Source of the DNA: Enterococcus haemoperoxidus ATCC BAA-382 | Lineage (GTDB): Bacteria; Bacillota; Bacilli; Lactobacillales; Enterococcaceae | Length of the DNA stretch: 64,000 nucleotides | NCBI RefSeq assembly: GCF_000407165.1 | Contig: NZ_KE136479.1 | Location: 445,464 to 509,463 of the forward strand | Direction of reading: 5' to 3' | Shown here: positions 1-64,000 of the stretch, piece by piece | Numbering within the stretch: position 1 is the stretch's first letter | Layout: each line of letters opens with the position of its first letter | Position numbers and translations under genes: made by a program | Notes under the pieces: model-generated | What the model saw: the letters and a program-made list of their open reading frames with translations, nothing else | Database searches by the model: none | Told to the model about the DNA's origin: nothing

Positions 1-1220
1 CGGAAGATTGGAACGCGTGTGCCGTCTTCTCTAATACCATCGATATCCATTTTGTCAGATCCAATCATAAAATCAACATGAGTATGACTGCGGTTTAGAC
101 CAGCATCTTTTAATTCTTCTTCGCTCATTTCAGTTCCGCCTTGTAGATTAAATGCATATGCAGAACCAAAAGCTAAATGGTTTGAAGCATTTTCGTCAAA
201 TAGAGTATTGAAGAAAGTGATTCCTGATTGAGAAATCGGTGAGGGGTCCGGAACCAAAGCAACTTCGCCTAAATGACGAGCTCCTTCATCTGTTTCAAGT
301 AATTTTGCTAATACTTCTTCGCCTTGCTCTGCAGAAAAATCAGTCACTTTACCATCTTTAAATGTAAATTTCATACCAGAAATAGTCGTTCCGGCATAAC
401 TTAATGGTTTAGTGCTAGAAACGACGCCATCAACGTGACGGCTATCAGGAGCAGTGAAAACTTCTTCTGTTGGCATGTTTGCCATGAATTTTTCACCACG
501 TACGTTATCACTGCCAGCCCCTTCCCATAAATGATTTTTTGGCAAGCCAATCACTAAGTCTGTTCCTGGCGCAGTATAATGTAAAGATTTAAACTGTTCT
601 TTGTTTAATTCATCTGCTTTTGTTGCAAGTTTGTTGTCATGAGCTTTCCATGCAGCCACAGGATCTGTTTCGTAAACACGAGTTGTTTTAAAGATTTCAT
701 TCCAAAGCGCATCAACTTGTTGTTCAGAATTTTCTAGGTTAGGAAAAACTTTAGCTGCCCATTCTTTACCAGCTGCTGCAACAACTGTCCAGCTGACTTT
801 GTTCGCCTGAGTGGCTTTTCTTAAGTTGACTAGAGCTTTACCAGAAGCAGATTGGAAAATAGCTACGCGATCGGTGTCTACACCTGCAAGTGCATCAGGA
901 TTAGCTGAAACAACACTGATGCGGCTAGCCCCTTTATTGACCCAGTCATCGGTTTGGTCTATTTTATATTGAGGGATATTTTCTAAATGTTGTTCATCTG
1001 CATGGAGTAAAAATTCACGTTGAACAATATCATCAGTCCATTGAACAATTACTTCACCAGCGCCTAATTTATATGCTTCTTGTGTAATCAAACGAGCCAA
1101 AGGTGCTTGATCAACACTGATTTGTAAAACAATGCTTTGACCTTTTTGAACATTGACACCTGTTTCAACAATCAGTCTAGCGTATTTTTTTAATGTTTCA
1201 TTAAAATTTGGTAATGTCAT
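1..1220 (-). CDS. pepS: Aminopeptidase PepS/AmpS, M29 family (3' end cut by window)
   Basis: Reading the minus strand from the ATG at 1218-1220 gives an open frame of 406 codons that runs off the window edge without a stop. The family is about 410 residues, so only a few residues are missing. The N-terminus (MTLPNFNETLKKYARLIVE) and the C-terminal stretch with SHTHVDFMIGSDKMDIDG are typical of M29 metallo-aminopeptidases, which use two metal ions bound by Glu, His and Asp; the residues expected to bind metal lie in the second half (e.g. E in LWEGAG, H in NRSHTHVD). It is a cytoplasmic peptidase that trims peptides for amino-acid supply. An AGGAGG site lies 7 bases before the start. It is transcribed divergently from the TetR gene. 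Confidence 0.9.
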   Translation of the reverse strand, partial: MTLPNFNETLKKYARLIVETGVNVQKGQSIVLQISVDQAPLARLITQEAYKLGAGEVIVQWTDDIVQREFLLHADEQHLENIPQYKIDQTDDWVNKGASRISVVSANPDALAGVDTDRVAIFQSASGKALVNLRKATQANKVSWTVVAAAGKEWAAKVFPNLENSEQQVDALWNEIFKTTRVYETDPVAAWKAHDNKLATKADELNKEQFKSLHYTAPGTDLVIGLPKNHLWEGAGSDNVRGEKFMANMPTEEVFTAPDSRHVDGVVSSTKPLSYAGTTISGMKFTFKDGKVTDFSAEQGEEVLAKLLETDEGARHLGEVALVPDPSPISQSGITFFNTLFDENASNHLAFGSAYAFNLQGGTEMSEEELKDAGLNRSHTHVDFMIGSDKMDIDGIREDGTRVPIF

Positions 1221-1259
1221 AGAATAACCTCCTAGTTTTTCATTCATGTAACCGTTCAT

Positions 1260-1288
1260 ATCATAACACGTACAGTGTGCGAACTCAA
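1260..1288 (-). promoter_or_regulatory. Promoter of pepS
   Basis: On the minus strand TTGAGT (1288-1283) and TATGAT (1265-1260) are separated by 17 bases and lie about 40 bases before the pepS start. The -10 is preceded by TG. Assignment is by motif only. Confidence 0.5.
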
Positions 1289-1361
1289 ACAAACGAGCAG
1301 GTTCAGTACCTTATTTAATTCTGAAAAAAAGCTCTTGAAAGTCCCGTATAATCAAATAAAT

Positions 1362-1433
1362 AAAATACTATAATTCGAAGGACTAGTATTTTGCAGAATA
1401 AACAAATCGTGTTACAATAACTATAGTATTTAT
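1362..1433 (+). promoter_or_regulatory. Promoter and candidate operator of the TetR gene
   Basis: An inverted repeat AAAATACTA (1362-1370) / TAGTATTTT (1384-1392) is followed by a third related copy, CTATAGTATTTAT (1421-1433). The second arm overlaps a candidate -35 TTGCAG (1391-1396), with TACAAT (1413-1418) 16 bases downstream. TetR proteins usually bind such palindromes over their own promoter, so autoregulation is inferred, and the divergent pepS promoter is close enough to be affected. Confidence 0.45.
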
Positions 1434-1475
1434 ATGGAAGCGTTGTAAAGGATAGGTAGAGGGGATTGAAAGATT

Positions 1476-2048
1476 ATGGCAAGAAAAAAAACAATTACTA
1501 AAGATCAGATTTTAAATGCTGCATACGAAGTAGTGGCCACTGAAGGCTTTTCGAAATTCACCGCACGAAACATTGCAACCAAAATGAAATGCTCAACACA
1601 ACCTATTTACTTAGAATTTAAAAATATGGATGATTTAAAAGAAGAGTTATTTGAAAAGATTCATCAATATTTGGCGAAAGAAGTATTTCCTGTCACACAT
1701 ACAGGCAATACCATTGTGGATCTAGCGCTAAATTATATTCACTTTGCTAAAAATGAAAGTAAGTTATATCGCGCGTTATATTTAGAAGAATACGGCGGCG
1801 GAAAAAGAATGCAGGAATTTTCATACAGTTACTTTTCTAATTCGGTTAAACAAGATTCTGAATATGAAAAACTGAATGATACAGAAATCAACTCTCTTCA
1901 TATGGGAACCTGGATTGTTGCAACGGGAATTGCAGCATTGATGACTTCTGGTATCATTCATCCAAGTGATCAACAAATCGAACGTTTGATGAGAGAAGCA
2001 ATCGATCAGATATTAGAGCGGGATGAACCAATCGATATCGATAGTTAA
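1476..2048 (+). CDS. TetR/AcrR family transcriptional regulator
   Basis: A 190-residue protein with an N-terminal helix-turn-helix of TetR type (residues 8-55: ITKDQILNAAYEVVATEGF, then TARNIATKMKCSTQPIYLEF). The C-terminal ligand-binding part is helical and not assignable to a subfamily; the shape resembles regulators with a C-terminal WHG-like domain (TetR_C). An RBS-like GAGGGG lies before the ATG. It stands alone between divergent pepS and convergent flavodoxin, sharing a bidirectional terminator with the latter. The palindromes in its upstream region suggest it represses itself. Its target genes and inducer cannot be told from the window. Confidence 0.85.
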   Translation: MARKKTITKDQILNAAYEVVATEGFSKFTARNIATKMKCSTQPIYLEFKNMDDLKEELFEKIHQYLAKEVFPVTHTGNTIVDLALNYIHFAKNESKLYRALYLEEYGGGKRMQEFSYSYFSNSVKQDSEYEKLNDTEINSLHMGTWIVATGIAALMTSGIIHPSDQQIERLMREAIDQILERDEPIDIDS

Positions 2049-2062
2049 TGTCAATTAAAAGA

Positions 2063-2103
2063 GGAGGCGATAAGAAAACGTTTTTGGTTTTCTTATCGCC
2101 TCC
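2063..2103. terminator. Bidirectional terminator between TetR gene and flavodoxin
   Basis: A perfect 17-bp stem (2063-2079 with 2087-2103) closes a 7-base loop. T-rich sequence follows on the plus strand and A-rich sequence precedes it, so it can end both convergent genes. Confidence 0.85.
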
Positions 2104-2131
2104 ATTTGTTTAAATTTTTTGGTTCTAATTA

Positions 2132-2575
2132 CTATTTTGTAGCTTCTGCTAATTTCTTAGCAAAGGCTTCGAGATTTTGAATATCTTCTTCTTCAGCAGC
2201 TAGATCGACTTTTACACTATCTGCTCCTTTTGTAGCACCGATTTTTGTGAAAACAGCATCAAAGTCATCCACTGATTTACAGAATTCATCATAAAAAGTA
2301 TCGCCAGAACCACAAACACCATACGTTTTTCCAGATAAATCGATTTCTTGTAATTCTTCATAAAAGTCTACGATTTCATCAGGCAATTCACCATCACCAT
2401 ATGTATATGTCGCAACAACACAGATGTCAGCATCTTCAAAATCTTCTGGATCAACTTGTGTGCACTCATTGATTTCAACTTCAATATTTAAATTTTCAAA
2501 AGTTTCAGCAACGATATCTGCGATTTCTTCTGTATTTCCAGTCATACTTGCATAAACGATTTTAGCTAAGGTCAT
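2132..2575 (-). CDS. Flavodoxin
   Basis: A 147-residue short-chain flavodoxin. The N-terminal phosphate-binding loop SMTGNTEEIAD (residues 10-20) holds FMN; the loops around ATYTYGDGELPDE (55-67) and CGSGDTFYDEFC (88-99) flank the isoalloxazine ring. The protein is strongly acidic, as expected of a one-electron carrier that docks on basic partner surfaces. It acts in the cytoplasm. The window also encodes a pyruvate:ferredoxin/flavodoxin oxidoreductase (50.7-54.4 kb), a likely electron donor, although the genes are 48 kb apart. An AGGAGG site precedes the start. From memory, E. faecalis carries a flavodoxin at the same position beside map. Confidence 0.92.
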   Translation of the reverse strand: MTLAKIVYASMTGNTEEIADIVAETFENLNIEVEINECTQVDPEDFEDADICVVATYTYGDGELPDEIVDFYEELQEIDLSGKTYGVCGSGDTFYDEFCKSVDDFDAVFTKIGATKGADSVKVDLAAEEEDIQNLEAFAKKLAEATK

Positions 2576-2597
2576 TAGATTTCCTCCTTCAAATAAT

Positions 2598-2635
2598 ACA
2601 ACCTTGATTATATCAGAAGAATGAAGGTTGTGTAA
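2598..2635 (-). promoter_or_regulatory. Flavodoxin promoter with flanking 8-bp inverted repeat
   Basis: On the minus strand TTACAC (2635-2630) and TATAAT (2612-2607) are spaced 17 bases. The arms ACAACCTT (2598-2605) and AAGGTTGT (2624-2631) form an inverted repeat that brackets the -10 and touches the -35, a layout expected of an operator. No regulator family is assigned. Confidence 0.55.
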
Positions 2636-2701
2636 ATTACAAAATGGCGAGTAGATTCTAAGAAGTTGCTTCTATAACGCTGTTTATAAGAGGTAAGTGG
2701 C

Positions 2702-2972
2702 TGTTAAAAAAGTGAAATCTATTTTTAACAACTACTTTTCAGTGAAATTTTCACAAATTATGATAAAATACTCTTATATAAAGATTATCTAGCTTTCTGG
2801 GTTAGTCCCAATGAAAGATAAAATAGGCTCATTAAAAAGTATCGCAAACCGAGTAACTTATTTATCTATGAGACTAAACGAGCCAGCTGTGCTTTTATAT
2901 TATTTAGCTTCAAGAGCTAGCCACTGATCCCGTTGATTCCTAAGAGTTAAAGTTCTAAGGAGTGAAGGATTC
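2702..2972 (+). other. Intergenic leader before map, structured, function unknown
   Basis: This stretch has no long ORF. It holds a TGTTAAAAA/TTTTTAACA hairpin (2702-2730), a plausible promoter (TTCACA 2750-2755, 18 bases, TTATAT 2774-2779), and then several potential hairpins: CTTTC-TGGG / CCCA-AT-GAAAG (about 2793-2817), GGCTC (about 2826) with GAGCC (2880-2884), and TAGCT / AGCTA around 2905-2920. I recognise no known riboswitch, T-box or ribosomal leader motif. A 29-codon reading frame follows. Confidence 0.4.
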
Positions 2973-3062
2973 GTGAAAAAAGATAAAAATAATTGTGGTA
3001 AAGAGCACCGCATTTATTTTTCTGTCAAGGCTGACCAAGCTCTTTCAGCTTTTAAATTTTAG
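2973..3062 (+). CDS. Possible 29-residue leader peptide before map
   Basis: GTG at 2973 is preceded by AAGGAG (2957-2962) with a 10-base spacer. The frame reads VKKDKNNCGKEHRIYFSVKA and ends FKF at TAG 3060-3062. That stop overlaps the AGGAGG of map (3061-3066), so translation of the short frame would place a ribosome on the map initiation region. This suggests translational coupling or a leader peptide. Short basic frames occur by chance, so the call is tentative. Confidence 0.3.
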   Translation: MKKDKNNCGKEHRIYFSVKADQALSAFKF

Positions 3063-3076
3063 GAGGACGATATTAA

Positions 3077-3841
3077 ATGATTACACTAAAATCACCAAGA
3101 GAAATTGAAATGATGGATGAATCTGGAGAATTACTGGCTGATGTTCATCGTCATTTACGAACATTTATCAAACCAGGTGTTACGAGCTGGGATATTGAAG
3201 TATTCGTTAGAGACTTTATTGAAAGCCACGGTGGAATTGCCGCACAAATTGGGTTTGAAGATTATAAATATGCAACATGCTGCAGTATCAATGATGAAAT
3301 TTGTCATGGCTTTCCTCGTAAAAAACCATTAAAAGATGGCGATTTGATCAAAGTAGATATGTGTATCGATTTAAAAGGTGCGGTATCTGATTCTTGCTGG
3401 GCTTATGTAGTAGGTAAATCAACGCCTGAATTGGACCATTTAATGGAAGTTACGAAAAAAGCATTATATCTAGGAATCGAACAAGCACAAGTCGGTAATC
3501 GTATTGGCGACATTGGACATGCAATCCAAACATATGTTGAAAGTGAAAATTTATCTGTCGTAAGGGACTTTGTAGGGCATGGCATTGGTCCAACTATTCA
3601 TGAAAGTCCGGTTATTCCTCATTATGGTGAGCCTGGCAAAGGGTTACGTTTAAAAGAAGGAATGGTTATTACGATCGAACCTATGGTCAATACAGGAACT
3701 TGGCGTATGAAAATGGATCCAAATGGCTGGACAGCATATACTTTAGACGGCGGCATCAGCTGCCAGTTTGAACATACATTGGCTATTACGAAAGAAGGAC
3801 CAAAGATCTTGACTTCTCAAGGAGAAGAATTGACCTATTAA
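3077..3841 (+). CDS. map: Type I methionine aminopeptidase
   Basis: A 254-residue MetAP that removes the initiator methionine from nascent proteins. The five metal ligands fall in the usual order: Asp in VDMCIDLKG, Asp in VSDSCWAYV, His in FVGHGIGPTIHE, Glu in ITIEPMVN and Glu in QFEHTLAI. The conserved His of the IHESP segment is also present. The length matches bacterial type I enzymes that lack the zinc-finger extension. AGGAGG lies 10 bases before the ATG. It is followed after 19 bases by yihY, probably in one operon. It is essential in most bacteria, and its synteny with the epa locus is as I remember it from E. faecalis. Confidence 0.96.
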   Translation: MITLKSPREIEMMDESGELLADVHRHLRTFIKPGVTSWDIEVFVRDFIESHGGIAAQIGFEDYKYATCCSINDEICHGFPRKKPLKDGDLIKVDMCIDLKGAVSDSCWAYVVGKSTPELDHLMEVTKKALYLGIEQAQVGNRIGDIGHAIQTYVESENLSVVRDFVGHGIGPTIHESPVIPHYGEPGKGLRLKEGMVITIEPMVNTGTWRMKMDPNGWTAYTLDGGISCQFEHTLAITKEGPKILTSQGEELTY

Positions 3842-3860
3842 TCAATTAGAGGAGAATTTT

Positions 3861-4775
3861 ATGAAACTGGTGGACAAGGTAAAGAACAATGAAAAGTTAA
3901 TGCGTTTCATTGAAACAACACAACATCGTATGATTGATTCAGAGATTGGAAATACGTCGGTCGTTGTGGCGTACTATTTACTTTTGTCCCTGTTTCCTCT
4001 ATTGATTGCGGTGGGAAATCTCCTGCCGTATTTACATATTGATCCAAACGAAGTGCTACCATATATCGCTGAAGCAATTCCAAAGGCCATTTTTGATGAC
4101 TTAAAACCCGCAATCCAATCCCTGTTGACACAACGTTCTGGCGGCTTGCTTTCGATCTCTGCATTGGCAGCTTTATGGAGTGCTAGTCAAAGTATCAACG
4201 CACTGCAGACAGCAATGAATAAAGCCTTTGGTGTTGAGCAACGTAAAAACTTTATTATTGTCCGCATAATGTCTTTGCTTGTTATTCTATTGTTCATGAT
4301 AGCAATTGTCGGTGTTGTCGGTGTTTTAGGTTTAGGCAAAACGATTTTAGATTTATTACAACCAATATTCCATTTTTCAACTGATTTTATTGATACCTTT
4401 CAAGCGTTGAAGTGGCCGGTCACGTCATTGGTCTTACTTGTTATTATGTGTTTGATTTATCGTGTCGTTCCTAATGCGAAGCTGAATTTTCGTTCGATTA
4501 TCCCAGGTGCTGTGTTCGCGACTGTGGGCTGGATGTTATTGTCACAAGCATTTGGTTTGTATATTAAATACTTCAGCTCAAAAATCGCCAGCTATCAAAT
4601 TATAGGAAGTTTTATTATATTGATGTTGTGGCTGAATTTTGCGGCAACGATCATTATTTTAGGTGGTATCATCAATGCCGTGGTCAAAGAATATATATCG
4701 AATGAAAAAATTCAGCACCGCTATGGTTTGATTAACCGACTAGTGGATAAAATAAAAGAAAAATTAAAGAAATAG
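3861..4775 (+). CDS. YihY/BrkB family inner membrane protein
   Basis: A 304-residue integral membrane protein with about six hydrophobic segments and the family hallmark near the N-terminus (SVVVAYYLLLSLFPLLIAVG, residues 34-53). The C-terminal half has the typical SFIILMLWLNFAATIIILGG segment (residues 252-271). Members were once annotated as 'ribonuclease BN' by mistake; no nuclease motif is visible. The molecular role is not established. It ends in a basic cytoplasmic tail. It follows map closely behind an AGAGGAG site and precedes the epaA promoter. Confidence 0.9.
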   Translation: MKLVDKVKNNEKLMRFIETTQHRMIDSEIGNTSVVVAYYLLLSLFPLLIAVGNLLPYLHIDPNEVLPYIAEAIPKAIFDDLKPAIQSLLTQRSGGLLSISALAALWSASQSINALQTAMNKAFGVEQRKNFIIVRIMSLLVILLFMIAIVGVVGVLGLGKTILDLLQPIFHFSTDFIDTFQALKWPVTSLVLLVIMCLIYRVVPNAKLNFRSIIPGAVFATVGWMLLSQAFGLYIKYFSSKIASYQIIGSFIILMLWLNFAATIIILGGIINAVVKEYISNEKIQHRYGLINRLVDKIKEKLKK

Positions 4776-4847
4776 ATCGAATACTTTTGATTCAATAACC
4801 GAGTCTTAGGTTTAGTTTTCATATCTAGTGGAAACACCTGTTCCAAC

Positions 4848-4875
4848 TTGTAAATGTGGAATGATTCGGTATAAT
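4848..4875 (+). promoter_or_regulatory. Promoter of epaA
   Basis: TTGTAA (4848-4853) and TATAAT (4870-4875) are separated by 16 bases, and the -10 ends about 30 bases before the epaA ATG. It lies in the yihY-epaA gap, giving the polysaccharide locus its own start. Confidence 0.6.
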
Positions 4876-4906
4876 ATACGATGTACATTAAGAAAGTAGG
4901 TTCATC

Positions 4907-6043
4907 ATGTCGATGTTTATTTATGAAATTGTTATCCGTCTATTTCTGACGTTTATTTTATCGTTGATTACAACGCCAATCGTTAAATTGCTGGCGTTTA
5001 GAATAGGAGCATATGATGCTCCAGGGGAAAGAAGGATAAATACTAAAAATATGCCAACGGCTGGCGGGTTAGGGATTTATTTTGTTTTTTCATTTTCTTG
5101 CTTGGTTATGTTTCAGTCGATTATACCGTTCAATTATATCTGGCCGATCATTTTAGGGGCAGGAATCGTTGTTGCAACGGGGTTGATAGATGATATTTAT
5201 GAATTGTCTCCGAAGAAAAAAACGCTGGGGATTTTGCTTGGTGCATTAGTCATCTATTTTGTGGCAGAGATTCGAATTGACGCTGTCACATTACCTTTAT
5301 TAGGGCACATAGATTTGCGTTGGTTTAGTTTACCTTTGACGTTGTTTTGGATATTTGCCATTACAAATGCGGTTAATTTGATTGATGGTTTGGATGGACT
5401 CGCTTCAGGGGTTTCGATTATTAGTTTAACAACAATCGGAGTTATCGGTTACTTTTTTCTTCATGCTAAAACTGTCTATATTCCTATTGTGATTTTTGTT
5501 TTGGTTGCAAGTATTGCAGGATTTTTTCCGTATAATTTTTATCCAGCTAAAGTTTTTCTAGGAGATACGGGCGCTTTATTTTTAGGGTTTATGATTGCAG
5601 TTATGTCTTTGCAAGGGTTAAAAAATGCAACGTTTATCACGGTAATCACCCCCATGATTATTTTAGGTGTACCAATCACAGATACTGTTTATGCGATTAT
5701 TCGCCGCTTAATGAATAAGCGACCGATTTCATCAGCAGATAAAATGCACTTACATCATCGTTTGTTGTCACTTGGTTTTACTCATAAAGGTGCTGTGATG
5801 ACAATTTATGGTTTAGCATTGGTCTTTTCGTTCGTAGCGTTGCTATTTAGCTATGCAAGTAATGTTGCGTCGATTTTATTGATTGTTTTTAGTGCGATTG
5901 GGTTAGAATTATTTATAGAAATGATTGGACTGGTGGGTGAAAACCATCAACCGCTGATGTATATTTTGCGCATGTTTGGAAATCGAGAGTTTCGTCATCA
6001 GCAGTTAGAAAAAAGATTAGGAAAACATTCTAAGAAAAAGTAA
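4907..6043 (+). CDS. epaA: Undecaprenyl-phosphate GlcNAc-1-phosphate transferase (WecA/TagO type)
   Basis: A 378-residue polytopic enzyme with about ten to eleven transmembrane helices of the MraY/WecA/TagO family. It transfers GlcNAc-1-P from UDP-GlcNAc to undecaprenyl phosphate, the first membrane step of Epa rhamnan synthesis. Family motifs are clear: LIDDIYELSPKKK (catalytic Asp pair), NAVNLIDGLDGLASG, FLGDTGALFLGF, and the basic loop HLHHRLLSLGF. The C-terminal tail is basic. It stands first in the locus behind its own promoter and before epaB. Position and family support the name epaA; the donor sugar is inferred from homologues. Confidence 0.92.
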   Translation: MSMFIYEIVIRLFLTFILSLITTPIVKLLAFRIGAYDAPGERRINTKNMPTAGGLGIYFVFSFSCLVMFQSIIPFNYIWPIILGAGIVVATGLIDDIYELSPKKKTLGILLGALVIYFVAEIRIDAVTLPLLGHIDLRWFSLPLTLFWIFAITNAVNLIDGLDGLASGVSIISLTTIGVIGYFFLHAKTVYIPIVIFVLVASIAGFFPYNFYPAKVFLGDTGALFLGFMIAVMSLQGLKNATFITVITPMIILGVPITDTVYAIIRRLMNKRPISSADKMHLHHRLLSLGFTHKGAVMTIYGLALVFSFVALLFSYASNVASILLIVFSAIGLELFIEMIGLVGENHQPLMYILRMFGNREFRHQQLEKRLGKHSKKK

Positions 6044-6060
6044 AAAATTAATAGTAATCT

Positions 6061-6088
6061 TTGTTGGGGTTTTAAGCTGTGGTATAAT
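6061..6088 (+). promoter_or_regulatory. Possible promoter of epaBCD
   Basis: TTGTTG (6061-6066) and TATAAT (6083-6088) are spaced 16 bases, just after epaA. Transcripts from here would carry the 6109-6147 hairpin in their leader. Confidence 0.4.
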
Positions 6089-6108
6089 TTATTGGTTGAG
6101 TAAAATGA

Positions 6109-6147
6109 GAGAGCGGGACAAAACAGTGCAAGTTTTGCTCCGCTCTC
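6109..6147 (+). repeat. Intergenic inverted-repeat element, copy 1
   Basis: A 16-bp stem pairs 6109-6124 with 6132-6147 around a 7-base loop. Its arms GAGAGCGGGACAAAAC and GTTTTGCTCCGCTCTC contain one A-C mismatch. The copy at 11306-11345 has the same design and the mismatch at the same place. No T-run follows, so it is not a classical terminator. It resembles the GAGxGTGGGACAAAA-type intergenic repeats common in enterococci. Confidence 0.7.
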
Positions 6148-6267
6148 CTAGAATTCAGTAGCGGATCAAAATGACTAGAAGCATTTACCGCTTCACTTTT
6201 GGTGAAGCTAGGCTGAGTTAAACGAGGATTGGCTTGATTGATCTGATTTTAAATGAGGTGCAAAAAT

Positions 6268-7050
6268 ATGAATGATAGAATAACGATTTCCATTGTTACT
6301 CACAATAGCCGTCATATTTTTGATGTGCTTGATAATTTAAAAATTGAATTAGGTCTAGAATCAAATTATGACATACATATATTTGACAATGCTTCCGAGC
6401 AAAGTTATATAGATAAACTTGAACGTTACCGTCCATTTATTTTCTTGCACAAAACTGAAGAAAATAAAGGTTTTGGATATGGTCACAATCAGGTTTTGAA
6501 AAAGGTTGATACCTGTTATGCTGTCATCTTTAATCCCGATGTTTTGATTAGAAAAGATGCGTTGGATAAAATGATTTTGCGGATAAAAGAAAATGAGCAG
6601 TTGGCAGCTGTTTGTCCTAAGGTCTTGAACTCAGACGGTACAACACAATATTTAGTACGTCAAAAACTTGATGTATTCGATTATATGCTGCGGTTTGTTC
6701 CGTTTCAATCAGTCAAAAAGTTATTTGATAAGCGGTTAAGTTATTATGAATGCCGTGATTTACCAGATAATCAAACAACCTATATCAAAATGGGTTCCGG
6801 CTGTTTTATGTTGATTGATGTTGATAAGTTTAAAGAGATTGGCGGTTTTGATGAGCGGTACTTCATGTATTTTGAAGATAATGATCTTTGTTTGAGCTTT
6901 GGAAATGCAGGTTATAAAATTTTGTATACACCATTTGAAACGGTGATTCACTTATATGAAAAAGGTGCACACAAAAATAAGCAATTATTTAAAATATTTT
7001 TACAATCAATGATTAAATTTTTCAATAAATGGGGCTGGAGGTTTTTCTAG
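6268..7050 (+). CDS. epaB: GT2 glycosyltransferase, WbbL-like rhamnosyltransferase
   Basis: A GT-A fold family 2 enzyme of 260 residues. The N-terminal nucleotide-binding part contains SIVTHNSRHIFDVL, the metal-binding segment is FNPDV, and the acceptor end is GGFDERYFMYFEDNDLCLSF, which is close to WbbL-type rhamnosyltransferases acting on lipid-linked GlcNAc. It should add the first rhamnose to the EpaA product at the cytoplasmic membrane face. I chose ATG 6268 because GAGGTG (6255-6260) sits 7 bases upstream; an in-frame ATG at 6253 has no ribosome site. Its stop overlaps the epaC start by one base, so translation is coupled. Confidence 0.88.
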   Translation: MNDRITISIVTHNSRHIFDVLDNLKIELGLESNYDIHIFDNASEQSYIDKLERYRPFIFLHKTEENKGFGYGHNQVLKKVDTCYAVIFNPDVLIRKDALDKMILRIKENEQLAAVCPKVLNSDGTTQYLVRQKLDVFDYMLRFVPFQSVKKLFDKRLSYYECRDLPDNQTTYIKMGSGCFMLIDVDKFKEIGGFDERYFMYFEDNDLCLSFGNAGYKILYTPFETVIHLYEKGAHKNKQLFKIFLQSMIKFFNKWGWRFF

Positions 7051-7883
7051 TGGAGAATAAGTTGGTTATGACGATCGTTTTATATCAATCTGAATTCTCA
7101 AAAACACCCAGTTATGCTTATATAAAAAAAGTGATATCGGAAAAAAAATCAGCGTATCTATTTATTTACGATAACAGTCAAAACGCACAAGATGATGAAT
7201 TGTTTTATCTGGAAAATGTTTGTTATGTTCATGATGGAGCGAATCCGGGATTGGCTAAAGCGTATAACGCAGGAGGTCGGTATCTTAGAGAAGTTCATGG
7301 TGACTTGATGTTGTTATTGGATCAAGATACTTTGCTTGATGAGAGTTATCTTGAAACGCTTTTAGGTTTGCCGTTAGATAAAGGGGTTGGAGCGTACGTT
7401 CCGATTGTCAGTTCTCATGGTAGACAAATATCTCCAGTTTTCTCTGACAAATATGTTGGGCGAAAGTCTGAGTTTCCAAAACCTGGTATCTATTCAGAAA
7501 GACTTATGAGCATTAATTCAGGAACCGTACTTCCAACTGCGACACTAAGTAGTATTGGTTCATTTAACTTGGATTTTCCTTTGGACTTTTTAGATCATTG
7601 GCTTTTTTGGAAGATTCATCAATTAGATAAAACAATCAGCGTTTTAGATCATCATTTGGTACATGACCTATCTGTGTTGGACTATCGAGCAATAAACAGC
7701 AAACGATATGAATCAATCATTAGCGGAGAAACGCTATTTTATAAGAAATATGATCAAGATAAATTTTACAATCACAGAAAACACTTGCTTTTAAGAACGG
7801 TCAAACAATTTTTGCGGGTCAAGAATCGTAAAATTTGGCGGCGGACGTATTTAGAGTATCGATCACTAATGAAAGGAAAATAA
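7050..7883 (+). CDS. epaC: GT2 glycosyltransferase, rhamnosyltransferase-like
   Basis: A family 2 glycosyltransferase of 277 residues. FIYDNSQNAQDD lies in the nucleotide-binding half, NPGLAKAYNAGG is the typical helix after it, and LLLDQDTLLD carries the DxD metal site. The pattern is that of RfbF-type rhamnosyltransferases, which extend rhamnan backbones. The start is GTG 7050: GGAGG at 7037-7041 is 8 bases upstream and the codon overlaps the epaB stop (TAGTG). The stop TAA is followed directly by the epaD ATG. Sugar specificity is inferred from position and family. Confidence 0.85.
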   Translation: MENKLVMTIVLYQSEFSKTPSYAYIKKVISEKKSAYLFIYDNSQNAQDDELFYLENVCYVHDGANPGLAKAYNAGGRYLREVHGDLMLLLDQDTLLDESYLETLLGLPLDKGVGAYVPIVSSHGRQISPVFSDKYVGRKSEFPKPGIYSERLMSINSGTVLPTATLSSIGSFNLDFPLDFLDHWLFWKIHQLDKTISVLDHHLVHDLSVLDYRAINSKRYESIISGETLFYKKYDQDKFYNHRKHLLLRTVKQFLRVKNRKIWRRTYLEYRSLMKGK

Positions 7884-8597
7884 ATGATCTCAGTTTGTAT
7901 TGCCACATATAATGGAGAAAAATATTTAGAAGAACAGCTTGATAGTATTTTGCCTCAAATGGACTCTTGTGATGAGCTGATAATATCAGATGATGGATCT
8001 AAAGATACAACATTGGATATTATCAAGCGTTATATAGCACAAGATCATCGGATAAAATTCTTTAGAGGGCCAGGCAAAGGTGTGATTGCTAATTTTGAAT
8101 TTGCGATCAATCAAAGTCAGGGTGAATTTATTTTCTTAGCAGATCAAGATGATGTCTGGCTGCCTGAAAAAGTTCAAACGACATTAGATTTTTTTGCTGC
8201 TCAACCTAAAATAGATTTAGTGATCAGCGACTTAGTAATCGTAAATGAACATTTGGAAGTGATCGAGCCTTCGTATTTTGAGTATCGAAAAGTGAGATTA
8301 GGCTTTCTTCACAACATCGTAAAAAATAAATATATTGGTGCAGGCATGGCTTTTCGCAGCAGGTTAAAGACAAGAATCTTACCAATTCCTGCCAAAGTTC
8401 CTATGCATGATATGTGGATTGGTTTGATTGCGGCATATAGAAACAAGAGCGCATTGATACCTCAAAAGCTTACCTTGTATCGTAGACATAGCAACAATGC
8501 GAGTGAAATCAATACAAAAGCCAGTTTTTTTCAACAATTGAAATGGCGTTGTGCAATTAGTTATGTACTTTTCAAAAGAATATTTTTTAATTCATAG
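7884..8597 (+). CDS. epaD: GT2 glycosyltransferase, rhamnosyltransferase-like
   Basis: A 237-residue family 2 enzyme. ISVCIATYNGEKYLEEQLDS opens the GT-A fold, ISDDGSKDTT binds nucleotide, and FLADQDDVWLPEK is the metal and acceptor motif shared with rhamnan synthases of streptococci. It lacks membrane segments and should act on the cytoplasmic face. Its ATG abuts the epaC stop, with an AAAGGA site inside the epaC end. From memory it corresponds to EpaD of E. faecalis. A 129-base gap precedes the dTDP-rhamnose genes. Confidence 0.87.
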   Translation: MISVCIATYNGEKYLEEQLDSILPQMDSCDELIISDDGSKDTTLDIIKRYIAQDHRIKFFRGPGKGVIANFEFAINQSQGEFIFLADQDDVWLPEKVQTTLDFFAAQPKIDLVISDLVIVNEHLEVIEPSYFEYRKVRLGFLHNIVKNKYIGAGMAFRSRLKTRILPIPAKVPMHDMWIGLIAAYRNKSALIPQKLTLYRRHSNNASEINTKASFFQQLKWRCAISYVLFKRIFFNS

Positions 8598-8726
8598 AAA
8601 ACAGCTACTTTACAGTTTTGTAAAATATTCTTAAAATGAATGACAATCATAGCCAATAATGCAATAATAACAGATAGTGAAGTTAGCAAATAACAATAAA
8701 ATAAATTAGTATAAGGAGTTTTTTTC

Positions 8727-9596
8727 ATGAAAGGGATCATCTTAGCTGGAGGAAGTGGAACCAGACTTTATCCATTAACGAAAGCCACATCAAAACAATT
8801 AATGCCTATCTATGACAAACCAATGATCTATTACCCAATGTCAACATTGATGTTAGCAGGTATCAAGGAGATTCTGATCATTTCGACACCTGATGATACA
8901 CCTCGCTTTGAAAGCTTATTCGGTGACGGTAAAGATCTAGGTATTCATATTGAATATGCGGTTCAAGAAAGTCCTGATGGTTTAGCACAAGCATTTATTA
9001 TTGGGGAAGAATTTATTGGCGATGATAGTGTGTGTTTAGTTTTAGGCGATAATATTTATTATGGCGGCGGTCTATCAAATATGTTGCAGCGTGCAGCATC
9101 AAAAGAAAACGGAGCCACTGTTTTCGGATATCATGTGAATGATCCGGAGCGTTTTGGTGTAGTTGAATTTGATAACGAGATGACGGCTCTTTCAATTGAA
9201 GAAAAACCTGAGAAACCAAAATCAAATTATGCGGTTACTGGTTTATATTTTTATGACAACGATGTAATCGAAATCGCTAAAAATATCAAACCTTCTGATC
9301 GTGGTGAATTAGAAATCACCGATGTAAACAAAGTTTATTTAGAAAAAAATAAATTATCTGTTGAAGTGATGGGACGTGGGTTTGCGTGGTTAGACACAGG
9401 AACTCATGAATCACTTTTGGAAGCATCAACTTTTATTGAAACAATCGAGAAACGTCAAAACTTAAAAGTAGCTTGTTTAGAAGAAATTGCGTATCGAATG
9501 AATTATATCACGAAAGAGCAATTGATTGAACTTGCGCAGCCATTGAAGAAAAATGGGTATGGACAGTATTTATTAAGGTTGGCAGAAACGGACTAG
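8727..9596 (+). CDS. epaE: Glucose-1-phosphate thymidylyltransferase
   Basis: RmlA, 289 residues, makes dTDP-glucose from dTTP and glucose-1-phosphate, the first step of dTDP-L-rhamnose synthesis. The N-terminal signature [20 protein letters not shown] is complete. The magnesium-binding [10 protein letters not shown] and sugar-binding segments [20 protein letters not shown] and [16 protein letters not shown] are intact. The length fits the short RmlA class. AAGGAG lies before the ATG. It starts the rmlACB block with 11- and about 20-base gaps, clearly one transcription unit. Confidence 0.97.
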
Positions 9597-9607
9597 GGGC
9601 GAATAAA

Positions 9608-11232
<1,625 letters not shown>

Positions 11233-11305
11233 TAAGTAGGTATTATATTTTCAAGGATACTTTACATCAAATTTTAACCGAATAAGATTAAAATAATGAG
11301 TTGTT

Positions 11306-11345
11306 GAGCGTGGAACAAAACTAAAAATGGTTTTGCTCCACGCTC
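11306..11345 (+). repeat. Intergenic inverted-repeat element, copy 2
   Basis: A 16-bp stem (11306-11321 with 11330-11345) has an 8-base loop and the same A-C mismatch as copy 1 at 6109. The arms are GAGCGTGGAACAAAAC and GTTTTGCTCCACGCTC. It sits in the 327-base gap between epaG and epaH. Apart from this element the gap holds nothing I can assign. Confidence 0.7.
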
Positions 11346-11559
11346 TAAATACGAAACGAAAGCTAGGCAAAAGAAAATACAACTTATTTTTCATTACCAA
11401 ATTAGCTTCTGTTTCTATTATCTGGCTTCACGAGTTAATCTTTCTTAAAGAGATAAGAATTGAAAGTGAGTAAGAGTGTCACAATCAATTTTTTCTACTT
11501 TTCAGTTAAAATGAGACAAGAATGCTATTTGTTTTTAAATTTACGAGGAGGAAACAAGA

Positions 11560-12402
11560 ATGATACTTTTAACCGGTGGTAATGGACAACTTGGTACAGA
11601 GTTACGTCATTTGTTAGACGAGCAAGGAATGGAGTATGTTTCCACAGATTCCAAAGAATTAGATATTACAGATGCAGAGAAGACAATGGCATATATCACA
11701 AATTTAAAGCCTGAATTGATTTATCATTGTGCAGCTTATACAGCCGTGGATAAAGCAGAAGACGAAGGCAAAGAATTAGACGAGAAAATTAATGTTGATG
11801 GTACACGTAATGTAACAGTTGCGGCAAAAGCTGTTGATGCAACCTTAGTTTATATCAGTACAGATTATGTCTTTGATGGGACTAAAAAAGACGATGTGTA
11901 TAAAACGGATGATCAAACGAATCCTCAAAACGAATATGGGCGCACAAAATTATTGGGCGAACAAATCGTTCAGGAAGTCATGGAAAAATATTACATTATT
12001 CGTACTTCTTGGGTGTTTGGTCAGTATGGACATAACTTTGTCTTTACAATGCAAAAATTAGCAGAAACACGTGATCAATTAACTGTTGTTGATGATCAAT
12101 TTGGTCGTCCAACTTGGACAAGAACATTAGCTGAGTTTATGGTTTTTGTTGTAAAAGAAGAGGTTCCTTATGGCGTTTATCATCTATCGAATGACAATAG
12201 TTGTAATTGGTATGAGTTTGCTAAAGAAATTTTGAAAAATACAGATGTGGAAATTTTACCAGTAGATTCAAGCAAGTTCCCACAAAAAGCGACTCGACCT
12301 AAATATTCTGTAATGGATCTTAATAAGACTAAAGAGCTAGGTTTTGAAATTCCAACTTGGGAAAAGGCACTAGAAAGTATGCTGGAATCCATTTCAAAAT
12401 AA
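11560..12402 (+). CDS. epaH: dTDP-4-dehydrorhamnose reductase
   Basis: RmlD, 280 residues, reduces dTDP-4-keto-rhamnose to dTDP-L-rhamnose with NAD(P)H, the last step of donor synthesis. The nucleotide-binding motif is LTGGNGQLGTELR; the catalytic Tyr/Lys lie in YGRTKLLGEQIV after ISTDYVFDG. The C-terminal GVYHLSNDNSCNWYEFAKE and RPKYSVMDLNKTK segments are typical. AGGAGG lies before the ATG. It is separated from rmlACB by a 327-base gap with a repeat, so it may have its own promoter. Confidence 0.97.
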   Translation: MILLTGGNGQLGTELRHLLDEQGMEYVSTDSKELDITDAEKTMAYITNLKPELIYHCAAYTAVDKAEDEGKELDEKINVDGTRNVTVAAKAVDATLVYISTDYVFDGTKKDDVYKTDDQTNPQNEYGRTKLLGEQIVQEVMEKYYIIRTSWVFGQYGHNFVFTMQKLAETRDQLTVVDDQFGRPTWTRTLAEFMVFVVKEEVPYGVYHLSNDNSCNWYEFAKEILKNTDVEILPVDSSKFPQKATRPKYSVMDLNKTKELGFEIPTWEKALESMLESISK

Positions 12403-12764
12403 TAAAAAAATTAAGGGATAGAAAGGTTTGAGGATTTTTCTATTCCTTAGATAGTTGATTGGGGTGTTGGTTTTTAATTTTTCTTATTGAGAAGAGGGAA
12501 TATTAAAAATAACAAAGCACAGTGGATTTTCTATTTAAGTCTAATTTTTTAAGGCAAACGCGCTTTATATCACCTTCACGCCAGTGACATTTGATAAAAT
12601 TGATGGATATTAAGCACGATATATATTTTAACAGCAAGTAATTTAGAATCTAAATATAGTGGAAAATCGATGAATCAAGTCGCTTTTTTTGAGTATTACT
12701 TTGCTGTTTATATTTATTTTTATACAATTCTTAATAGTTACTAACTGGTAAAGGAGGAGTTACT
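12403..12764 (+). other. AT-rich intergenic region with a 13-bp hairpin
   Basis: This 362-base gap holds a 13-bp stem (12412-12424 with 12437-12449, one G-U pair). No U-run follows on the plus strand, but A-rich sequence precedes it, so it would terminate better on the minus strand. The remaining 300 bases are AT-rich without an ORF, promoter pair or repeat that I can defend. AAGGAGGAG before the TTG of epaI closes the gap. Confidence 0.5.
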
Positions 12765-13493
12765 TTGCGCGTTCTTTTAGTTATTCCTGCATATAATGAA
12801 GAAGCAAACATTTTAAATACAATTATGTCTATTGAAACGTTTAAAAAAGAAAATAGTCATAATTATTCTTATACTATTGATTATGTGGTGATTAATGATG
12901 GCTCAACAGATAAAACTCAAATTATTATAGAAAAAAATGAAATCAATGCGGTTCATTTAGTTATGAATTTAGGAATCGGTGGAGCTGTCCAAACAGGGTA
13001 TAGATATGCAGAGGAAAATGATTACGACATTGCTGTTCAGTTTGATGGGGATGGACAGCACGACATCAACAGTTTAGATTTGGTCGTACAACCTATAATC
13101 AAAAAAGAAGCCGATTTTGTGATTGGATCAAGATTTTTACCAAATCAAAAAGCTGACTTTCAAACAACCTTTATGCGTCGTGTTGGAATTAAAATTCTCT
13201 CTTTTTTAATTTATCTATCGTCTGGGCAAAAAATTTATGATGTGACCTCTGGATATCGCGCTTGCAATAAAAGGATTATCGGATATTTTTCAAAAAAATA
13301 TCCGACGAGTTATCCTGAGCCAGAATCCACTGTACATTTGCTTAAAAAGAAATTCAAAATCAAGGAAGTTGCTGTTAATATGATGGAGCGATCTGGTGGA
13401 CAATCCTCGATTCGTTCATTTACTTCGATCAAATATATGTTTGAAGTGAGTATTGCGATTATTGTTTCAGGTTTTATGCGGGAGGGAGACTAA
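12765..13493 (+). CDS. epaI: GT2 polyprenyl-phosphate glycosyltransferase (GacI-like)
   Basis: A 242-residue enzyme of the dolichol-phosphate-mannose synthase type. Motifs are VIPAYNEEANILNTI, VINDGSTDKT, NLGIGGAVQTGYRYA and FDGDGQHD (metal site), with a short hydrophobic C-terminus. Such enzymes charge undecaprenyl phosphate with a single sugar for later transfer outside the cell. In group A streptococcus the relative GacI works with the DUF2304 protein GacJ, and a DUF2304 gene follows here with overlapping stop and start. The start is TTG 12765 behind a strong AAGGAGGAG (12751-12759). Confidence 0.88.
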   Translation: MRVLLVIPAYNEEANILNTIMSIETFKKENSHNYSYTIDYVVINDGSTDKTQIIIEKNEINAVHLVMNLGIGGAVQTGYRYAEENDYDIAVQFDGDGQHDINSLDLVVQPIIKKEADFVIGSRFLPNQKADFQTTFMRRVGIKILSFLIYLSSGQKIYDVTSGYRACNKRIIGYFSKKYPTSYPEPESTVHLLKKKFKIKEVAVNMMERSGGQSSIRSFTSIKYMFEVSIAIIVSGFMREGD

Positions 13494-13834
13494 TGAGCTC
13501 AATCTTAAGAATTGAAATGCTGATTTTTTCATTACTCTTTTTTGTTTATATTATTCGCTCGATCAATAAGAATATTTTCTTGCTAAAAAATGCGATTAGA
13601 TGGTTGTTTATATCTGCTGGGTTAGTGATTTTTGCTATTTTTCCTAAATTACCAGAATGGTTAGGAAATTTGTTAGGATTTGAAACAACTTCTAATTTTT
13701 TATTGATTGCAGCAATCTTTGTTTTGCTGTTTATTGAAATCAAAAATTCTGTTTTATTATCAAAACAGCAAAATCAAATAAAATTGTTAATCCAAGAACT
13801 TTCAATGTTGAAAGATAAAAAGGAGAAAAAATAA
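13493..13834 (+). CDS. epaJ: DUF2304 small membrane protein (GacJ-like)
   Basis: A 113-residue protein with three hydrophobic segments (about residues 3-20, 35-52, 68-84) and a basic, coiled-coil-prone C-terminus ending in a Lys/Glu run. Size and pattern, including PKLPEWLGNLLGF, fit DUF2304. GacJ of streptococci binds and stimulates its GT2 partner, so this is likely the activator of EpaI. The ATG overlaps the epaI stop (TAATG) and its own stop overlaps the next start, implying coupled, stoichiometric expression. Confidence 0.82.
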   Translation: MSSILRIEMLIFSLLFFVYIIRSINKNIFLLKNAIRWLFISAGLVIFAIFPKLPEWLGNLLGFETTSNFLLIAAIFVLLFIEIKNSVLLSKQQNQIKLLIQELSMLKDKKEKK

Positions 13835-14178
13835 TGTTTTTATTCCTAGTATATGTTGTTTTATCAACTTCAGGTTTGATTTTAGTAAAATTAGGCTCGC
13901 AAGCAAATTCAATTCAGATTACGAATGCTGTTTTTTCCTTTTCGATGTCTTTTACAACGATTATAGGATTTTTATGCTACATGTTTAGTTTTGTTTTATG
14001 GATGGTTATTATAAGTAAGTCGGAAGTTTCTTATATTGTTCCAATGGGTGTTGCGTTTACAAATATTGCTGTGTTAATAGGATCTAAACTTATTTTGCAA
14101 GAACAAGTTTCACTTGGGACAGTTATTGGGACATGTGTGATTATTTTAGGGATTGTTATCATCCAAATTGCTAAATAA
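13834..14178 (+). CDS. epaK: Small EamA/SMR-like membrane protein, candidate lipid-sugar flippase
   Basis: A 114-residue protein with four predicted transmembrane helices in the SMR/EamA layout. The C-terminal pair (YIVPMGVAFTNIAVLIGSKL and LGTVIGTCVIILGIVIIQIA) resembles half-size transporters such as ArnE/ArnF that flip undecaprenyl-phosphate sugars. Coupling by overlap to epaJ suggests that it moves the EpaI product across the membrane. The transport role is inferred; no substrate residue is diagnostic. Confidence 0.72.
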   Translation: MFLFLVYVVLSTSGLILVKLGSQANSIQITNAVFSFSMSFTTIIGFLCYMFSFVLWMVIISKSEVSYIVPMGVAFTNIAVLIGSKLILQEQVSLGTVIGTCVIILGIVIIQIAK

Positions 14179-14330
14179 AAAGCCTTTAAAATCAACGTTT
14201 TTAGTTTAAATCTTAAGAAAATACTTACATAACTTGAAAAAAGTGCGCATATTCTTTAAACTAATAATGTTATGCAACTTATTTTTAGTATAAATATAAA
14301 AGCGATGGAAATAGGAAAGGAAAAGAGTCA

Positions 14331-15125
14331 ATGATACGAGAAACACTATCCATTTTTAAAAATATTTTTGAAAATAGAAAACTGTTAGTACAGTTTTCGT
14401 TTAACGATTTTAAATCAAAATATGCAGGTTCTGCACTAGGAATCGTCTGGGCATTTATTACACCGCTGGTCACAGTGTTAACCTATTGGTTTGTTTTTTC
14501 GCAAATACGACCTCGAGGAGCTAACGAGGAATTTCCGTTTATTGTTTCTCTCGTTACGGGCTTGATTCCATGGTTCTTTTTCTCGGATTCATTGTTGTCT
14601 GCAACCAACGTTTTTAAAGAATACAGCTATCTTGTAAAAAAAGTAGTTTTTAACGTACAGATCTTGCCAACATCGAAGATCTTATCAAGCTTATACACGC
14701 ATCTATTTTTTATAGTGATTGGTTTTGGTATTACGTCGCTTAGTGGTATTTACCCAACACTGCAAAGTGTACAGTTAATTTATTATCTATTCTGTCTAAT
14801 TATCTTTTTGACAGGTGTAACTTGGCTGACAGCTTCTACGCAACCATTTTTACCAGATATTATGCAATTTATTAATGTAGCGATGCAAACGATTATGTGG
14901 ACATTGCCAATTTTATGGCAGCCTTCAGGATGGATTGAACAAGTGCTGAAATTAAATCCACTATATTATATTATCCAAGGGTATCGTGATTCATTCACAG
15001 GTGGCGCTTGGTTTTGGGAACATTGGCAATATGGCTTGTATTTCTGGGGCTTTACAATAGTTCTTTTATTAATTGGATCTACAGTCTTTAGACGTTTGAA
15101 ACCACATTTTTCAGATGTATTATAA
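14331..15125 (+). CDS. epaL: Polysaccharide ABC transporter permease (Wzm/TagG type)
   Basis: A 264-residue ABC-2 type permease with six hydrophobic segments. The N-terminal amphipathic start and FNDFKSKYAGSALGIVWAFI are family hallmarks, as is LYYIIQGYRDSFTGGAWFW near the C-terminus. It should pair with EpaM to export the lipid-linked rhamnan. A GGAAAGG site precedes the ATG. The gene follows a 152-base gap after epaK without a clear terminator. Confidence 0.94.
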   Translation: MIRETLSIFKNIFENRKLLVQFSFNDFKSKYAGSALGIVWAFITPLVTVLTYWFVFSQIRPRGANEEFPFIVSLVTGLIPWFFFSDSLLSATNVFKEYSYLVKKVVFNVQILPTSKILSSLYTHLFFIVIGFGITSLSGIYPTLQSVQLIYYLFCLIIFLTGVTWLTASTQPFLPDIMQFINVAMQTIMWTLPILWQPSGWIEQVLKLNPLYYIIQGYRDSFTGGAWFWEHWQYGLYFWGFTIVLLLIGSTVFRRLKPHFSDVL

Positions 15126-15189
15126 TAAGTAATCAGTTGTGCTAAAACATACTGAGATATTGGATCGATAAATACAAGGAGATTAAACA

Positions 15190-16407
15190 ATGTCAGAATA
15201 TGCAATCGATATACAGAATATAACAAAAACATATAACATGTATAAAAAACCGTCTGATCGTTTTAAAGAAGCACTTAGTCCGACGAAGAAAACGTATCAT
15301 GATCTTTTTTATGCGTTAAAAGATGTCACTATGCAAATTGAAAAAGGTGAGATGATCGGATTTGTTGGAGAAAATGGTTCTGGTAAATCAACGATCCTTA
15401 AAATAATTACAGGTGTCTTAACGCCAACTTCTGGGTCTATGAATATCAACGGAAAAATTTCGGCGTTATTAGAATTAGGCTCAGGATTTAATCCAGAGTA
15501 TTCCGGTTATGAAAATATTTTTCTAAATGGAATGGTCCTTGGTTTTTCTAGAGAAGAAATGCAAGAACGAGTAGATGACGTTATCAAGTTTGCTGATATT
15601 GGGGATCATTTGTATCAACCTGTAAAAACTTATTCAAGCGGGATGTTTGTTCGCTTAGCTTTTGCTGTGGCAATCAATGTTGACCCTGATATTTTGATCG
15701 TAGATGAAGCTTTGGCAGTAGGTGATTTAGAGTTTCAATTGAAATGTATGGAGAAGTTCACTGAAATCAAAAATTCCGGTAAGACGATTCTTTTTGTCTC
15801 TCACGATGTGAATTCCGTTCGTCGGTTTTGTGACCGGACATTCTGGTTAAAAAATGGAGAAGTTGTTGAACACGGGGATACAATGGACGTAACAACCAAT
15901 TACGAAAATTTCCTGAAGAAAAAATCGATTAAAACTGTTGATCGTGAAAAAACAATTCAAAATGAAGAAACTGTTCCAGATATTATCGAGATTGACAAAG
16001 CTACCTTGTTAAATTTTGCTCTGGAGCCTTTGGAAATCGTCACTCAAGATGAGAAGGTCATTGTAAAATTAGAATATACCGTTAAAAATGATACGATCAA
16101 ATCACCTGTGTGTGGTGTCGCAATTCGTACAGTCGATAATAATTATGTATGTGGATTAAATACATTGCTGGATGGAGTCAAAATCCCTTGGAAAAAAGGT
16201 AAAAATGTCTTTTATCTGGAATACGGAAAAATGTCTCTTTTAACAGGCGAATATTATTTCGATATTGCGTTTTTTGAAGAACACGCCACAGTACCTTTGG
16301 TTTATAAAACAAAATACCTGAACATGTTTATTACCGGTCGCTATGCAGGCGAAGGCATTGTCATTTTAGATCATGAATGGAAGGATACTATTAAAGATGA
16401 AATATGA
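15190..16407 (+). CDS. epaM: Polysaccharide ABC transporter ATPase with C-terminal Wzt-like domain
   Basis: A 405-residue ATPase. Walker A is GENGSGKST, the signature is YSSGMFVRLAFAVA, Walker B is ILIVDEALAVGD and the switch His lies in FVSHD. Residues from about 275 form a second domain (FALEPLEIVTQDEKVIVKLE onward) like the Wzt C-terminal beta-sandwich that recognises the glycan end. That suggests export of a finished, capped chain, consistent with chain modification by the next gene. AAGGAG lies before the ATG. The end overlaps epaN by 11 bases. Confidence 0.94.
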   Translation: MSEYAIDIQNITKTYNMYKKPSDRFKEALSPTKKTYHDLFYALKDVTMQIEKGEMIGFVGENGSGKSTILKIITGVLTPTSGSMNINGKISALLELGSGFNPEYSGYENIFLNGMVLGFSREEMQERVDDVIKFADIGDHLYQPVKTYSSGMFVRLAFAVAINVDPDILIVDEALAVGDLEFQLKCMEKFTEIKNSGKTILFVSHDVNSVRRFCDRTFWLKNGEVVEHGDTMDVTTNYENFLKKKSIKTVDREKTIQNEETVPDIIEIDKATLLNFALEPLEIVTQDEKVIVKLEYTVKNDTIKSPVCGVAIRTVDNNYVCGLNTLLDGVKIPWKKGKNVFYLEYGKMSLLTGEYYFDIAFFEEHATVPLVYKTKYLNMFITGRYAGEGIVILDHEWKDTIKDEI

Positions 16408-19400
16408 TTTTGAAATGGAAGTTGACGAAAGTACTAGTGTTGGTAAAATCGTTGCCCAAATTAAAGAAAATAGTCGAGTATTAGAGTTTGGTCCAGGTAA
16501 TGGGCGAATGACAAAATATTTGATGGAAGAAAAAAATTGTTATGTTGCAATCGTTGAGCTTGATAAAGAGCTGTATGATCATGTTAGTGAATTTTCTAAT
16601 GACGGATTTTATGGCAATATCGATGAAGAAGCTTGGTCAAAATATTTTGAAGGTCAAACTTTTGATTACATTATATTTGCAGATGTGTTAGAGCATTTAA
16701 TGAATCCTAAAAATGCGCTTATGAAAGTAAAACCCTTTTTAAGTGCAGAAGGTCAAATCTTGATTACTTTCCCGAATATTGCACATAATTCTGTTTTGAT
16801 CGATCTATTCAATAATAAATTAGATTGGCGTGAAACAGGATTATTAGATGCAACACACAAGTCTTTCTTCGTTCAAAGCGGTTTTGAAAAACTTTTTGAA
16901 GAAATTGGTTTATTTATTGCTAAAGAAGATTTTACAATCAACGAAGTTGGGTATAATGAACTTGAATCTAACTATGAAGACTTGCCAGTGGAAGTCCGTG
17001 CTGCTTTTAAAGCACGTCCATTTGGGGAAGTCTATCAGTATTTTTACGCACTTTCTGCTGAGGTAGTGGATCTTCCAATCCGCGCAATACCAGAAAATTC
17101 AAGCTATAGAAAGAATATTCACTTCTTATATGATTGCGGTGAGGAAGAACAAAAAGAATTTGATATTCAACTTAATAACGTATCAGGTGAAAATAAAACA
17201 TTTACGATCGATATACCAAAAAATATCAAATTATTGAAAATTTTCCCGAGCCTGACAGGAGTAGTAGTTGATATAGAATTGACTGTTGCTGAGACGATAG
17301 TACAACCGAGCGCGACAAATGCCGTTTATAATAAAGAAACACAGTATTTTTTCTCTGACAATCAAGTACCAGTCATTGAAATAGATGATAAACAGATTGC
17401 TGGAAAAACAATGACAATCACAGTTGATTACAAATACGAAGGCAATTTTTCTGATACGGTTCACGGATTGATCGATTACTTACTTGAGCAACAAGCGGAA
17501 AATAATCCGCCAAAAAATACAGAATTAATGGTGAGTGAAAAACAAATGACAAAGTATAAAAAGGTTTCAATCAGTAAATTTGATTCATTCGTTTCACTTA
17601 ATATCGATGATATCGTTCGTCATGTTGAGGAGAAAAAGACTGTAATTCGTGGTTGGGCGTATTCGAAAGAAGACAAGTTACCGATTGACTTTAAAATATC
17701 TGCTGAAAAGACTGTTGAATATTCTGTAACTAGAGAATACAGAAGAGACGTTATCGACATGTTTGAACTAAAAGGTGATCAAGAGTATGGATTTGTGATT
17801 GAAGTAATCGATTCTGAAGATCAGCCAACTTATACATTGAATGTTTCGGCTAATAACGGCCGTAAATTACAATATCGCTTAGAAAAACCAAATATGATTC
17901 AACCAGGTAATAAAATCCAACGTGCGATGCGTTCTTTACAGACACGTGGACTGATTGGTTCGATGAAATGGTATTTCAAACGTCAAGAGCAACAAGAAAC
18001 ACCAGTGGATCCATCCGCTATTTTAGAAGAAATCAAGACCTTTGAATTCCAACCTAAAATTTCTGTCGCAGTCCCTGTTTATAATGTGGAAGAAAAATGG
18101 TTAGATGCATGTGTGTCTTCTCTTCAAAATCAATATTATGAAAACTGGGAGCTATGTTTAGCAGACGATGCTTCACCAAGCGACTACATCAAACCTTTAC
18201 TTAAAAAGTATGCGGATGCAGATGATCGAATCAAAGTGATTTACCGTGAAGAAAATGGTCATATATCAGAAGCTACAAATTCAGCATTAACTATTGCAAC
18301 TGGGGACTATATCGGATTTATGGATAATGATGATGAACTAGCACCACAAGCATTATATGAAGTAGTCAAAGCATTAAATGAAGATAAAACAATTGATTTT
18401 ATCTATACAGATGAAGACAAAGTCACTGAAAGCGGCAAACGTTTCAATGCATTCTATAAATCAAAATGGAATTCTGAGTTGATTTTAAACCATAATTACA
18501 TTACGCATTTTGTGGTAGTAAAACGTTCTTTATTGGAAAAAACAGGCGGTTTAAAAACGGAGTTTAATGGTGCACAAGATTATGACTTTGTTTTACGTGC
18601 GACTGAAAATGCTGAAAACATCGCACACATTCCAGGTATGATGTATCATTGGCGTGCGATTGAATCATCAACTGCTTTGAATCCTGAAAGTAAAGGGTAC
18701 GCTTATGTTGCAGGGCAACGTGCGGTGCAAGCAGCAATGGATCGTCGCAATATTAAAGCAAATGTTGAAATTGCTGAGTTTTATGGTTCATATAAAATCA
18801 ATTATATTTACGATACAATACCAAAAGTATCGATTGTGCTTACCAATGATACTGATGACATCAATGATTATCTGAAAAAATTACTGGAAAAAACAATTTA
18901 CGAAAACTATGATATCATCTTACCAAAATCGATGAAAGCAACAATCAAATCATCTAGTAATAAGATCGTTTATAGTGATGGTCAAACAAGAGATGAATTG
19001 GTTCAATCAAGTACTGGTGAATACACGGTTCTTTTAGACGCTGGTTTAGTTCCAACAAAAAGCAACTGGCTTGTTGAGATGATGAATATGGTGCAACAAC
19101 CGACAGCTGGGATTGTAACAGGAAGAGTAGTGGATCATCGTCATCGTATTGAAAATATTGGCATGTCTATTGATACAGAGAAAAAACGTCTGATTTATCC
19201 AGAGCAAGGGACTCCTGGTAAGAGTTTAGGTTATTATTATCGTATTGCTTTACCAAGAAACGTTCAGGCTGCCTCTGAAACATGTATGATTTTTAGAAAA
19301 GCGGATTATCTTGCGGTTTCAGGTATTAATGAAGAGTTGGGTAAAGATGTTATGGGTGCAGATTTATCCTTGAAAGTTGCTAAAAAACTAGACAAAAAAA

Positions 19401-19540
19401 TTATCTACTGTTCTTATGCGATCTTCAAAGCAGAAGAAAAAATTCAAAATCTTGATAAAAAAGGGATTTTCAAAACTTTAACTGATAAATGGTCTGAGCA
19501 AGATTTAGTCGACATTTATAAAAATCCAAAACGTCAGTAA
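16397..19540 (+). CDS. epaN: Giant modular protein: SAM methyltransferase plus GT2 domains
   Basis: A 1047-residue protein. Residues 25-180 form a class I methyltransferase (VLEFGPGNGRMTKYL; acidic IIFADVLEHLMNP). Residues 410-470 hold a beta domain (VIRGWAYSKEDKLP) also found at the EpaO N-terminus. A complete GT2 domain follows at 550-780 (PKISVAVPVYNVEEKW, DNDDE near 643, TDEDK near 671). Residues 805-1047 resemble the second EpaO GT2 domain but have lost its DxD and nucleotide motifs. ATG 16397 overlaps the epaM end; an in-frame ATG at 16373 lies deeper in epaM. A role in modifying or ending the rhamnan before EpaLM export is inferred. Confidence 0.88.
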   Translation: MKYDFEMEVDESTSVGKIVAQIKENSRVLEFGPGNGRMTKYLMEEKNCYVAIVELDKELYDHVSEFSNDGFYGNIDEEAWSKYFEGQTFDYIIFADVLEHLMNPKNALMKVKPFLSAEGQILITFPNIAHNSVLIDLFNNKLDWRETGLLDATHKSFFVQSGFEKLFEEIGLFIAKEDFTINEVGYNELESNYEDLPVEVRAAFKARPFGEVYQYFYALSAEVVDLPIRAIPENSSYRKNIHFLYDCGEEEQKEFDIQLNNVSGENKTFTIDIPKNIKLLKIFPSLTGVVVDIELTVAETIVQPSATNAVYNKETQYFFSDNQVPVIEIDDKQIAGKTMTITVDYKYEGNFSDTVHGLIDYLLEQQAENNPPKNTELMVSEKQMTKYKKVSISKFDSFVSLNIDDIVRHVEEKKTVIRGWAYSKEDKLPIDFKISAEKTVEYSVTREYRRDVIDMFELKGDQEYGFVIEVIDSEDQPTYTLNVSANNGRKLQYRLEKPNMIQPGNKIQRAMRSLQTRGLIGSMKWYFKRQEQQETPVDPSAILEEIKTFEFQPKISVAVPVYNVEEKWLDACVSSLQNQYYENWELCLADDASPSDYIKPLLKKYADADDRIKVIYREENGHISEATNSALTIATGDYIGFMDNDDELAPQALYEVVKALNEDKTIDFIYTDEDKVTESGKRFNAFYKSKWNSELILNHNYITHFVVVKRSLLEKTGGLKTEFNGAQDYDFVLRATENAENIAHIPGMMYHWRAIESSTALNPESKGYAYVAGQRAVQAAMDRRNIKANVEIAEFYGSYKINYIYDTIPKVSIVLTNDTDDINDYLKKLLEKTIYENYDIILPKSMKATIKSSSNKIVYSDGQTRDELVQSSTGEYTVLLDAGLVPTKSNWLVEMMNMVQQPTAGIVTGRVVDHRHRIENIGMSIDTEKKRLIYPEQGTPGKSLGYYYRIALPRNVQAASETCMIFRKADYLAVSGINEELGKDVMGADLSLKVAKKLDKKIIYCSYAIFKAEEKIQNLDKKGIFKTLTDKWSEQDLVDIYKNPKRQ

Positions 19541-19695
19541 GATTAGACCTTTAATTATACGGAGAACCATTATTCTTGCCACTTTGCTTGCATAGAGATA
19601 ATGGACACTACACTTACGTTTCGATCGCAACAATTGCTAAATGCTAAAGCATTAAGCCTTGAAGGTCGGACCTCTAAATACAAGGAGAGCAAAAC

Positions 19696-21840
19696 ATGAA
19701 CGATGAGATAAAGATCATTATTGATAGTATCTATCGAGAGAAACAAACAAACAACTTAACGATAACTGGCTGGGCTTTGAATACAAATTCAAAGTCCGCA
19801 CCAGTTATTTCAATCAACAATCAAGAGCAAGTATTGTCTTATGATATCAAGCGGGTTCTAAGAGAAGATGTTAACCAAATTTATGAGGTAGATGCAACTG
19901 TTTTTGCAGGATTTGAAATAAAACTAGAAGGCATCCAAAATAAAAATAAATTGGAAGTCCGTTTTGTTTCAGAGGATCTAGAGTCGAGCAAAACAGAATG
20001 GATTGACTTAGCGAAAAAACACCCTCTAATTCCTGGTACTGAGGATAAGATGGCAAGGTTGATGATAAAAGTACATAAAGGCATCAGTTACCTAAAAAGA
20101 AATGGCATAAAAAGTACAATTCAACGAGTAAAAATCGAAAAAATCAGAAATCAGTCGTCTTACCCAAGTTGGTTGGAAAGAAATGAGCATTTCGATTTTG
20201 AGAAAATCAAGGCTGAGATCAGTTCATTTGATTATCAACCTAAAATATCGATTGCCATGCCAGTTTATAATGTAGAAGAAAAATGGTTGCGTCGTTGTAT
20301 TGATTCTATTTTGATCCAAGATTATTCAAATTGGGAACTTTGTATGGCAGATGATGCTTCGACAGATCCTAAAGTGAAAGAACTTTTAACGGATTATAGT
20401 AATTCAGATGAACGGATCAAAGTTGTTTTCAGACCTGAAAATGGTCATATCAGTGAAGCGACAAACTCTTCATTAACACTCGCTACTGGAGAATTTGTGG
20501 CATTATTAGATAATGATGATGAACTACCGAGAATCGCTTTTTATGAAGTGGTTAAAGCATTGAATGAAAATCCTGAATTGGATCTACTGTATAGTGATGA
20601 AGATAAAATCGATATGGAAGGAAACCGTTCAGATCCATCATTTAAGCCAGATTGGTCGCCAGACTTATTATTAGGAACAAACTATATTTCTCATTTGGGT
20701 GTTTATCGTAGAACGATTCTTGAAGAAATCGGTGGTTTTAGAAAAGGGTATGAAGGCTCTCAAGATTACGATCTAGTCCTTCGATTTACTGAAAAAACAA
20801 CAAGTGAACGCATCAAACATATTCCTAAAGTTTTATATCACTGGCGTATGTTACCGACATCAACTGCGGTTGACCAATCGTCAAAAGGTTACGCATTTGA
20901 AGCTGGCCTAAGAGCGGTTCAAGATGCTTTAGTTCGTAGAGGAATCAAAGGCCATGCTACTCATGGTCGGGCAAATGGATTATATGATGTTTATTATGAT
21001 ATCGAATCCGAAGAGTTAGTTTCGATCATTATTCCAACTAAAAACGGGTATAAAGATGTTAAACGTTGTGTCTCTTCAATCATTGAAAAAACGACCTATA
21101 AAAACTATGAAATCATTATCGCGGATAACGGCAGTACAGATGAAAAGATGAAAGAACTTTATGATTCATTTAAGCAGCAACTTGGTGTGCGTTTTCGTAT
21201 AATTGTGATCGATATTCCATTTAACTTTTCGAAAATCAATAATATTGCAGCAAAAGAGGCAAAAGGTAATTATCTCTTATTCTTGAATAATGATACCGAA
21301 GTGATCAATGCTGATTGGCTTAAACTAATGGTTTCTTTTGCTCAGCAAGAACGAATCGGTTGTGTTGGTGCAAAACTATTATATCCAAATAACACGATCC
21401 AGCATGCTGGTGTGATTTTAGGATTGGGTGGAATTGCAGGTCACGGACATTATGGCTATCCACATGGAGATTTAGGCTATTTTGGGAAATTAGCTTTGAA
21501 CGTTGATTATTTAGCTGTGACAGCAGCTTGTCTATTGATGAAAAAACAAGATTTTGAAGCTGTTTCTGGTTTTGATGAAGACTTCACTGTAGCGTTTAAT
21601 GATGTCGATCTTTGTTTAAAGGTAAAGGAATTAGGTCGAGATAACGTGTGGCTTCATGAAGCAGAACTTTATCATTTTGAATCTCAAACAAGAGGATATG
21701 ATGATAAAGGGAAAAAGAAAAAACGTTTTGAAAAAGAAAAAGTGATGATGGAACATAAATGGTCGACGTTGATAGAAGATGATCCATTTTATAATCCTAA
21801 TTTGACAAGAGAAATACCTAATTTTTCATATAGAGACTAG
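19696..21840 (+). CDS. epaO: Tandem GT2 glycosyltransferase
   Basis: A 714-residue paralogue of EpaN. Residues 15-90 form the shared beta domain (TITGWALNTNSK). GT2 domain 1 spans about 183-420 (PKISIAMPVYNVEEKW, LDNDDELPR, YSDEDK). GT2 domain 2 spans 442-700 (VSIIIPTKNGYKDVKR, IADNGSTDE, FLNNDTEV). Both catalytic domains look intact, so it may add two linkages, as tandem rhamnan synthases do. AAGGAGAG lies before the ATG, 155 bases after epaN. No membrane segments are seen; it should act at the inner membrane face. Confidence 0.9.
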   Translation: MNDEIKIIIDSIYREKQTNNLTITGWALNTNSKSAPVISINNQEQVLSYDIKRVLREDVNQIYEVDATVFAGFEIKLEGIQNKNKLEVRFVSEDLESSKTEWIDLAKKHPLIPGTEDKMARLMIKVHKGISYLKRNGIKSTIQRVKIEKIRNQSSYPSWLERNEHFDFEKIKAEISSFDYQPKISIAMPVYNVEEKWLRRCIDSILIQDYSNWELCMADDASTDPKVKELLTDYSNSDERIKVVFRPENGHISEATNSSLTLATGEFVALLDNDDELPRIAFYEVVKALNENPELDLLYSDEDKIDMEGNRSDPSFKPDWSPDLLLGTNYISHLGVYRRTILEEIGGFRKGYEGSQDYDLVLRFTEKTTSERIKHIPKVLYHWRMLPTSTAVDQSSKGYAFEAGLRAVQDALVRRGIKGHATHGRANGLYDVYYDIESEELVSIIIPTKNGYKDVKRCVSSIIEKTTYKNYEIIIADNGSTDEKMKELYDSFKQQLGVRFRIIVIDIPFNFSKINNIAAKEAKGNYLLFLNNDTEVINADWLKLMVSFAQQERIGCVGAKLLYPNNTIQHAGVILGLGGIAGHGHYGYPHGDLGYFGKLALNVDYLAVTAACLLMKKQDFEAVSGFDEDFTVAFNDVDLCLKVKELGRDNVWLHEAELYHFESQTRGYDDKGKKKKRFEKEKVMMEHKWSTLIEDDPFYNPNLTREIPNFSYRD

Positions 21841-21884
21841 GCGTATAAAACGCGTTTTGTATGATACTGGAAATGGAGTAATTT

Positions 21885-23852
21885 ATGGACAAATCAATGG
21901 CGATGCACAGAGGAAGAAAGCAAAAAAATAGTATCAAAATAAAGATTATAGAAAGCCTAGATAGTCTAATCAAGGCAAGATTTATAATTGTATTCATTAT
22001 TTTTGTACTTATGTTACTGTTTAAAGTTCATGGCAGTTCTATCAATCTGTGGGATCAATATGTTTCTGATTATAGTGATGGAGCTGATTCAGGGTTAATC
22101 TTTGGAACGCCAAGACAAATCCGCTCTGATGAATGGTTAGTTCAAACACCTTATAGTTTATCGCAAACACAAACTGGCTTTAGAGCACATAATGAAGTAA
22201 TCACACTTAACGGACAAGATATGACTGTAGGATATAATTCGCCAGCATTTACTTTGGCTACTATTGCTAAACCTTTTACTTGGGGATATGTGTTATTAGG
22301 AAAAGAATATGGACTTTCTTGGTATTGGGGAATTAAGTTAATCGGACTAGTTCTATTCTCTTTTGAAATTGGCTTGATTTTGTCTAGAAGAAACAAATAC
22401 ATCGCTCTTTTAACAAGTTTGTGGATACCGTTCTCCTCAGCTATACAATGGTGGTTTGTTTCACCGGTCGGTGATTTGGTTTTCTTTATGTTAGGCTTTT
22501 TGACAGCGATCTATAATTATTTTTATTATCATGAAAATAAACCAAAAAGAATGGCATTTTCCATTATATCCGCAATCTGTGCATCTGGTTTTATTTTAGT
22601 TTTGTATCCTGCTCTGCAGGTACCTTTTGGGTATTTGATTTTATTATTCTTAGTAGGATTCTTCTTAGAGTTTAAATCAAAACTTGTATTGGATAAATTT
22701 GATGGCCTATTTATCGGTTTGGCTGTTTTGATTACACTGATTCTTGTTGGTGGTTCGATTTTATTTTCCTGGGATTCAATATACGCAGTTATGCACACAA
22801 TTTATCCAGGAAATAGAATAAGTACGGGTGGCGATTTTGATAAAAAAGATATCTTTTTATTTTTAATGAATTGGAAAATGAGTTTTACAGATGTCAGTTA
22901 TAGTAATAATTCCGAATTAAGTGGTTTTTATCAATTCTTTTTTGTAATACTACCACTGGCACCTGTTCTTTTTTATAAAAAAGTTAAGGATAATTATTAC
23001 GGTTTTTTACTATTTATTTATAGCTGTATTCAATTATTATGGGTCCTTGTTAAATTTCCAATGTCATTTGCTAAAATCACTCTATGGTCATTTGTACCAG
23101 AAGAGCGTGCATTACTTTCATTTAGCTTCACTGCAGTGTTGTTGAGTGTGTGGTTTATATCCTATATTTGGGAACAGAATAAGATCGATAAAATTGCTAT
23201 TATCGGAATAATAGCGCTGAATGCTACTGCTTATTTCTATGCTTTATACAGAGGTAACTTACGGTTATATCTAAGTAAAACAGAAATTATTATTATCCTA
23301 GTAATGAGTATATTGATACTATCAAGCTTGCTTCTTAAGCGAAAAGGATTGTTTTCAATTTTATTTGTTAGTGTCATATTATTTACAGGTTTAACCGTCA
23401 ATCCTATTGCAAGAGGTGTTGCACCTATCTATGACAAAAAAATTGGGCATAAAATCACAGAAATAAATCGGACAGATCCTAATCAATTATGGGTGGGAGA
23501 ACGATTGATGTATAGTTATTTGCCAATGTTTGGGGTTCATACATTCAATGGTGTTGCTTTTACTCCAGATATGACGATGTGGAAAGTATTGGATGCAGAC
23601 GGTAAACAAGAAAAAATCTATAATCGATATGCTCATATTCATGCAGATATTACAAATGAAAAACCAGATCTAGAGTTATTAAATTCAGATGCTCTACTCG
23701 TTCGTTTAGATAGCGAGAGTATCAAGAAAATTGGAATCAAGTATTTGGTAACGTATAAAGAAATTAATAGTTTAGCAACAGATGATGTGAAGTTTGATAA
23801 ACTTTATGGACCAGATAAAGATGGAGCATATATTTATAAGGCTATATATTAG
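21885..23852 (+). CDS. epaP: Large multi-pass membrane protein, GT-C-like (candidate outer-face transferase)
   Basis: A 655-residue protein with at least twelve hydrophobic segments. A first transmembrane helix near residue 30 is followed by a polar loop with FGTPRQIRSDEWLVQTPYSL, a conserved feature of large bacterial membrane glycan proteins. The C-terminal 130 residues are hydrophilic and probably extracellular. The topology is that of GT-C enzymes that use undecaprenyl-phosphate sugars outside the cell, which would suit the EpaI/J/K module. That link is inference. GGAG lies before the ATG and epaQ follows after 37 bases. Confidence 0.7.
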   Translation: MDKSMAMHRGRKQKNSIKIKIIESLDSLIKARFIIVFIIFVLMLLFKVHGSSINLWDQYVSDYSDGADSGLIFGTPRQIRSDEWLVQTPYSLSQTQTGFRAHNEVITLNGQDMTVGYNSPAFTLATIAKPFTWGYVLLGKEYGLSWYWGIKLIGLVLFSFEIGLILSRRNKYIALLTSLWIPFSSAIQWWFVSPVGDLVFFMLGFLTAIYNYFYYHENKPKRMAFSIISAICASGFILVLYPALQVPFGYLILLFLVGFFLEFKSKLVLDKFDGLFIGLAVLITLILVGGSILFSWDSIYAVMHTIYPGNRISTGGDFDKKDIFLFLMNWKMSFTDVSYSNNSELSGFYQFFFVILPLAPVLFYKKVKDNYYGFLLFIYSCIQLLWVLVKFPMSFAKITLWSFVPEERALLSFSFTAVLLSVWFISYIWEQNKIDKIAIIGIIALNATAYFYALYRGNLRLYLSKTEIIIILVMSILILSSLLLKRKGLFSILFVSVILFTGLTVNPIARGVAPIYDKKIGHKITEINRTDPNQLWVGERLMYSYLPMFGVHTFNGVAFTPDMTMWKVLDADGKQEKIYNRYAHIHADITNEKPDLELLNSDALLVRLDSESIKKIGIKYLVTYKEINSLATDDVKFDKLYGPDKDGAYIYKAIY

Positions 23853-23889
23853 CAGACATTAAAATCATGAATGGAGGCATAAACATAAA

Positions 23890-25086
23890 ATGGAAAAACT
23901 ACTTAGCAAAGTAAGCAATCTAATTTTAATTGCCACAATTGCCAGTTCTTATTTATTATGGACTGCAGGCCTGAATACAGAAACAATGATGAAATTTTAC
24001 TCACACTACGAATACAGTTTATTAATCTGTTTGATTGTTATTCTTTTACTTAATATAAAAAAATTAGATAAGACTGATTTCTTGCTGATTGGTACGAGTG
24101 GGGTTATCTTTATCTTTTATACGCTGACATCTTCAATTCGTCATAGTAATCGTTTTATCAATGCTAGCATTATGGTCATTATGCTATTGATATTATGTTA
24201 TAGAAAAACGAAATTTGATAAAATTGATTTTGGAATTTTAGGTGCGATCATCGCTACTTTTTTTGGAATCACTTTATATAGAATTTTTACTGAGCTTCCC
24301 AAAATCGTTGCGCCGCATTCTATTTGGCAACGTGGTAATGAGTTTGACTCTATTTGGATTAACAGTAATACAATTGGAGCATCAGTGCTGTTTATGGTAA
24401 TGATGCTATCTATTATTATAAAGCAAGCGTCAGGAAGTTTGATAAAATGGTTGGTAATACCTGTCTATGCTGCAGGAATAGCAGCAATTTGGGTTTGTCA
24501 GGCAAAGACGGCTTTCGCGGTTTTAATTTTATTTATTGTAATAGATAACCTACTGCCTAAACGATTCATTAAAAGTAACTGGCTGTGGTTGACTCTATTT
24601 TCACTAGTCCTAATCTTATTTCCGTTCATTTTTTATTATTGTGCTAACCTATCAACAATTAAATTTTTTTCAGGTAGAGAAAATTTATGGAAAGAATTTT
24701 TTGATTTTTGGTTTGTAAATAAGCAAAATGTCTTAATTGGGATGAAACCGTATGTCTTCCATTGGAAAAACTTAGGCATGCACAATAGTTACTTAAGTAT
24801 CTTAAATAATCTAGGTATTCTAGGATATACGCTATTCTCGTTCTTTATTTTTGGTCAATTCTATTTTATGAGAAAAAAAGGAAGCTATTCAACTACTCAA
24901 ATCAGTCTTGCTATAGCTTTTTTATGTGTGTTTGTTCTTTCTACTATGGAGGATATTTTGGTCTCTTATCATTGGATTCCATTGGCTTTTAGTTTTTTTG
25001 GCATATTAATTCAAAAAAATGGATCACATTTAAATAATGAACAAGACTTATCTCATAGAAATAAAAGAAGAAAACAACTGTCATAA
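23890..25086 (+). CDS. epaQ: O-antigen ligase/polymerase-like membrane protein
   Basis: A 398-residue protein with ten to twelve membrane helices. WINSNTIGASVLFMVMM and MHNSYLSILNNLGILGYTLF match the Wzy_C/WaaL pattern, with a periplasm-side loop before the HNSYL motif. Members polymerise or ligate undecaprenyl-linked glycans at the outer membrane face. It may join the decoration built from EpaR-primed units to the rhamnan; this follows from context. The C-terminus is short, polar and basic. GGAGG precedes the ATG. Confidence 0.78.
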   Translation: MEKLLSKVSNLILIATIASSYLLWTAGLNTETMMKFYSHYEYSLLICLIVILLLNIKKLDKTDFLLIGTSGVIFIFYTLTSSIRHSNRFINASIMVIMLLILCYRKTKFDKIDFGILGAIIATFFGITLYRIFTELPKIVAPHSIWQRGNEFDSIWINSNTIGASVLFMVMMLSIIIKQASGSLIKWLVIPVYAAGIAAIWVCQAKTAFAVLILFIVIDNLLPKRFIKSNWLWLTLFSLVLILFPFIFYYCANLSTIKFFSGRENLWKEFFDFWFVNKQNVLIGMKPYVFHWKNLGMHNSYLSILNNLGILGYTLFSFFIFGQFYFMRKKGSYSTTQISLAIAFLCVFVLSTMEDILVSYHWIPLAFSFFGILIQKNGSHLNNEQDLSHRNKRRKQLS

Positions 25087-25193
25087 GGGTAGTAACAGAT
25101 TAAGGTGTTTTTTTTTAAGAGATATGATATTATTAGGGATGTAGCATTTATAAATAGCAATCTCAGTATTTTTAATGAGAAAGGAATAAAGTA

Positions 25194-26588
25194 ATGGTAA
25201 CTAAGAATGAATGGAACAATGCAAAGAGAATAATAATTATTATTTTTGATATTTTAGTATTTCATTTTTCCATTTTTGCAGGGTTTTGGCTAAAATTTGG
25301 AATGAATATCCCACAATATAATTTCGTGTCATATGAGCATTCAGTAGTGTATATCACAATTATTTTTGTTTTTTTAAACTTGTTGTTAGGAACATACGTA
25401 TTTTATAATCGAACGGTCAATGACATCGTGTTTGTAACCGTGATAGGCCAAGTGCTGACTATCTTGTCTATTATGATTGTCGGTTTTGTTGGGCGTTGGT
25501 TCTCATTTCCGCGCTCAGTGTTGATTTATTCATTTATTGTTGGAATGATTTTGTTAAGTTTGTATAGAATGTTTATCTATTTTGTATACTTACGCATCAG
25601 TGAAGAAAAACGTGTTGTTATTATAGGATCAGCTAAAAGTACAATATCCGCAACGGCTAACTTTTTAACACACAAAAATAAAAAGCACAAAGTTGTTGAT
25701 GTGATCCAGGCTAATTATTTTGAAAATTTAAAAAAAATCTTATCTAATGTTGACATTGTTTACATAGCAAGTCATATTGATGAAGAAGAGAAGCTAGATA
25801 TATACGAATTAGTTATTGAACATGAAAAGAAATTATTTTTAAATACAAGCTTTGAAAATCTTGTTATGTTAAAACCTAATATGATGAATTTTGAAGATGA
25901 AAGCATCATTGAAGTATCTGATTTTAAAATTAAACCAGAATATGATTTCATAAAACGTTTATTTGATCTTGTAATAGCATTGTTATTATTAGTAATAACG
26001 TCTCCTATTATTTTGATTACAGCGATTTTGGTAAAAGTAACTTCAGCTGGACCTGTTGTTTACAAGCAAACAAGAATTACTTTAGGTCAAAAAGAATTTT
26101 CTATATTAAAATTTAGAACAATGTCAGCTACGGCAGAAGTAAATACTGGGCCAGTCTTGTCTTCAAGTAATGATAGCCGTGTTACGACTGTTGGAAGATA
26201 TTTGAGAGCTCTTAGAATAGATGAATTGCCTCAATTGTTCAATGTTTTAAAGGGTGACATGTCTATAGTTGGACCACGCCCAGAACGTCCTTTTTTTGTA
26301 GATCAATTTAAAGAAGAAAATAAACACTATTACTTAAGACATAATGTACGAGCGGGCATTACTGGATATGCTCAAGTTTATGGGAAATATGCTTCTGACT
26401 ATAATAGTAAATTAAATTTTGATTTACTTTATATCAAAAACTATTCAGTGTTATTAGATATGAAAATATTGTTGCAAACAATTAAGATTCTTTTTGATAA
26501 AATTTCATCAAAAGGTGTTGATGAAGAAGAACAAAGAGAAATTGAAAAAAACTTATTTTCTAAAAACAACATAAAGGTTTGGAATTAG
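25194..26588 (+). CDS. epaR: Undecaprenyl-phosphate sugar phosphotransferase (priming enzyme)
   Basis: A 464-residue polyisoprenyl-phosphate hexose-1-phosphate transferase of the WbaP/EpsE type. Four to five N-terminal helices and a Rossmann-like region (VVIIGSAKSTISA) precede a re-entrant helix (FDLVIALLLLVITSPIILIT). The catalytic core has EFSILKFRTM, RIDELPQLFNVLKGDMSIVG and GPRPERP. It loads the first sugar-phosphate onto undecaprenyl phosphate, starting a second lipid-linked glycan next to the EpaA one. It ends the conserved part of the locus. GAAAGGAA precedes the ATG. Confidence 0.93.
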   Translation: MVTKNEWNNAKRIIIIIFDILVFHFSIFAGFWLKFGMNIPQYNFVSYEHSVVYITIIFVFLNLLLGTYVFYNRTVNDIVFVTVIGQVLTILSIMIVGFVGRWFSFPRSVLIYSFIVGMILLSLYRMFIYFVYLRISEEKRVVIIGSAKSTISATANFLTHKNKKHKVVDVIQANYFENLKKILSNVDIVYIASHIDEEEKLDIYELVIEHEKKLFLNTSFENLVMLKPNMMNFEDESIIEVSDFKIKPEYDFIKRLFDLVIALLLLVITSPIILITAILVKVTSAGPVVYKQTRITLGQKEFSILKFRTMSATAEVNTGPVLSSSNDSRVTTVGRYLRALRIDELPQLFNVLKGDMSIVGPRPERPFFVDQFKEENKHYYLRHNVRAGITGYAQVYGKYASDYNSKLNFDLLYIKNYSVLLDMKILLQTIKILFDKISSKGVDEEEQREIEKNLFSKNNIKVWN

Positions 26589-26618
26589 CTTGGGAAATGG
26601 AGAATAAAAACTATAATG

Positions 26619-26651
26619 TATGGATAGATTTGTTTTTTGAATCTATCCATA
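26619..26651 (+). terminator. 12-bp perfect hairpin after epaR
   Basis: The arms 26619-26630 and 26640-26651 pair perfectly around a T-rich 9-base loop. Only ATTTC follows, so termination is likely partial. It lies at the border between conserved epa genes and the variable cluster. Confidence 0.5.
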
Positions 26652-26685
26652 TTTCTAAATTAGGCTAATTTAAGTGGAGGAAAAA

Positions 26686-27810
26686 ATGAGTAAAGTACAT
26701 AATAATTCAGAAAAAACACCCAAAAAAAGAGTTTTGGTTTTTGGAATGAGTAATCTTTTGGGTGGCGTAGAAACATACATGTTAAATTATTACAATCATT
26801 TAGACCGTTCAAAGATACAAGTAGATTTTGTCACAATGTATCCAACAATGTATTTCGAAAAAGAAGTGGAAGCTAAAGGGGCTAAAGTATACCATGTAAC
26901 TGAAGTTAAAAAAAATCCTCAAAAATTCATTTCGGAGATAAAATCTATTTTATTAAATGGCAACTACGATATTGTTCATATAAATATGCTTTCAGCAGCT
27001 AATATTTTACCCGTTACAATAGCTAAAAGTATGGGTGTGAAAAAGATATTTGTTCATTCTCATAATGCGAATACACCTAATGGTTTGTTAAGAAAAGTAA
27101 TGCATCAATGGAACAAAAGAAAAATAGTCAGATTAGCAACTGATTATCTAGCATGTTCAAGAAAAGCAGGAACATGGTTATTTGGAGAGCAACTTGAGGA
27201 CCAGTTAGTAATCATTCCAAATGCAGTAGAAATTGATCAATTCAAATTTGACTCAGACATTCGTTCTGAAGTTAGAAAAGAATTGAAAATAGATGAAGAT
27301 CAGTTAGTTATTGGACATGTAGGAGCATTTAGAGAACAAAAGAATCATGATTTTCTTATTGATATTTTCGCAGCAATTCATAAAAGGAATGACAAAGCTG
27401 TGTTAATCTTAGTCGGCCAAGGAGAGCTCCAAGAAAAAATTCAAAATAAAGTTAAACAATTAAATTTAGAAGATAATATTAAATTTTTAGGGGTTAGACA
27501 AGATTCTAATCGTTTATACCAAGTCATGGATGTTTTCGTGTTACCTTCATTATTTGAGGGGCTTCCAGTTGTAGGGGTTGAAGCACAAGCCGCAGGGTTA
27601 CCACTTATTGTGTCAGATCAGGTGACAAGTGAGCTAGAAATAACAAGTAACTGTCAATTCTTAACGATTGATGATCCTGAGCTATGGGCAGATGCTGTTT
27701 TAGCAATCGAACCTAGTGATAGAGATATGTCAGAGGTTTTTTCAAAAAATGGCTATGATATTGATGTGGCCAGCAGAATTTTAAATGATTTATATTGTGA
27801 ATCAAAATAA
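26686..27810 (+). CDS. GT4 family glycosyltransferase
   Basis: A 374-residue GT-B enzyme. The N-terminal acceptor domain starts with GMSNLLGGVETYMLNYYNHL, a typical GT4 glycine loop. The donor domain holds IGHVGAFREQKNHDFLIDIF and the EX7E region FVLPSLFEGLPVVGVEAQAA. The sugar cannot be told. I chose ATG 26686 because GGAGG (26676-26680) is 5 bases upstream; the in-frame GTG at 26674 overlaps that site. It opens the variable decoration cluster. Confidence 0.9.
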   Translation: MSKVHNNSEKTPKKRVLVFGMSNLLGGVETYMLNYYNHLDRSKIQVDFVTMYPTMYFEKEVEAKGAKVYHVTEVKKNPQKFISEIKSILLNGNYDIVHINMLSAANILPVTIAKSMGVKKIFVHSHNANTPNGLLRKVMHQWNKRKIVRLATDYLACSRKAGTWLFGEQLEDQLVIIPNAVEIDQFKFDSDIRSEVRKELKIDEDQLVIGHVGAFREQKNHDFLIDIFAAIHKRNDKAVLILVGQGELQEKIQNKVKQLNLEDNIKFLGVRQDSNRLYQVMDVFVLPSLFEGLPVVGVEAQAAGLPLIVSDQVTSELEITSNCQFLTIDDPELWADAVLAIEPSDRDMSEVFSKNGYDIDVASRILNDLYCESK

Positions 27811-27831
27811 TGAATATGGTGAGATGATAAA

Positions 27832-28656
27832 ATGAAAGTTGAAAAAATTAGTGTTCTCATGTCCATCTATAAAAATGAGAACCCAAGCTACTTTAAGGAA
27901 GCAATAAATAGCGTTTTTGAGCAGACATTACAGCCAGAAGAGATACTATTAGTAGAAGACGGGCCTCTGACAGACGAGTTGAATGCAATGATTTCTGAAA
28001 TTAAATCAAAAGTCGGCAAACAATTAACAATTGTCCCTTTGGCAGAAAATGTGGGATTGGGAAAAGCATTAGCAGTTGGAGTTGAATCTTGTCGCAATGA
28101 ATTAATTGCACGTATGGATTGTGATGATATAATGATTCCAAGTCGTTTAGAAGAGCAGTTTGAAGAAATGAAAAAGAATGCTTCATTAGCTATTGTAGGT
28201 TCTAACATAATAGAATTTCATGATGAAATCGATAATGTTTTAGGCTATAAAAAAATGCCTGCAAGTAATGAAGAAATTCGTGAATTCTCCAAAAAAAGAA
28301 ACCCATTTAATCATATGACTGTTATGTTCAGAAAAGAGTTAGTAATGAGGGAAGGAAATTATCAGCCCCTAAAGGGATTTGAAGATTATTATTTATGGGT
28401 TCGATTATTAAAAGCTGGCTATACTGCTAAAAATATCCAAAAAGACTTAGTATATGCTAGAACTGGATTAGATATGTATGCTCGTAGAGGAGGATTTAAT
28501 TATTTGATACCAGGTCTAAAAGCTAGAAAAAAAATTTATCAAGAAGGCTTAGGGAGTTTTAGAGATTATCTATTTGTCTCTTCAGTCCATGTATGTGTCA
28601 GTTTGATGCCTAATAAGATGCGCGGCTGGTTTTATGAGAAAAAATTACGGAATTGA
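27832..28656 (+). CDS. GT2 family glycosyltransferase
   Basis: A 274-residue GT-A enzyme. ISVLMSIYKNENPSYFKEAI opens the fold, LLVEDGPLTDEL is the nucleotide loop and ARMDCDDIMIPSRLEEQ the metal site. The acceptor side has NPFNHMTVMFRKELV and LKGFEDYYLWVRLL. This pattern is common in capsule and exopolysaccharide transferases that add galactose or N-acetylhexosamine. Specificity is not inferable. It follows the GT4 gene by 21 bases. Confidence 0.88.
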   Translation: MKVEKISVLMSIYKNENPSYFKEAINSVFEQTLQPEEILLVEDGPLTDELNAMISEIKSKVGKQLTIVPLAENVGLGKALAVGVESCRNELIARMDCDDIMIPSRLEEQFEEMKKNASLAIVGSNIIEFHDEIDNVLGYKKMPASNEEIREFSKKRNPFNHMTVMFRKELVMREGNYQPLKGFEDYYLWVRLLKAGYTAKNIQKDLVYARTGLDMYARRGGFNYLIPGLKARKKIYQEGLGSFRDYLFVSSVHVCVSLMPNKMRGWFYEKKLRN

Positions 28657-28711
28657 TTATTAAAAGAATGATAAAAATGATGGGGAACAACCTATAGAGA
28701 AGGAGAAAAAG

Positions 28712-29626
28712 ATGGAAGACAATTTATATGTAGTAGAAGGTCTTAATTTTTTTAAAAGGAATTGGAAAAAATATATACTTGCTTTTGCGCTCAGTTTATT
28801 ATTAATTGTTGCATTATTTTTTTACAGTGTACGTTCTAATAAAAATGACCAAAGTGTAAATCAAGATAAGAATTATACATTTTCATTTATTTTAGAAAAT
28901 AAGGATGGCTATATTTTCTCTAAAAATGAAATGATCAAGGAAATATTTGCAAGTGAATATGCGAAAACTCATTCTGATATAAGCGCAGAAGATGTTATGG
29001 GGTCACTAACTATTACTTATACTGATAATAATGGAAAAATGCTTGTTGAGACACCTGACAAAGAGATTGCTACGTCTTTGTACAAGTTTATTGAAGATTC
29101 GAGTTCACGATTTTTTATTGATAAAAGAGCGTATATACTATCTAATAAAGTTGATTTGAGTAAGGAAAAAGCTTTTGAAGGAATCAGTAAAAAGAAAATG
29201 ATTCTTTATGTATTGCTTATTGTGATTCTTACTTTTATTATTGGAACAATTATTGCAAGTATATCTGAAAAAAGAGATAAAAAAATTTCTCAAAAGTTTA
29301 CTTTAAAAGATAGCAATGAAATTATCGACGTGACTCCCCTTAGAGAGCAAACAAATGAAGAAATTCAGAAAAAATTGACGAATCTTATTAACAATCCACC
29401 GTTGAATAAGATTGTTGTGATGAAAGATCAGAAGTTTTTAAATGCTAGTGAGTTGAATAGTTCGGTCTATCTAACAGATAGTTTGGATCAAGTAGAAAAC
29501 TTGCCATTTATTCCAGAATTAGTAGTTATTATTTGTGAGAAAAACTCAACCGAAAAAGCATGGTTTGGCTACCAAAAAGAGTTAGCAAAGAATTATTCTG
29601 AGAAAGTAAATTGTATTTATATCTAG
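28712..29626 (+). CDS. Wzz/CpsC-like chain-length protein, divergent, without kinase partner
   Basis: A 304-residue protein with a helix at about 19-39, an extracytoplasmic segment of about 120 residues and a second helix at about 163-185. This two-helix layout with a large outer loop fits polysaccharide co-polymerases of the Wzz/CpsC class. The usual Pro-rich motif before the second helix is not obvious. The cytoplasmic tail of about 115 residues (ending FGYQKELAKNYSEKVNCIYI) lacks Walker motifs, and no BY-kinase gene is near. It precedes an EpsG-like polymerase, as expected of a chain-length regulator. AAGGAG lies before the ATG. Confidence 0.6.
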   Translation: MEDNLYVVEGLNFFKRNWKKYILAFALSLLLIVALFFYSVRSNKNDQSVNQDKNYTFSFILENKDGYIFSKNEMIKEIFASEYAKTHSDISAEDVMGSLTITYTDNNGKMLVETPDKEIATSLYKFIEDSSSRFFIDKRAYILSNKVDLSKEKAFEGISKKKMILYVLLIVILTFIIGTIIASISEKRDKKISQKFTLKDSNEIIDVTPLREQTNEEIQKKLTNLINNPPLNKIVVMKDQKFLNASELNSSVYLTDSLDQVENLPFIPELVVIICEKNSTEKAWFGYQKELAKNYSEKVNCIYI

Positions 29627-29639
29627 ATGGAGTGAAGAG

Positions 29640-30704
29640 ATGATACCTTATATATTATTATTTGTCAGCCTGATTATTCTTTCACTCCTTGAGTTTTTTA
29701 GCAAAAAGAAAATTTTTTTCATAATTGCAATGATAGAAATCATTTTATTTGCAGGATTGAGATATGAAACGGGTTATGATTATCTATCATATAAAGCTTT
29801 TTTTGAAAGGGTTCGGAGTTTTGGGGATATATTATCAGGTGGTATTGATGCTGAACCGGGTTACTTATTAACAAATTATATTGTAAAAATGTTTGGAATG
29901 GATTTTACAGTGTTCATTTTAATCTATTCTGTAGTGACTTTAGCATTATTAGGTTTGTTTGTTTACAAAAATGTTAGCTACCCAACAATGATTCTAGTGT
30001 ATTATGTTTCTCGTTTTTATTTTGTGAGAGATATGGGGCAAATAAGAGCCTCTCTTGTAGCGATTATATTTCTTTATTGTTTACCGGCAATCAAAGAAAA
30101 GAATTTACCGAAAGTAGTTCTCTTGTCACTTTTAGGAGCATGCTTTCACATTGTTGCGCTATTTATTATACCTGCCTATTTTTTTGTAGGAGTAATAAAA
30201 AAATTAACCTTTCAAAAAGTGTTGATTTTGACAATAATTTCAGCACTCATAGGAGTATTGTTCTTTTTCCCAGATTTATTTTTATGGGCAATTCCATCAA
30301 GATATGCTGGTTATTTTGCAGGTAAGTATATTACTGGGAAGTGGATACTTAATCCTATATTTATTATGCAAATTGGGATTACAATAGCTTCAATACTATT
30401 TGTGAAAGGTAAAAATAAAGAATATAATGATAGTTTTAATACGTTATTGAGCTTATATTTTCTATCTACATTATTTTTAATTGTTTTTGGTCCATTAGCA
30501 ACAGTAGGTGGAAGGATCGGGACAATCTTTGCTACTGCAGAGATCTTAGTAGTACCTCAACTTTTCCGCCATATGTTTAAAAATCAGTATTTGAATTTGG
30601 CCTGTTACTATATATTTTGCGCATTAGTCTTTTACTTGATATTTATTTTATCAAATACTTATCAAGATTTTATTCCGTATCAAACCGTGTACCATGCTTT
30701 GTAA
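29640..30704 (+). CDS. EpsG-family Wzy-like polysaccharide polymerase
   Basis: A 354-residue membrane protein with about ten helices. The family motif AGLRYETGYDYLSYKAFFER lies after the second helix, as in EpsG-type polymerases, and DMGQIRASLVAIIFLY is the second conserved segment. It should polymerise flipped repeat units outside the cell. It follows the Wzz-like gene by 13 bases and the lysozyme gene starts 16 bases after its stop, so the three look co-transcribed. Confidence 0.85.
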   Translation: MIPYILLFVSLIILSLLEFFSKKKIFFIIAMIEIILFAGLRYETGYDYLSYKAFFERVRSFGDILSGGIDAEPGYLLTNYIVKMFGMDFTVFILIYSVVTLALLGLFVYKNVSYPTMILVYYVSRFYFVRDMGQIRASLVAIIFLYCLPAIKEKNLPKVVLLSLLGACFHIVALFIIPAYFFVGVIKKLTFQKVLILTIISALIGVLFFFPDLFLWAIPSRYAGYFAGKYITGKWILNPIFIMQIGITIASILFVKGKNKEYNDSFNTLLSLYFLSTLFLIVFGPLATVGGRIGTIFATAEILVVPQLFRHMFKNQYLNLACYYIFCALVFYLIFILSNTYQDFIPYQTVYHAL

Positions 30705-30720
30705 AAGAAAGGAAGTAACA

Positions 30721-33120
30721 ATGAATAAAAAAACAAATAATAAATATTTAAAAAGCGGCATTATCTTATGTTCAATTGCTTTATTTTCAGGTGTAGGATT
30801 TATTGATGAACGTTACAATGTCTCTGCAGAAGAATCATTAGTTTCGAGTGATAGTAGAACTACTGACGGGAGTTCAACAAGTCAATCTGAACAGACCTCG
30901 CAAAGCACTGCGGCATCTGAAACTAGTGACTCTACTTCTGATAGTACAATTGAGACTTCCGAAAGAAATATTACGGAGGAAAACAATAAAGAGTTAGGTA
31001 ATGCTTCAAAAACAGAAGACGGGGAATATATATTTAACCCTAATGATCGTTCTGATTTAGCAATAACGCTTCGTGCTGCAGCTGAACCTCGTTCACTGAT
31101 TTCTGCAACAGAAGCTAACCGCCCCTCAAAAGATTTTGTGGATATTTCTTCTCATAACGGATCACTATCAGTCGCTGATTTTACTGAGATGAAAAAATAT
31201 GGGATAAGAGGTGTCGTGATTAAGTTAACAGAGTATACGACCTATTTGAATCCAGAGGCGAAAACACAAATTGAGAATGCTAAACGTGCTGGTCTAGTTG
31301 TTTCTGCTTATCATTATAGCTGGTTTACAACAAAAGCTGGGGCTGAACAAGAGGCGGTATATTTTGCACAAAAGGCAGATCAACTTGGCTTGCCTAAAAA
31401 TACATTAATGGTCAATGATGCGGAACAAACTGAGATGACAGCAGGTAACGTTACTGAAAATTCTATTGCATTTCAAAAAAAGTTAAATAGTTTAGGTTTT
31501 TCTCGTGTTGCACATTATTCAATGTTTGACTGGTTCAATCGTAAAATACTTGATGAAGATAAGTTGGGGCCTGGAAATAGTTGGGTAGCAAGCTATCCCT
31601 ACAATCCATTAGCAACGAATCTCTTACATACAGGAAATGCAGCATGGCAATGGAGTTCTGAGCTAACTTTTCCTGGAGTTTCTGGAAGATTTGACATAAA
31701 TGTATCTTATAATAATTTGTTTTTACAAGCAACTGGTGATAATGGTATAAATCTAGCAAATTATCATACTTCTGCTCCAATACAAGTGTATACAACAGAT
31801 AATATTTGGTATTATAATGATATTAATGAATTTTCTGTTAATACTCAAGCTGAAAGATTGCCTAAAGACACAATTTTAGACATTATTTCAATAGAATATA
31901 GTAATAGCGGTTATCCAAGATTAGTGACTAATAAAGGCTATGTTTCGGCAAATAAAATGTATTCTAAACCAACTATCAGTAATATATCTAGTTACGTTAC
32001 CAAACCAGGGAAATATGCGGCGCTAGGAAATATCTGGTATTACAATGATAAAGACAGTTTTACGCAAGAAACCCAAGCTGGGCAAATTGCTAAAAATACT
32101 GTTTTTGAGGTGACGGGTATTGTCTTCAGCAAAACTGGTTATCCAAGATTGGTGACAGATAAAGGCTATGTTTCAGCTAATAAAACCTATGTTAACCAAC
32201 TTGTAGAAAACTATTCGGATTATTATATGACTCCTGGAAAAGTAGTGACAACAACAAATACTTGGCATTATAATAACAAGGATAGTTTTACACAGCAGAC
32301 ACAAGTAGAGCCAATATCCAAAAATACTGTTTTAACAGTAAAAGATATTGCTTATAGTGAAACTGGTTACCCAAGGTTAGTAACTGATAAAGGCTATGTT
32401 TCTGCAAATAAAGGATTTACAACACCTATTGTCAACAATCATTCGGATTATTTTTTAAAGACTGGTAAATTTTTGACGTCACAAAATATCTGGTATTACA
32501 ATGATAAAGATCTTTTTGCTACTGAAACACAAGCAGAACCTTTAGCAAAAGGGACAATGATTGAAGTAAAGGACATCGTATATAGTAAAACAGGTTATCC
32601 AAGATTAGTAACGGATAAAGGGTATGTTTCAGCTAATAAAGCCTATCTATCTGAAGCAATCAGTAATTTGAACAGCTATATTACTGAACCGATAAAAGTT
32701 GTTACGAGAGAAAGTACCTGGTACTACAATAGTAAAGATGAGTTTTCTACTAAAACTCAGGCTGAAAAATTGCCGAAATACACACTACTAGATGTTAAAG
32801 ACATTGTTTACAGTAAAACAGGTTATCCAAGATTAGTAACGGATAAAGGATATGTTTCAGCAAATAAAAACTATACCACTCCAGCAATTAGTAATATTGA
32901 CAGCTATATAACTAAGCCAGGAAAAATGAAAGCTAAAGCAAATATCTGGCACTATAACAATAAAGACAACTTTATGGTTGAAACACAAGTTCAGCAAATA
33001 GCAAAAGGTACCACATTTACAGTAAAAGAAATTGTCTACAGCGAAACTGGTTACCCAAGACTAGTTACAGATAAAGGGTATGTTTCAGCGAATAAGGTAT
33101 ATGTGGAAATAGTAAAATAA
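30721..33120 (+). CDS. Secreted GH25 lysozyme with six DUF5776-like repeats
   Basis: A 799-residue exported muramidase. A signal peptide (cleavage likely after NVSA, residues about 36-39) is followed by a Ser/Thr-rich linker to about residue 90. The GH25 domain at about 138-335 has FVDISSHNG, VIKLTEYTTYLNP and LMVNDAEQ, which supply the catalytic Asp and Glu residues, and AAWQWSSE. From about 349 six repeats follow, each with WYYN, the TQAE segment and GYPRLVTDKGYVSANK; they probably bind the wall or its glycan. The start is ATG 30721 behind AAAGGAAG. A muramidase inside a polysaccharide cluster may open peptidoglycan for polymer attachment or be a bacteriolysin; both are inference. Confidence 0.9.
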   Translation: MNKKTNNKYLKSGIILCSIALFSGVGFIDERYNVSAEESLVSSDSRTTDGSSTSQSEQTSQSTAASETSDSTSDSTIETSERNITEENNKELGNASKTEDGEYIFNPNDRSDLAITLRAAAEPRSLISATEANRPSKDFVDISSHNGSLSVADFTEMKKYGIRGVVIKLTEYTTYLNPEAKTQIENAKRAGLVVSAYHYSWFTTKAGAEQEAVYFAQKADQLGLPKNTLMVNDAEQTEMTAGNVTENSIAFQKKLNSLGFSRVAHYSMFDWFNRKILDEDKLGPGNSWVASYPYNPLATNLLHTGNAAWQWSSELTFPGVSGRFDINVSYNNLFLQATGDNGINLANYHTSAPIQVYTTDNIWYYNDINEFSVNTQAERLPKDTILDIISIEYSNSGYPRLVTNKGYVSANKMYSKPTISNISSYVTKPGKYAALGNIWYYNDKDSFTQETQAGQIAKNTVFEVTGIVFSKTGYPRLVTDKGYVSANKTYVNQLVENYSDYYMTPGKVVTTTNTWHYNNKDSFTQQTQVEPISKNTVLTVKDIAYSETGYPRLVTDKGYVSANKGFTTPIVNNHSDYFLKTGKFLTSQNIWYYNDKDLFATETQAEPLAKGTMIEVKDIVYSKTGYPRLVTDKGYVSANKAYLSEAISNLNSYITEPIKVVTRESTWYYNSKDEFSTKTQAEKLPKYTLLDVKDIVYSKTGYPRLVTDKGYVSANKNYTTPAISNIDSYITKPGKMKAKANIWHYNNKDNFMVETQVQQIAKGTTFTVKEIVYSETGYPRLVTDKGYVSANKVYVEIVK
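31765..33117 (+). repeat. Six in-frame tandem repeats of exactly 228 bp
   Basis: The codon for the Gly of the GYVSANK motif recurs at 31936, 32164, 32392, 32620, 32848 and 33076, an exact 228-base (76-codon) period. Repeats differ at many silent and coding positions, so they are old but have been kept in register without indels. Confidence 0.9.
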
Positions 33121-33163
33121 ATAGTTTAACTATCAAAAAATCAAGACAAGTTGGTGTATCTAA

Positions 33164-34600
33164 GTGAAAAAAGTATTGAGTAATATATTTTTTACGGCTA
33201 TGTATCAAGTAGTAATATTGATTGTTCCACTAGTAACGATGCCGTATGTGTCAAGAATATTCGGAACAGAATTGCTTGGTATTAATTCATTTGTTATTTC
33301 AATTGTTGGTTTTTTGAACATGATCATCTTAATGGGGATGAGCCAGTTAGGTACGAGAGAAATAGCTAAAGCGGATAAGAAGGATCGAGGCACAGTTTTT
33401 TTCCAATTATGGTTTATCCAATTGGCAAGTGGTTTGATTGTAACGAGTCTCTATTTATTGATTGTTTCAATATTTGTTGGGAGCAAAGGCGTTTATTATA
33501 TTCAAATTCCTTACTTGATTGCTTATGTTTTAGATATTTCTTGGTACTTCCTTGGTATTGGTGAAGTAAAAAAAGTAATTGTTAGGAACACGATCGTTAA
33601 ATTTGGCTCTTTGATTTTGGTATTTCTACTTGTAAAGAGCAGTTCTGATTTACTATTGTATATGGGAATCAATAGTATTAGTACTTTTTTAGCAAATATC
33701 TTCTTTTGGATAAGCTTACTTACAGAATTTAAAACGTATGGAAAAATAAAAAAATCATTTTCTTTTCCTTATTTGAAACAAGCATTGTTTTTGCTTATCC
33801 CGTTATTTGCGATTCAAGTGTATAATACCTTTGATAAAACATTAGTAGGATTGTTATCAACAAAGACAGAGCTTTCTTTTTATGATCAATCTCAGAAAAT
33901 TGTTCGAATTGTGTTATCAATCGTTACATCAATCAGCTTAGTTATGATGCCTTTGATGGCTAAAGTGGATACAGGAGATAGCGAAGACAGTTCTAAGCTA
34001 CAGTTATTGTTGAAAAAATCTGTTGAGTATACAACATTAATCTCCCTATTACTGACGGTTTTACTAATGTGTAATTCTCGTGATTTTGTTCAGTGGTTTT
34101 TTGGAAATGAATTTATTCCAATGACCTATAATATGATATTTGTTAGTTTGATTATTGCACCAAATGCATTTGGTGGTGTTTTAGCGAATCAATTTACTTT
34201 AGCAAAAGGTTTGTTGAAGCATTATTCGATACCCTTTATTGCTGGTGCTGTAATAGATGTTATCTTAAATCTTATATTAGTACCAAAATGGGGAGCAAAT
34301 GGCGGGACCATTGCGTTGATTGTTACCGAGTTTTTTGTTTGTATTTTTAGAGTCTATGTTATTCGTAAATGGTTAGATATTAAAGATATTTGTTCTGAGT
34401 TTTTTAAATATATTGTTATATTCGCGTTAGTTTTAGTGTTAGGATTTTTAATTCCTAACTTTGTAGCATCGTTGTTCTTGAATATGCTTATTCGTTCAAG
34501 TATAGTGTTTATTGTATTTCTTATTTTGATTTTTCTTTTTCAGACAAATATATCTGAGGACTTTAAGGTTCTTTTAAATAAGGCGAAAAAGAAAACTTAA
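33164..34600 (+). CDS. Wzx-type oligosaccharide flippase
   Basis: A 478-residue MOP-superfamily transporter with about fourteen helices. MYQVVILIVPLVTMPYVSRI is the canonical first helix and ILMGMSQLGTREIAKA the conserved loop after helix 2. It should flip the undecaprenyl-linked repeat unit primed by EpaR. The start is GTG 33164; no good ribosome site is visible, only GACAAG further upstream. It provides an export route separate from the EpaLM ABC transporter. Confidence 0.92.
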   Translation: MKKVLSNIFFTAMYQVVILIVPLVTMPYVSRIFGTELLGINSFVISIVGFLNMIILMGMSQLGTREIAKADKKDRGTVFFQLWFIQLASGLIVTSLYLLIVSIFVGSKGVYYIQIPYLIAYVLDISWYFLGIGEVKKVIVRNTIVKFGSLILVFLLVKSSSDLLLYMGINSISTFLANIFFWISLLTEFKTYGKIKKSFSFPYLKQALFLLIPLFAIQVYNTFDKTLVGLLSTKTELSFYDQSQKIVRIVLSIVTSISLVMMPLMAKVDTGDSEDSSKLQLLLKKSVEYTTLISLLLTVLLMCNSRDFVQWFFGNEFIPMTYNMIFVSLIIAPNAFGGVLANQFTLAKGLLKHYSIPFIAGAVIDVILNLILVPKWGANGGTIALIVTEFFVCIFRVYVIRKWLDIKDICSEFFKYIVIFALVLVLGFLIPNFVASLFLNMLIRSSIVFIVFLILIFLFQTNISEDFKVLLNKAKKKT

Positions 34601-34625
34601 ATAGACATAACTTGGAGGGTTACTT

Positions 34626-35486
34626 TTGAAATCAGATAGTGTTGTAAAACAACTGCAAAAAAAAGAATTGGAAATATTAAAATTTGTGGATAAATTTTGT
34701 CAAACACAAGACATTCCATACTTTTTATCAGCAGGAACTTTGTTAGGTGCGATTCGCCATAAGGGGTTCATACCTTGGGATGATGATATTGATTTAGGTA
34801 TGACGAGGGAAAATTATGAGCGTTTTGTAAAATTGATTCCAGAAGCTTTAGAAAATACGGAATATATGCTACAAACGTATCAAACAGATGCCGGTTACCC
34901 ATTACCATTTTTGAAAATCATTAATTTGAATACTACTTTAGTTGAAAATAATGCTAAAAATGGAAATGCTCAAAATGGTGTTTTTATTGATATTTTTCCA
35001 TTTGATGTAGTACCTGATAACAGGTTTTTAAGATGGATCCAAATTAAAAAATGCAAAATGCTAACATTTGTAATCCATACGAGAATGAATTATTATACCC
35101 GTGCTCAAACACCACTAGGTGGAATAATTTATAATATGCTAAATCTTTTATGGGGAAGGTATTCTGTAAGGGGGCTTCTTGACAAACGACAAAAAGAAAT
35201 TGAAAAATATAACCATTCGAATAATCGAAATATGTCGATTGTCACTGCTACAACGGAATTTAAGACAGAAACTTTAGATAAATTAGAGATAAATGATGTA
35301 ATTAAAATACCTTTTGAAGATGGTATGTTTTTAGCAAATTCAAACTATGAACAAATGCTGGAACAATCTTATGGAGATTATATGAAGTTTCCTCCTGTAG
35401 AAGAACGAGGAACAAAACATGATATTGTTTATTTAGAAATGGATGATTTTGAGTTTGGAGATCGAACATATAAAAAGAAAAAATAA
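34626..35486 (+). CDS. LicD-family phosphotransferase
   Basis: A 286-residue member of the LicD/fukutin nucleotidyltransferase-like family. The core SAGTLLGAIRHKGFIPWDDD followed by IDLGM is complete, including the Asp cluster that binds metal. LicD enzymes move phosphocholine or a similar group from its CDP-activated form to glycan hydroxyls. The next gene encodes a CDP-activating domain, which supports that role here. The start is TTG 34626 behind GGAGGG. No membrane segment is present, so the glycan is modified on the cytoplasmic side. Confidence 0.9.
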   Translation: MKSDSVVKQLQKKELEILKFVDKFCQTQDIPYFLSAGTLLGAIRHKGFIPWDDDIDLGMTRENYERFVKLIPEALENTEYMLQTYQTDAGYPLPFLKIINLNTTLVENNAKNGNAQNGVFIDIFPFDVVPDNRFLRWIQIKKCKMLTFVIHTRMNYYTRAQTPLGGIIYNMLNLLWGRYSVRGLLDKRQKEIEKYNHSNNRNMSIVTATTEFKTETLDKLEINDVIKIPFEDGMFLANSNYEQMLEQSYGDYMKFPPVEERGTKHDIVYLEMDDFEFGDRTYKKKK

Positions 35487-35517
35487 TCGTATTGAACAAG
35501 ATCATAGGAGGGATAAC

Positions 35518-37335
35518 ATGCAAGGTCTCATTTTAGCTGCTGGATTAGGAAGCAGAATGAAAGAGTACACAAAAAGTACAACCAAAAGTATGGTTGAAGT
35601 TAATGGAAAGTCATTAATAGAAAGAATGCTACGCCAATTAGATAATCTGGATTTAGAAAGAATCGTGATTGTAGATGGTTATAAATATGATGTAATGGAA
35701 GAGTATGTCAAATCAATCCAAATCAAGACTCCAGTCGTATTTGTAACAAACCATGATTATGATAAAACAAACAATATTTATTCCGTTTATCTGGCTAAAG
35801 AATTAATGTGTCAGGAAGATACGATTTTACTAGAATCAGACTTGATTTTTGCAGATCAGCTTCTTGATGAAGTCTTAGCTTCTGATTTTAAAAATCTAGC
35901 AGTTGTATCAAAATTCGAATCTTGGATGGATGGTACTGTTGTAAAAATGGATGAAAACAGTAACATTACGGACTTCATTGATAAGAAACGTTTTAATTTT
36001 AATGAAACAAGAAGCTACTACAAAACGGTTAATATTTACAAATTTAGTAAAGAATTTTCAGAATCTATTTATTTTCCATTTTTAGAAGCTCAAATGAGTG
36101 CCTTTGGGAAAGACGAGTATTATGAGACTACGTTAAAAACAATTACTCAGTTTGATGCTACTTTGGTTAAAGCCTTAGACATTGAAGATGTTCCTTGGTA
36201 TGAAATTGACGATTTACAAGATTTAGATGTTGCTAGCTCTCTTTTTAATACGACTCCATCCAAAAAATTAGATGCCTTTCAACAAAGATATGGTGGTTAC
36301 TGGAGATATCCCAAAGTAATTGATTTTTGTTATTTGGTGAATCCGTTTTATCCGCCTAAAAGAATGGTTGATGAGATGAAATCAAACATGGAACGCTTGA
36401 TTATTGATTATCCTTCTGGCCTTAAAGTGAATTCATCATTAGTAGCAAAATTTTATAACGTTCCAGAAAAGCATGTAGTAGTAGGAAATGGTGCTGCAGA
36501 ATTGATTAAGTCTTTGATGGAAAAAAATGGCGGGAAATATGGGATTATTGCACCTACTTTTGAGGAATATCCAAATCGCCTAACGAAAGACCAAATTGTT
36601 AAATATTACCCTAAAGATAAAAATTTCCAATATACTGCAAATGATATCATGGCTTTTTATTCAGAAAATCCAATTGATTATTTAGTTTTAATCAATCCAG
36701 ATAATCCTACTGGGAATTATATTCCAAAATCAGATGTGATCACATTATTAGAGTGGGCAAAGGCACATGAAATAACTATAATATTGGATGAATCGTTTAA
36801 TGATTTTGTTGATTTTGAAGAGGTAGCATCTTTAATTGATCGAGAAATCTTGATGCAACATCCTAATTTAATTATTATAAAAAGTATCTCCAAATCATTT
36901 GGAGTTCCAGGTGTACGTCTAGGCTTCTTGATGACGAGTGATGAATCATTAGTCAGTTATATTAAATCAGATGTTTCAATTTGGAATATTAACTCATTTG
37001 GAGAGTTCTTCTTACAAATTTTTGAAAAATATAAAAAAGATTATCTATCAGCATTAGATTTATTTTATAAGATCCGTAAAGATTTCCATTCTGCAATGGC
37101 TGATGTATCAGATTTTGAAGTAATCGATTCACAAGCTAACTATTTTACTTGTCGTCTTACTGGCAAAGTGAGTGCTCGAGAATTGGCTACAATTCTATTA
37201 GATCAAGACAAAATCTTTATCAAGGACTTATCTGGAAAAGATGGTTTTGAGGGAGAATACGTAAGAATTGCAGTGAAGAAAAGTGATGAAAACAAAAAAA
37301 TTATTGAAGCTTTAAAACGGATATTGAATTACTAG
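35518..37335 (+). CDS. Fusion: LicC/PntC-like cytidylyltransferase + CobD/HisC-like PLP enzyme
   Basis: A 605-residue two-domain enzyme. Residues 1-240 form a nucleotidyltransferase: LILAAGLGSRMKEYTKSTTK, NHDYDKTNNIYSVYLAKEL (a LicC signature), LLESDLIF and WYEIDDLQDLDVA. Residues 255-605 form a fold-type I PLP enzyme; YGGYWRYPKVIDFCYLVNPF recalls the HGG...DFS.N.NP start of CobD and HisC. D424 (ILDES) and the Schiff-base lysine K459 in SISKSFGVPGVRLGF are present. CobD relatives decarboxylate threonine- or serine-phosphate; HisC relatives transaminate. I favour decarboxylation of phosphoserine to phosphoethanolamine followed by CDP activation. ATG 35518 has GGAGGG 6 bases upstream. Confidence 0.85.
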   Translation: MQGLILAAGLGSRMKEYTKSTTKSMVEVNGKSLIERMLRQLDNLDLERIVIVDGYKYDVMEEYVKSIQIKTPVVFVTNHDYDKTNNIYSVYLAKELMCQEDTILLESDLIFADQLLDEVLASDFKNLAVVSKFESWMDGTVVKMDENSNITDFIDKKRFNFNETRSYYKTVNIYKFSKEFSESIYFPFLEAQMSAFGKDEYYETTLKTITQFDATLVKALDIEDVPWYEIDDLQDLDVASSLFNTTPSKKLDAFQQRYGGYWRYPKVIDFCYLVNPFYPPKRMVDEMKSNMERLIIDYPSGLKVNSSLVAKFYNVPEKHVVVGNGAAELIKSLMEKNGGKYGIIAPTFEEYPNRLTKDQIVKYYPKDKNFQYTANDIMAFYSENPIDYLVLINPDNPTGNYIPKSDVITLLEWAKAHEITIILDESFNDFVDFEEVASLIDREILMQHPNLIIIKSISKSFGVPGVRLGFLMTSDESLVSYIKSDVSIWNINSFGEFFLQIFEKYKKDYLSALDLFYKIRKDFHSAMADVSDFEVIDSQANYFTCRLTGKVSARELATILLDQDKIFIKDLSGKDGFEGEYVRIAVKKSDENKKIIEALKRILNY

Positions 37336-37365
37336 AAAGTAGATCTATAAAGGAGAACTGAAATC

Positions 37366-38418
37366 ATGGTTTTATTGTTACCTATGCAAACTAGCTATTT
37401 GAATACTAGTGGACATATTTACGACTCAGAATTCATCAATTTAGTCCAACTCTCACAAGGAAGTGTTAAATTTGATGAACGAACTTTATTTTTAAATCAA
37501 GAAGAGAAGGATTTTTTGAATGGTCAAAAAATTGTTGAGATCTCTGATTCTATTGTTGTTTTTAAAAACAAAGAGAAATGGGGATTAATCGCTAATCTAC
37601 CAAAAGAGGAGTACATCAAAGGCAACGTTAAAAGTCATGAATTGGTTCTTCCTTCAACGGTTCAAGGAATGCTCAGTAATTTTCACGGATATAACGGTGA
37701 AGCAGCTCCAGTTTTATTAGGACACGAAAGTTTTATTGATTTAGAGATTTTTGTTAAAGTAAATGAACCAGATAAACGGCATGCAGTTAACGATTACGAA
37801 TTGTTTATTTATCAAGGGGAAAAGGCTGCAAAACTTCTTTCACAGTATCAGGAATTGGACCAGCTGTTTATCGGTGATGGGCATCATAGATTGTATACAA
37901 CCTCCTTGTCAAAATTTAAACAAACTGTTTTTGCTTGTGTCATGAGTTTTGATTACTTGGATATCTTACCAATCCATCGTTTATTGGGAGAAGTATCTGA
38001 TGAGATGTATTTACATGCCTTAAATTTTTTAAGTAAGAAATTTGAATTAGAAAAAGTAACGGCTGATTCAGTTTTGCCTAAAGGACATGTTAGAATGTCA
38101 AGAGGGCGTGATCACTATTTGATTCGTTTAATTGATTTAGCATCTGATGCTTTTTGGAATAATGATATTTATCGATTAAACACTCAAATCATTTCCCAAG
38201 CTTTTCGTAGTTTTGATCAAGCAGAGATTCAATATATATCAGAAGAAATGCTGAAAAATTCCGAATCATTTTCTGAACAAGATGTTATACTTGAAACGCA
38301 CGCACTTTCTAAAAAAGAATTTATTGAAGCTGCTAAAAACGATACGGTTTTACCACCAAAATCGACTTGGGTTTATCCGAAGTTTCCTTCTTTTTTACTT
38401 ATGAACAAATATCAATAA
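37366..38418 (+). CDS. DUF1015 family protein, SerK-like candidate kinase
   Basis: A 350-residue protein with DUF1015 hallmarks: NVKSHELVLPSTVQGMLSNF (conserved HE), IGDGHHRLYTTSL with D171-G172-H173-H174-R175, and VMSFDYLDILPIHRLLGEV. It is shorter at the N-terminus than the usual 400 or so residues. Some relatives with the ParB/SerK fold are, as I recall, free-serine kinases. Wedged between the CDP-activating fusion and an opine dehydrogenase, a role in making O-phosphoserine for this cassette is attractive. The function is inferred, not shown. AAGGAG precedes the ATG. Confidence 0.75.
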   Translation: MVLLLPMQTSYLNTSGHIYDSEFINLVQLSQGSVKFDERTLFLNQEEKDFLNGQKIVEISDSIVVFKNKEKWGLIANLPKEEYIKGNVKSHELVLPSTVQGMLSNFHGYNGEAAPVLLGHESFIDLEIFVKVNEPDKRHAVNDYELFIYQGEKAAKLLSQYQELDQLFIGDGHHRLYTTSLSKFKQTVFACVMSFDYLDILPIHRLLGEVSDEMYLHALNFLSKKFELEKVTADSVLPKGHVRMSRGRDHYLIRLIDLASDAFWNNDIYRLNTQIISQAFRSFDQAEIQYISEEMLKNSESFSEQDVILETHALSKKEFIEAAKNDTVLPPKSTWVYPKFPSFLLMNKYQ

Positions 38419-38433
38419 TTTGGAGGTAAAATC

Positions 38434-39552
38434 ATGAAAATTTGTATTGTTGGCTTTGGAAATATTGGAAGTGCATTAGCTGGGATGCTTTCTTTAGGCG
38501 GCCATGATGTTCGCGTATTTACGTCTGTACATTTAGGGCATAATTGTCCATTTACGTTAAATGAAATGGGTTCAGCTAAGGAAATGAGGACTTCAATTAA
38601 TTTAGTTACGAATGATTTAGGCGTTGCTGTTAAAGATGTGGACATGATTATCGTTACTTACCCATCTTTTATGTTGGAGTCATTTGTTAAAAATGTTTCA
38701 GTATTTCTAACAAAACCAATTCTTTTTGGTGTTGTTCCAGGAAGTGGTGGAGCTGAGTATATAACTAATCAAGTGTTTACACAAAAGCATGTAATTTTTG
38801 GTTTAGACAGGGTTCCTTATATTGCTCGATTAATTGAAAAAAATCATTCAGTTGAGTTTTCCAAGAAAGAGTCTGTCAATGTAGCTGTAATCCCCGAAAA
38901 AGAAACAGTTACTGTCGCAAAAATTTTGGAAGATCTCTTACAATTACCAGTCTATCCGTTGAAAAATTATTTAGAAGTCTCTTTGACGCCTTCTAATGCG
39001 ATTTTACACACTTCTAGAATATATAGTATGTTCAAAGAATATAATTCAAACATCACTTATACCAGAGTTCCTTATTTCTACAGAGATTGGACTTTGGATT
39101 CATCTGAAAGTTTGATTGCTTTAGATAAAGAGCTAAGAAGTATCATTTTAAGTATGAAAGAATTAGAATTGTCAGAAATTAAAACGATTCGCGAGCATTA
39201 TGAGTCAGAATCAGTTGATGCAATGACGGAAAAAATAAGAAGTATTTCTTCTTTTAAAAATATTCCGTCACCCATGAAAAAAGTATCAGATAAAAAATTT
39301 GTTCCAGATTTTTTGTCTAGATATTTCATAGAAGATATTCCGTTTGGTCTATTGATTATTAAAGGATTTGCTCTAATCACGGGGGTAGATACTCCAGAAG
39401 CTGATCAAATTATTTTATGGAGTCAAAAATGGCTAGATAAGGAATACTTAATTGATGGTGGGAAACCAGGGTGTGATTTTTTGTTGTCAGGCGTTCCTCA
39501 GGCATACGGAATTGATACACTAGAAGAAATGTATCGTTTTTACAAATCTTGA
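38434..39552 (+). CDS. Octopine/opine dehydrogenase family protein
   Basis: A 372-residue oxidoreductase. An N-terminal Rossmann fold (MKICIVGFGNIGSALAGML) binds NAD(P). The C-terminal helical domain carries N188 and H192 in PSNAILHTSRIY, matching the N-x3-H active site of N-(1-carboxyethyl)amino-acid dehydrogenases. These join an amine to a 2-oxo acid by reductive condensation. The amine may be a product of the neighbouring PLP enzyme. AGGAGG lies before the ATG, 16 bases after the DUF1015 gene. Substrate unknown. Confidence 0.82.
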   Translation: MKICIVGFGNIGSALAGMLSLGGHDVRVFTSVHLGHNCPFTLNEMGSAKEMRTSINLVTNDLGVAVKDVDMIIVTYPSFMLESFVKNVSVFLTKPILFGVVPGSGGAEYITNQVFTQKHVIFGLDRVPYIARLIEKNHSVEFSKKESVNVAVIPEKETVTVAKILEDLLQLPVYPLKNYLEVSLTPSNAILHTSRIYSMFKEYNSNITYTRVPYFYRDWTLDSSESLIALDKELRSIILSMKELELSEIKTIREHYESESVDAMTEKIRSISSFKNIPSPMKKVSDKKFVPDFLSRYFIEDIPFGLLIIKGFALITGVDTPEADQIILWSQKWLDKEYLIDGGKPGCDFLLSGVPQAYGIDTLEEMYRFYKS

Positions 39553-39619
39553 TGACTTAATAAGAGTATCTAGATAGAAAAATTATTTTGAGTAAATGAG
39601 TAGAAATGGAAGTGTGATT

Positions 39620-40570
39620 ATGAACAATATACTTATAACGGGTGGAGCTGGATTCATAGGATCTGCGCTAGCTAATTATTACTGTAAAAATCATAATATT
39701 ATTGTTGTTGATGACTTGTCTATGGGCAATGAGAAAAACCTAATTAAGTCAAAGAACATTACTCTTATAAAAGGGAGTGTAACGGATCAACAGTTAATGG
39801 CACAGTTATTAGAAACTCAGCAGTTTGACTATATTTTTCATTTAGCAGCTATCGCAAGTGTTGCTGATTCAGTTCAAAGGCCTCTTGAGACACATCATGT
39901 AAATTTTGATAGTGTATTGTATTTGTTGGAACTAGTCAAAAAACAGACAGGTTTAAAACGTTTGTTATTTACATCGTCGGCAGCTGTCTATGGAGACGAA
40001 CCAACTTTACCAAAACAAGAAGAGTCCGTTATTAGGCCATTGACGCCTTATGCTATCGATAAATTTTCTGCTGAGAAATATGTAGTTGATTATTGTCATT
40101 TATACGGTGTACCAACAAGTGCAGTTAGATTTTTTAATGTGTATGGTCCAAATCAAAATCCTAATTCCCCTTATTCAGGAGTTATTTCAATTATAATGGA
40201 TTGCTATAAACAGCTTTTGAAAAATAATAATACTTCTTTTACCATGTTTGGTGATGGGAATCAGTCAAGAGATTTTATATATATTGATGACGTGATTAAA
40301 GCATTAGATTTGATTGTAAGCTCTGATGAAGCTTTAGCAGAAGTTTATAATGTTGGAACTGGTAACAGTGTTACCTTGAATAACTTAATCAGTATAATTG
40401 GTGAATCGTTAAATAAAGATTTATCAATAAATTATGAGAATGAACGTGATGGTGATATACGAGAGTCTTTAGCAGATATATCTAAAATTAAAAGTATTGG
40501 TTTTCAACCTGAATTTGATATTAAAAAAGGCCTTCGAAAATATATTAAACATGAACTAAATTTAGATTGA
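39620..40570 (+). CDS. NAD-dependent nucleotide-sugar epimerase/dehydratase
   Basis: A 316-residue extended [20 protein letters not shown] binds NAD; Ser in FTSSAAVYGDEP and Tyr/Lys in TPYAIDKFSAEKY form the catalytic set. FFNVYGPNQNPNSPYSGVIS resembles WbpP/GalE-type UDP-sugar 4-epimerases, so a UDP-GlcNAc or UDP-Glc 4-epimerase is most likely. I chose ATG 39620 with GGAAG 7 bases upstream, not the in-frame ATG at 39596. It probably supplies a donor for the decoration cluster. Confidence 0.88.
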   Translation: MNNILITGGAGFIGSALANYYCKNHNIIVVDDLSMGNEKNLIKSKNITLIKGSVTDQQLMAQLLETQQFDYIFHLAAIASVADSVQRPLETHHVNFDSVLYLLELVKKQTGLKRLLFTSSAAVYGDEPTLPKQEESVIRPLTPYAIDKFSAEKYVVDYCHLYGVPTSAVRFFNVYGPNQNPNSPYSGVISIIMDCYKQLLKNNNTSFTMFGDGNQSRDFIYIDDVIKALDLIVSSDEALAEVYNVGTGNSVTLNNLISIIGESLNKDLSINYENERDGDIRESLADISKIKSIGFQPEFDIKKGLRKYIKHELNLD

Positions 40571-40740
40571 TTTTTTCGTTTCTGTTGATTTAGTTCCTTT
40601 CAAAGTTATTATCTTAAAATTTAGTACAAAAATACGGATATAAAAAGTTTTGAAGGATATTTTTTATCTTTAGCGTTAAATTCATTATGCTTATATTGAT
40701 TTATATATTAAGTATTATGAGAGAATAAAGGAGAATGTTT

Positions 40741-42306
40741 ATGGATTTGAAAAATAAACAAATTAAGGAGCAATACGAGCATAATAGAACTATTAAATTT
40801 ATATCCCTACTACTAATTTTTTTTAGTTTTGTTATAGTAGTTTTTAGTTTTCGCTCTAATCCATTTTCCCACTTGTTGAATGGGCATGACTCATCAATGT
40901 TTATCTATTTTGGAAGAGGAATAAAGGATGGATTTGTTCCTTATAATGATATGTTTGATCATAAAGGAATATTTTTATTTATATTTCAATATCTGGGGAT
41001 TGTATTAGGTTTTGGTAATGATTCATTAGGTATCTGGATTTTAGAATGTTTATTTTATGGACTATCATTAATATATATTTATAAAATACTAATGTACTTT
41101 ATTAAAGACACAATCGTATCAAGTACTACAATTGTTTTGTATACTGGTATTATCTTATCTTCGTTCGATTTTGGTAATTATTCCGAAGAATTTGCTTTAC
41201 CGTTTATTACAATATCATTATATCTTTTTGCAAAAATTTGGTTGGAAACTACTAACAGTTCCTGGAATCTTTTCTTTATAGGAATTTGTGGAGGAATTAC
41301 TTTCTTTATTCGACCTAATATGATTGCTTTGTGGATAGTTTTCTGTTTATTGCTTTTGATAAGGAATGTTTTTAAAAAGGAATATTCAGTTTTACGTAAA
41401 CAAATTTTATACATCTTTATGGGCGGTATGCTTATTTGTTTGACAGTTTTAGTCTATAGTTTAATTAATGAGAATTTAAAAGAAATGGTTTATCAAACTT
41501 TTATATTAAATGTTCAATATTCGTCATCTTCCGTTGGTGAAAAAATACTTACAGCAAAATCATTTTTTCAATTTATGACAGATTATGGAATTTTGGCATT
41601 CATGTTTCCTTTTATTACACTATTGATAGTTAACCCTCAAAACTTACAAAAAAAGTTTCGAGTATTTTATGTAATCTTATTTATCTATTTATTGGTTAAT
41701 TTTTTTACAGTTATTATGTCTGGTAGATTCTACACTCATTACTTTATAACTATGTTTCCCGGACTGATTTTGGCCACTGGAATCGGTTTTGATTGGTGCT
41801 TACGCCAATTTGATTTGGCGTTAAATAAAAAAATTATTTGCATTTTATTATTGTTTGTGTTGACGCTTAGCCATTCAGAAAGTGCTTTTAAGGACTATGT
41901 TAAACAAACTAATAATAACATTCCTAACGAAAAAATAGATTCTTTGGTAGCTAAAGAAGCCGAGTATATTAAAATGCATTCAACTAAGTCCGATAGAATT
42001 TATGTTCATAATATTAGTGCTAGTATATATAATATAAGTGATCGGTATTCTAATTCAAAATTTTTTAAATTACCTTCTTTGGATTATTTGAAATTTCGTA
42101 ATTTAAAGGAAGAATTTACGGATAAATTATATGAAAATCCACCTAAATTTATTGTTGTTGGTAGACAAACATACTTAAATAAAGAAACACTGACAGATAC
42201 TAAATTGGATAAAACTGTTGTTACTGCTGTGAAGGAAAACTACCAAGTAATTCCTGAATATGAAGAGACAGATTATATGGTTTTTCAATTAAAAAGCTCT
42301 AATTAA
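40741..42306 (+). CDS. Multi-pass membrane protein, GT39/ArnT-like glycosyltransferase
   Basis: A 521-residue protein with about ten helices and a soluble C-terminal part from about residue 390. The first outer loop, LNGHDSSMFIYFGRGIKDGF followed by VPYNDMFDHKG, has the acidic residue and layout of GT-C enzymes that take sugars from undecaprenyl phosphate. The acceptor may be the exported polymer. ATG 40741 has AAGGAG 7 bases upstream; the ATG at 40735 is too close to it. A terminator follows. It is the last gene of the variable cluster. Confidence 0.75.
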   Translation: MDLKNKQIKEQYEHNRTIKFISLLLIFFSFVIVVFSFRSNPFSHLLNGHDSSMFIYFGRGIKDGFVPYNDMFDHKGIFLFIFQYLGIVLGFGNDSLGIWILECLFYGLSLIYIYKILMYFIKDTIVSSTTIVLYTGIILSSFDFGNYSEEFALPFITISLYLFAKIWLETTNSSWNLFFIGICGGITFFIRPNMIALWIVFCLLLLIRNVFKKEYSVLRKQILYIFMGGMLICLTVLVYSLINENLKEMVYQTFILNVQYSSSSVGEKILTAKSFFQFMTDYGILAFMFPFITLLIVNPQNLQKKFRVFYVILFIYLLVNFFTVIMSGRFYTHYFITMFPGLILATGIGFDWCLRQFDLALNKKIICILLLFVLTLSHSESAFKDYVKQTNNNIPNEKIDSLVAKEAEYIKMHSTKSDRIYVHNISASIYNISDRYSNSKFFKLPSLDYLKFRNLKEEFTDKLYENPPKFIVVGRQTYLNKETLTDTKLDKTVVTAVKENYQVIPEYEETDYMVFQLKSSN

Positions 42307-42343
42307 ATAAGAAGAAGTGAATAATTAAAATAGCATATTGTAT

Positions 42344-42373
42344 AAGGCGAGATAAGTGATTCTCGTCTTTTTT
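42344..42373 (+). terminator. Terminator closing the polysaccharide cluster
   Basis: AAGGCGAGA (42344-42352) pairs with TCTCGTCTT (42361-42369) around an 8-base loop with one G-U pair; a T-run follows to 42373. Confidence 0.8.
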
Positions 42374-42397
42374 GAAATAAATGAATCTTTCAATTGT

Positions 42398-42426
42398 TTG
42401 ATACTCATTGTTAGTAATGCTACAAT
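42398..42426 (+). promoter_or_regulatory. Promoter of gdpD-miaA-hflX
   Basis: TTGATA (42398-42403) and TACAAT (42421-42426) are spaced 17 bases, ending 21 bases before the gdpD ATG. Confidence 0.65.
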
Positions 42427-42447
42427 ATCTTCAATTGGAGGTAACTT

Positions 42448-43188
42448 ATGACAAAAATAATCGCCCACCGAGGCAGCAAAGGAACCCATCCAGAAAATAC
42501 CTTAGCAGCATTTAAAGAAGCTGTTCGTGTTGGTTCTGATGGGATCGAGTTAGATGTTCAGCTATCAAAAGATAACCATCTAATCGTGCTTCATGATGAA
42601 ACAATCGATCGTACCACGAATGGTCATGGAGATGTTGGCAGTCTAACATTATCAGAGTTAAAACAATTCGATGCCGGTAGTTGGTTTGAAAAAAATCCAA
42701 TGGTTCAAGAAGTCCCAACTTTAGAAGAAGTGGTAATGTTACTAAAAAAAGAGAACTTTCAAGGATTGTTGAATATTGAGATTAAAACAGACAAAATCCA
42801 TTATGAAGGAATCGAAAAGATTATTGTTCAGCTCATGAAGTCGCAGCGTTGGTCTTTTGATTATATGTATTCGAGTTTTTATTTTAAAAGTTTGGAAAAA
42901 ATATGGGATATAGAAAAAAATCATAATATTGCTTCAGTATTTGGTATGTCAGAAGAAGATGAAAAACATGCACTTCAATCAGTGTTTATTGAAGGTATCC
43001 ATCCTAAAATTGATTGGGTGTTGGACCATTTAGATGATTTGGCAGATTTTCCAAAAGCAATTCGTCCTTGGACTGTCAATGAGGAAGAAAAGATGAAACT
43101 TTGCTTTAGTTATCACTTGGCAGGAATTCACACAGACTATCCAGCTAAAGCATTGCAAATACGCAAATTGATACAAAATAAAGGATGA
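42448..43188 (+). CDS. Glycerophosphodiester phosphodiesterase (GdpD/UgpQ type)
   Basis: A 246-residue TIM-barrel enzyme. IIAHRGSKGTHPENTLAAF carries the first catalytic His, ELDVQLSKDNHLIVLHDETI the metal-binding Glu/Asp and second His. No signal peptide is present, so it acts in the cytoplasm, cleaving glycerophosphodiesters from lipid or teichoic acid turnover to glycerol-3-phosphate. GGAGG precedes the ATG. Its stop overlaps the miaA start (ATGA). The last strand, IRPWTVNEEEKM, is typical. Confidence 0.93.
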   Translation: MTKIIAHRGSKGTHPENTLAAFKEAVRVGSDGIELDVQLSKDNHLIVLHDETIDRTTNGHGDVGSLTLSELKQFDAGSWFEKNPMVQEVPTLEEVVMLLKKENFQGLLNIEIKTDKIHYEGIEKIIVQLMKSQRWSFDYMYSSFYFKSLEKIWDIEKNHNIASVFGMSEEDEKHALQSVFIEGIHPKIDWVLDHLDDLADFPKAIRPWTVNEEEKMKLCFSYHLAGIHTDYPAKALQIRKLIQNKG

Positions 43189-44105
43189 AAAGATTGAAAA
43201 AAGTATTAGTAATCGTAGGACCAACAGCAGTTGGAAAAACCTCTTTAAGTATTGAGTTAGCTAAAAAGTTAAATGGAGAAATCATTAGTGGAGATTCAAT
43301 GCAGGTTTATAAAGATTTAGATATTGGTACAGCGAAAGTAACTGAAGAAGAACGTGCGGGTATTGTGCATCATTTGATAGATTGTCGGGAACTGTCTGAG
43401 ACATACTCTGTAGCAGATTTTCAAAAAGAAGGACGTCAGGTAATTGATTCGATTTCTGCAAAAAGGAAATTGCCCATTGTCGTTGGTGGAACAGGATTGT
43501 ACGTTCAAGCATTACTTTATGACTTTGAATTAGGGGCAAAAGATGAATCAACTGAAATTCGAGAGAAGTATGAAAAATTTGCTGAAGTAAATGGAAATCA
43601 ACGCTTATGGGAGTTATTGCAGAAAAAAGACGGCCAAGCAGCTGAAAGTATCCATTTCAATAACCGTAAAAAAGTAGTTCGGGCGCTGGAAGTCTTTGAT
43701 AAAACAGGATTTAGTATTTTAACCCCAAAAGATGAACCCAAAAAATTATATGATTATTTCTTGGTTGGATTGGAAACTGACCGAGCGGTACTTTATGATC
43801 GAATCAATATGCGTGTTGATATAATGATGGCACGTGGACTTTTAAAAGAAGCAAAACTACTTTATAACATGCAAACACAGCAATCAATTCAAGGGATCGG
43901 CTATAAAGAGTTTTTTCCTTATTTTGAAGGGAAAGAATCTTTAGATGAAGCAATTGAACAAGTAAAGCAAAATTCTAGAAGATATGCGAAGAGGCAATTG
44001 ACTTGGTTTAGAAATCGCATGAATGCCAGCTGGTGGGACTTAGTACAAGCGCCTGACACTATTTTAACTTTAGAACATAAAATAGAGAATTGGCTGGAAT
44101 CTTAG
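43185..44105 (+). CDS. miaA: tRNA dimethylallyltransferase
   Basis: A 306-residue enzyme that puts a dimethylallyl group on A37 of tRNAs reading UNN codons. The P-loop-like VIVGPTAVGKTSLSIELAKK and GDSMQVYKDLDIGTAK bind the pyrophosphate donor; HHLID and VVGGTGLYVQALLY are also diagnostic. The ATG overlaps the gdpD stop. A TTG at 43194 with better spacing from AAAGGATG is a possible alternative start. hflX follows 12 bases after the stop, the usual miaA-hflX pairing. Confidence 0.96.
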   Translation: MKRLKKVLVIVGPTAVGKTSLSIELAKKLNGEIISGDSMQVYKDLDIGTAKVTEEERAGIVHHLIDCRELSETYSVADFQKEGRQVIDSISAKRKLPIVVGGTGLYVQALLYDFELGAKDESTEIREKYEKFAEVNGNQRLWELLQKKDGQAAESIHFNNRKKVVRALEVFDKTGFSILTPKDEPKKLYDYFLVGLETDRAVLYDRINMRVDIMMARGLLKEAKLLYNMQTQQSIQGIGYKEFFPYFEGKESLDEAIEQVKQNSRRYAKRQLTWFRNRMNASWWDLVQAPDTILTLEHKIENWLES

Positions 44106-44117
44106 GAAGGATAAAAA

Positions 44118-45359
44118 ATGGATAAAATAGCAGAAAAGGTTATCTTAGTGGGGGTAGAAACAGAGGGGAATTACACTCGGTTTGAAGGTTCAATGAAGGA
44201 ATTAAAAAACTTAACTAAGACCGCACAAGGAGAAGTTGTCTTTTCTTTAACGCAAAAGCGTCCACGAATCGATTCACAGACCGTGATCGGTAAAGGGAAA
44301 GTAGAAGAATTAATGCAGTTAGTTGATGCCTATGAAGCAGATATTGTCATTTTCAACCATGAATTAACACCAAGACAAAATCAATTGATTGTCGAAGCCG
44401 TCGGTGTAAAAGTAATCGATCGAGTACAATTGATTTTAGATATTTTCGCGATGAGGGCACGCTCAAAAGAAGGGAAATTACAAGTTGAGCTAGCTCAACT
44501 GAATTATTTGCTCCCTCGATTGGTAGGACAAGGGAAACAATTATCTCGTTTAGGTGGGGGCATCGGAACTAGAGGTCCAGGAGAAACCAAGCTTGAATCA
44601 GACCGCCGACATATTCGTGATAAAATCATCGCAATCAAGCGTGAGCTAAAGGAAGTATCAGCCCATCGTGAGCGAAGCAGACAAAAACGTCAATCATCCG
44701 ATTTGTTTCAAATTGGTTTGCTTGGTTACACGAACGCTGGAAAATCAACGATTTTAAACTTGCTGACAACGGCTGGCACTTATTCAGAAAATCAATTATT
44801 TGCAACGCTTGATCCTTTAACTAAAAAATGGCAACTACCGCAAGGAATGATTGTAACACTGACAGATACTGTAGGATTTATTCAAGATCTTCCAACCCAG
44901 CTGATTGAAGCGTTCCAATCGACATTGGAAGAAAGTCGAGGCATGGACTTGTTATTACATGTGGTCGATGCAAGTGCCGAAGATCGTTTACAGCATGAAC
45001 AAACGGTTGTCGACTTACTGAATGATCTGGATTTAGAGAAGATTCCAGTTTTAACAGTTTACAACAAAAGTGATCAAGTCGATGAAGCGGACTTTGTGCC
45101 AACTCTGTTTCCTAACATATTAGTTTCGGCTAGGAGCACATTAGGGAAAGAGGAACTTACAAAAGCTGTTAGAGAGAAGATGATGGAATTATTAGTTCCA
45201 TATGAGTTGGACATTCCTTCAAACCAAGGGCAGCAATTAAGTGAATTGAAACGTCATACCTTACTTTTATCGGAAACATTTGAAGAAGAGGAAAATGTGT
45301 ATCATGTTAAGGGATTTGCTAAAAAGGACTCTAAATGGACACGTGAATTAGATGAATAA
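44118..45359 (+). CDS. hflX: Ribosome-associated GTPase HflX
   Basis: A 413-residue GTPase that splits stalled or stressed ribosomes. The N-terminal domain carries IGKGKVEELMQLVDAYEADI; the linker has GGIGTRGPGETKLESDRRHI. G1 is GYTNAGKST, G3 is DTVGF followed by IQDLPTQLIEAFQSTLEE, and G4 is YNKSDQ. GAAGGA precedes the ATG. A strong terminator lies about 60 bases downstream. Confidence 0.96.
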   Translation: MDKIAEKVILVGVETEGNYTRFEGSMKELKNLTKTAQGEVVFSLTQKRPRIDSQTVIGKGKVEELMQLVDAYEADIVIFNHELTPRQNQLIVEAVGVKVIDRVQLILDIFAMRARSKEGKLQVELAQLNYLLPRLVGQGKQLSRLGGGIGTRGPGETKLESDRRHIRDKIIAIKRELKEVSAHRERSRQKRQSSDLFQIGLLGYTNAGKSTILNLLTTAGTYSENQLFATLDPLTKKWQLPQGMIVTLTDTVGFIQDLPTQLIEAFQSTLEESRGMDLLLHVVDASAEDRLQHEQTVVDLLNDLDLEKIPVLTVYNKSDQVDEADFVPTLFPNILVSARSTLGKEELTKAVREKMMELLVPYELDIPSNQGQQLSELKRHTLLLSETFEEEENVYHVKGFAKKDSKWTRELDE

Positions 45360-45417
45360 ATAACGAAATCATTTTTTATAGGTAGACGAATTTAAAACGA
45401 CAATTATCTATTATATA

Positions 45418-45462
45418 ACTGAGTGGGAGAACCTTTGTGATGGTTTTCTTACTCAGTTTTTT
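45418..45462 (+). terminator. Terminator after hflX
   Basis: ACTGAGTGGGAGAACC (45418-45433) pairs with GGTTTTCTTACTCAGT (45442-45457) around an 8-base loop, followed by a T-run. The stem has G-U pairs and a mismatch but is long. Confidence 0.85.
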
Positions 45463-45538
45463 ATTTATTTAGTATAGTTATTTAACTTATGTAATGATAT
45501 ACTAAATAAAAAATGAGAGGTTAAGACGGTATCTAGAT

Positions 45539-46805
45539 TTGCAAAAGTTTATTAAAAGTAATTATTGGTTTTATGTTGGTCTATTCGTTTTGGCAATTTT
45601 ATATCTTACGAATTTTAACATGGATATGGGTTCAGACGACTGTTGGTTTATGAAAATTTCTCAAGAGTATAGTTTGAGTGAGTTTCTTCAATGGAGTTAT
45701 AATAATTGGTCTGCGCGTCTGTTTCCAGAGGCGATGCTATACTTGATCTTTTTGGTTCCTTTGATTATTCATCATTTAATCAGTGCTTGCGCTTGGTTAC
45801 TATACAGTTATTCTTTGGTACGGATATTTGAAGGTACTGTTAGCCGTAAAATTTTCTAGTTGCATTTTTATCACTTGGATTTATCAATGTCTGGGGCATG
45901 AAAGATTAGATTTTTTGGATCACTGGAGCGATTAATTATTTATGGCCATTAGCATTAGTGATGTTTTCGCTGATTCCTTATGCGGATTATTTTTTTAGAA
46001 ATAAAAAAACGTCAATTCGGGTATACATATTGCCTGTACTTATTTTTTCCTTTTCAAATGAACAGTTGATTGCTTGTGTTATTGGCGTTGTGTTGTCTTA
46101 TCATAGTGCAATGTTGATAAAGAAGCGAAAAGAGAACTATTTTTTGTATATTCCAACTGCATTTTTTACTACTGGATTCTCGTTTATGTTTTTAGCGCCG
46201 GGAAATAAATTGAGGATGCAAAAAGAAATAGCGATGTGGATGCCGGATTTTAATGAACTATCACCATTTGCAAGAATATTAAGAGGAAGCTCATGGTTAT
46301 TTGAAGGTTGGCAAACAAAATTATTACTTCTGTTTATTGTTATTCTCATAGTTTCTCTGGTTATTGATTCTTCAAAATTACTAGCTAAAGTAGTAACCGG
46401 ATATACAGTGTTTTTGTTGTTATTGAACTATAATTTTCCCAATATATTTACGAACTTTCAACTTATCAACGAAGGGAATTGGATCAGTCAATTAAAATTA
46501 GGCAACATTTTAAGTTGAATCTTATTGAATGCTATTTTGCCTTATATATTGTGGGGAATTTTTTTTAGTTTAGTTGCTGCGTTGTCTACATCTGTTTCTA
46601 AACAGAGAATATTTATTGGTCTAAGTTACAGCTCTGCTTTATTTTCTTCCGTATTGATGTGTTCATCTGTTTTTCTACTGATTATTTTATTTATGCTCTA
46701 TTAGCAAGTTCAAATAAGTGGAAGTCAAACTGAAAAAAATGGTTGCTGTTTTATGCTTGTTTTATACCTCTAATCAATTTATTGTGTGTACTTTTTTTAA
46801 GCTGA
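45539..46805 (+). pseudogene. Decayed DUF6056-like membrane protein gene
   Basis: Pieces in two or three frames read as one multi-pass membrane protein. Frame 2 gives NMDMGSDDCWFMKISQEYSL and SYNNWSARLFPEAML, the pattern of DUF6056 proteins (an acidic pair, then an NW-R motif). The frame shifts near 45845, then runs through an in-frame TAG (45907-45909) to ITGAINYLWPLALVMFSLIP, meets TGA 46516-46518, continues (NAILPYILWGIFF), shifts again near 46690 and has a further TGA 46731-46733 before its end. The start is at best a TTG without a ribosome site. It is clearly non-functional. Such proteins are often linked to surface glycan synthesis. Confidence 0.8.
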
Positions 46806-46829
46806 ATATAATTAGAACTATATTTATGT

Positions 46830-46856
46830 AAAGGTATCCTTGAAGATACCTTTTTT
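46830..46856 (+). terminator. Terminator after the pseudogene
   Basis: AAAGGTATC (46830-46838) pairs perfectly with GATACCTTT (46845-46853) over a 6-base loop and is followed by a T-run. It has survived the decay of the gene before it. Confidence 0.85.
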
Positions 46857-46921
46857 ATTTACCTATAAATTTTTGCCGATGGCTTTGATATAACAGGTTT
46901 TTAGTAGAAATTATATTTTTA

Positions 46922-46938
46922 TGTTAGAAAACCTAACA
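46922..46938 (+). promoter_or_regulatory. GlnR/TnrA-type operator
   Basis: TGTTA-N7-TAACA at 46922-46938 fits the GlnR consensus TGTNAN7TNACA without mismatch. It lies just upstream of the glnRA promoter, where GlnR represses its own operon under nitrogen excess in related Firmicutes. Confidence 0.85.
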
Positions 46939-46945
46939 TAAATCA

Positions 46946-46974
46946 TTGACAACAGAAAAAAGTATTGATATTCT
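46946..46974 (+). promoter_or_regulatory. Promoter of glnRA
   Basis: A consensus -35 TTGACA (46946-46951) and TATTCT (46969-46974) are spaced 17 bases, 8 bases after the GlnR box. The leader to glnR is about 140 bases. Confidence 0.7.
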
Positions 46975-47121
46975 ATATCTAATCTATCTAGCTAAGCAGG
47001 CTAGCTTCTCGAAAAAAAGATATAATCTGTTTGTGAAAAACTCAAACAAACCTATTTACCTATTTTTCTATCGAGACTGAACAAGCTTGCTACACTTTTA
47101 ATCGAAGAGAGGGGGGTGGAT

Positions 47122-47505
47122 ATGAGAGAAAAGGAACTGAGAAGGTCAATGTCAGTTTTTCCAATTGGTACAGTTATGAAACTGACTGATTTATCAGCAC
47201 GGCAAATACGTTATTATGAAGAGCAAGATTTGATTCATCCTGAAAGAAGCGAAGGAAATCGACGTATGTATTCACTAAATGACATTGATGTATTGCTTGA
47301 AATCAAGGATTATTTATCTGATGGTCTAAACATGGCTGGAATCAAACGTGTTTATGAAATGAAGCTGGAAGAACAAATGCATGCCCAAGAAACAAACAAA
47401 CCGCTGACCGATGAAGATGTTCGGAAGATTTTATATGATGAACTTATTTCTCAAGGCGGACTTACTCAACAAAATCCATTCCAATCCAGAGGCCCAAAAT
47501 TGTAA
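47122..47505 (+). CDS. glnR: MerR-family nitrogen regulator GlnR
   Basis: A 127-residue regulator. The MerR winged helix spans about residues 10-80 (MKLTDLSARQIRYYEEQDLI, then HPERSEGNRRMYS). The C-terminal tail, with GLTQQNPFQSRGPKL, is the autoinhibitory segment that feedback-inhibited GlnA relieves in Bacillus. The start is ATG 47122 behind GAGAGGGGGG; an in-frame GTG at 47116 lies in that site. It precedes glnA by 42 bases and has a perfect operator upstream. Confidence 0.95.
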   Translation: MREKELRRSMSVFPIGTVMKLTDLSARQIRYYEEQDLIHPERSEGNRRMYSLNDIDVLLEIKDYLSDGLNMAGIKRVYEMKLEEQMHAQETNKPLTDEDVRKILYDELISQGGLTQQNPFQSRGPKL

Positions 47506-47547
47506 CAATTAGCTTTACACAAAAAATGAAGGACGTGAAGGAAGACG

Positions 47548-48888
47548 ATGACGAAGAAACAAAACACAGTAGAAGATATCAAACGAATAGCCGATGAAGA
47601 AAATGTTCGATTTTTACGATTAATGTTTACAGACATTATGGGAACAATCAAAAATGTGGAAGTTCCAGTGAGCCAATTAGATAAAGTGTTAAGCAATAAA
47701 ATGATGTTTGATGGGTCTTCTATTGAAGGTTTTGTGAGAATTGAAGAAAGCGATATGTATTTATATCCAGACGTATCCACATGGATGATTTTTCCGTGGG
47801 AAAGCACACATGGGAAAGTTGCTCGTCTGATTTGTGATATTTATAATCCTGATGGAACACCATTTGCTGGAGATCCTCGTGGTAATTTAAAACGGGCATT
47901 AGCAGATATGGAAACGTTAGGTTTTACTTCATTCAATCTTGGGCCTGAGCCGGAATTTTTCTTATTCAAATTAGATGAAGATGGTAAAATCACAACTGAC
48001 TTAAATGACCGAGGTGGTTATTTTGATTTTGCACCAACCGATCTCGGTGAAAACTGCCGTAGAGATATCGTTCTTGAACTTGAAAGTCTTGGGTTTGAAG
48101 TTGAAGCTTCTCATCATGAAGTGGCGCCAGGTCAGCATGAGATTGACTTTAAATATGCTGATGTTATCGAAGCCTGTGATAATATCCAAACCTTTAAATT
48201 AGTCGTTAAAACAATTGCTAGAAAACATGGCTTACACGCAACATTTATGCCAAAACCATTGTATGGCATCAATGGATCAGGAATGCACTGTAACATGTCA
48301 TTGTTTAAAGGCGATGAAAATGTCTTCTACGATGAAAATGGTCCGATGCAACTAAGTCAAACGGCTTATCATTTTCTTGGTGGATTATTGAAACATGCTC
48401 GTGCTTATACAGCCGTTTGTAATCCAACGGTTAACTCATATAAACGTTTAGTACCAGGATATGAAGCGCCTGTATATGTTGCTTGGAGTGGTCGCAATCG
48501 TTCGCCGTTAGTTCGAGTTCCTGAATCGCGTGGCTTATCTACTCGTTTAGAGTTACGATCAGTTGATCCGTCAGCAAATCCATATTTAACAATGGCTACA
48601 CTTTTACAAGCGGGATTAGATGGAATCAAAAATGAAATTGATCCACCACAAGCGGTTGACCGCAATATTTATGTGATGAATGAAGAAGAACGAAAAGAAG
48701 CGCAAATCCATGATTTACCTTCAACACTGCATAACGCTATTAAAGAATTACGTAAGGATGATGTAATGATCAATGCGTTAGGTGAGCATATTTATGTGAA
48801 CTTTGTTGAAGCGAAACGTATGGAATGGGCTGCTTTCCGTCAAACTGTTTCTGAGTGGGAAAGAGAACAATATTTAGAGTTATACTAA
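47548..48888 (+). CDS. glnA: Glutamine synthetase type I
   Basis: A 446-residue GSI-alpha enzyme making glutamine from glutamate, ammonia and ATP. It has [20 protein letters not shown], the substrate loop [19 protein letters not shown], the ATP segment [14 protein letters not shown] and the NRSPLVRVP region. The adenylylation-loop insertion of GSI-beta is absent, consistent with control by GlnR and feedback. AAGGA precedes the ATG. A terminator follows within 10 bases. Confidence 0.97.
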
Positions 48889-48895
48889 GAGCTAC

Positions 48896-48930
48896 GTGGA
48901 TAGACCAGAATCTGGTTTATCCACATTTTT
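48896..48930 (+). terminator. Terminator after glnA
   Basis: GTGGATAGACCAG (48896-48908) pairs with CTGGTTTATCCAC (48912-48924) over a 3-base loop, one G-U pair, with a T-run to 48931. Confidence 0.9.
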
Positions 48931-48971
48931 TATATTGTTCGGTTAACACTGAAGAAGTATGTTATAATTAT

Positions 48972-48992
48972 AATTGAGAATCATTATCAATT
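48972..48992 (+). promoter_or_regulatory. Fur-family operator
   Basis: AATTGAGAAT-C-ATTATCAATT is a 21-bp palindrome with one mismatched pair. The inner TGAGAATCATTATCA differs from the 7-1-7 Fur consensus TGATAATNATTATCA at one base. It directly follows TGTTATAAT (48959-48967), an extended -10, so binding would block transcription of the next gene. Confidence 0.75.
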
Positions 48993-49015
48993 GAACTTGA
49001 AAAGGAGAGGGAATC

Positions 49016-49324
49016 ATGATCGTTCAAACTGTTGCGTTTACTATAAAAAAAGAAGGAAAAGAAATTTTCGAAGCTAAAACAAGTAAAGATGTCGCTTCAA
49101 TGGTAGGATTTTCAGGTTGTGTATCAAGTGAATGTTGGTATACAGAAGATAAGGATAACTGTGAATTTATGTTGGTTTCTAAATGGCAGAGTAAAAAAGA
49201 TTTTCAAAACTGGTTAAAACGTCCAGAGCACTTACAAGAACATCGAGAGGCACATAAAAATAAAGACAGCAAACCGTCTATCGTTATAGAAAAAATTAGA
49301 AAAAGCTACGAAGTTTTTGCTTAA
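49016..49324 (+). CDS. Antibiotic biosynthesis monooxygenase-fold protein, HmoA/IsdG-like
   Basis: A 102-residue dimeric alpha-beta barrel protein. The C-terminal half LVSKWQSKKDFQNWLKRPEH then REAHK matches the W-x-S-x3-F-x2-W-x(4-5)-H pattern of HmoA/HmoB-type haem-degrading monooxygenases. Iron control is suggested by the Fur-like operator over its promoter, supporting haem or iron use rather than antibiotic synthesis. It has no signal peptide. AAAGGAGAGG precedes the ATG. It appears monocistronic. Confidence 0.75.
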   Translation: MIVQTVAFTIKKEGKEIFEAKTSKDVASMVGFSGCVSSECWYTEDKDNCEFMLVSKWQSKKDFQNWLKRPEHLQEHREAHKNKDSKPSIVIEKIRKSYEVFA

Positions 49325-49462
49325 AAATAGCAATTAGAATCTGGAGTAATTTATTTACTTTGGATTTTTTTTTACTTTATACCACGCCTTCATTCAAATA
49401 AGTGTAAAATTAATAAAAAAGCGGGTATAGTAGAAGTTAGACAAACATTAAGGAGAATAGAA

Positions 49463-50467
49463 ATGAACAAATTAAATTTTTCTCCAGCTAACTTTGAAAA
49501 GCTTCAGCAACAGGGGTGGGACAAAGCCGCTCTAGTTACCTACATAAATAATATAAATGGAAATAAACTGAACGCCAACCAAGAAATTTTTTTAGTTGGT
49601 TCTGAAATCTACACAGAAATGTTAAAAAAAAGTCAGCTTTCAGATCAAGAAAAAGTTATACTAGTCATCGATCATCTGGGTGGATACCTGAATGATTCAG
49701 GTGATTTACAGTTTGCGTCAACTGAATATAAATTTTATGATCAAATGCCGCCAGGGGCACCTTTTTTCGATTACTATTCAAAAACTGTACAACGTGCTTA
49801 TCCAAATGGTTTGATCATAGCACAAGCAGATAAAAAATTAACAAAAACAGCCCTCAAGAAAAAATACGCAAATGAAACGAAAATCCATCAATTTAGAAAT
49901 CAATTAGATAAATGTATTATTGAATATGTGGAAGACTACAAAAAATGCTACAATTTAAAAAATGATGAAGTTGCAATCAAAACGATTCTTAAAGATAATT
50001 GGTTTTATGCAGATCCGCAATATCATAACCGTGCTCATATTGATATAGAGATTTCGGCTGGTGATCTTAAAAAAGGAAGTAGAACCCTTACTAATAAAGG
50101 GTTATTAAAAAAAATCAGAAAACGAGGGTTTTATCGAAAAATTTTATCGGGAGATTATCATAGTGAATTTATTTTAGATGAACAGGGTCAACTTTTAAGC
50201 CAATGGAAAGAACAAATCAAAGAAAGAGACTACTTAGAATGTGCAATTGCAAATGGTGAATCGTTCAACTATGGTGAGCGCCCTAGATTTGATCAATATC
50301 ATACACACGATAAACTAGATGGAAATCCTCCTCGATACTTTGATACAAATAAGCGGACTCAACTTAAACAGAATTGGATTTCGCCAACCGATAATTGGTT
50401 TTATCAAGCGGTTAGACGCTTAGCAGAAAAGGGGGTTCGGTATAAAAAACGAACGAACAAAATCTAA
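49463..50467 (+). CDS. Uncharacterised 334-residue protein, possibly DUF3114
   Basis: A soluble, basic protein without signal peptide or membrane helix. I see no enzyme motif. The segments VILVIDHLGGYLNDSGDLQF, YDQMPPGAPFFDYYSKTVQ and the C-terminal NWISPTDNWFYQAVRRLAEK look conserved in style and recall DUF3114 proteins of streptococci, but I cannot confirm this. AAGGAG lies before the ATG and a terminator follows, so it is a single-gene unit. Function unknown. Confidence 0.7.
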   Translation: MNKLNFSPANFEKLQQQGWDKAALVTYINNINGNKLNANQEIFLVGSEIYTEMLKKSQLSDQEKVILVIDHLGGYLNDSGDLQFASTEYKFYDQMPPGAPFFDYYSKTVQRAYPNGLIIAQADKKLTKTALKKKYANETKIHQFRNQLDKCIIEYVEDYKKCYNLKNDEVAIKTILKDNWFYADPQYHNRAHIDIEISAGDLKKGSRTLTNKGLLKKIRKRGFYRKILSGDYHSEFILDEQGQLLSQWKEQIKERDYLECAIANGESFNYGERPRFDQYHTHDKLDGNPPRYFDTNKRTQLKQNWISPTDNWFYQAVRRLAEKGVRYKKRTNKI

Positions 50468-50480
50468 ATCAAAAGCCATT

Positions 50481-50511
50481 AAAGTTGGGAGTATAGGTTC
50501 CTGACTTTTTT
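50481..50511 (+). terminator. Terminator after the 49.5-kb gene
   Basis: AAAGTTGGGA (50481-50490) pairs with TCCTGACTTT (50499-50508), two G-U pairs, 8-base loop, followed by a T-run. Confidence 0.75.
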
Positions 50512-50564
50512 ATTTTTCACAAAAATTCTTTTTATTTTAAAGAAAGAAAGCAAAATAATCAATA

Positions 50565-50589
50565 AGTTTGTGAAATATTTTCACAAACT
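50565..50589 (+). promoter_or_regulatory. Rex-like palindrome upstream of nifJ
   Basis: AGTTTGTGAAA-TAT-TTTCACAAACT is a perfect palindrome with 11-base arms. Rex, the NADH-sensing repressor of fermentation genes, binds TTGTGAA-N4-TTCACAA; here the spacer between those half-sites is 5 bases, so the match is near but not exact. It ends 2 bases before the nifJ -35. Confidence 0.6.
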
Positions 50590-50591
50590 GT

Positions 50592-50619
50592 TTCAAAATT
50601 GAGCAGCTTCCGTTATAAT
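50592..50619 (+). promoter_or_regulatory. Promoter of nifJ
   Basis: TTCAAA (50592-50597) and TATAAT (50614-50619) are spaced 16 bases, about 57 bases before the nifJ ATG. Confidence 0.6.
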
Positions 50620-50676
50620 GGAGAAGAATATGCGTGCAACTATTCTACTTTTAGATAGAAGGATGATGACTATATA

Positions 50677-53600
50677 ATGCGAAAAATGAAGACGATGGAT
50701 GGAAATACAGCAGCAGCATATATTTCATATGCGTTTACTGAATTAGCCGCTATTTACCCAATTACACCAAGCTCAACGATGGCTGAACTTGTCGATCAGT
50801 GGTCGGCAGAAGGCAAGCAAAATATTTTTGGACAACCTGTTAAAATTGTTGAAATGCAATCAGAAGCAGGTGCGGCAGGCGTAGTCCACGGATCGTTGAA
50901 AACTGGTGCATTAACAACTACATACACTGCTTCACAAGGATTATTACTGATGATACCGAACATGTATAAGATTGCTGGAGAGTTGCTTCCGTCAGTCTTT
51001 CATGTTGCTAGTCGTGCTGTGACAACAAATGCGCTGAACATTTTCGGTGACCACGGAGATGTGATGGCTGCTCGTCAGACAGGGTTTGCTATGTTATGTG
51101 AAAGTAGCGTCCAGGAAGTCATGGATTTATCAGCGGTCGCTCATTTAGCATCGATTGAATCAAGTGTTCCATTTATCAACTTCTTTGATGGATTTCGGAC
51201 TAGTCATGAAATCCAAAAAATCGAAGTATTGGACTATGATGAATTAGCACCATTACTGGATCAAGAAAAACTAAGCGATTTTCGTAGCAGAAGCATGAAT
51301 CCAAATCATCCTTCCGTTAGTGGAACGAACCAAAATCCAGATATCCATTTCCAACAACGTGAAACGATCAATAGCTATTATGAACAAATTCCAGCTATAG
51401 TTAAAAAATACATGGATGAAATCAATGAGCTTAGAGGGACGAATTATGATTTGGTCACTTATTACGGAGCTGAAGATGCAGAAGAAGTGATTGTTTCAAT
51501 GGGGTCAGCTGCCCAAGCAATCGAGCAAACGATCGATTACTTGACGAAGCAAGGTAGAAAAGTTGGCTTCTTAAATATTCATTTGTACCGTCCGTTTCCA
51601 ATAGAGAACTTTTTAGAAAAAATGCCTAAAACTGTTAAGGCAATCGGAGTGATGGATCGTACGAAAGAACCAGGAGCCGGCGGTGAGCCGCTACTTTTAG
51701 ATGTTCAAAGTGCGATGTATGAGTCGGATTTGCGTCCAATGATTATTGGCGGCCGTTATGGATTGGGATCAAAAGACGTCTTACCAAACCAAATCGTTGC
51801 GATTTATGATGAGTTACTAAAAGATAAAAAAGCAGCAAAATCGAGGTTCACGATCGGAATTGTAGATGATGTGACGTACACTTCACTTGATTGCGGGGAA
51901 GCTCTCGATTTGACCAATCCAAAAACCTATCAAGCAAAATTCTGGGGATTTGGCTCAGATGGTACAGTTGGTGCAAATAAGTCAGCAATCAAAATCATTG
52001 GGGACCATACGGATAAATATGCTCAGGGATTCTTTTATTATGATTCAAAAAAATCTGGTGGGTTGACAGTTTCTCATTTACGTTTTGGCGAGACACCGAT
52101 TCGTTCGACTTATTTGATCGAGCATGCAGATTTTGTTGCATGTCATACTGCAGCTTACTTAAATACGTATGATTTAGTTAAGGGATTGAAAAAAGGGGGA
52201 ACCTTTTTACTGAATACAGTTTGGAATGACGAACAATTGGAACGATTCTTACCCAATAAACTAAAGCGTTACTTAGCTGAAAACGAGATTAATTTTTATA
52301 CGATCAATGCCGTTAGACTAGCTAGTGAAGTTGGATTAGGTGGTCGAATCAATACAGCGATGGAAACAGCTTTTTTCAAATTGGCAGAGATCATGCCATT
52401 TGATGAGGTACTACCAATCTTAAAAGAAGAAGCATTTAAAAGTTATGCAAGAAAATCGATGTCTGTTGTTGAAAAAAATGTTCAAGCAATTGAACGCACT
52501 GTTGAACTTCTGCATAAAGTTGAAGTGCCACTTGAGTGGAAAACAATTGAAGTAAAACCAAAAGTCCGTAAAGCAAACATTACTGATTATGTTCATGAAA
52601 TCGTAGAACCAATCAATCGTCAAGAAGGAAATGATCTTGCAGTCAGTGCATTTATGAAAAATGATATGGCGGATGGGCGGATGCCGCTAGGTACGACCGC
52701 TGTCGAAAAACGTGGTATCGCTGTAGAAGTACCAGAATGGAATAGTGATCGTTGCACAATGTGTAATGAGTGTGCGTTTGTTTGTCCGCATGCTGCGATT
52801 CGTCCATTTTTGGCAGACGATGAAGAAATGGCAGAAGCACCAGAAGGCTATATCGTCAGAGAAATGCGCGGAGCCGATGGTCTAAAGTATCGTATTCAAG
52901 TTTCTGTAGAAGATTGTACAGGTTGCGGACTTTGTGTGGACGCATGCCCAGCCAAAGGCAAAGCTTTAGTTATGAAACCTTACGAAGAGCAAAAAGAACA
53001 AGCCATGAACTGGGCATTTTCTATGACGTTGAAACAAAAGGAAAATCCAGCCAAACCAAATACTGTTTTAGGAACGCAATTTAACAAACCACTATTAGAA
53101 TTTTCAGGTGCTTGTGCTGGTTGCGGTGAAACACCCTATGTGAAATTATTAACGCAAATGTTTGGTGATCGAATGATGATCGCAAATGCTACAGGCTGTT
53201 CTTCTATTTGGGGTGGAGCAGCACCTGTTGCTCCTTATACAACAAATGATGAAGGACAAGGTCCTGCTTGGTCTAACTCATTATTAGAAGATAATGCAGA
53301 ATTTGGGTATGGAATGCTTTTAGCTAGCCAAACACGTCGTGAACATTTAGCGATGAAGATGAGTGAAGCGATGAATGTTGCTTCTCCAGCGTTAAAATTA
53401 TTAATGGAAGATTGGATCAAGCATATGCACACGGGTGAAGGCACGCAACAACGTGCTGCCAAACTAAAAGCTGCATTACTAGATGAAAAAAAGGATCAAC
53501 CTTTATTAGAAATAATCTATGCAGACAACGATTTGTTTGTGAAAAATAGTCAATGGATGATTGGTGGAGACGGTTGGGCTTACGATATTGGTTATGGGGG

Positions 53601-54354
53601 GATCGATCATGTTCTTGCCAGCGGTGCCGACGTTAATATGCTAGTTTTAGATAATGAAGTCTATTCTAATACTGGTGGACAAACCTCAAAAGCAACACCT
53701 GCCTCAGCCATTGCAAAATTCTCGGCAAGTGGTAAATACGTTTCTAAAAAAGATTTAGGCATGATGGCAATGACTTATGGCAACGTTTATGTAGCTCAAA
53801 TTGCGTCGGGTGCTAATCAAATGCAGACGATCAAAGCTTTTGAAGAAGCTGAACGTTTCCCAGGGCCATCTATTATTATCGCTTATACGCCTTGTATTAC
53901 GCATGGGTTAGTGGGTGGAATGAGTAAAACTTTGGAAGAAGCAAAAGAAGCAGTTAATTCCGGTTATTGGTCATTGTATCGCTATAATCCAGAACTAAGG
54001 GAGTCAGGAAAAAATCCAATGACTTTAGATTACAAAAAACCAAATTTTGAAGCGATGCAGGAGTTTATGCGTAAACAAGTTCGTTTCTCTTCATTAGAAG
54101 CTACACAACCTGAATTTGCAGGTAAACTTTTTGAAAAAACGGTTGATGATGCGAAAAATCGTTTTTATAATTATGCAAGGATGGCTGGTCAAGAAGAAAA
54201 AATCCGAGCAAAATTAGAAAAAGCAACAGAAGAAGTAGTGGGTGAAAAAGCACCTCGTGTAAAAAAAGAGCGAGTAGTCGATCCAGAAGCTGATGCAAGA
54301 AGAGCAGCTAGACGAGCTGAACGTGCAGCAAAACGTGGAAAGATAGAAGAATAA
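50677..54354 (+). CDS. nifJ: Pyruvate:ferredoxin (flavodoxin) oxidoreductase
   Basis: A 1225-residue single-chain PFOR. It oxidises pyruvate with CoA to acetyl-CoA, CO2 and reduced ferredoxin or flavodoxin. Domains in order: pyrimidine-binding part (PITPSSTMAELVDQWSAEG), gamma part, two 4Fe-4S motifs (CTMCNECAFVCP near 694, CTGCGLCVDACP near 747), a CAGCGETPYVKLL cluster ligand near 813, and the TPP site GGDGWAYDIGYGG near 964. After the family end there is a basic Ala/Arg-rich tail (DPEADARRAARRAERAAKRG). AGAAGGATG precedes the start. E. faecalis normally relies on PDH and PFL, so this looks accessory; the flavodoxin at 2.1 kb may accept its electrons. Confidence 0.96.
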   Translation: MRKMKTMDGNTAAAYISYAFTELAAIYPITPSSTMAELVDQWSAEGKQNIFGQPVKIVEMQSEAGAAGVVHGSLKTGALTTTYTASQGLLLMIPNMYKIAGELLPSVFHVASRAVTTNALNIFGDHGDVMAARQTGFAMLCESSVQEVMDLSAVAHLASIESSVPFINFFDGFRTSHEIQKIEVLDYDELAPLLDQEKLSDFRSRSMNPNHPSVSGTNQNPDIHFQQRETINSYYEQIPAIVKKYMDEINELRGTNYDLVTYYGAEDAEEVIVSMGSAAQAIEQTIDYLTKQGRKVGFLNIHLYRPFPIENFLEKMPKTVKAIGVMDRTKEPGAGGEPLLLDVQSAMYESDLRPMIIGGRYGLGSKDVLPNQIVAIYDELLKDKKAAKSRFTIGIVDDVTYTSLDCGEALDLTNPKTYQAKFWGFGSDGTVGANKSAIKIIGDHTDKYAQGFFYYDSKKSGGLTVSHLRFGETPIRSTYLIEHADFVACHTAAYLNTYDLVKGLKKGGTFLLNTVWNDEQLERFLPNKLKRYLAENEINFYTINAVRLASEVGLGGRINTAMETAFFKLAEIMPFDEVLPILKEEAFKSYARKSMSVVEKNVQAIERTVELLHKVEVPLEWKTIEVKPKVRKANITDYVHEIVEPINRQEGNDLAVSAFMKNDMADGRMPLGTTAVEKRGIAVEVPEWNSDRCTMCNECAFVCPHAAIRPFLADDEEMAEAPEGYIVREMRGADGLKYRIQVSVEDCTGCGLCVDACPAKGKALVMKPYEEQKEQAMNWAFSMTLKQKENPAKPNTVLGTQFNKPLLEFSGACAGCGETPYVKLLTQMFGDRMMIANATGCSSIWGGAAPVAPYTTNDEGQGPAWSNSLLEDNAEFGYGMLLASQTRREHLAMKMSEAMNVASPALKLLMEDWIKHMHTGEGTQQRAAKLKAALLDEKKDQPLLEIIYADNDLFVKNSQWMIGGDGWAYDIGYGGIDHVLASGADVNMLVLDNEVYSNTGGQTSKATPASAIAKFSASGKYVSKKDLGMMAMTYGNVYVAQIASGANQMQTIKAFEEAERFPGPSIIIAYTPCITHGLVGGMSKTLEEAKEAVNSGYWSLYRYNPELRESGKNPMTLDYKKPNFEAMQEFMRKQVRFSSLEATQPEFAGKLFEKTVDDAKNRFYNYARMAGQEEKIRAKLEKATEEVVGEKAPRVKKERVVDPEADARRAARRAERAAKRGKIEE

Positions 54355-54371
54355 ACAATTCTTTTGATTTG

Positions 54372-54417
54372 GAATGGAAGAAGGCAGAAACTTGATTCTA
54401 CTTCTTTCATTCTTTTT
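54372..54417 (+). terminator. Terminator after nifJ
   Basis: GAATGGAAGAAG (54372-54383) pairs with CTTCTTTCATTC (54401-54412), one G-U pair, loop of 17 bases, then TTTTT. Confidence 0.75.
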
Positions 54418-54509
54418 ATTTAAATTTTTCTATCGTTCATACTCATCCTGTAACCAAGGAAAAGATTATGGTATACTTATTAAGAAATCTTCAGAGAGAG
54501 GTGAGGTTT

Positions 54510-55400
54510 ATGATGTCTTTTCAACTTAGTCAATTATTTGATTTAAATTATTGGCGGCAATTGATCTCATCTGATTTCTTGTCCCGTGATTATATTATTA
54601 ATGTTATAGATATTTTGGTAGTATGGTACCTTGTCTACAAATTGATCATGCTCGTTAGGGGAACAAAAGCCGTCCAGCTGTTAAAAGGGGTCGCTGTTTT
54701 TATTGTGATCCGAATATTAAGTGAAATTATTGGTCTACATACATTATCTTGGCTGATGAACCAAGTAATTATGTATGGTGTAATTGCTGCTGTTGTGATT
54801 TTTCAACCAGAAGTTCGGCGAGGCTTAGAACATCTCGGTAGAAGCTCATTCTTCCGTACAACTAGGTCAGAGCAACAAGAAGATGAAAAAATGATTCTCT
54901 CCTTCGACAAAGCCATTCAGTATATGTCGAAACGGAAGATTGGTGCTTTGATCACAATAGAAAGAAATACTGGTTTAGATGAATACATTGAAACGGGTAT
55001 TCCTTTAGATGCCGACATTACTGGAGAATTATTGATCAATATTTTTATTCCGAATACGCCACTACATGACGGTGCTGTAATCGTAAAACAAGGGAAAATT
55101 GCTGTAGCAAGTGCCTATCTGCCTTTATCAGAAAGTAACTTGATTCCCAAAGAATTCGGTACCCGACATAGAGCAGCTGTTGGTATTAGTGAAGTAAGTG
55201 ATGCTGTGACGATCATTGTGTCAGAAGAAACAGGAGACGTCAGTCTGACGCTAAACAATGATTTGATTCCTAGACTGACACAGGAAGAGTACCTAAAAAT
55301 CCTTAGAGCAGAATTAGTACCAAAAGAAGAAAACAAAGATAAAAAAAATCTTTTGCAACACTTTCTTGACGGTGTATCGAAAGGGGCGAAAAAGAAATGA
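54510..55400 (+). CDS. cdaA: Diadenylate cyclase CdaA
   Basis: A 296-residue membrane-bound cyclase that joins two ATP into c-di-AMP. Three helices occupy about residues 25-100. The DAC domain has the catalytic DGA in TPLHDGAVIVKQGK (near 186) and the RHR triad in FGTRHRAAVG (near 217). I chose ATG 54510 behind GAGAGGTGAGG; the frame extends upstream to 54468 without a ribosome site, and ATG 54513 is equally possible. It overlaps cdaR by 4 bases, and glmM follows, the conserved cdaA-cdaR-glmM operon. Confidence 0.97.
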   Translation: MMSFQLSQLFDLNYWRQLISSDFLSRDYIINVIDILVVWYLVYKLIMLVRGTKAVQLLKGVAVFIVIRILSEIIGLHTLSWLMNQVIMYGVIAAVVIFQPEVRRGLEHLGRSSFFRTTRSEQQEDEKMILSFDKAIQYMSKRKIGALITIERNTGLDEYIETGIPLDADITGELLINIFIPNTPLHDGAVIVKQGKIAVASAYLPLSESNLIPKEFGTRHRAAVGISEVSDAVTIIVSEETGDVSLTLNNDLIPRLTQEEYLKILRAELVPKEENKDKKNLLQHFLDGVSKGAKKK

Positions 55401-56545
55401 AAAAGCCCTCCCAAAGCAATTGGTTTTCAGGATTATTAGCATTACTGTTTGCCTTGTTGCTATTTTTCAATGCTAATTCATCTGGGAATATATCGAATAT
55501 GTCTGGTACAAACCAAGTTTATGATGAAATGCTTTATAATATACCGGTTCAAGTAGAGTATGATCAAGCCAAATATTTTGTTTCTGGTTATGAAGAAACC
55601 GTGAACGTCCATTTAAGCAGCGCAAATCGAATTCAATTGAATTTAGAATCAAATGAAGATACTAGAAATTTTCAAGTAGTTGCTGATTTAACTAAAACAC
55701 CGCTTGGTACTTCGGAAATTCAATTAAGAGTTAAAGGATTAAGTACAGCTGTAACTGCTGAGATCGAACCAAAAACAATCACTGTAACAGTTGAGAAAAA
55801 AGTAACAAAATCATTTGACGTAGAGGCCCAATTGCCAGAATCAATCGAAGCTGAAGGCTATAAAGTAGAGAAAATTTCAGTAAGTCCTAAAACAGTGGAA
55901 ATCACGACGGGAGAAGAGACGGCTAAAGCAATCTCTCGTGTCATTGCTCCACTATCAAATGTCAAACAATCTGTTGATACAATCAAACAAACGGTCAACG
56001 TCCAAGCAATTGATAGTAAAGGACAAGTGTTAAGTATTGAAAATCCGGCGCCTCAAGTAAAAGTTGTCGTTGACTTAACATTACCTTCAAAAGAAGTTGG
56101 ACTGACAATCAGCCCAACAGGATCACCGCCTTCAGGTGTTGAGCATTTTACATTTAATCTTTCGGAGCAAAAAGTTGAAATTAGAGGGACAAAATCAGTT
56201 TTAGACGCAATCGATACAATAGAATTACCTGTTGATGTGACGAATATAAAGTCATCAACTAAACAAAAAATAAAGATTCCAACAAACTCAGAGTACATTG
56301 TTTCACCTGAGGAAGTAGAAGTGACAATCAATCCAGTCTTTGCTGGTTCCGATACAAGTTACTCTGAAACGACCGGACAAAGCACGACAACATCTTATTC
56401 AAGTCAAGTGTTGCCACCACCGTTACCGTCCAGTGAAAGACCGATAAGTTCTTCAAGTACAACAAGTTCGTCAAGTTCGACAAGTACTGAGAGTACTACC
56501 GAAGATAATCTAGAAAACGGGAGTAGTTCAGTTCCTGCAAGTTAA
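55397..56545 (+). CDS. cdaR: CdaA regulator CdaR (YbbR domains)
   Basis: A 382-residue protein with one N-terminal helix (WFSGLLALLFALLLFFNANS) and an extracytoplasmic part built of about three to four YbbR repeats (e.g. YNIPVQVEYDQAKYFVSGYE, FDVEAQLPESIEAEGYKV). It modulates CdaA. The last 65 residues are a Ser/Thr/Pro low-complexity tail (from about 318), longer than in Bacillus and likely disordered in the wall. The ATG overlaps the cdaA stop. Confidence 0.94.
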   Translation: MKKPSQSNWFSGLLALLFALLLFFNANSSGNISNMSGTNQVYDEMLYNIPVQVEYDQAKYFVSGYEETVNVHLSSANRIQLNLESNEDTRNFQVVADLTKTPLGTSEIQLRVKGLSTAVTAEIEPKTITVTVEKKVTKSFDVEAQLPESIEAEGYKVEKISVSPKTVEITTGEETAKAISRVIAPLSNVKQSVDTIKQTVNVQAIDSKGQVLSIENPAPQVKVVVDLTLPSKEVGLTISPTGSPPSGVEHFTFNLSEQKVEIRGTKSVLDAIDTIELPVDVTNIKSSTKQKIKIPTNSEYIVSPEEVEVTINPVFAGSDTSYSETTGQSTTTSYSSQVLPPPLPSSERPISSSSTTSSSSSTSTESTTEDNLENGSSSVPAS

Positions 56546-56635
56546 AGTAGATTGACCTAAGAAAATCAGTTATTCCTATGTGGGTTACTTAGTAGAATAA
56601 CGGATGATATCTTAGTAAGTAGAAGGAGAGTTATG

Positions 56636-57991
56636 ATGGGTAAATATTTTGGAACAGATGGTGTTAGAGGAATTGCAAATAAGGAACTAACACCAGAATT
56701 AGCATTTAAATTGGGCCGTTTCGGCGGATATGTATTAAGTCAACATGAAGATTCTACACGCCGACCAAGAGTTTTAGTAGGACGTGACACACGTATTTCA
56801 GGTCAGTTACTAGAGCAAGCCTTAATTTCAGGACTTTTGTCTGTAGGAATCGAAGTATTTCAATTAGGCGTTATTTCAACACCAGGAGTTGCTTACTTAA
56901 CAAGATTACAAAAAGCATCGGCCGGTGTCATGATTTCAGCTTCTCATAATCCAGCAGAAGATAACGGCATTAAGTTCTTTGGTTCAGATGGATTTAAATT
57001 AGTAGATGATCAAGAACTTGAAATTGAAGCATTACTAGATGCACCAGAAGACAATTTACCTCGTCCTTCTGCTGAAGGCTTAGGTACGTTAGATGAATTT
57101 CCAGAAGGATTATTGAAATACTCTCAATTCTTAGTACAAACAATTCCAGGAGATTTATCTGGTTTGACTGTTTGTATTGATGCGGCAAATGGAGCAACAG
57201 CAACTTCTGTCAATCGTTTATTCGCAGATTTAGAAACTGATTTTTATACAATGGGGACAAGTCCTAATGGGTTGAACATCAATGATGGTGTTGGCTCTAC
57301 TCATCCTGAAAAATTAGCTGAAATGGTTGTTGAAAAAGGTGCTGACGCAGGGCTTGCATTTGATGGTGACGGTGATCGAATCATTGCAGTTGATGAGTTA
57401 GGGAATATTGTTGATGGAGATAAGATCATGTTTATCTGTGCAAAATACCTTGCTGAAAAGAACCGTTTGAAAAAAGATACGATCGTTACAACCGTTATGA
57501 GTAATCTAGGTTTCAGAAAAGCGGTAGAAGCAGCTGGAATGAAAGACGTGATCACTCAAGTTGGGGATCGTTATGTTGTTGAAGAAATGCGTAAAAATGA
57601 TTATAATTTTGGTGGAGAACAATCAGGACATATGATTTTCTTGGATTACAATACAACTGGTGATGGGATGCTTTCAGGTATTCAGTTATTGAATGTCATG
57701 AAACAAACAGGGAAAAAATTATCTGAGTTAGCTTCAGAGTTGACTGTTTATCCACAAAAATTAGTGAATATTCGGGTAACAGATAAACATGGGGCAATGG
57801 ATGTTCCTGCAATCAAAGAAGTTGTTGAATTAATGGAAGCAGAAATGAATGGCGATGGCCGTATTTTAGTTCGTCCTTCTGGGACAGAGCCTTTATTACG
57901 TGTGATGGCTGAAGCTCCAACACAAGAAAAAGTGGATTACTATGTAGATAAAATTGCTGATGTCGTGAAATCTGAGATTGGTATAGGCTAA
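56636..57991 (+). CDS. glmM: Phosphoglucosamine mutase
   Basis: A 451-residue mutase converting glucosamine-6-P to glucosamine-1-P for UDP-GlcNAc. [15 protein letters not shown] starts the protein; the phosphoserine loop is [20 protein letters not shown], the metal loop is [14 protein letters not shown], and the phosphate-binding end is [15 protein letters not shown] 56636 has AAGGAG 7 bases upstream; ATG 56633 is an alternative. In other Firmicutes GlmM binds and inhibits CdaA, tying c-di-AMP to wall precursor supply. GlmS, the preceding enzyme, is encoded at the window end. Confidence 0.97.
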
Positions 57992-58005
57992 TAAAAAATG
58001 ATTGG

Positions 58006-58046
58006 AATGACCTGTATGCATGGAAACATGTATACGGGTTATTTTT
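58006..58046 (+). terminator. Terminator after glmM
   Basis: A 17-bp stem (58006-58022 with 58027-58043, three G-U pairs) closes a GAAA loop; a short T-run follows. Confidence 0.8.
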
Positions 58047-58102
58047 CTGGTCGAAAAAACGAATAATGATTGGTATATCTTGATGATTGTTCGATAATAT
58101 TA

Positions 58103-58131
58103 TTGACAGAATAAACAGAAAAAGGTACTAT
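58103..58131 (+). promoter_or_regulatory. Promoter of the DUF62-ECF operon
   Basis: TTGACA (58103-58108) and TACTAT (58126-58131) are spaced 17 bases. The leader of about 85 bases is too short for most riboswitches and I see no known aptamer. Confidence 0.7.
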
Positions 58132-58220
58132 GTTTGAGAATTGATAGGGAAATAAATCAGGATACAGCCTATTTTTTCACAAAAAATGATAGATAGAAAT
58201 AGTCAGAGAGGAGCAATAAG

Positions 58221-59078
58221 ATGGGAAACCATTTAGTTTTGCAAACAGATTTTGGACTTGGCGACGGGGCAGTAAGTGCGATGTATGGTGTCGCTCATAT
58301 GGTAAGTGATGAGATCATCATTGGCGATTTGACCCATGAAATTCCTCCTTATGATATTTGGGCGGCGTCTTATCGTCTGTATCAAACAGTAAAATATTGG
58401 CCCAAAGGAACTGTTTTTGTTTCTGTTGTTGATCCTGGTGTAGGAAGTACAAGGCGAAGTATCGTAGCAAAAACCAAGTCTGGACATTATATCATTACGC
58501 CGGATAATGGATCTTTAACACATATTTCCCATTATCAAGGAATCAAAGAGATACGGTCGATCGATGAAGTAACAAGCCGCTTACCTCATTCAGAAGAAAG
58601 TCACACGTTTCATGGCAGGGATATTTATGCTTATAATGGGGCGCGTTTGGCTAGTGGTGAGATTTCGTTTGAAGAACTTGGCAGTATTGTTGGGATCGAT
58701 TCCATCAAAGTATTGCCATTGATCGAAGCGAAGCATAATGAACATATTTTAGAAGGAAGTATTGATGTTTTAGATATTCGTTTTGGTTCTTTATGGACAA
58801 ATATTCCCTTGGCATTTATGAAAGATGAAAAGATTATGCATGGGGATCAATTACAAGTAACAATTTATCATCAAGGGAAAAAAGTGTACCAAAATATTAT
58901 GAAATTTGCTAAATCTTTCGCAGATGTGAATATTGGTGAACCTTTAGTTTATGTGAATTCATTGGTAAATATTGGGGTAGCAGTCAATCAGGATTCGTTT
59001 TCTAAACTGTATCATATTGGTACGGGAACAGACTGGACGATCCAGTTAAGAAAAGCACCGAAGATCATTTTTGAATAG
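58221..59078 (+). CDS. SAM hydroxide adenosyltransferase (DUF62)
   Basis: A 285-residue member of the SAM-dependent chlorinase/fluorinase fold. [20 protein letters not shown] at the start, [22 protein letters not shown] and TFHGRDIYA form the active site. The Asp-Arg-His triad of hydroxide-adding members is compatible with the Asp in TDFG, Arg in STRRSIV and His in TFHGRD; these enzymes split SAM into adenosine and methionine. It is co-transcribed with an ECF transporter 11 bases downstream, hinting at a purine- or methionine-linked role. AGAGGAG precedes the ATG. Confidence 0.9.
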
Positions 59079-59089
59079 GAGTGGGAAAT

Positions 59090-59641
59090 ATGAAAAAAGA
59101 TTTTTCAGTAAAAACAATTGTAGCAATCGGCATTGGATCAGCGGTGTTTGTTATTTTAGGTCGATTTGTGGTGATTCCAACAGGATTTCCCAATACAAAC
59201 TTAGAAACAGCTTATCCGTTTTTAGCACTAATTTCTGTTATTTTTGGACCTGTTGCAGGCGGTTTGATTGGCCTAATTGGTCATACGCTAAAAGATTTTA
59301 CAACGTATGGCAGTGCATGGTGGAGTTGGATCATTTGTTCTGGTATTATAGGAGTGATCTATGGTTTTGCAGGGAGAAAAATCGATCTTCAACATGGCGA
59401 ATTCAATAAAAAAGACATTATTTATTTTAATATTTATCAAGTGATTGGAAATGTTGTAGTTTGGGGTTTGATTGCACCGACATTAGATGTGTTGATTTAC
59501 AGTGAACCAGCTAGTAAAGTATACACACAAGGCGTGATTGCTGTTGTATTAAACATTATTGCAGTAGGGATCATCGGAACATTGTTGATGGCAGCTTATG
59601 CTGCTACGCGAACTAAAAAAGGGAGTTTAACAAAAGATTGA
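59090..59641 (+). CDS. ECF transporter substrate-binding (S) component, UPF0397 type
   Basis: A 183-residue membrane protein with about five to six helices. [20 protein letters not shown] and [20 protein letters not shown] match the UPF0397/ECF S-component pattern. It captures a vitamin-like substrate and works with the EcfA and EcfT proteins that follow. Annotations of this family as riboflavin or cobalamin transporters vary; the DUF62 neighbour points to a SAM- or adenosine-related ligand, but nothing in the sequence decides. ATG 59090 has AGGAG 8 bases upstream. Confidence 0.88.
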
Positions 59642-59774
59642 TTATGTAGTAAAATGAAACTAGTACAAATATAATTTCTGAAATAAAATTAAGGGCGAGA
59701 AAAAGCAAGCTTGATTTTCAAAGCGTACCAGCCTTTTCTTGTTCTTTTTTACATAGAATGAGGGAGCGTCATCG

Positions 59775-61484
59775 ATGAAAAAACCACTGATAACTTTTGA
59801 CAATTTTACTTTCCAATATCATAGTCAGGCGGAACCTACATTACACACTATTGATTTAACGATCTATGAAGGGGAGAAAGTCTTGATCGTAGGGCCGAGC
59901 GGTAGTGGTAAATCGACTTTTGCACAATGTATCAATGGATTGATTCCTTATAGCTATGAAGGGGAAATAACAGGAAATGTAACGATCCGTGATAAAGAAT
60001 TAACAAAGACCAGTCTATTTGATTTATCTTTTGACGTTGGAACAGTTTTACAAGATACAGATGGTCAGTTTATCGGATTAACAGTGGGAGAAGATGTTGC
60101 GTTTGCTTTAGAAAATGATGAAGTATCGCAAAGTAAGATGAAAGAGGAAGTCGATCATTGGACTAAAATCGTTGAATTGAATGATTTTTTACAGCATCGA
60201 CCACAAGATTTGTCTGGCGGACAAAAACAGAGAGTATCGATGGCTGGTGTTTTGATAGATGAGGCACCGATTTTGGTATTTGATGAGCCACTAGCTAATC
60301 TTGATCCTAAAGCAGGCAAAGAAACGATTGGGTTGATTGAAGAAATCCATCAAAAGACGAAAACCACTATTTTGATTATTGAGCATCGCTTAGAAGATGT
60401 TTTATATCGTTCTGTGGATCGTGTGATCGTGTTTAATGATGGACGAGTTGTCGCAGATTTACCAGCAGATGAGCTACTAAAAACGAATATATTATCGGAA
60501 CAAGGGATTCGAGAACCTCTTTATATAACAGCGATGAAATATGCTGGCGTGGATTTAGAAACGGTTGAGCATTTAGCTGACATTGAAAAAGTTCAAGCAC
60601 CAAACTTGAAAGTACAAATGGAAAAATGGATGAACAAACAATCTCAAGCGATAGCGCAAGAAACGTTACAACCATTATTGGAATTGGAAAATATTACGTA
60701 CCAATATAACCGAAATGATCGATCTGTTCTAAAGGATGTTTCGGTTACATTCAATCGTGGAGAAATGCTGAGCATTGTTGGGAAAAATGGTGCCGGTAAA
60801 TCCACTTTAAGTAAAGCTATTTGTGGATTTGTTACACCGCAATCAGGAAAAATGAGTTGGTTAGGACAAGATTTTACTCAGTTTTCTATTAAAGAACGAG
60901 CAGATAAGATTGGCTTTGTCATGCAAAATCCTAATCAAATGATTTCAAAGAAAATGATTTTTGACGAAGTTGCTTTAGGTTTGATCTTGAAAGGAACGCC
61001 AAAAGCAGAGATAAGCGAACGTGTTGAACATGTTTTAAAAATATGTGGTCTATATTCGTTTCGTCATTGGCCGATTTCAGCACTTAGTTTTGGTCAAAAA
61101 AAACGAGTCACGATTGCGGCAATTTTAGTTTTAGAACCTGAAATGATTATTTTAGATGAACCAACAGCAGGTCAAGATTTTAAGCATTATACTGAAATGA
61201 TGACCTTTTTAGAAAAGCTAAATGACTTGGGTGTAACAATTGCTATGATTACTCATGATATGCATTTAATGTTGGAATATACAAATCGTGCAATTGTTTT
61301 GTATGATGGCAAAATTCTCGCAGATACAACACCAGTTAAAGTGTTGACGGATTCTCAATTAGTGGAACGTGCTTCATTGAAAGAAACAAGTTTATTTACT
61401 TTTGCGCAACATCTAGGTATGAAAGAGCCGTTTTTGTTTACAGAAAGCTTTATGGCTTATGATCAGGAGGTGCGTTTGAAATGA
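59775..61484 (+). CDS. ECF transporter ATPase, two fused nucleotide-binding domains
   Basis: A 569-residue protein with two ABC domains in one chain. Domain 1: Walker A GPSGSGKST, signature LSGGQKQRVSMAG, Walker B ILVFDEPLANLDP. Domain 2 from about 300: Walker A GKNGAGKST, signature LSFGQKKRVTIAA (divergent SFGQ), Walker B MIILDEPTAGQD. It replaces the separate EcfA1/EcfA2 pair. The last codons overlap ecfT by 4 bases. The 133-base gap before it contains an imperfect hairpin but no strong terminator. Confidence 0.95.
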   Translation: MKKPLITFDNFTFQYHSQAEPTLHTIDLTIYEGEKVLIVGPSGSGKSTFAQCINGLIPYSYEGEITGNVTIRDKELTKTSLFDLSFDVGTVLQDTDGQFIGLTVGEDVAFALENDEVSQSKMKEEVDHWTKIVELNDFLQHRPQDLSGGQKQRVSMAGVLIDEAPILVFDEPLANLDPKAGKETIGLIEEIHQKTKTTILIIEHRLEDVLYRSVDRVIVFNDGRVVADLPADELLKTNILSEQGIREPLYITAMKYAGVDLETVEHLADIEKVQAPNLKVQMEKWMNKQSQAIAQETLQPLLELENITYQYNRNDRSVLKDVSVTFNRGEMLSIVGKNGAGKSTLSKAICGFVTPQSGKMSWLGQDFTQFSIKERADKIGFVMQNPNQMISKKMIFDEVALGLILKGTPKAEISERVEHVLKICGLYSFRHWPISALSFGQKKRVTIAAILVLEPEMIILDEPTAGQDFKHYTEMMTFLEKLNDLGVTIAMITHDMHLMLEYTNRAIVLYDGKILADTTPVKVLTDSQLVERASLKETSLFTFAQHLGMKEPFLFTESFMAYDQEVRLK

Positions 61485-62314
61485 ATGAACATCAAATGTT
61501 AGGCTATATTCCTGATAGTACAATGATTCATAAATTGAATGGAACGGCTAAATTGATTTTTTTGATTCTGTTGTCGGTTGCTTGTATGACAACGTATGAT
61601 ACCCGTTTCTTGATGGGGATGACGCTATTTTCATTGGTTTTATTTAAGCTATCACACATTAAGTGGCACCAAATTTCATTTGTTGTAAAATTTATTTTTG
61701 TGTTTTCGTTACTGAACATTATTGCGGTGTATCTATTTTCGCCCGAATATGGAGTAGATTTATACCATTCTAGAACCGTCATTTGGGAAGGGATAGGTCG
61801 TTTTACATTAACACAAGAGCAACTGTTTTATGAATTTAATTTAGTTTTAAAATATTTTTGTACGATACCGTTGGTGCTGATTTTTCTATTGACGACCAAC
61901 CCAAGTGAGTTTGCGTCCAGTTTAAATCGGATCGGTGTTAGCTATAAAATCAGTTATGCTGTAGCATTGGCCATTCGGTATATTCCAGATATTCAAGAAG
62001 ATTTTGTCAATATCTCTTTAGCACAGCAAGCACGTGGCTTTGAGATGTCTAAAAAAGGTAAACTAACACAACGATTGAAAGGAACAGCCCAAATTGTTTT
62101 TCCATTGATACTCTCTAGCTTAGATCGAATTGAAACAATCAGCACAGCGATGGAATTGCGTCGTTTTGGGGAAAAAAAGAAAAGAACATGGTATGCTGAA
62201 CGACCTTTTCATACCTCTGATTTTATTGTTATTGGATTCGCTATTTTATTGACTGTTTTAAGTTTTGCTTTATTCAAAGTCAATGGCGGTAGATTTTATA
62301 ATCCTTTTAATTAA
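61481..62314 (+). CDS. ECF transporter energy-coupling protein EcfT
   Basis: A 277-residue membrane protein with five to six helices. The coupling motifs that dock on the ATPases are AQQARGFEMSKKG (A-R-G) and STAMELRRFGEKKKR (second A-x-E-x-R-x-x-G). The family start IHKLNGTAKLIFLILLSVA is present. It completes a dedicated group I ECF system with the preceding genes. The ATG overlaps the ATPase stop, with AGGAGG inside that gene's end. Confidence 0.94.
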   Translation: MNEHQMLGYIPDSTMIHKLNGTAKLIFLILLSVACMTTYDTRFLMGMTLFSLVLFKLSHIKWHQISFVVKFIFVFSLLNIIAVYLFSPEYGVDLYHSRTVIWEGIGRFTLTQEQLFYEFNLVLKYFCTIPLVLIFLLTTNPSEFASSLNRIGVSYKISYAVALAIRYIPDIQEDFVNISLAQQARGFEMSKKGKLTQRLKGTAQIVFPLILSSLDRIETISTAMELRRFGEKKKRTWYAERPFHTSDFIVIGFAILLTVLSFALFKVNGGRFYNPFN

Positions 62315-62380
62315 CACTATTTGAAGAGATTGTGGCGAGAATCGTTGCTTTTGCTCCAATGTTTTATTCGAATTCTATAT

Positions 62381-62423
62381 GGTTGGGATATGACTCGCAG
62401 AGTTATGGCCCAATCATTTTTTT
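62381..62423 (+). terminator. Terminator after ecfT
   Basis: GGTTGGGATATGACTC (62381-62396) pairs with GAGTTATGGCCCAATC (62400-62415), one mismatch and G-U pairs, followed by seven T. Confidence 0.85.
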
Positions 62424-62467
62424 ATCTTTTTTTTGACTAGACCAATTTAGAGTTTTTGATAAAAGTG

Positions 62468-62497
62468 TTGACACATATATAGGGTTCGTTGTATGAT
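62468..62497 (+). promoter_or_regulatory. Promoter of glmS
   Basis: TTGACA (62468-62473) and TATGAT (62492-62497) are spaced 18 bases. Transcription would start about 50 bases before the ribozyme. Confidence 0.7.
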
Positions 62498-62550
62498 TAA
62501 TCCAGTTTCTATTTGAAAAAATATAAAGGAGGTTGGTTAGACCAATATGG

Positions 62551-62730
62551 AATAGCGCCAGGCCTGAGTATTCAGGTGACGAGGAAAGAGCTTATCGAAA
62601 GATTCGGCGGATAGCTCTAGGGACTGCACTCTATAAGTTGGAAAGAAAAAATAATTGCAAAATTATAACAAAAATTCAACTATGCAGAATAGAAACCTAT
62701 GATAAAGATTTGGGGAAATAGAATGTGCTT
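62551..62730 (+). ncRNA. glmS ribozyme (glucosamine-6-phosphate-activated self-cleaving leader)
   Basis: The sequence AGCGCCAGGCCTGAGTATTC, then AGGTGACGAGG, then TTATCGAAAGATTCGGCGGA matches the glmS ribozyme core. The predicted cleavage site is between A62554 and G62555. P1 forms from CCTGA/TCAGG, P2 from AGAGCT and TAGCTCT around 62588-62617. P3 pairs CTGCA near 62625 with TGCAG near 62683, and a P4 stem follows. Glucosamine-6-phosphate acts as the cofactor that cleaves the mRNA and lowers GlmS synthesis. A 62-codon frame that overlaps it is spurious. Confidence 0.95.
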
Positions 62731-62847
62731 GGAATAAAAAATACGAAGTCTGTTAAATAAAAATGACGAAAACATATTTTTTATCGATCCGCTTCTTTTT
62801 TCTTGAGCAATGACCTAAGACAATTGAGAAAGTAGGAAATGAATAGT

Positions 62848-64000
62848 ATGTGTGGAATCGTAGGAATTATTGGTAAAGAGAATGCAACAGATATTTTAGT
62901 CCAAGGATTAGAAAAATTGGAATATAGAGGATATGATTCTGCTGGAATTTTTGTAACTGGAAAAAATACAGAAGATCATTTAGTAAAATCGTTAGGAAGA
63001 ATCGCTGATCTACAGCGTAAACTCAGCCCAGAAGTTCAAGGTACAGTGGGAATTGGCCATACACGTTGGGCAACTCATGGAAAACCAAGTGAAAGAAATG
63101 CCCATCCTCATACATCAAGCAATCACCAATTTATTTTGGTACACAATGGTGTGATCGAAAATTTTGATGAAATAAAACAGGAATTTCTTCAAAATAAGCA
63201 ACTGGAGGGCGAGACTGATACGGAAATCGCGGTTCATTTGATCGAGTATTTTGCAGAAGCTGGAATGACAACCAAAGAAGCGTTTAAAAAAGCTTTAACA
63301 GTGATTAAAGGCTCGTATGCATTTGCGTTGATCGACAAAATTAATCCAGATACAATTTATGTCGCTAAAAATAAAAGTCCATTATTGATTGGTTTAGGTG
63401 ATGGGTTTAATGTTATTTGTAGTGATGCGATGGCGATGCTTGCGGAAACAAATCATTTTGTTGAAATTGCGGACGGTGAAATAGTGATCGTCAAAGCTGA
63501 TAAGATAGAGATCGAAGATGAACAAGGTAATTTAGTTTATCGTGAGTCATATGAAGCTCAATTAGATTTAAGTGACATTGAAAAAGGGACATATCCGTAT
63601 TATATGCTAAAAGAAATTGATGATCAGCCAACGGTTATGCGCCGAATTAGTCAGGAGTATACGAATACACTTGGCGATGCTGTAATTGATGAAAAAATCA
63701 TCGAAAAAATAACGGACAGTGATCGTATCTATATCGTTGCTTGTGGGACTAGCTATAATGCTGGTTGGGTTGGCAAAGCACTTCTTGAAAGGATGACTCA
63801 TATACCAGTTGAAGTTCATCTTTCAAGTGAATTTGGCTATAATATGCCGTTATTATCTGAAAAACCATTTTTTATTTTCTTAAGTCAAAGTGGAGAAACA
63901 GCTGACAGTCGTCAGGTATTGGTGCAAACCAATGAACTTGGTTTGCCATCACTGACACTAACAAATGTAGCCGGATCTACTTTATCTAGAGAAGCCGACT
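62848..64000 (+). CDS. glmS: Glutamine-fructose-6-phosphate aminotransferase (3' part outside window)
   Basis: The first 384 codons of GlmS, about 600 residues in full. [20 protein letters not shown] supplies the N-terminal catalytic Cys; [19 protein letters not shown] and VHNGVIENF bind glutamine. The isomerase domain begins before [20 protein letters not shown] and [12 protein letters not shown]. The enzyme makes glucosamine-6-P from fructose-6-P and glutamine. In-frame ATG 62839 exists, but only ATG 62848 leaves Cys at position 1 after processing; AGTAGG lies 11 bases upstream. It is controlled by the ribozyme in its leader. Confidence 0.97.

Follow-up and report, generated by a model that had tools for sequence, protein, structure and literature searches.

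A candidate four-gene unit for a serine-derived phospho-amine on the EPA decoration of Enterococcus haemoperoxidus

Among the described precedents closest to the locus reported here are FrbH, an enzyme whose C-terminal domain is PLP-dependent, and N-[(R)-1-carboxyethyl]ethanolamine phosphate, a substituent belonging to Proteus mirabilis O14. FrbH, which acts in FR-900098 biosynthesis, is a cytidylyltransferase fused to a decarboxylase, as the relevant passages of two papers describe it (PMC6697681, PMC8976061). One source (PMC9630907) names the substituent in its glossary and in the legend to a figure that deals with K. pneumoniae capsules and P. mirabilis O-polysaccharides, and the excerpted passages of a paper on Proteus O-antigen genes name no gene for it (PMC5560731). 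The variable epa region of Enterococcus faecalis V583 is described, in the pertinent sections of one study, with LicD proteins and a CDP-activated donor (PMC7188991).

The locus lies in the window, by which we mean the whole stretch of E. haemoperoxidus DNA that was analysed (64,000 nucleotides). Four genes occupy positions 34626-39552 on one strand (+), with intergenic gaps of 15-31 nt, and encode a LicD protein, a 605-aa fusion of a cytidylyltransferase with a CobD-like PLP domain, a divergent member of DUF1015 that contains DGHHR, and a protein resembling octopine dehydrogenase (ODH). These genes and their relevant neighbours are the following:

25194..26588, + strand: initiating bacterial sugar transferase of the decoration module (PF02397, 1.3e-64)
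29640..30704, + strand: EpsG-family (Wzy-like) polymerase of the decoration module (PF14897, 1.7e-47)
33164..34600, + strand: Wzx-type flippase of the decoration module (PF01943, 3.5e-23)
34626..35486, + strand: LicD-family phosphotransferase (PF04991, 1e-48, 166.8 bits; TTG start, with TTGGAGGG upstream)
35518..37335, + strand: fusion of a cytidylyltransferase (~aa 1-245) and a CobD/phosphoserine-decarboxylase-like PLP domain (~aa 255-604) (PDB, NCBIfam, alignment)
37366..38418, + strand: divergent short DUF1015 protein (PF06245, 8e-12, 45.1 bits; gathering score 25.8)
38434..39552, + strand: ODH (PF02317, 2.1e-28, 99.7 bits; PDB 3c7a, 8.6e-35)
39620..40570, + strand: NAD-dependent epimerase/dehydratase downstream of the cassette (PF01370, 1.1e-60; alternative start 39596)

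An earlier note on this DNA had described these four genes as a cassette in an Epa decoration setting, with a cytidylyltransferase/CobD-like fusion and a DGHHR motif in the DUF1015 protein. All four were recovered on the + strand at these positions; profile and PDB searches matched their families, PDB and NCBIfam matches bore out both fusion domains, the motif is kept in alignment, and the cassette is located in the variable decoration part of the epa locus. The LicD protein matches the full PF04991 profile (positions 1-227 of 227) and is predicted to take a phospho-amine from CDP and place it on a sugar of the decoration repeat unit, and the epimerase/dehydratase probably serves nucleotide-sugar supply.

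Measured against three genus relatives, dN/dS for the four cassette genes is 0.017-0.156, so the set is under purifying selection; with the set complete in each of the three further genus genomes carrying the fusion, and co-occurrence elsewhere, a chance grouping of the four genes is ruled out. The five terminator-like sites between 33000 and 42500, against 3.1 expected, are at chance level; in that scan none lay between the four genes on the + strand, and one lies inside the ODH gene, at 38536. Corresponding slots were compared in 13 further genomes of the genus, out of 21, three with the fusion and ten without (the slot of L127 spans only 2.8 kb). Four of the ten slots without the fusion carry instead a LicD gene and a gene for a 234-aa protein, which is IspD/ribitol-phosphate-cytidylyltransferase-like in both slots tested.

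The earlier note had also proposed a survey of genome neighbourhoods, and the survey supports co-occurrence: the fusion, LicD, ODH and DUF1015 recur together outside the genus. A genome scan found 95 relatives, of which 80 fusion loci were kept; the window's own copy (L082) stands outside the 80-locus counts, and one locus (L001, E. crotali) is apparently the same contig as in one of the genus genomes (G003), the lengths being equal at 319,296. Because flanks are of unequal length, absences in the locus counts are upper limits, and order- and phylum-wide fusion counts, for which few first-look candidates were scored per genome, may be low. All four families lie within ~5 kb, in a different order, in a Faecalimonas MAG (L076), though LicD is matched there only weakly and in part (28.8 bits), and Fusobacterium has the fusion, DUF1015 and LicD together. 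DUF1015 stands beside the fusion in only 4/80 loci, and also in Fusobacterium. The labels TagF-like, sulfatase-type and methyltransferase come from one scanned representative each. Phage matches to the fusion cover the PLP domain only, at 22-28% identity (among the matches listed, 10 of 20 phage records).

As listed, the fusion reading frame spans 35443-37335. We prefer the ATG at 35518, which gives 605 aa and is backed by a GGAGGG site and by homologues, M1-Q2 being kept at at least 95% in 80 aligned fusions (window included). The C half has 6oux as its top PDB match (9.2e-47), an entry named threonine phosphate decarboxylase-like in the PDB, which we take to be SMUL_1544, a phosphoserine decarboxylase. 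Its best NCBIfam model is CobD (TIGR01140), at 168.6 bits and thus below the cut-off of 290.55. K569 stands at the aligned position where CobD and 6oux have arginine, and substrate binding may therefore differ. The N half matches nucleotidyltransferases, with PDB entries 6pd1 (PntC) and 1jyk (LicC) among them. A catalytic lysine is present in both domains (K23 and K459), and R13, K23, E106 and K459 are each kept at at least 95% in 80 aligned fusions. R13 and K23 align with Arg15 and Lys25 of PntC, and E106 with the amine-contacting Glu104, residues whose roles are given in passages of the PntC paper (PMC6697681). Of the PntC signature GXG(T/S)RX4-8PK the fusion has the arginine, the lysine and the Glu104 equivalent, with TK for PK and a Glu196 equivalent that is uncertain in alignment.

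From the families, conserved catalytic positions, linkage, selection and co-occurrence observed, we infer every substrate and product of a pathway in which the four genes would act as a single unit that supplies a serine-derived phospho-amine and attaches it to the EPA decoration, a reading to which we give an even chance. The DUF1015 protein would first phosphorylate free L-serine to O-phospho-L-serine. In the second step the PLP domain of the fusion would decarboxylate the phosphoserine unit and the cytidylyltransferase domain would add CMP from CTP, yielding CDP-ethanolamine; by analogy with FrbH, cytidylyl transfer may precede decarboxylation. ODH would then condense the freed primary amine with a 2-oxoacid, most likely pyruvate, using NAD(P)H to give an N-(1-carboxyalkyl)ethanolamine head group, a step that must come after decarboxylation because PLP requires a primary amine. 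In the fourth step LicD would move the phospho-amine off CMP and onto a sugar in the lipid-linked repeat unit, after which Wzx, the EpsG-like polymerase and the EPA machinery would export the repeat units and join them to wall rhamnan. The genome also has psd with a pssA-like neighbour, which weakens lipid-independence by necessity, and our proposal is therefore confined to the directness of the route.

For the first step, the cassette DUF1015 protein is predicted to be a SerK-like enzyme supplying O-phospho-L-serine. Pfam names DUF1015 only as unknown, and the family is present in 59/119 sampled phylum genomes. The canonical member comes after serC-serA in the E. haemoperoxidus genome, and the gene order in Bacteroides finegoldii is serC-oxidoreductase-DUF1015. 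Among 30 DUF1015 loci examined, from 61 matches listed and with our own genome included, eight have a serA-like gene and three have serC, while 22 have neither serA nor serC in their short flanks. Searched against the PDB, a profile of 27 DUF1015 proteins has 1vk1 as its top match (E 0.028, below usual significance), and the ten profile matches include the 'Free serine kinase' entries 5x0b, 5x0e and 5x0j (E ~0.5); the DGHHR and C-terminal PKST-like regions align collinearly with 1vk1, a SerK homologue. DUF1015 is tied by its gene neighbours to phosphoserine metabolism and, weakly, at the sequence level to SerK, which like SbnI is a free serine kinase. In the passages of the SerK paper, archaeal serK likewise lies near 3-phosphoglycerate dehydrogenase and aminotransferase genes in some species, and clear-cut homologues are stated not to be found in bacteria (PMC5120207); SerK has 242 aa, whereas DUF1015 proteins are longer, at 350-420 aa. 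One SerK-like protein is reported, in part of another source, to bind CTP and not ATP (PMC12704722).

The cassette protein keeps HE, DGHHR and PPKSTW. It is 17-24% identical to 26 others in alignment A2 and 40% identical to the DUF1015 protein that follows the Fusobacterium fusion; among 398 phylum genomes no other was found to have a close relative of its short form, and its structure model is poor (mean pLDDT 45.9). A protein this short and divergent might instead sense or consume phosphoserine without being a kinase, which would alter step 1 only, and the canonical member comes last in a serine-synthesis operon, in which phosphate must net be removed from phosphoserine. We find this doubtful, if worth keeping in view, against the retained HE, DGHHR and PPKST, a dN/dS of 0.085-0.112 relative to genus relatives, and the partner in Fusobacterium.

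With a kinase retained as the preferred first step, the third turns on ODH. The 3c7a match spans its residues 2-366, with both the PF02317 domain and the NAD-binding N domain present, and the enzyme is predicted to carry out N-(1-carboxyalkyl) tailoring of the ethanolamine amine. An ODH gene has its midpoint within 6 kb of the fusion in 19/80 loci and adjoins it directly in 16; a gene of the OCD/mu-crystallin type, imine-reductase-like and unrelated to ODH, lies within 6 kb in 12/80 and is adjacent in 11. All the adjacent genes of both kinds are on the fusion's own strand. The two were together at none of the 80 loci (one-sided Fisher p 0.029, kinship ignored). In two pairs of related loci the ODH/OCD gene alone differs between conserved immediate neighbours, and at least nine ODH/OCD changes fall on the fusion tree, a quick tree with long branches and a warning on the join of the window with L039. 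The amine-tailoring gene appears to be swapped as a unit among related loci, and the fact that ODH and an OCD-type reductase have repeatedly replaced each other in this slot strengthens the N-alkylation reading. An ODH match in two Proteus records, chromosome-sized and filed as plasmids, is distant (24%), and one of the two records carries no annotation at that place. Neither gene lies within 6 kb of the fusion in 49/80 loci, some of which contig ends perhaps explain, as might be expected if plain CDP-ethanolamine were the final donor and ODH and OCD acted on another compound that only shares the locus, be it an amino acid or a nucleotide sugar amine, which would change step 3 only. The 16 ODH and 11 OCD genes that directly adjoin the fusion on its strand, and their exchange in that slot, twice between conserved neighbours, make this unlikely in our view.

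CobD-like domains also use threonine phosphate, or in FrbH a phosphonate. The PLP domain might accordingly take O-phospho-L-threonine and lead to CDP-1-amino-2-propanol, a CobD-like activity moved to glycans; its top NCBIfam model is indeed that of a threonine-phosphate decarboxylase. The score is under the model cut-off, however, the best solved match is 6oux and not Salmonella CobD, the DUF1015 context is serine biosynthesis, and SerK uses serine, not threonine, according to passages of its description (PMC5120207), so that we consider a threonine-derived product quite improbable. Decarboxylation of phosphonoalanine to give CMP-2-aminoethylphosphonate, as in pnt clusters, would fit PntC, an AEP cytidylyltransferase, as the solved structure that the N domain matches best. 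Two rhizobial plasmids have an unfused NTase, a CobD-like PLP protein and a CDP-alcohol transferase adjoining an annotated PEP mutase, one of them with ODH as well; the Bradyrhizobium PEP mutase passes TIGR02320, and a PEP mutase is near the fusion in 3/80 loci. Yet two scanned of those three (L021, L069) bear their own cytidylyltransferase domain, DUF1015 indicates phosphoserine, and no PEP mutase was found in our own genome, whose sole PF13714 match has neither an NCBIfam match at 1e-10 nor the Ppm motif (not infallible, as the Bradyrhizobium enzyme also lacks it); a phosphonate is disfavoured here and very improbable.

With O-phosphoserine as the preferred substrate, the occurrence of the fusion in several phyla and one Methanobrevibacter MAG could mark an undescribed widespread pathway that leads from O-phosphoserine to CDP-ethanolamine directly, without phospholipids and by one fused enzyme, the amine then being diversified in an exchangeable one-gene slot and the unit replacing, in enterococci, the CDP-ribitol module of EPA. 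This proposal is tentative, and we would not yet expect it to hold in full. Were it true, it would provide a way to make CDP-ethanolamine for surface glycans from serine without lipids, suggest a role for DUF1015, offer a genetic explanation for how N-carboxyalkyl-ethanolamine phosphate could arise, and make the methyl- and formyltransferases adjoining other fusions candidates for further amine variants. Swapping ODH for OCD perhaps yields N-carboxyalkyl-ethanolamine of the opposite configuration (R or S) or built from a different 2-oxoacid. Such an exchange in closely related loci resembles a simple genetic means of switching surface charge and stereochemistry, which might matter for phage binding and for immune recognition.

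The pathway sketched in the earlier note gains from the recurrence, the DUF1015-phosphoserine gene neighbours, the ODH/OCD exchange and the epa setting, but its novelty was overstated. That no such pathway had been described was too strong a claim, as FrbH has the same fusion design and the predicted substituent is already known, judging from the portions of the literature cited here; in the open literature, where the family names were not searched all together, no description of this four-gene set was found in the passages retrieved. By description and not by sequence, FrbH likewise joins an N-terminal cytidylyltransferase and a C-terminal decarboxylase for a phosphorus-bearing amino acid in one polypeptide, but in the cited passages its substrate is 2-amino-4-phosphonobutyrate and its product a small phosphonate antibiotic (PMC6697681, PMC8976061), whereas the cassette neighbours are LicD and wall-glycan genes in a genome in which no PEP mutase was found. 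As is predicted for the cassette, the Lic and Pnt systems activate a phospho- or phosphono-amine with CTP for use in a surface glycan, and the cassette NTase aligns with both PntC and LicC. According to parts of one paper, Lic imports choline and phosphorylates it, and Pnt requires PEP mutase (PMC6697681), whereas in the cassette serine appears to be the source of the amine, with the fused PLP domain producing it. SMUL_1544 and CobD share the PLP domain and conserved positions with the fusion but are stand-alone enzymes that serve cobamide synthesis. In its variable epa region V583, like the cassette, has LicD, and the CDP-activated donor predicted for the cassette has a counterpart there, V583 being modelled with CDP-ribitol in the sections cited (PMC7188991). 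The group predicted for the cassette corresponds to a known polysaccharide substituent, N-[(R)-1-carboxyethyl]ethanolamine phosphate, as named in part of one source (PMC9630907). What is new is the gene set and its exchangeable amine-tailoring slot.

The four-gene cassette claimed by the earlier note was confirmed in the window, and its genes are closely packed, separated by 31, 30 and 15 nt, with a ribosome-site-like sequence at all four starts. They encode a LicD transferase, a cytidylyltransferase (N domain) fused to a CobD-like PLP domain (C domain), a DUF1015 protein and an octopine-dehydrogenase-like protein (ODH). We placed the start of the fusion at 35518 because M1-Q2 is conserved in 80 aligned fusions; the longest open reading frame would begin at an ATG farther upstream. 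The relevant features are as follows.

34626-39552, plus strand: the LicD, fusion, DUF1015 and ODH genes
Flanks of the cassette: a Wzx flippase gene on one side and an epimerase-like gene on the other
Upstream of the cassette: a TagO-type transferase gene (PF00953)
Upstream of the cassette: genes matching the families of four dTDP-rhamnose enzymes
Upstream of the cassette: ABC transporter genes
Upstream of the cassette: a sugar-initiating transferase gene

This layout is that of an epa locus, as in the E. faecalis V583 model of PMC7188991. The decoration module also encodes a protein resembling GH25 lysozymes and bearing six DUF5776 repeats (30694-33120). Between the window and three relatives, dN/dS was 0.017-0.047 for the fusion, 0.071-0.139 for LicD, 0.085-0.112 for DUF1015 and 0.115-0.156 for ODH.

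PntC (6pd1) gives the best alignment to the N domain of the fusion, followed by LicC (1jyk). In the fusion, R13 and K23 align with PntC Arg15 and Lys25, and E106 with PntC Glu104, a position at which LicC has Asp instead. Glu104 is an amine-contacting residue according to PMC6697681, which also describes the roles of Arg15 and Lys25. For the C domain, the best solved relative is 6oux; K459, the PLP lysine by alignment, is conserved at 95% or more across the 80 aligned fusions, as are R467, R583, K569 and K574.

A pattern-based scan of one genome per species (84,980 species) returned 95 fusion relatives; 80 loci were retained, with record titles including Clostridia, Bacteroidales, Akkermansia, Spirochaetaceae and one Methanobrevibacter MAG. 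In the last, assigned to the archaeon M. thaueri, a methyltransferase-like gene lies directly upstream of the fusion, with LicD before that. In the plasmid collection, the records NZ_CP084075.1 and NZ_OL790811.1 / NZ_OL790812.1, filed as plasmids, are chromosome-like in size (2.1 and 4.1 Mb). The survey for repeated co-occurrence of the four families counted genes whose midpoints lay within 6 kb of the fusion midpoint: LicD was found in 32/80 loci, sulfatase-type membrane proteins in 24, TagF-like proteins in 21, ODH in 19, OCD/mu-crystallin (imine-reductase-type) genes in 12, a methyltransferase group in 10 and DUF1015 in 4.

ODH and OCD never occurred together (0/80), and each can be the same-strand immediate neighbor of the fusion (16/80 and 11/80); the strict order fusion-ODH-LicD was found in eight loci and fusion-OCD-LicD in six. 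One pair of loci (L006 and L007) shares 91% identity between the fusions and 80-94% across LicD and the genes that follow it, but differs in what separates fusion from LicD, an OCD gene in one and an ODH gene in the other; five L006 genes farther upstream lack a counterpart in L007. Two Akkermansia loci (L029 and L045) show the same exchange adjoining the fusion (89%), with five other common genes at 84-94% identity, as does a third pair (L043 and L048; fusions 87% identical) with otherwise little in common. Domain scans of all six exchanged genes confirmed both families. Among 31 rows of the fusion tree there are at least nine changes between ODH and OCD, and the OCD label shows hardly any clustering (10 changes; a figure as low arose in 57 of 500 shuffles). 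Both families are able to condense an amine reductively with a 2-oxoacid. We regard the exchange as the strongest evidence that the predicted CDP-ethanolamine product would carry an N-carboxyalkylated amine. Going by the general chemistry of the two families, ODH and OCD might give R and S forms, respectively, of the predicted N-carboxyalkyl-ethanolamine. Two OCD proteins (L009, L057) match models of imine-reducing relatives (SbnB, pyrroline-carboxylate reductase and alanine dehydrogenase), all below cut-off. In Fusobacterium vincentii (L083:6225-8833), the fusion gene overlaps at its start with a gene encoding a formyltransferase domain, possibly an N-formyl variant of amine tailoring.

Counting the window's own genome, the fusion occurs in 4/22 genomes of the genus sample and, at stricter cut-offs, in 2/295 of an order-wide and 3/398 of a phylum-wide sample. 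Outside the window's genome, the slot upstream of miaA was compared in 13 of 21 genomes of the genus, and all three that carry the fusion (L131, L132, L137) hold the complete LicD-fusion-DUF1015-ODH set. Both the Wzy-like gene and the GH25 gene of L137 (G003) appear as two open reading frames and may be interrupted in this assembly. Four of the ten fusion-less slots (L126, L129, L130, L135) instead encode LicD and a 234-aa protein, which in the two of these four that were tested matched IspD or ribitol-5-phosphate cytidylyltransferase models (L129 below cut-off; L135 above it for IspD). From this gene content we infer that the window's unit takes the place of a CDP-ribitol-type module.

DUF1015 lies beside the fusion in E. 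crotali (L001), L032, L039 and a Faecalimonas MAG (L076), an association requiring three changes on the fusion tree. The F. vincentii order is formyltransferase-fusion-DUF1015, with LicD ~2 kb upstream, and its DUF1015 shares 40% identity with that of the window. The short form seen in the window had no close relative in any other of 398 phylum genomes, three of which gave weak matches (26-27% identity). On a second contig of the window's own genome (L086:3975-7498), a canonical second DUF1015 comes after the phosphoserine-pathway genes serC and serA, the gene ends abutting or overlapping, which suggests that the whole family may act like SerK or like a phosphatase. Across 30 DUF1015 loci, that genome included (flanks reaching ~1.5 kb past the match unless the contig ended sooner), a serA-like gene was present in 8, serC in 3 and neither in 22; Bacteroides finegoldii has the order serC-oxidoreductase-DUF1015. 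A 27-member DUF1015 profile placed 1vk1, which we take to be PF0380, first among PDB sequences (E 0.028), matching at DGHHR and the C-terminal PKST region, with three free serine kinase sequences at E ~0.5, where unrelated proteins scored much the same; a smaller profile again ranked 1vk1 first (E 0.24). PMC5120207 describes PF0380 as a homologue of TK0378 (SerK), and bacteria as lacking clear-cut SerK homologues. The structure model of the window's DUF1015 is of low confidence (pLDDT 45.9).

A phosphonate head group was also considered. The only PF13714 protein found in the window's genome lacks the Ppm motif and matched no NCBIfam model at 1e-10, and PEP mutase lies near the fusion in 3/80 loci. 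The two of these three PEP mutases that were scanned (L021:16079-18136 and L069:10827-12146) are fused to cytidylyltransferase domains of their own and lie close to the CobD-like fusion, and such loci may combine phosphonate with phosphate heads. On rhizobial plasmids, unfused relatives of the fusion adjoin PEP mutase, one also with ODH; a phosphonate cousin of the pathway therefore probably exists. The window's organism may make phosphatidylethanolamine: a CDP-alcohol transferase-like gene (identified by eye) adjoins a phosphatidylserine decarboxylase gene (L088:643-2139).

The four-gene observation is sound, and the predicted route from serine through CDP-ethanolamine to the glycan is its most economical reading, strengthened by the survey. 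Distant full-length fusions (~32% identity) adjoin a CDP-alcohol transferase gene on an Erwinia plasmid and, on Priestia megaterium pBM700 (L085:5992-9638), have DXP reductoisomerase-annotated and ATP-grasp genes nearby, possibly a cluster for an FR-900098-like antibiotic that includes self-resistance. Precedents exist for the LicC/LicD logic, for the predicted substituent and for the design of the fusion: FrbH, compared here by its description in PMC6697681 and PMC8976061, likewise joins an N-terminal cytidylyltransferase to a C-terminal decarboxylase.
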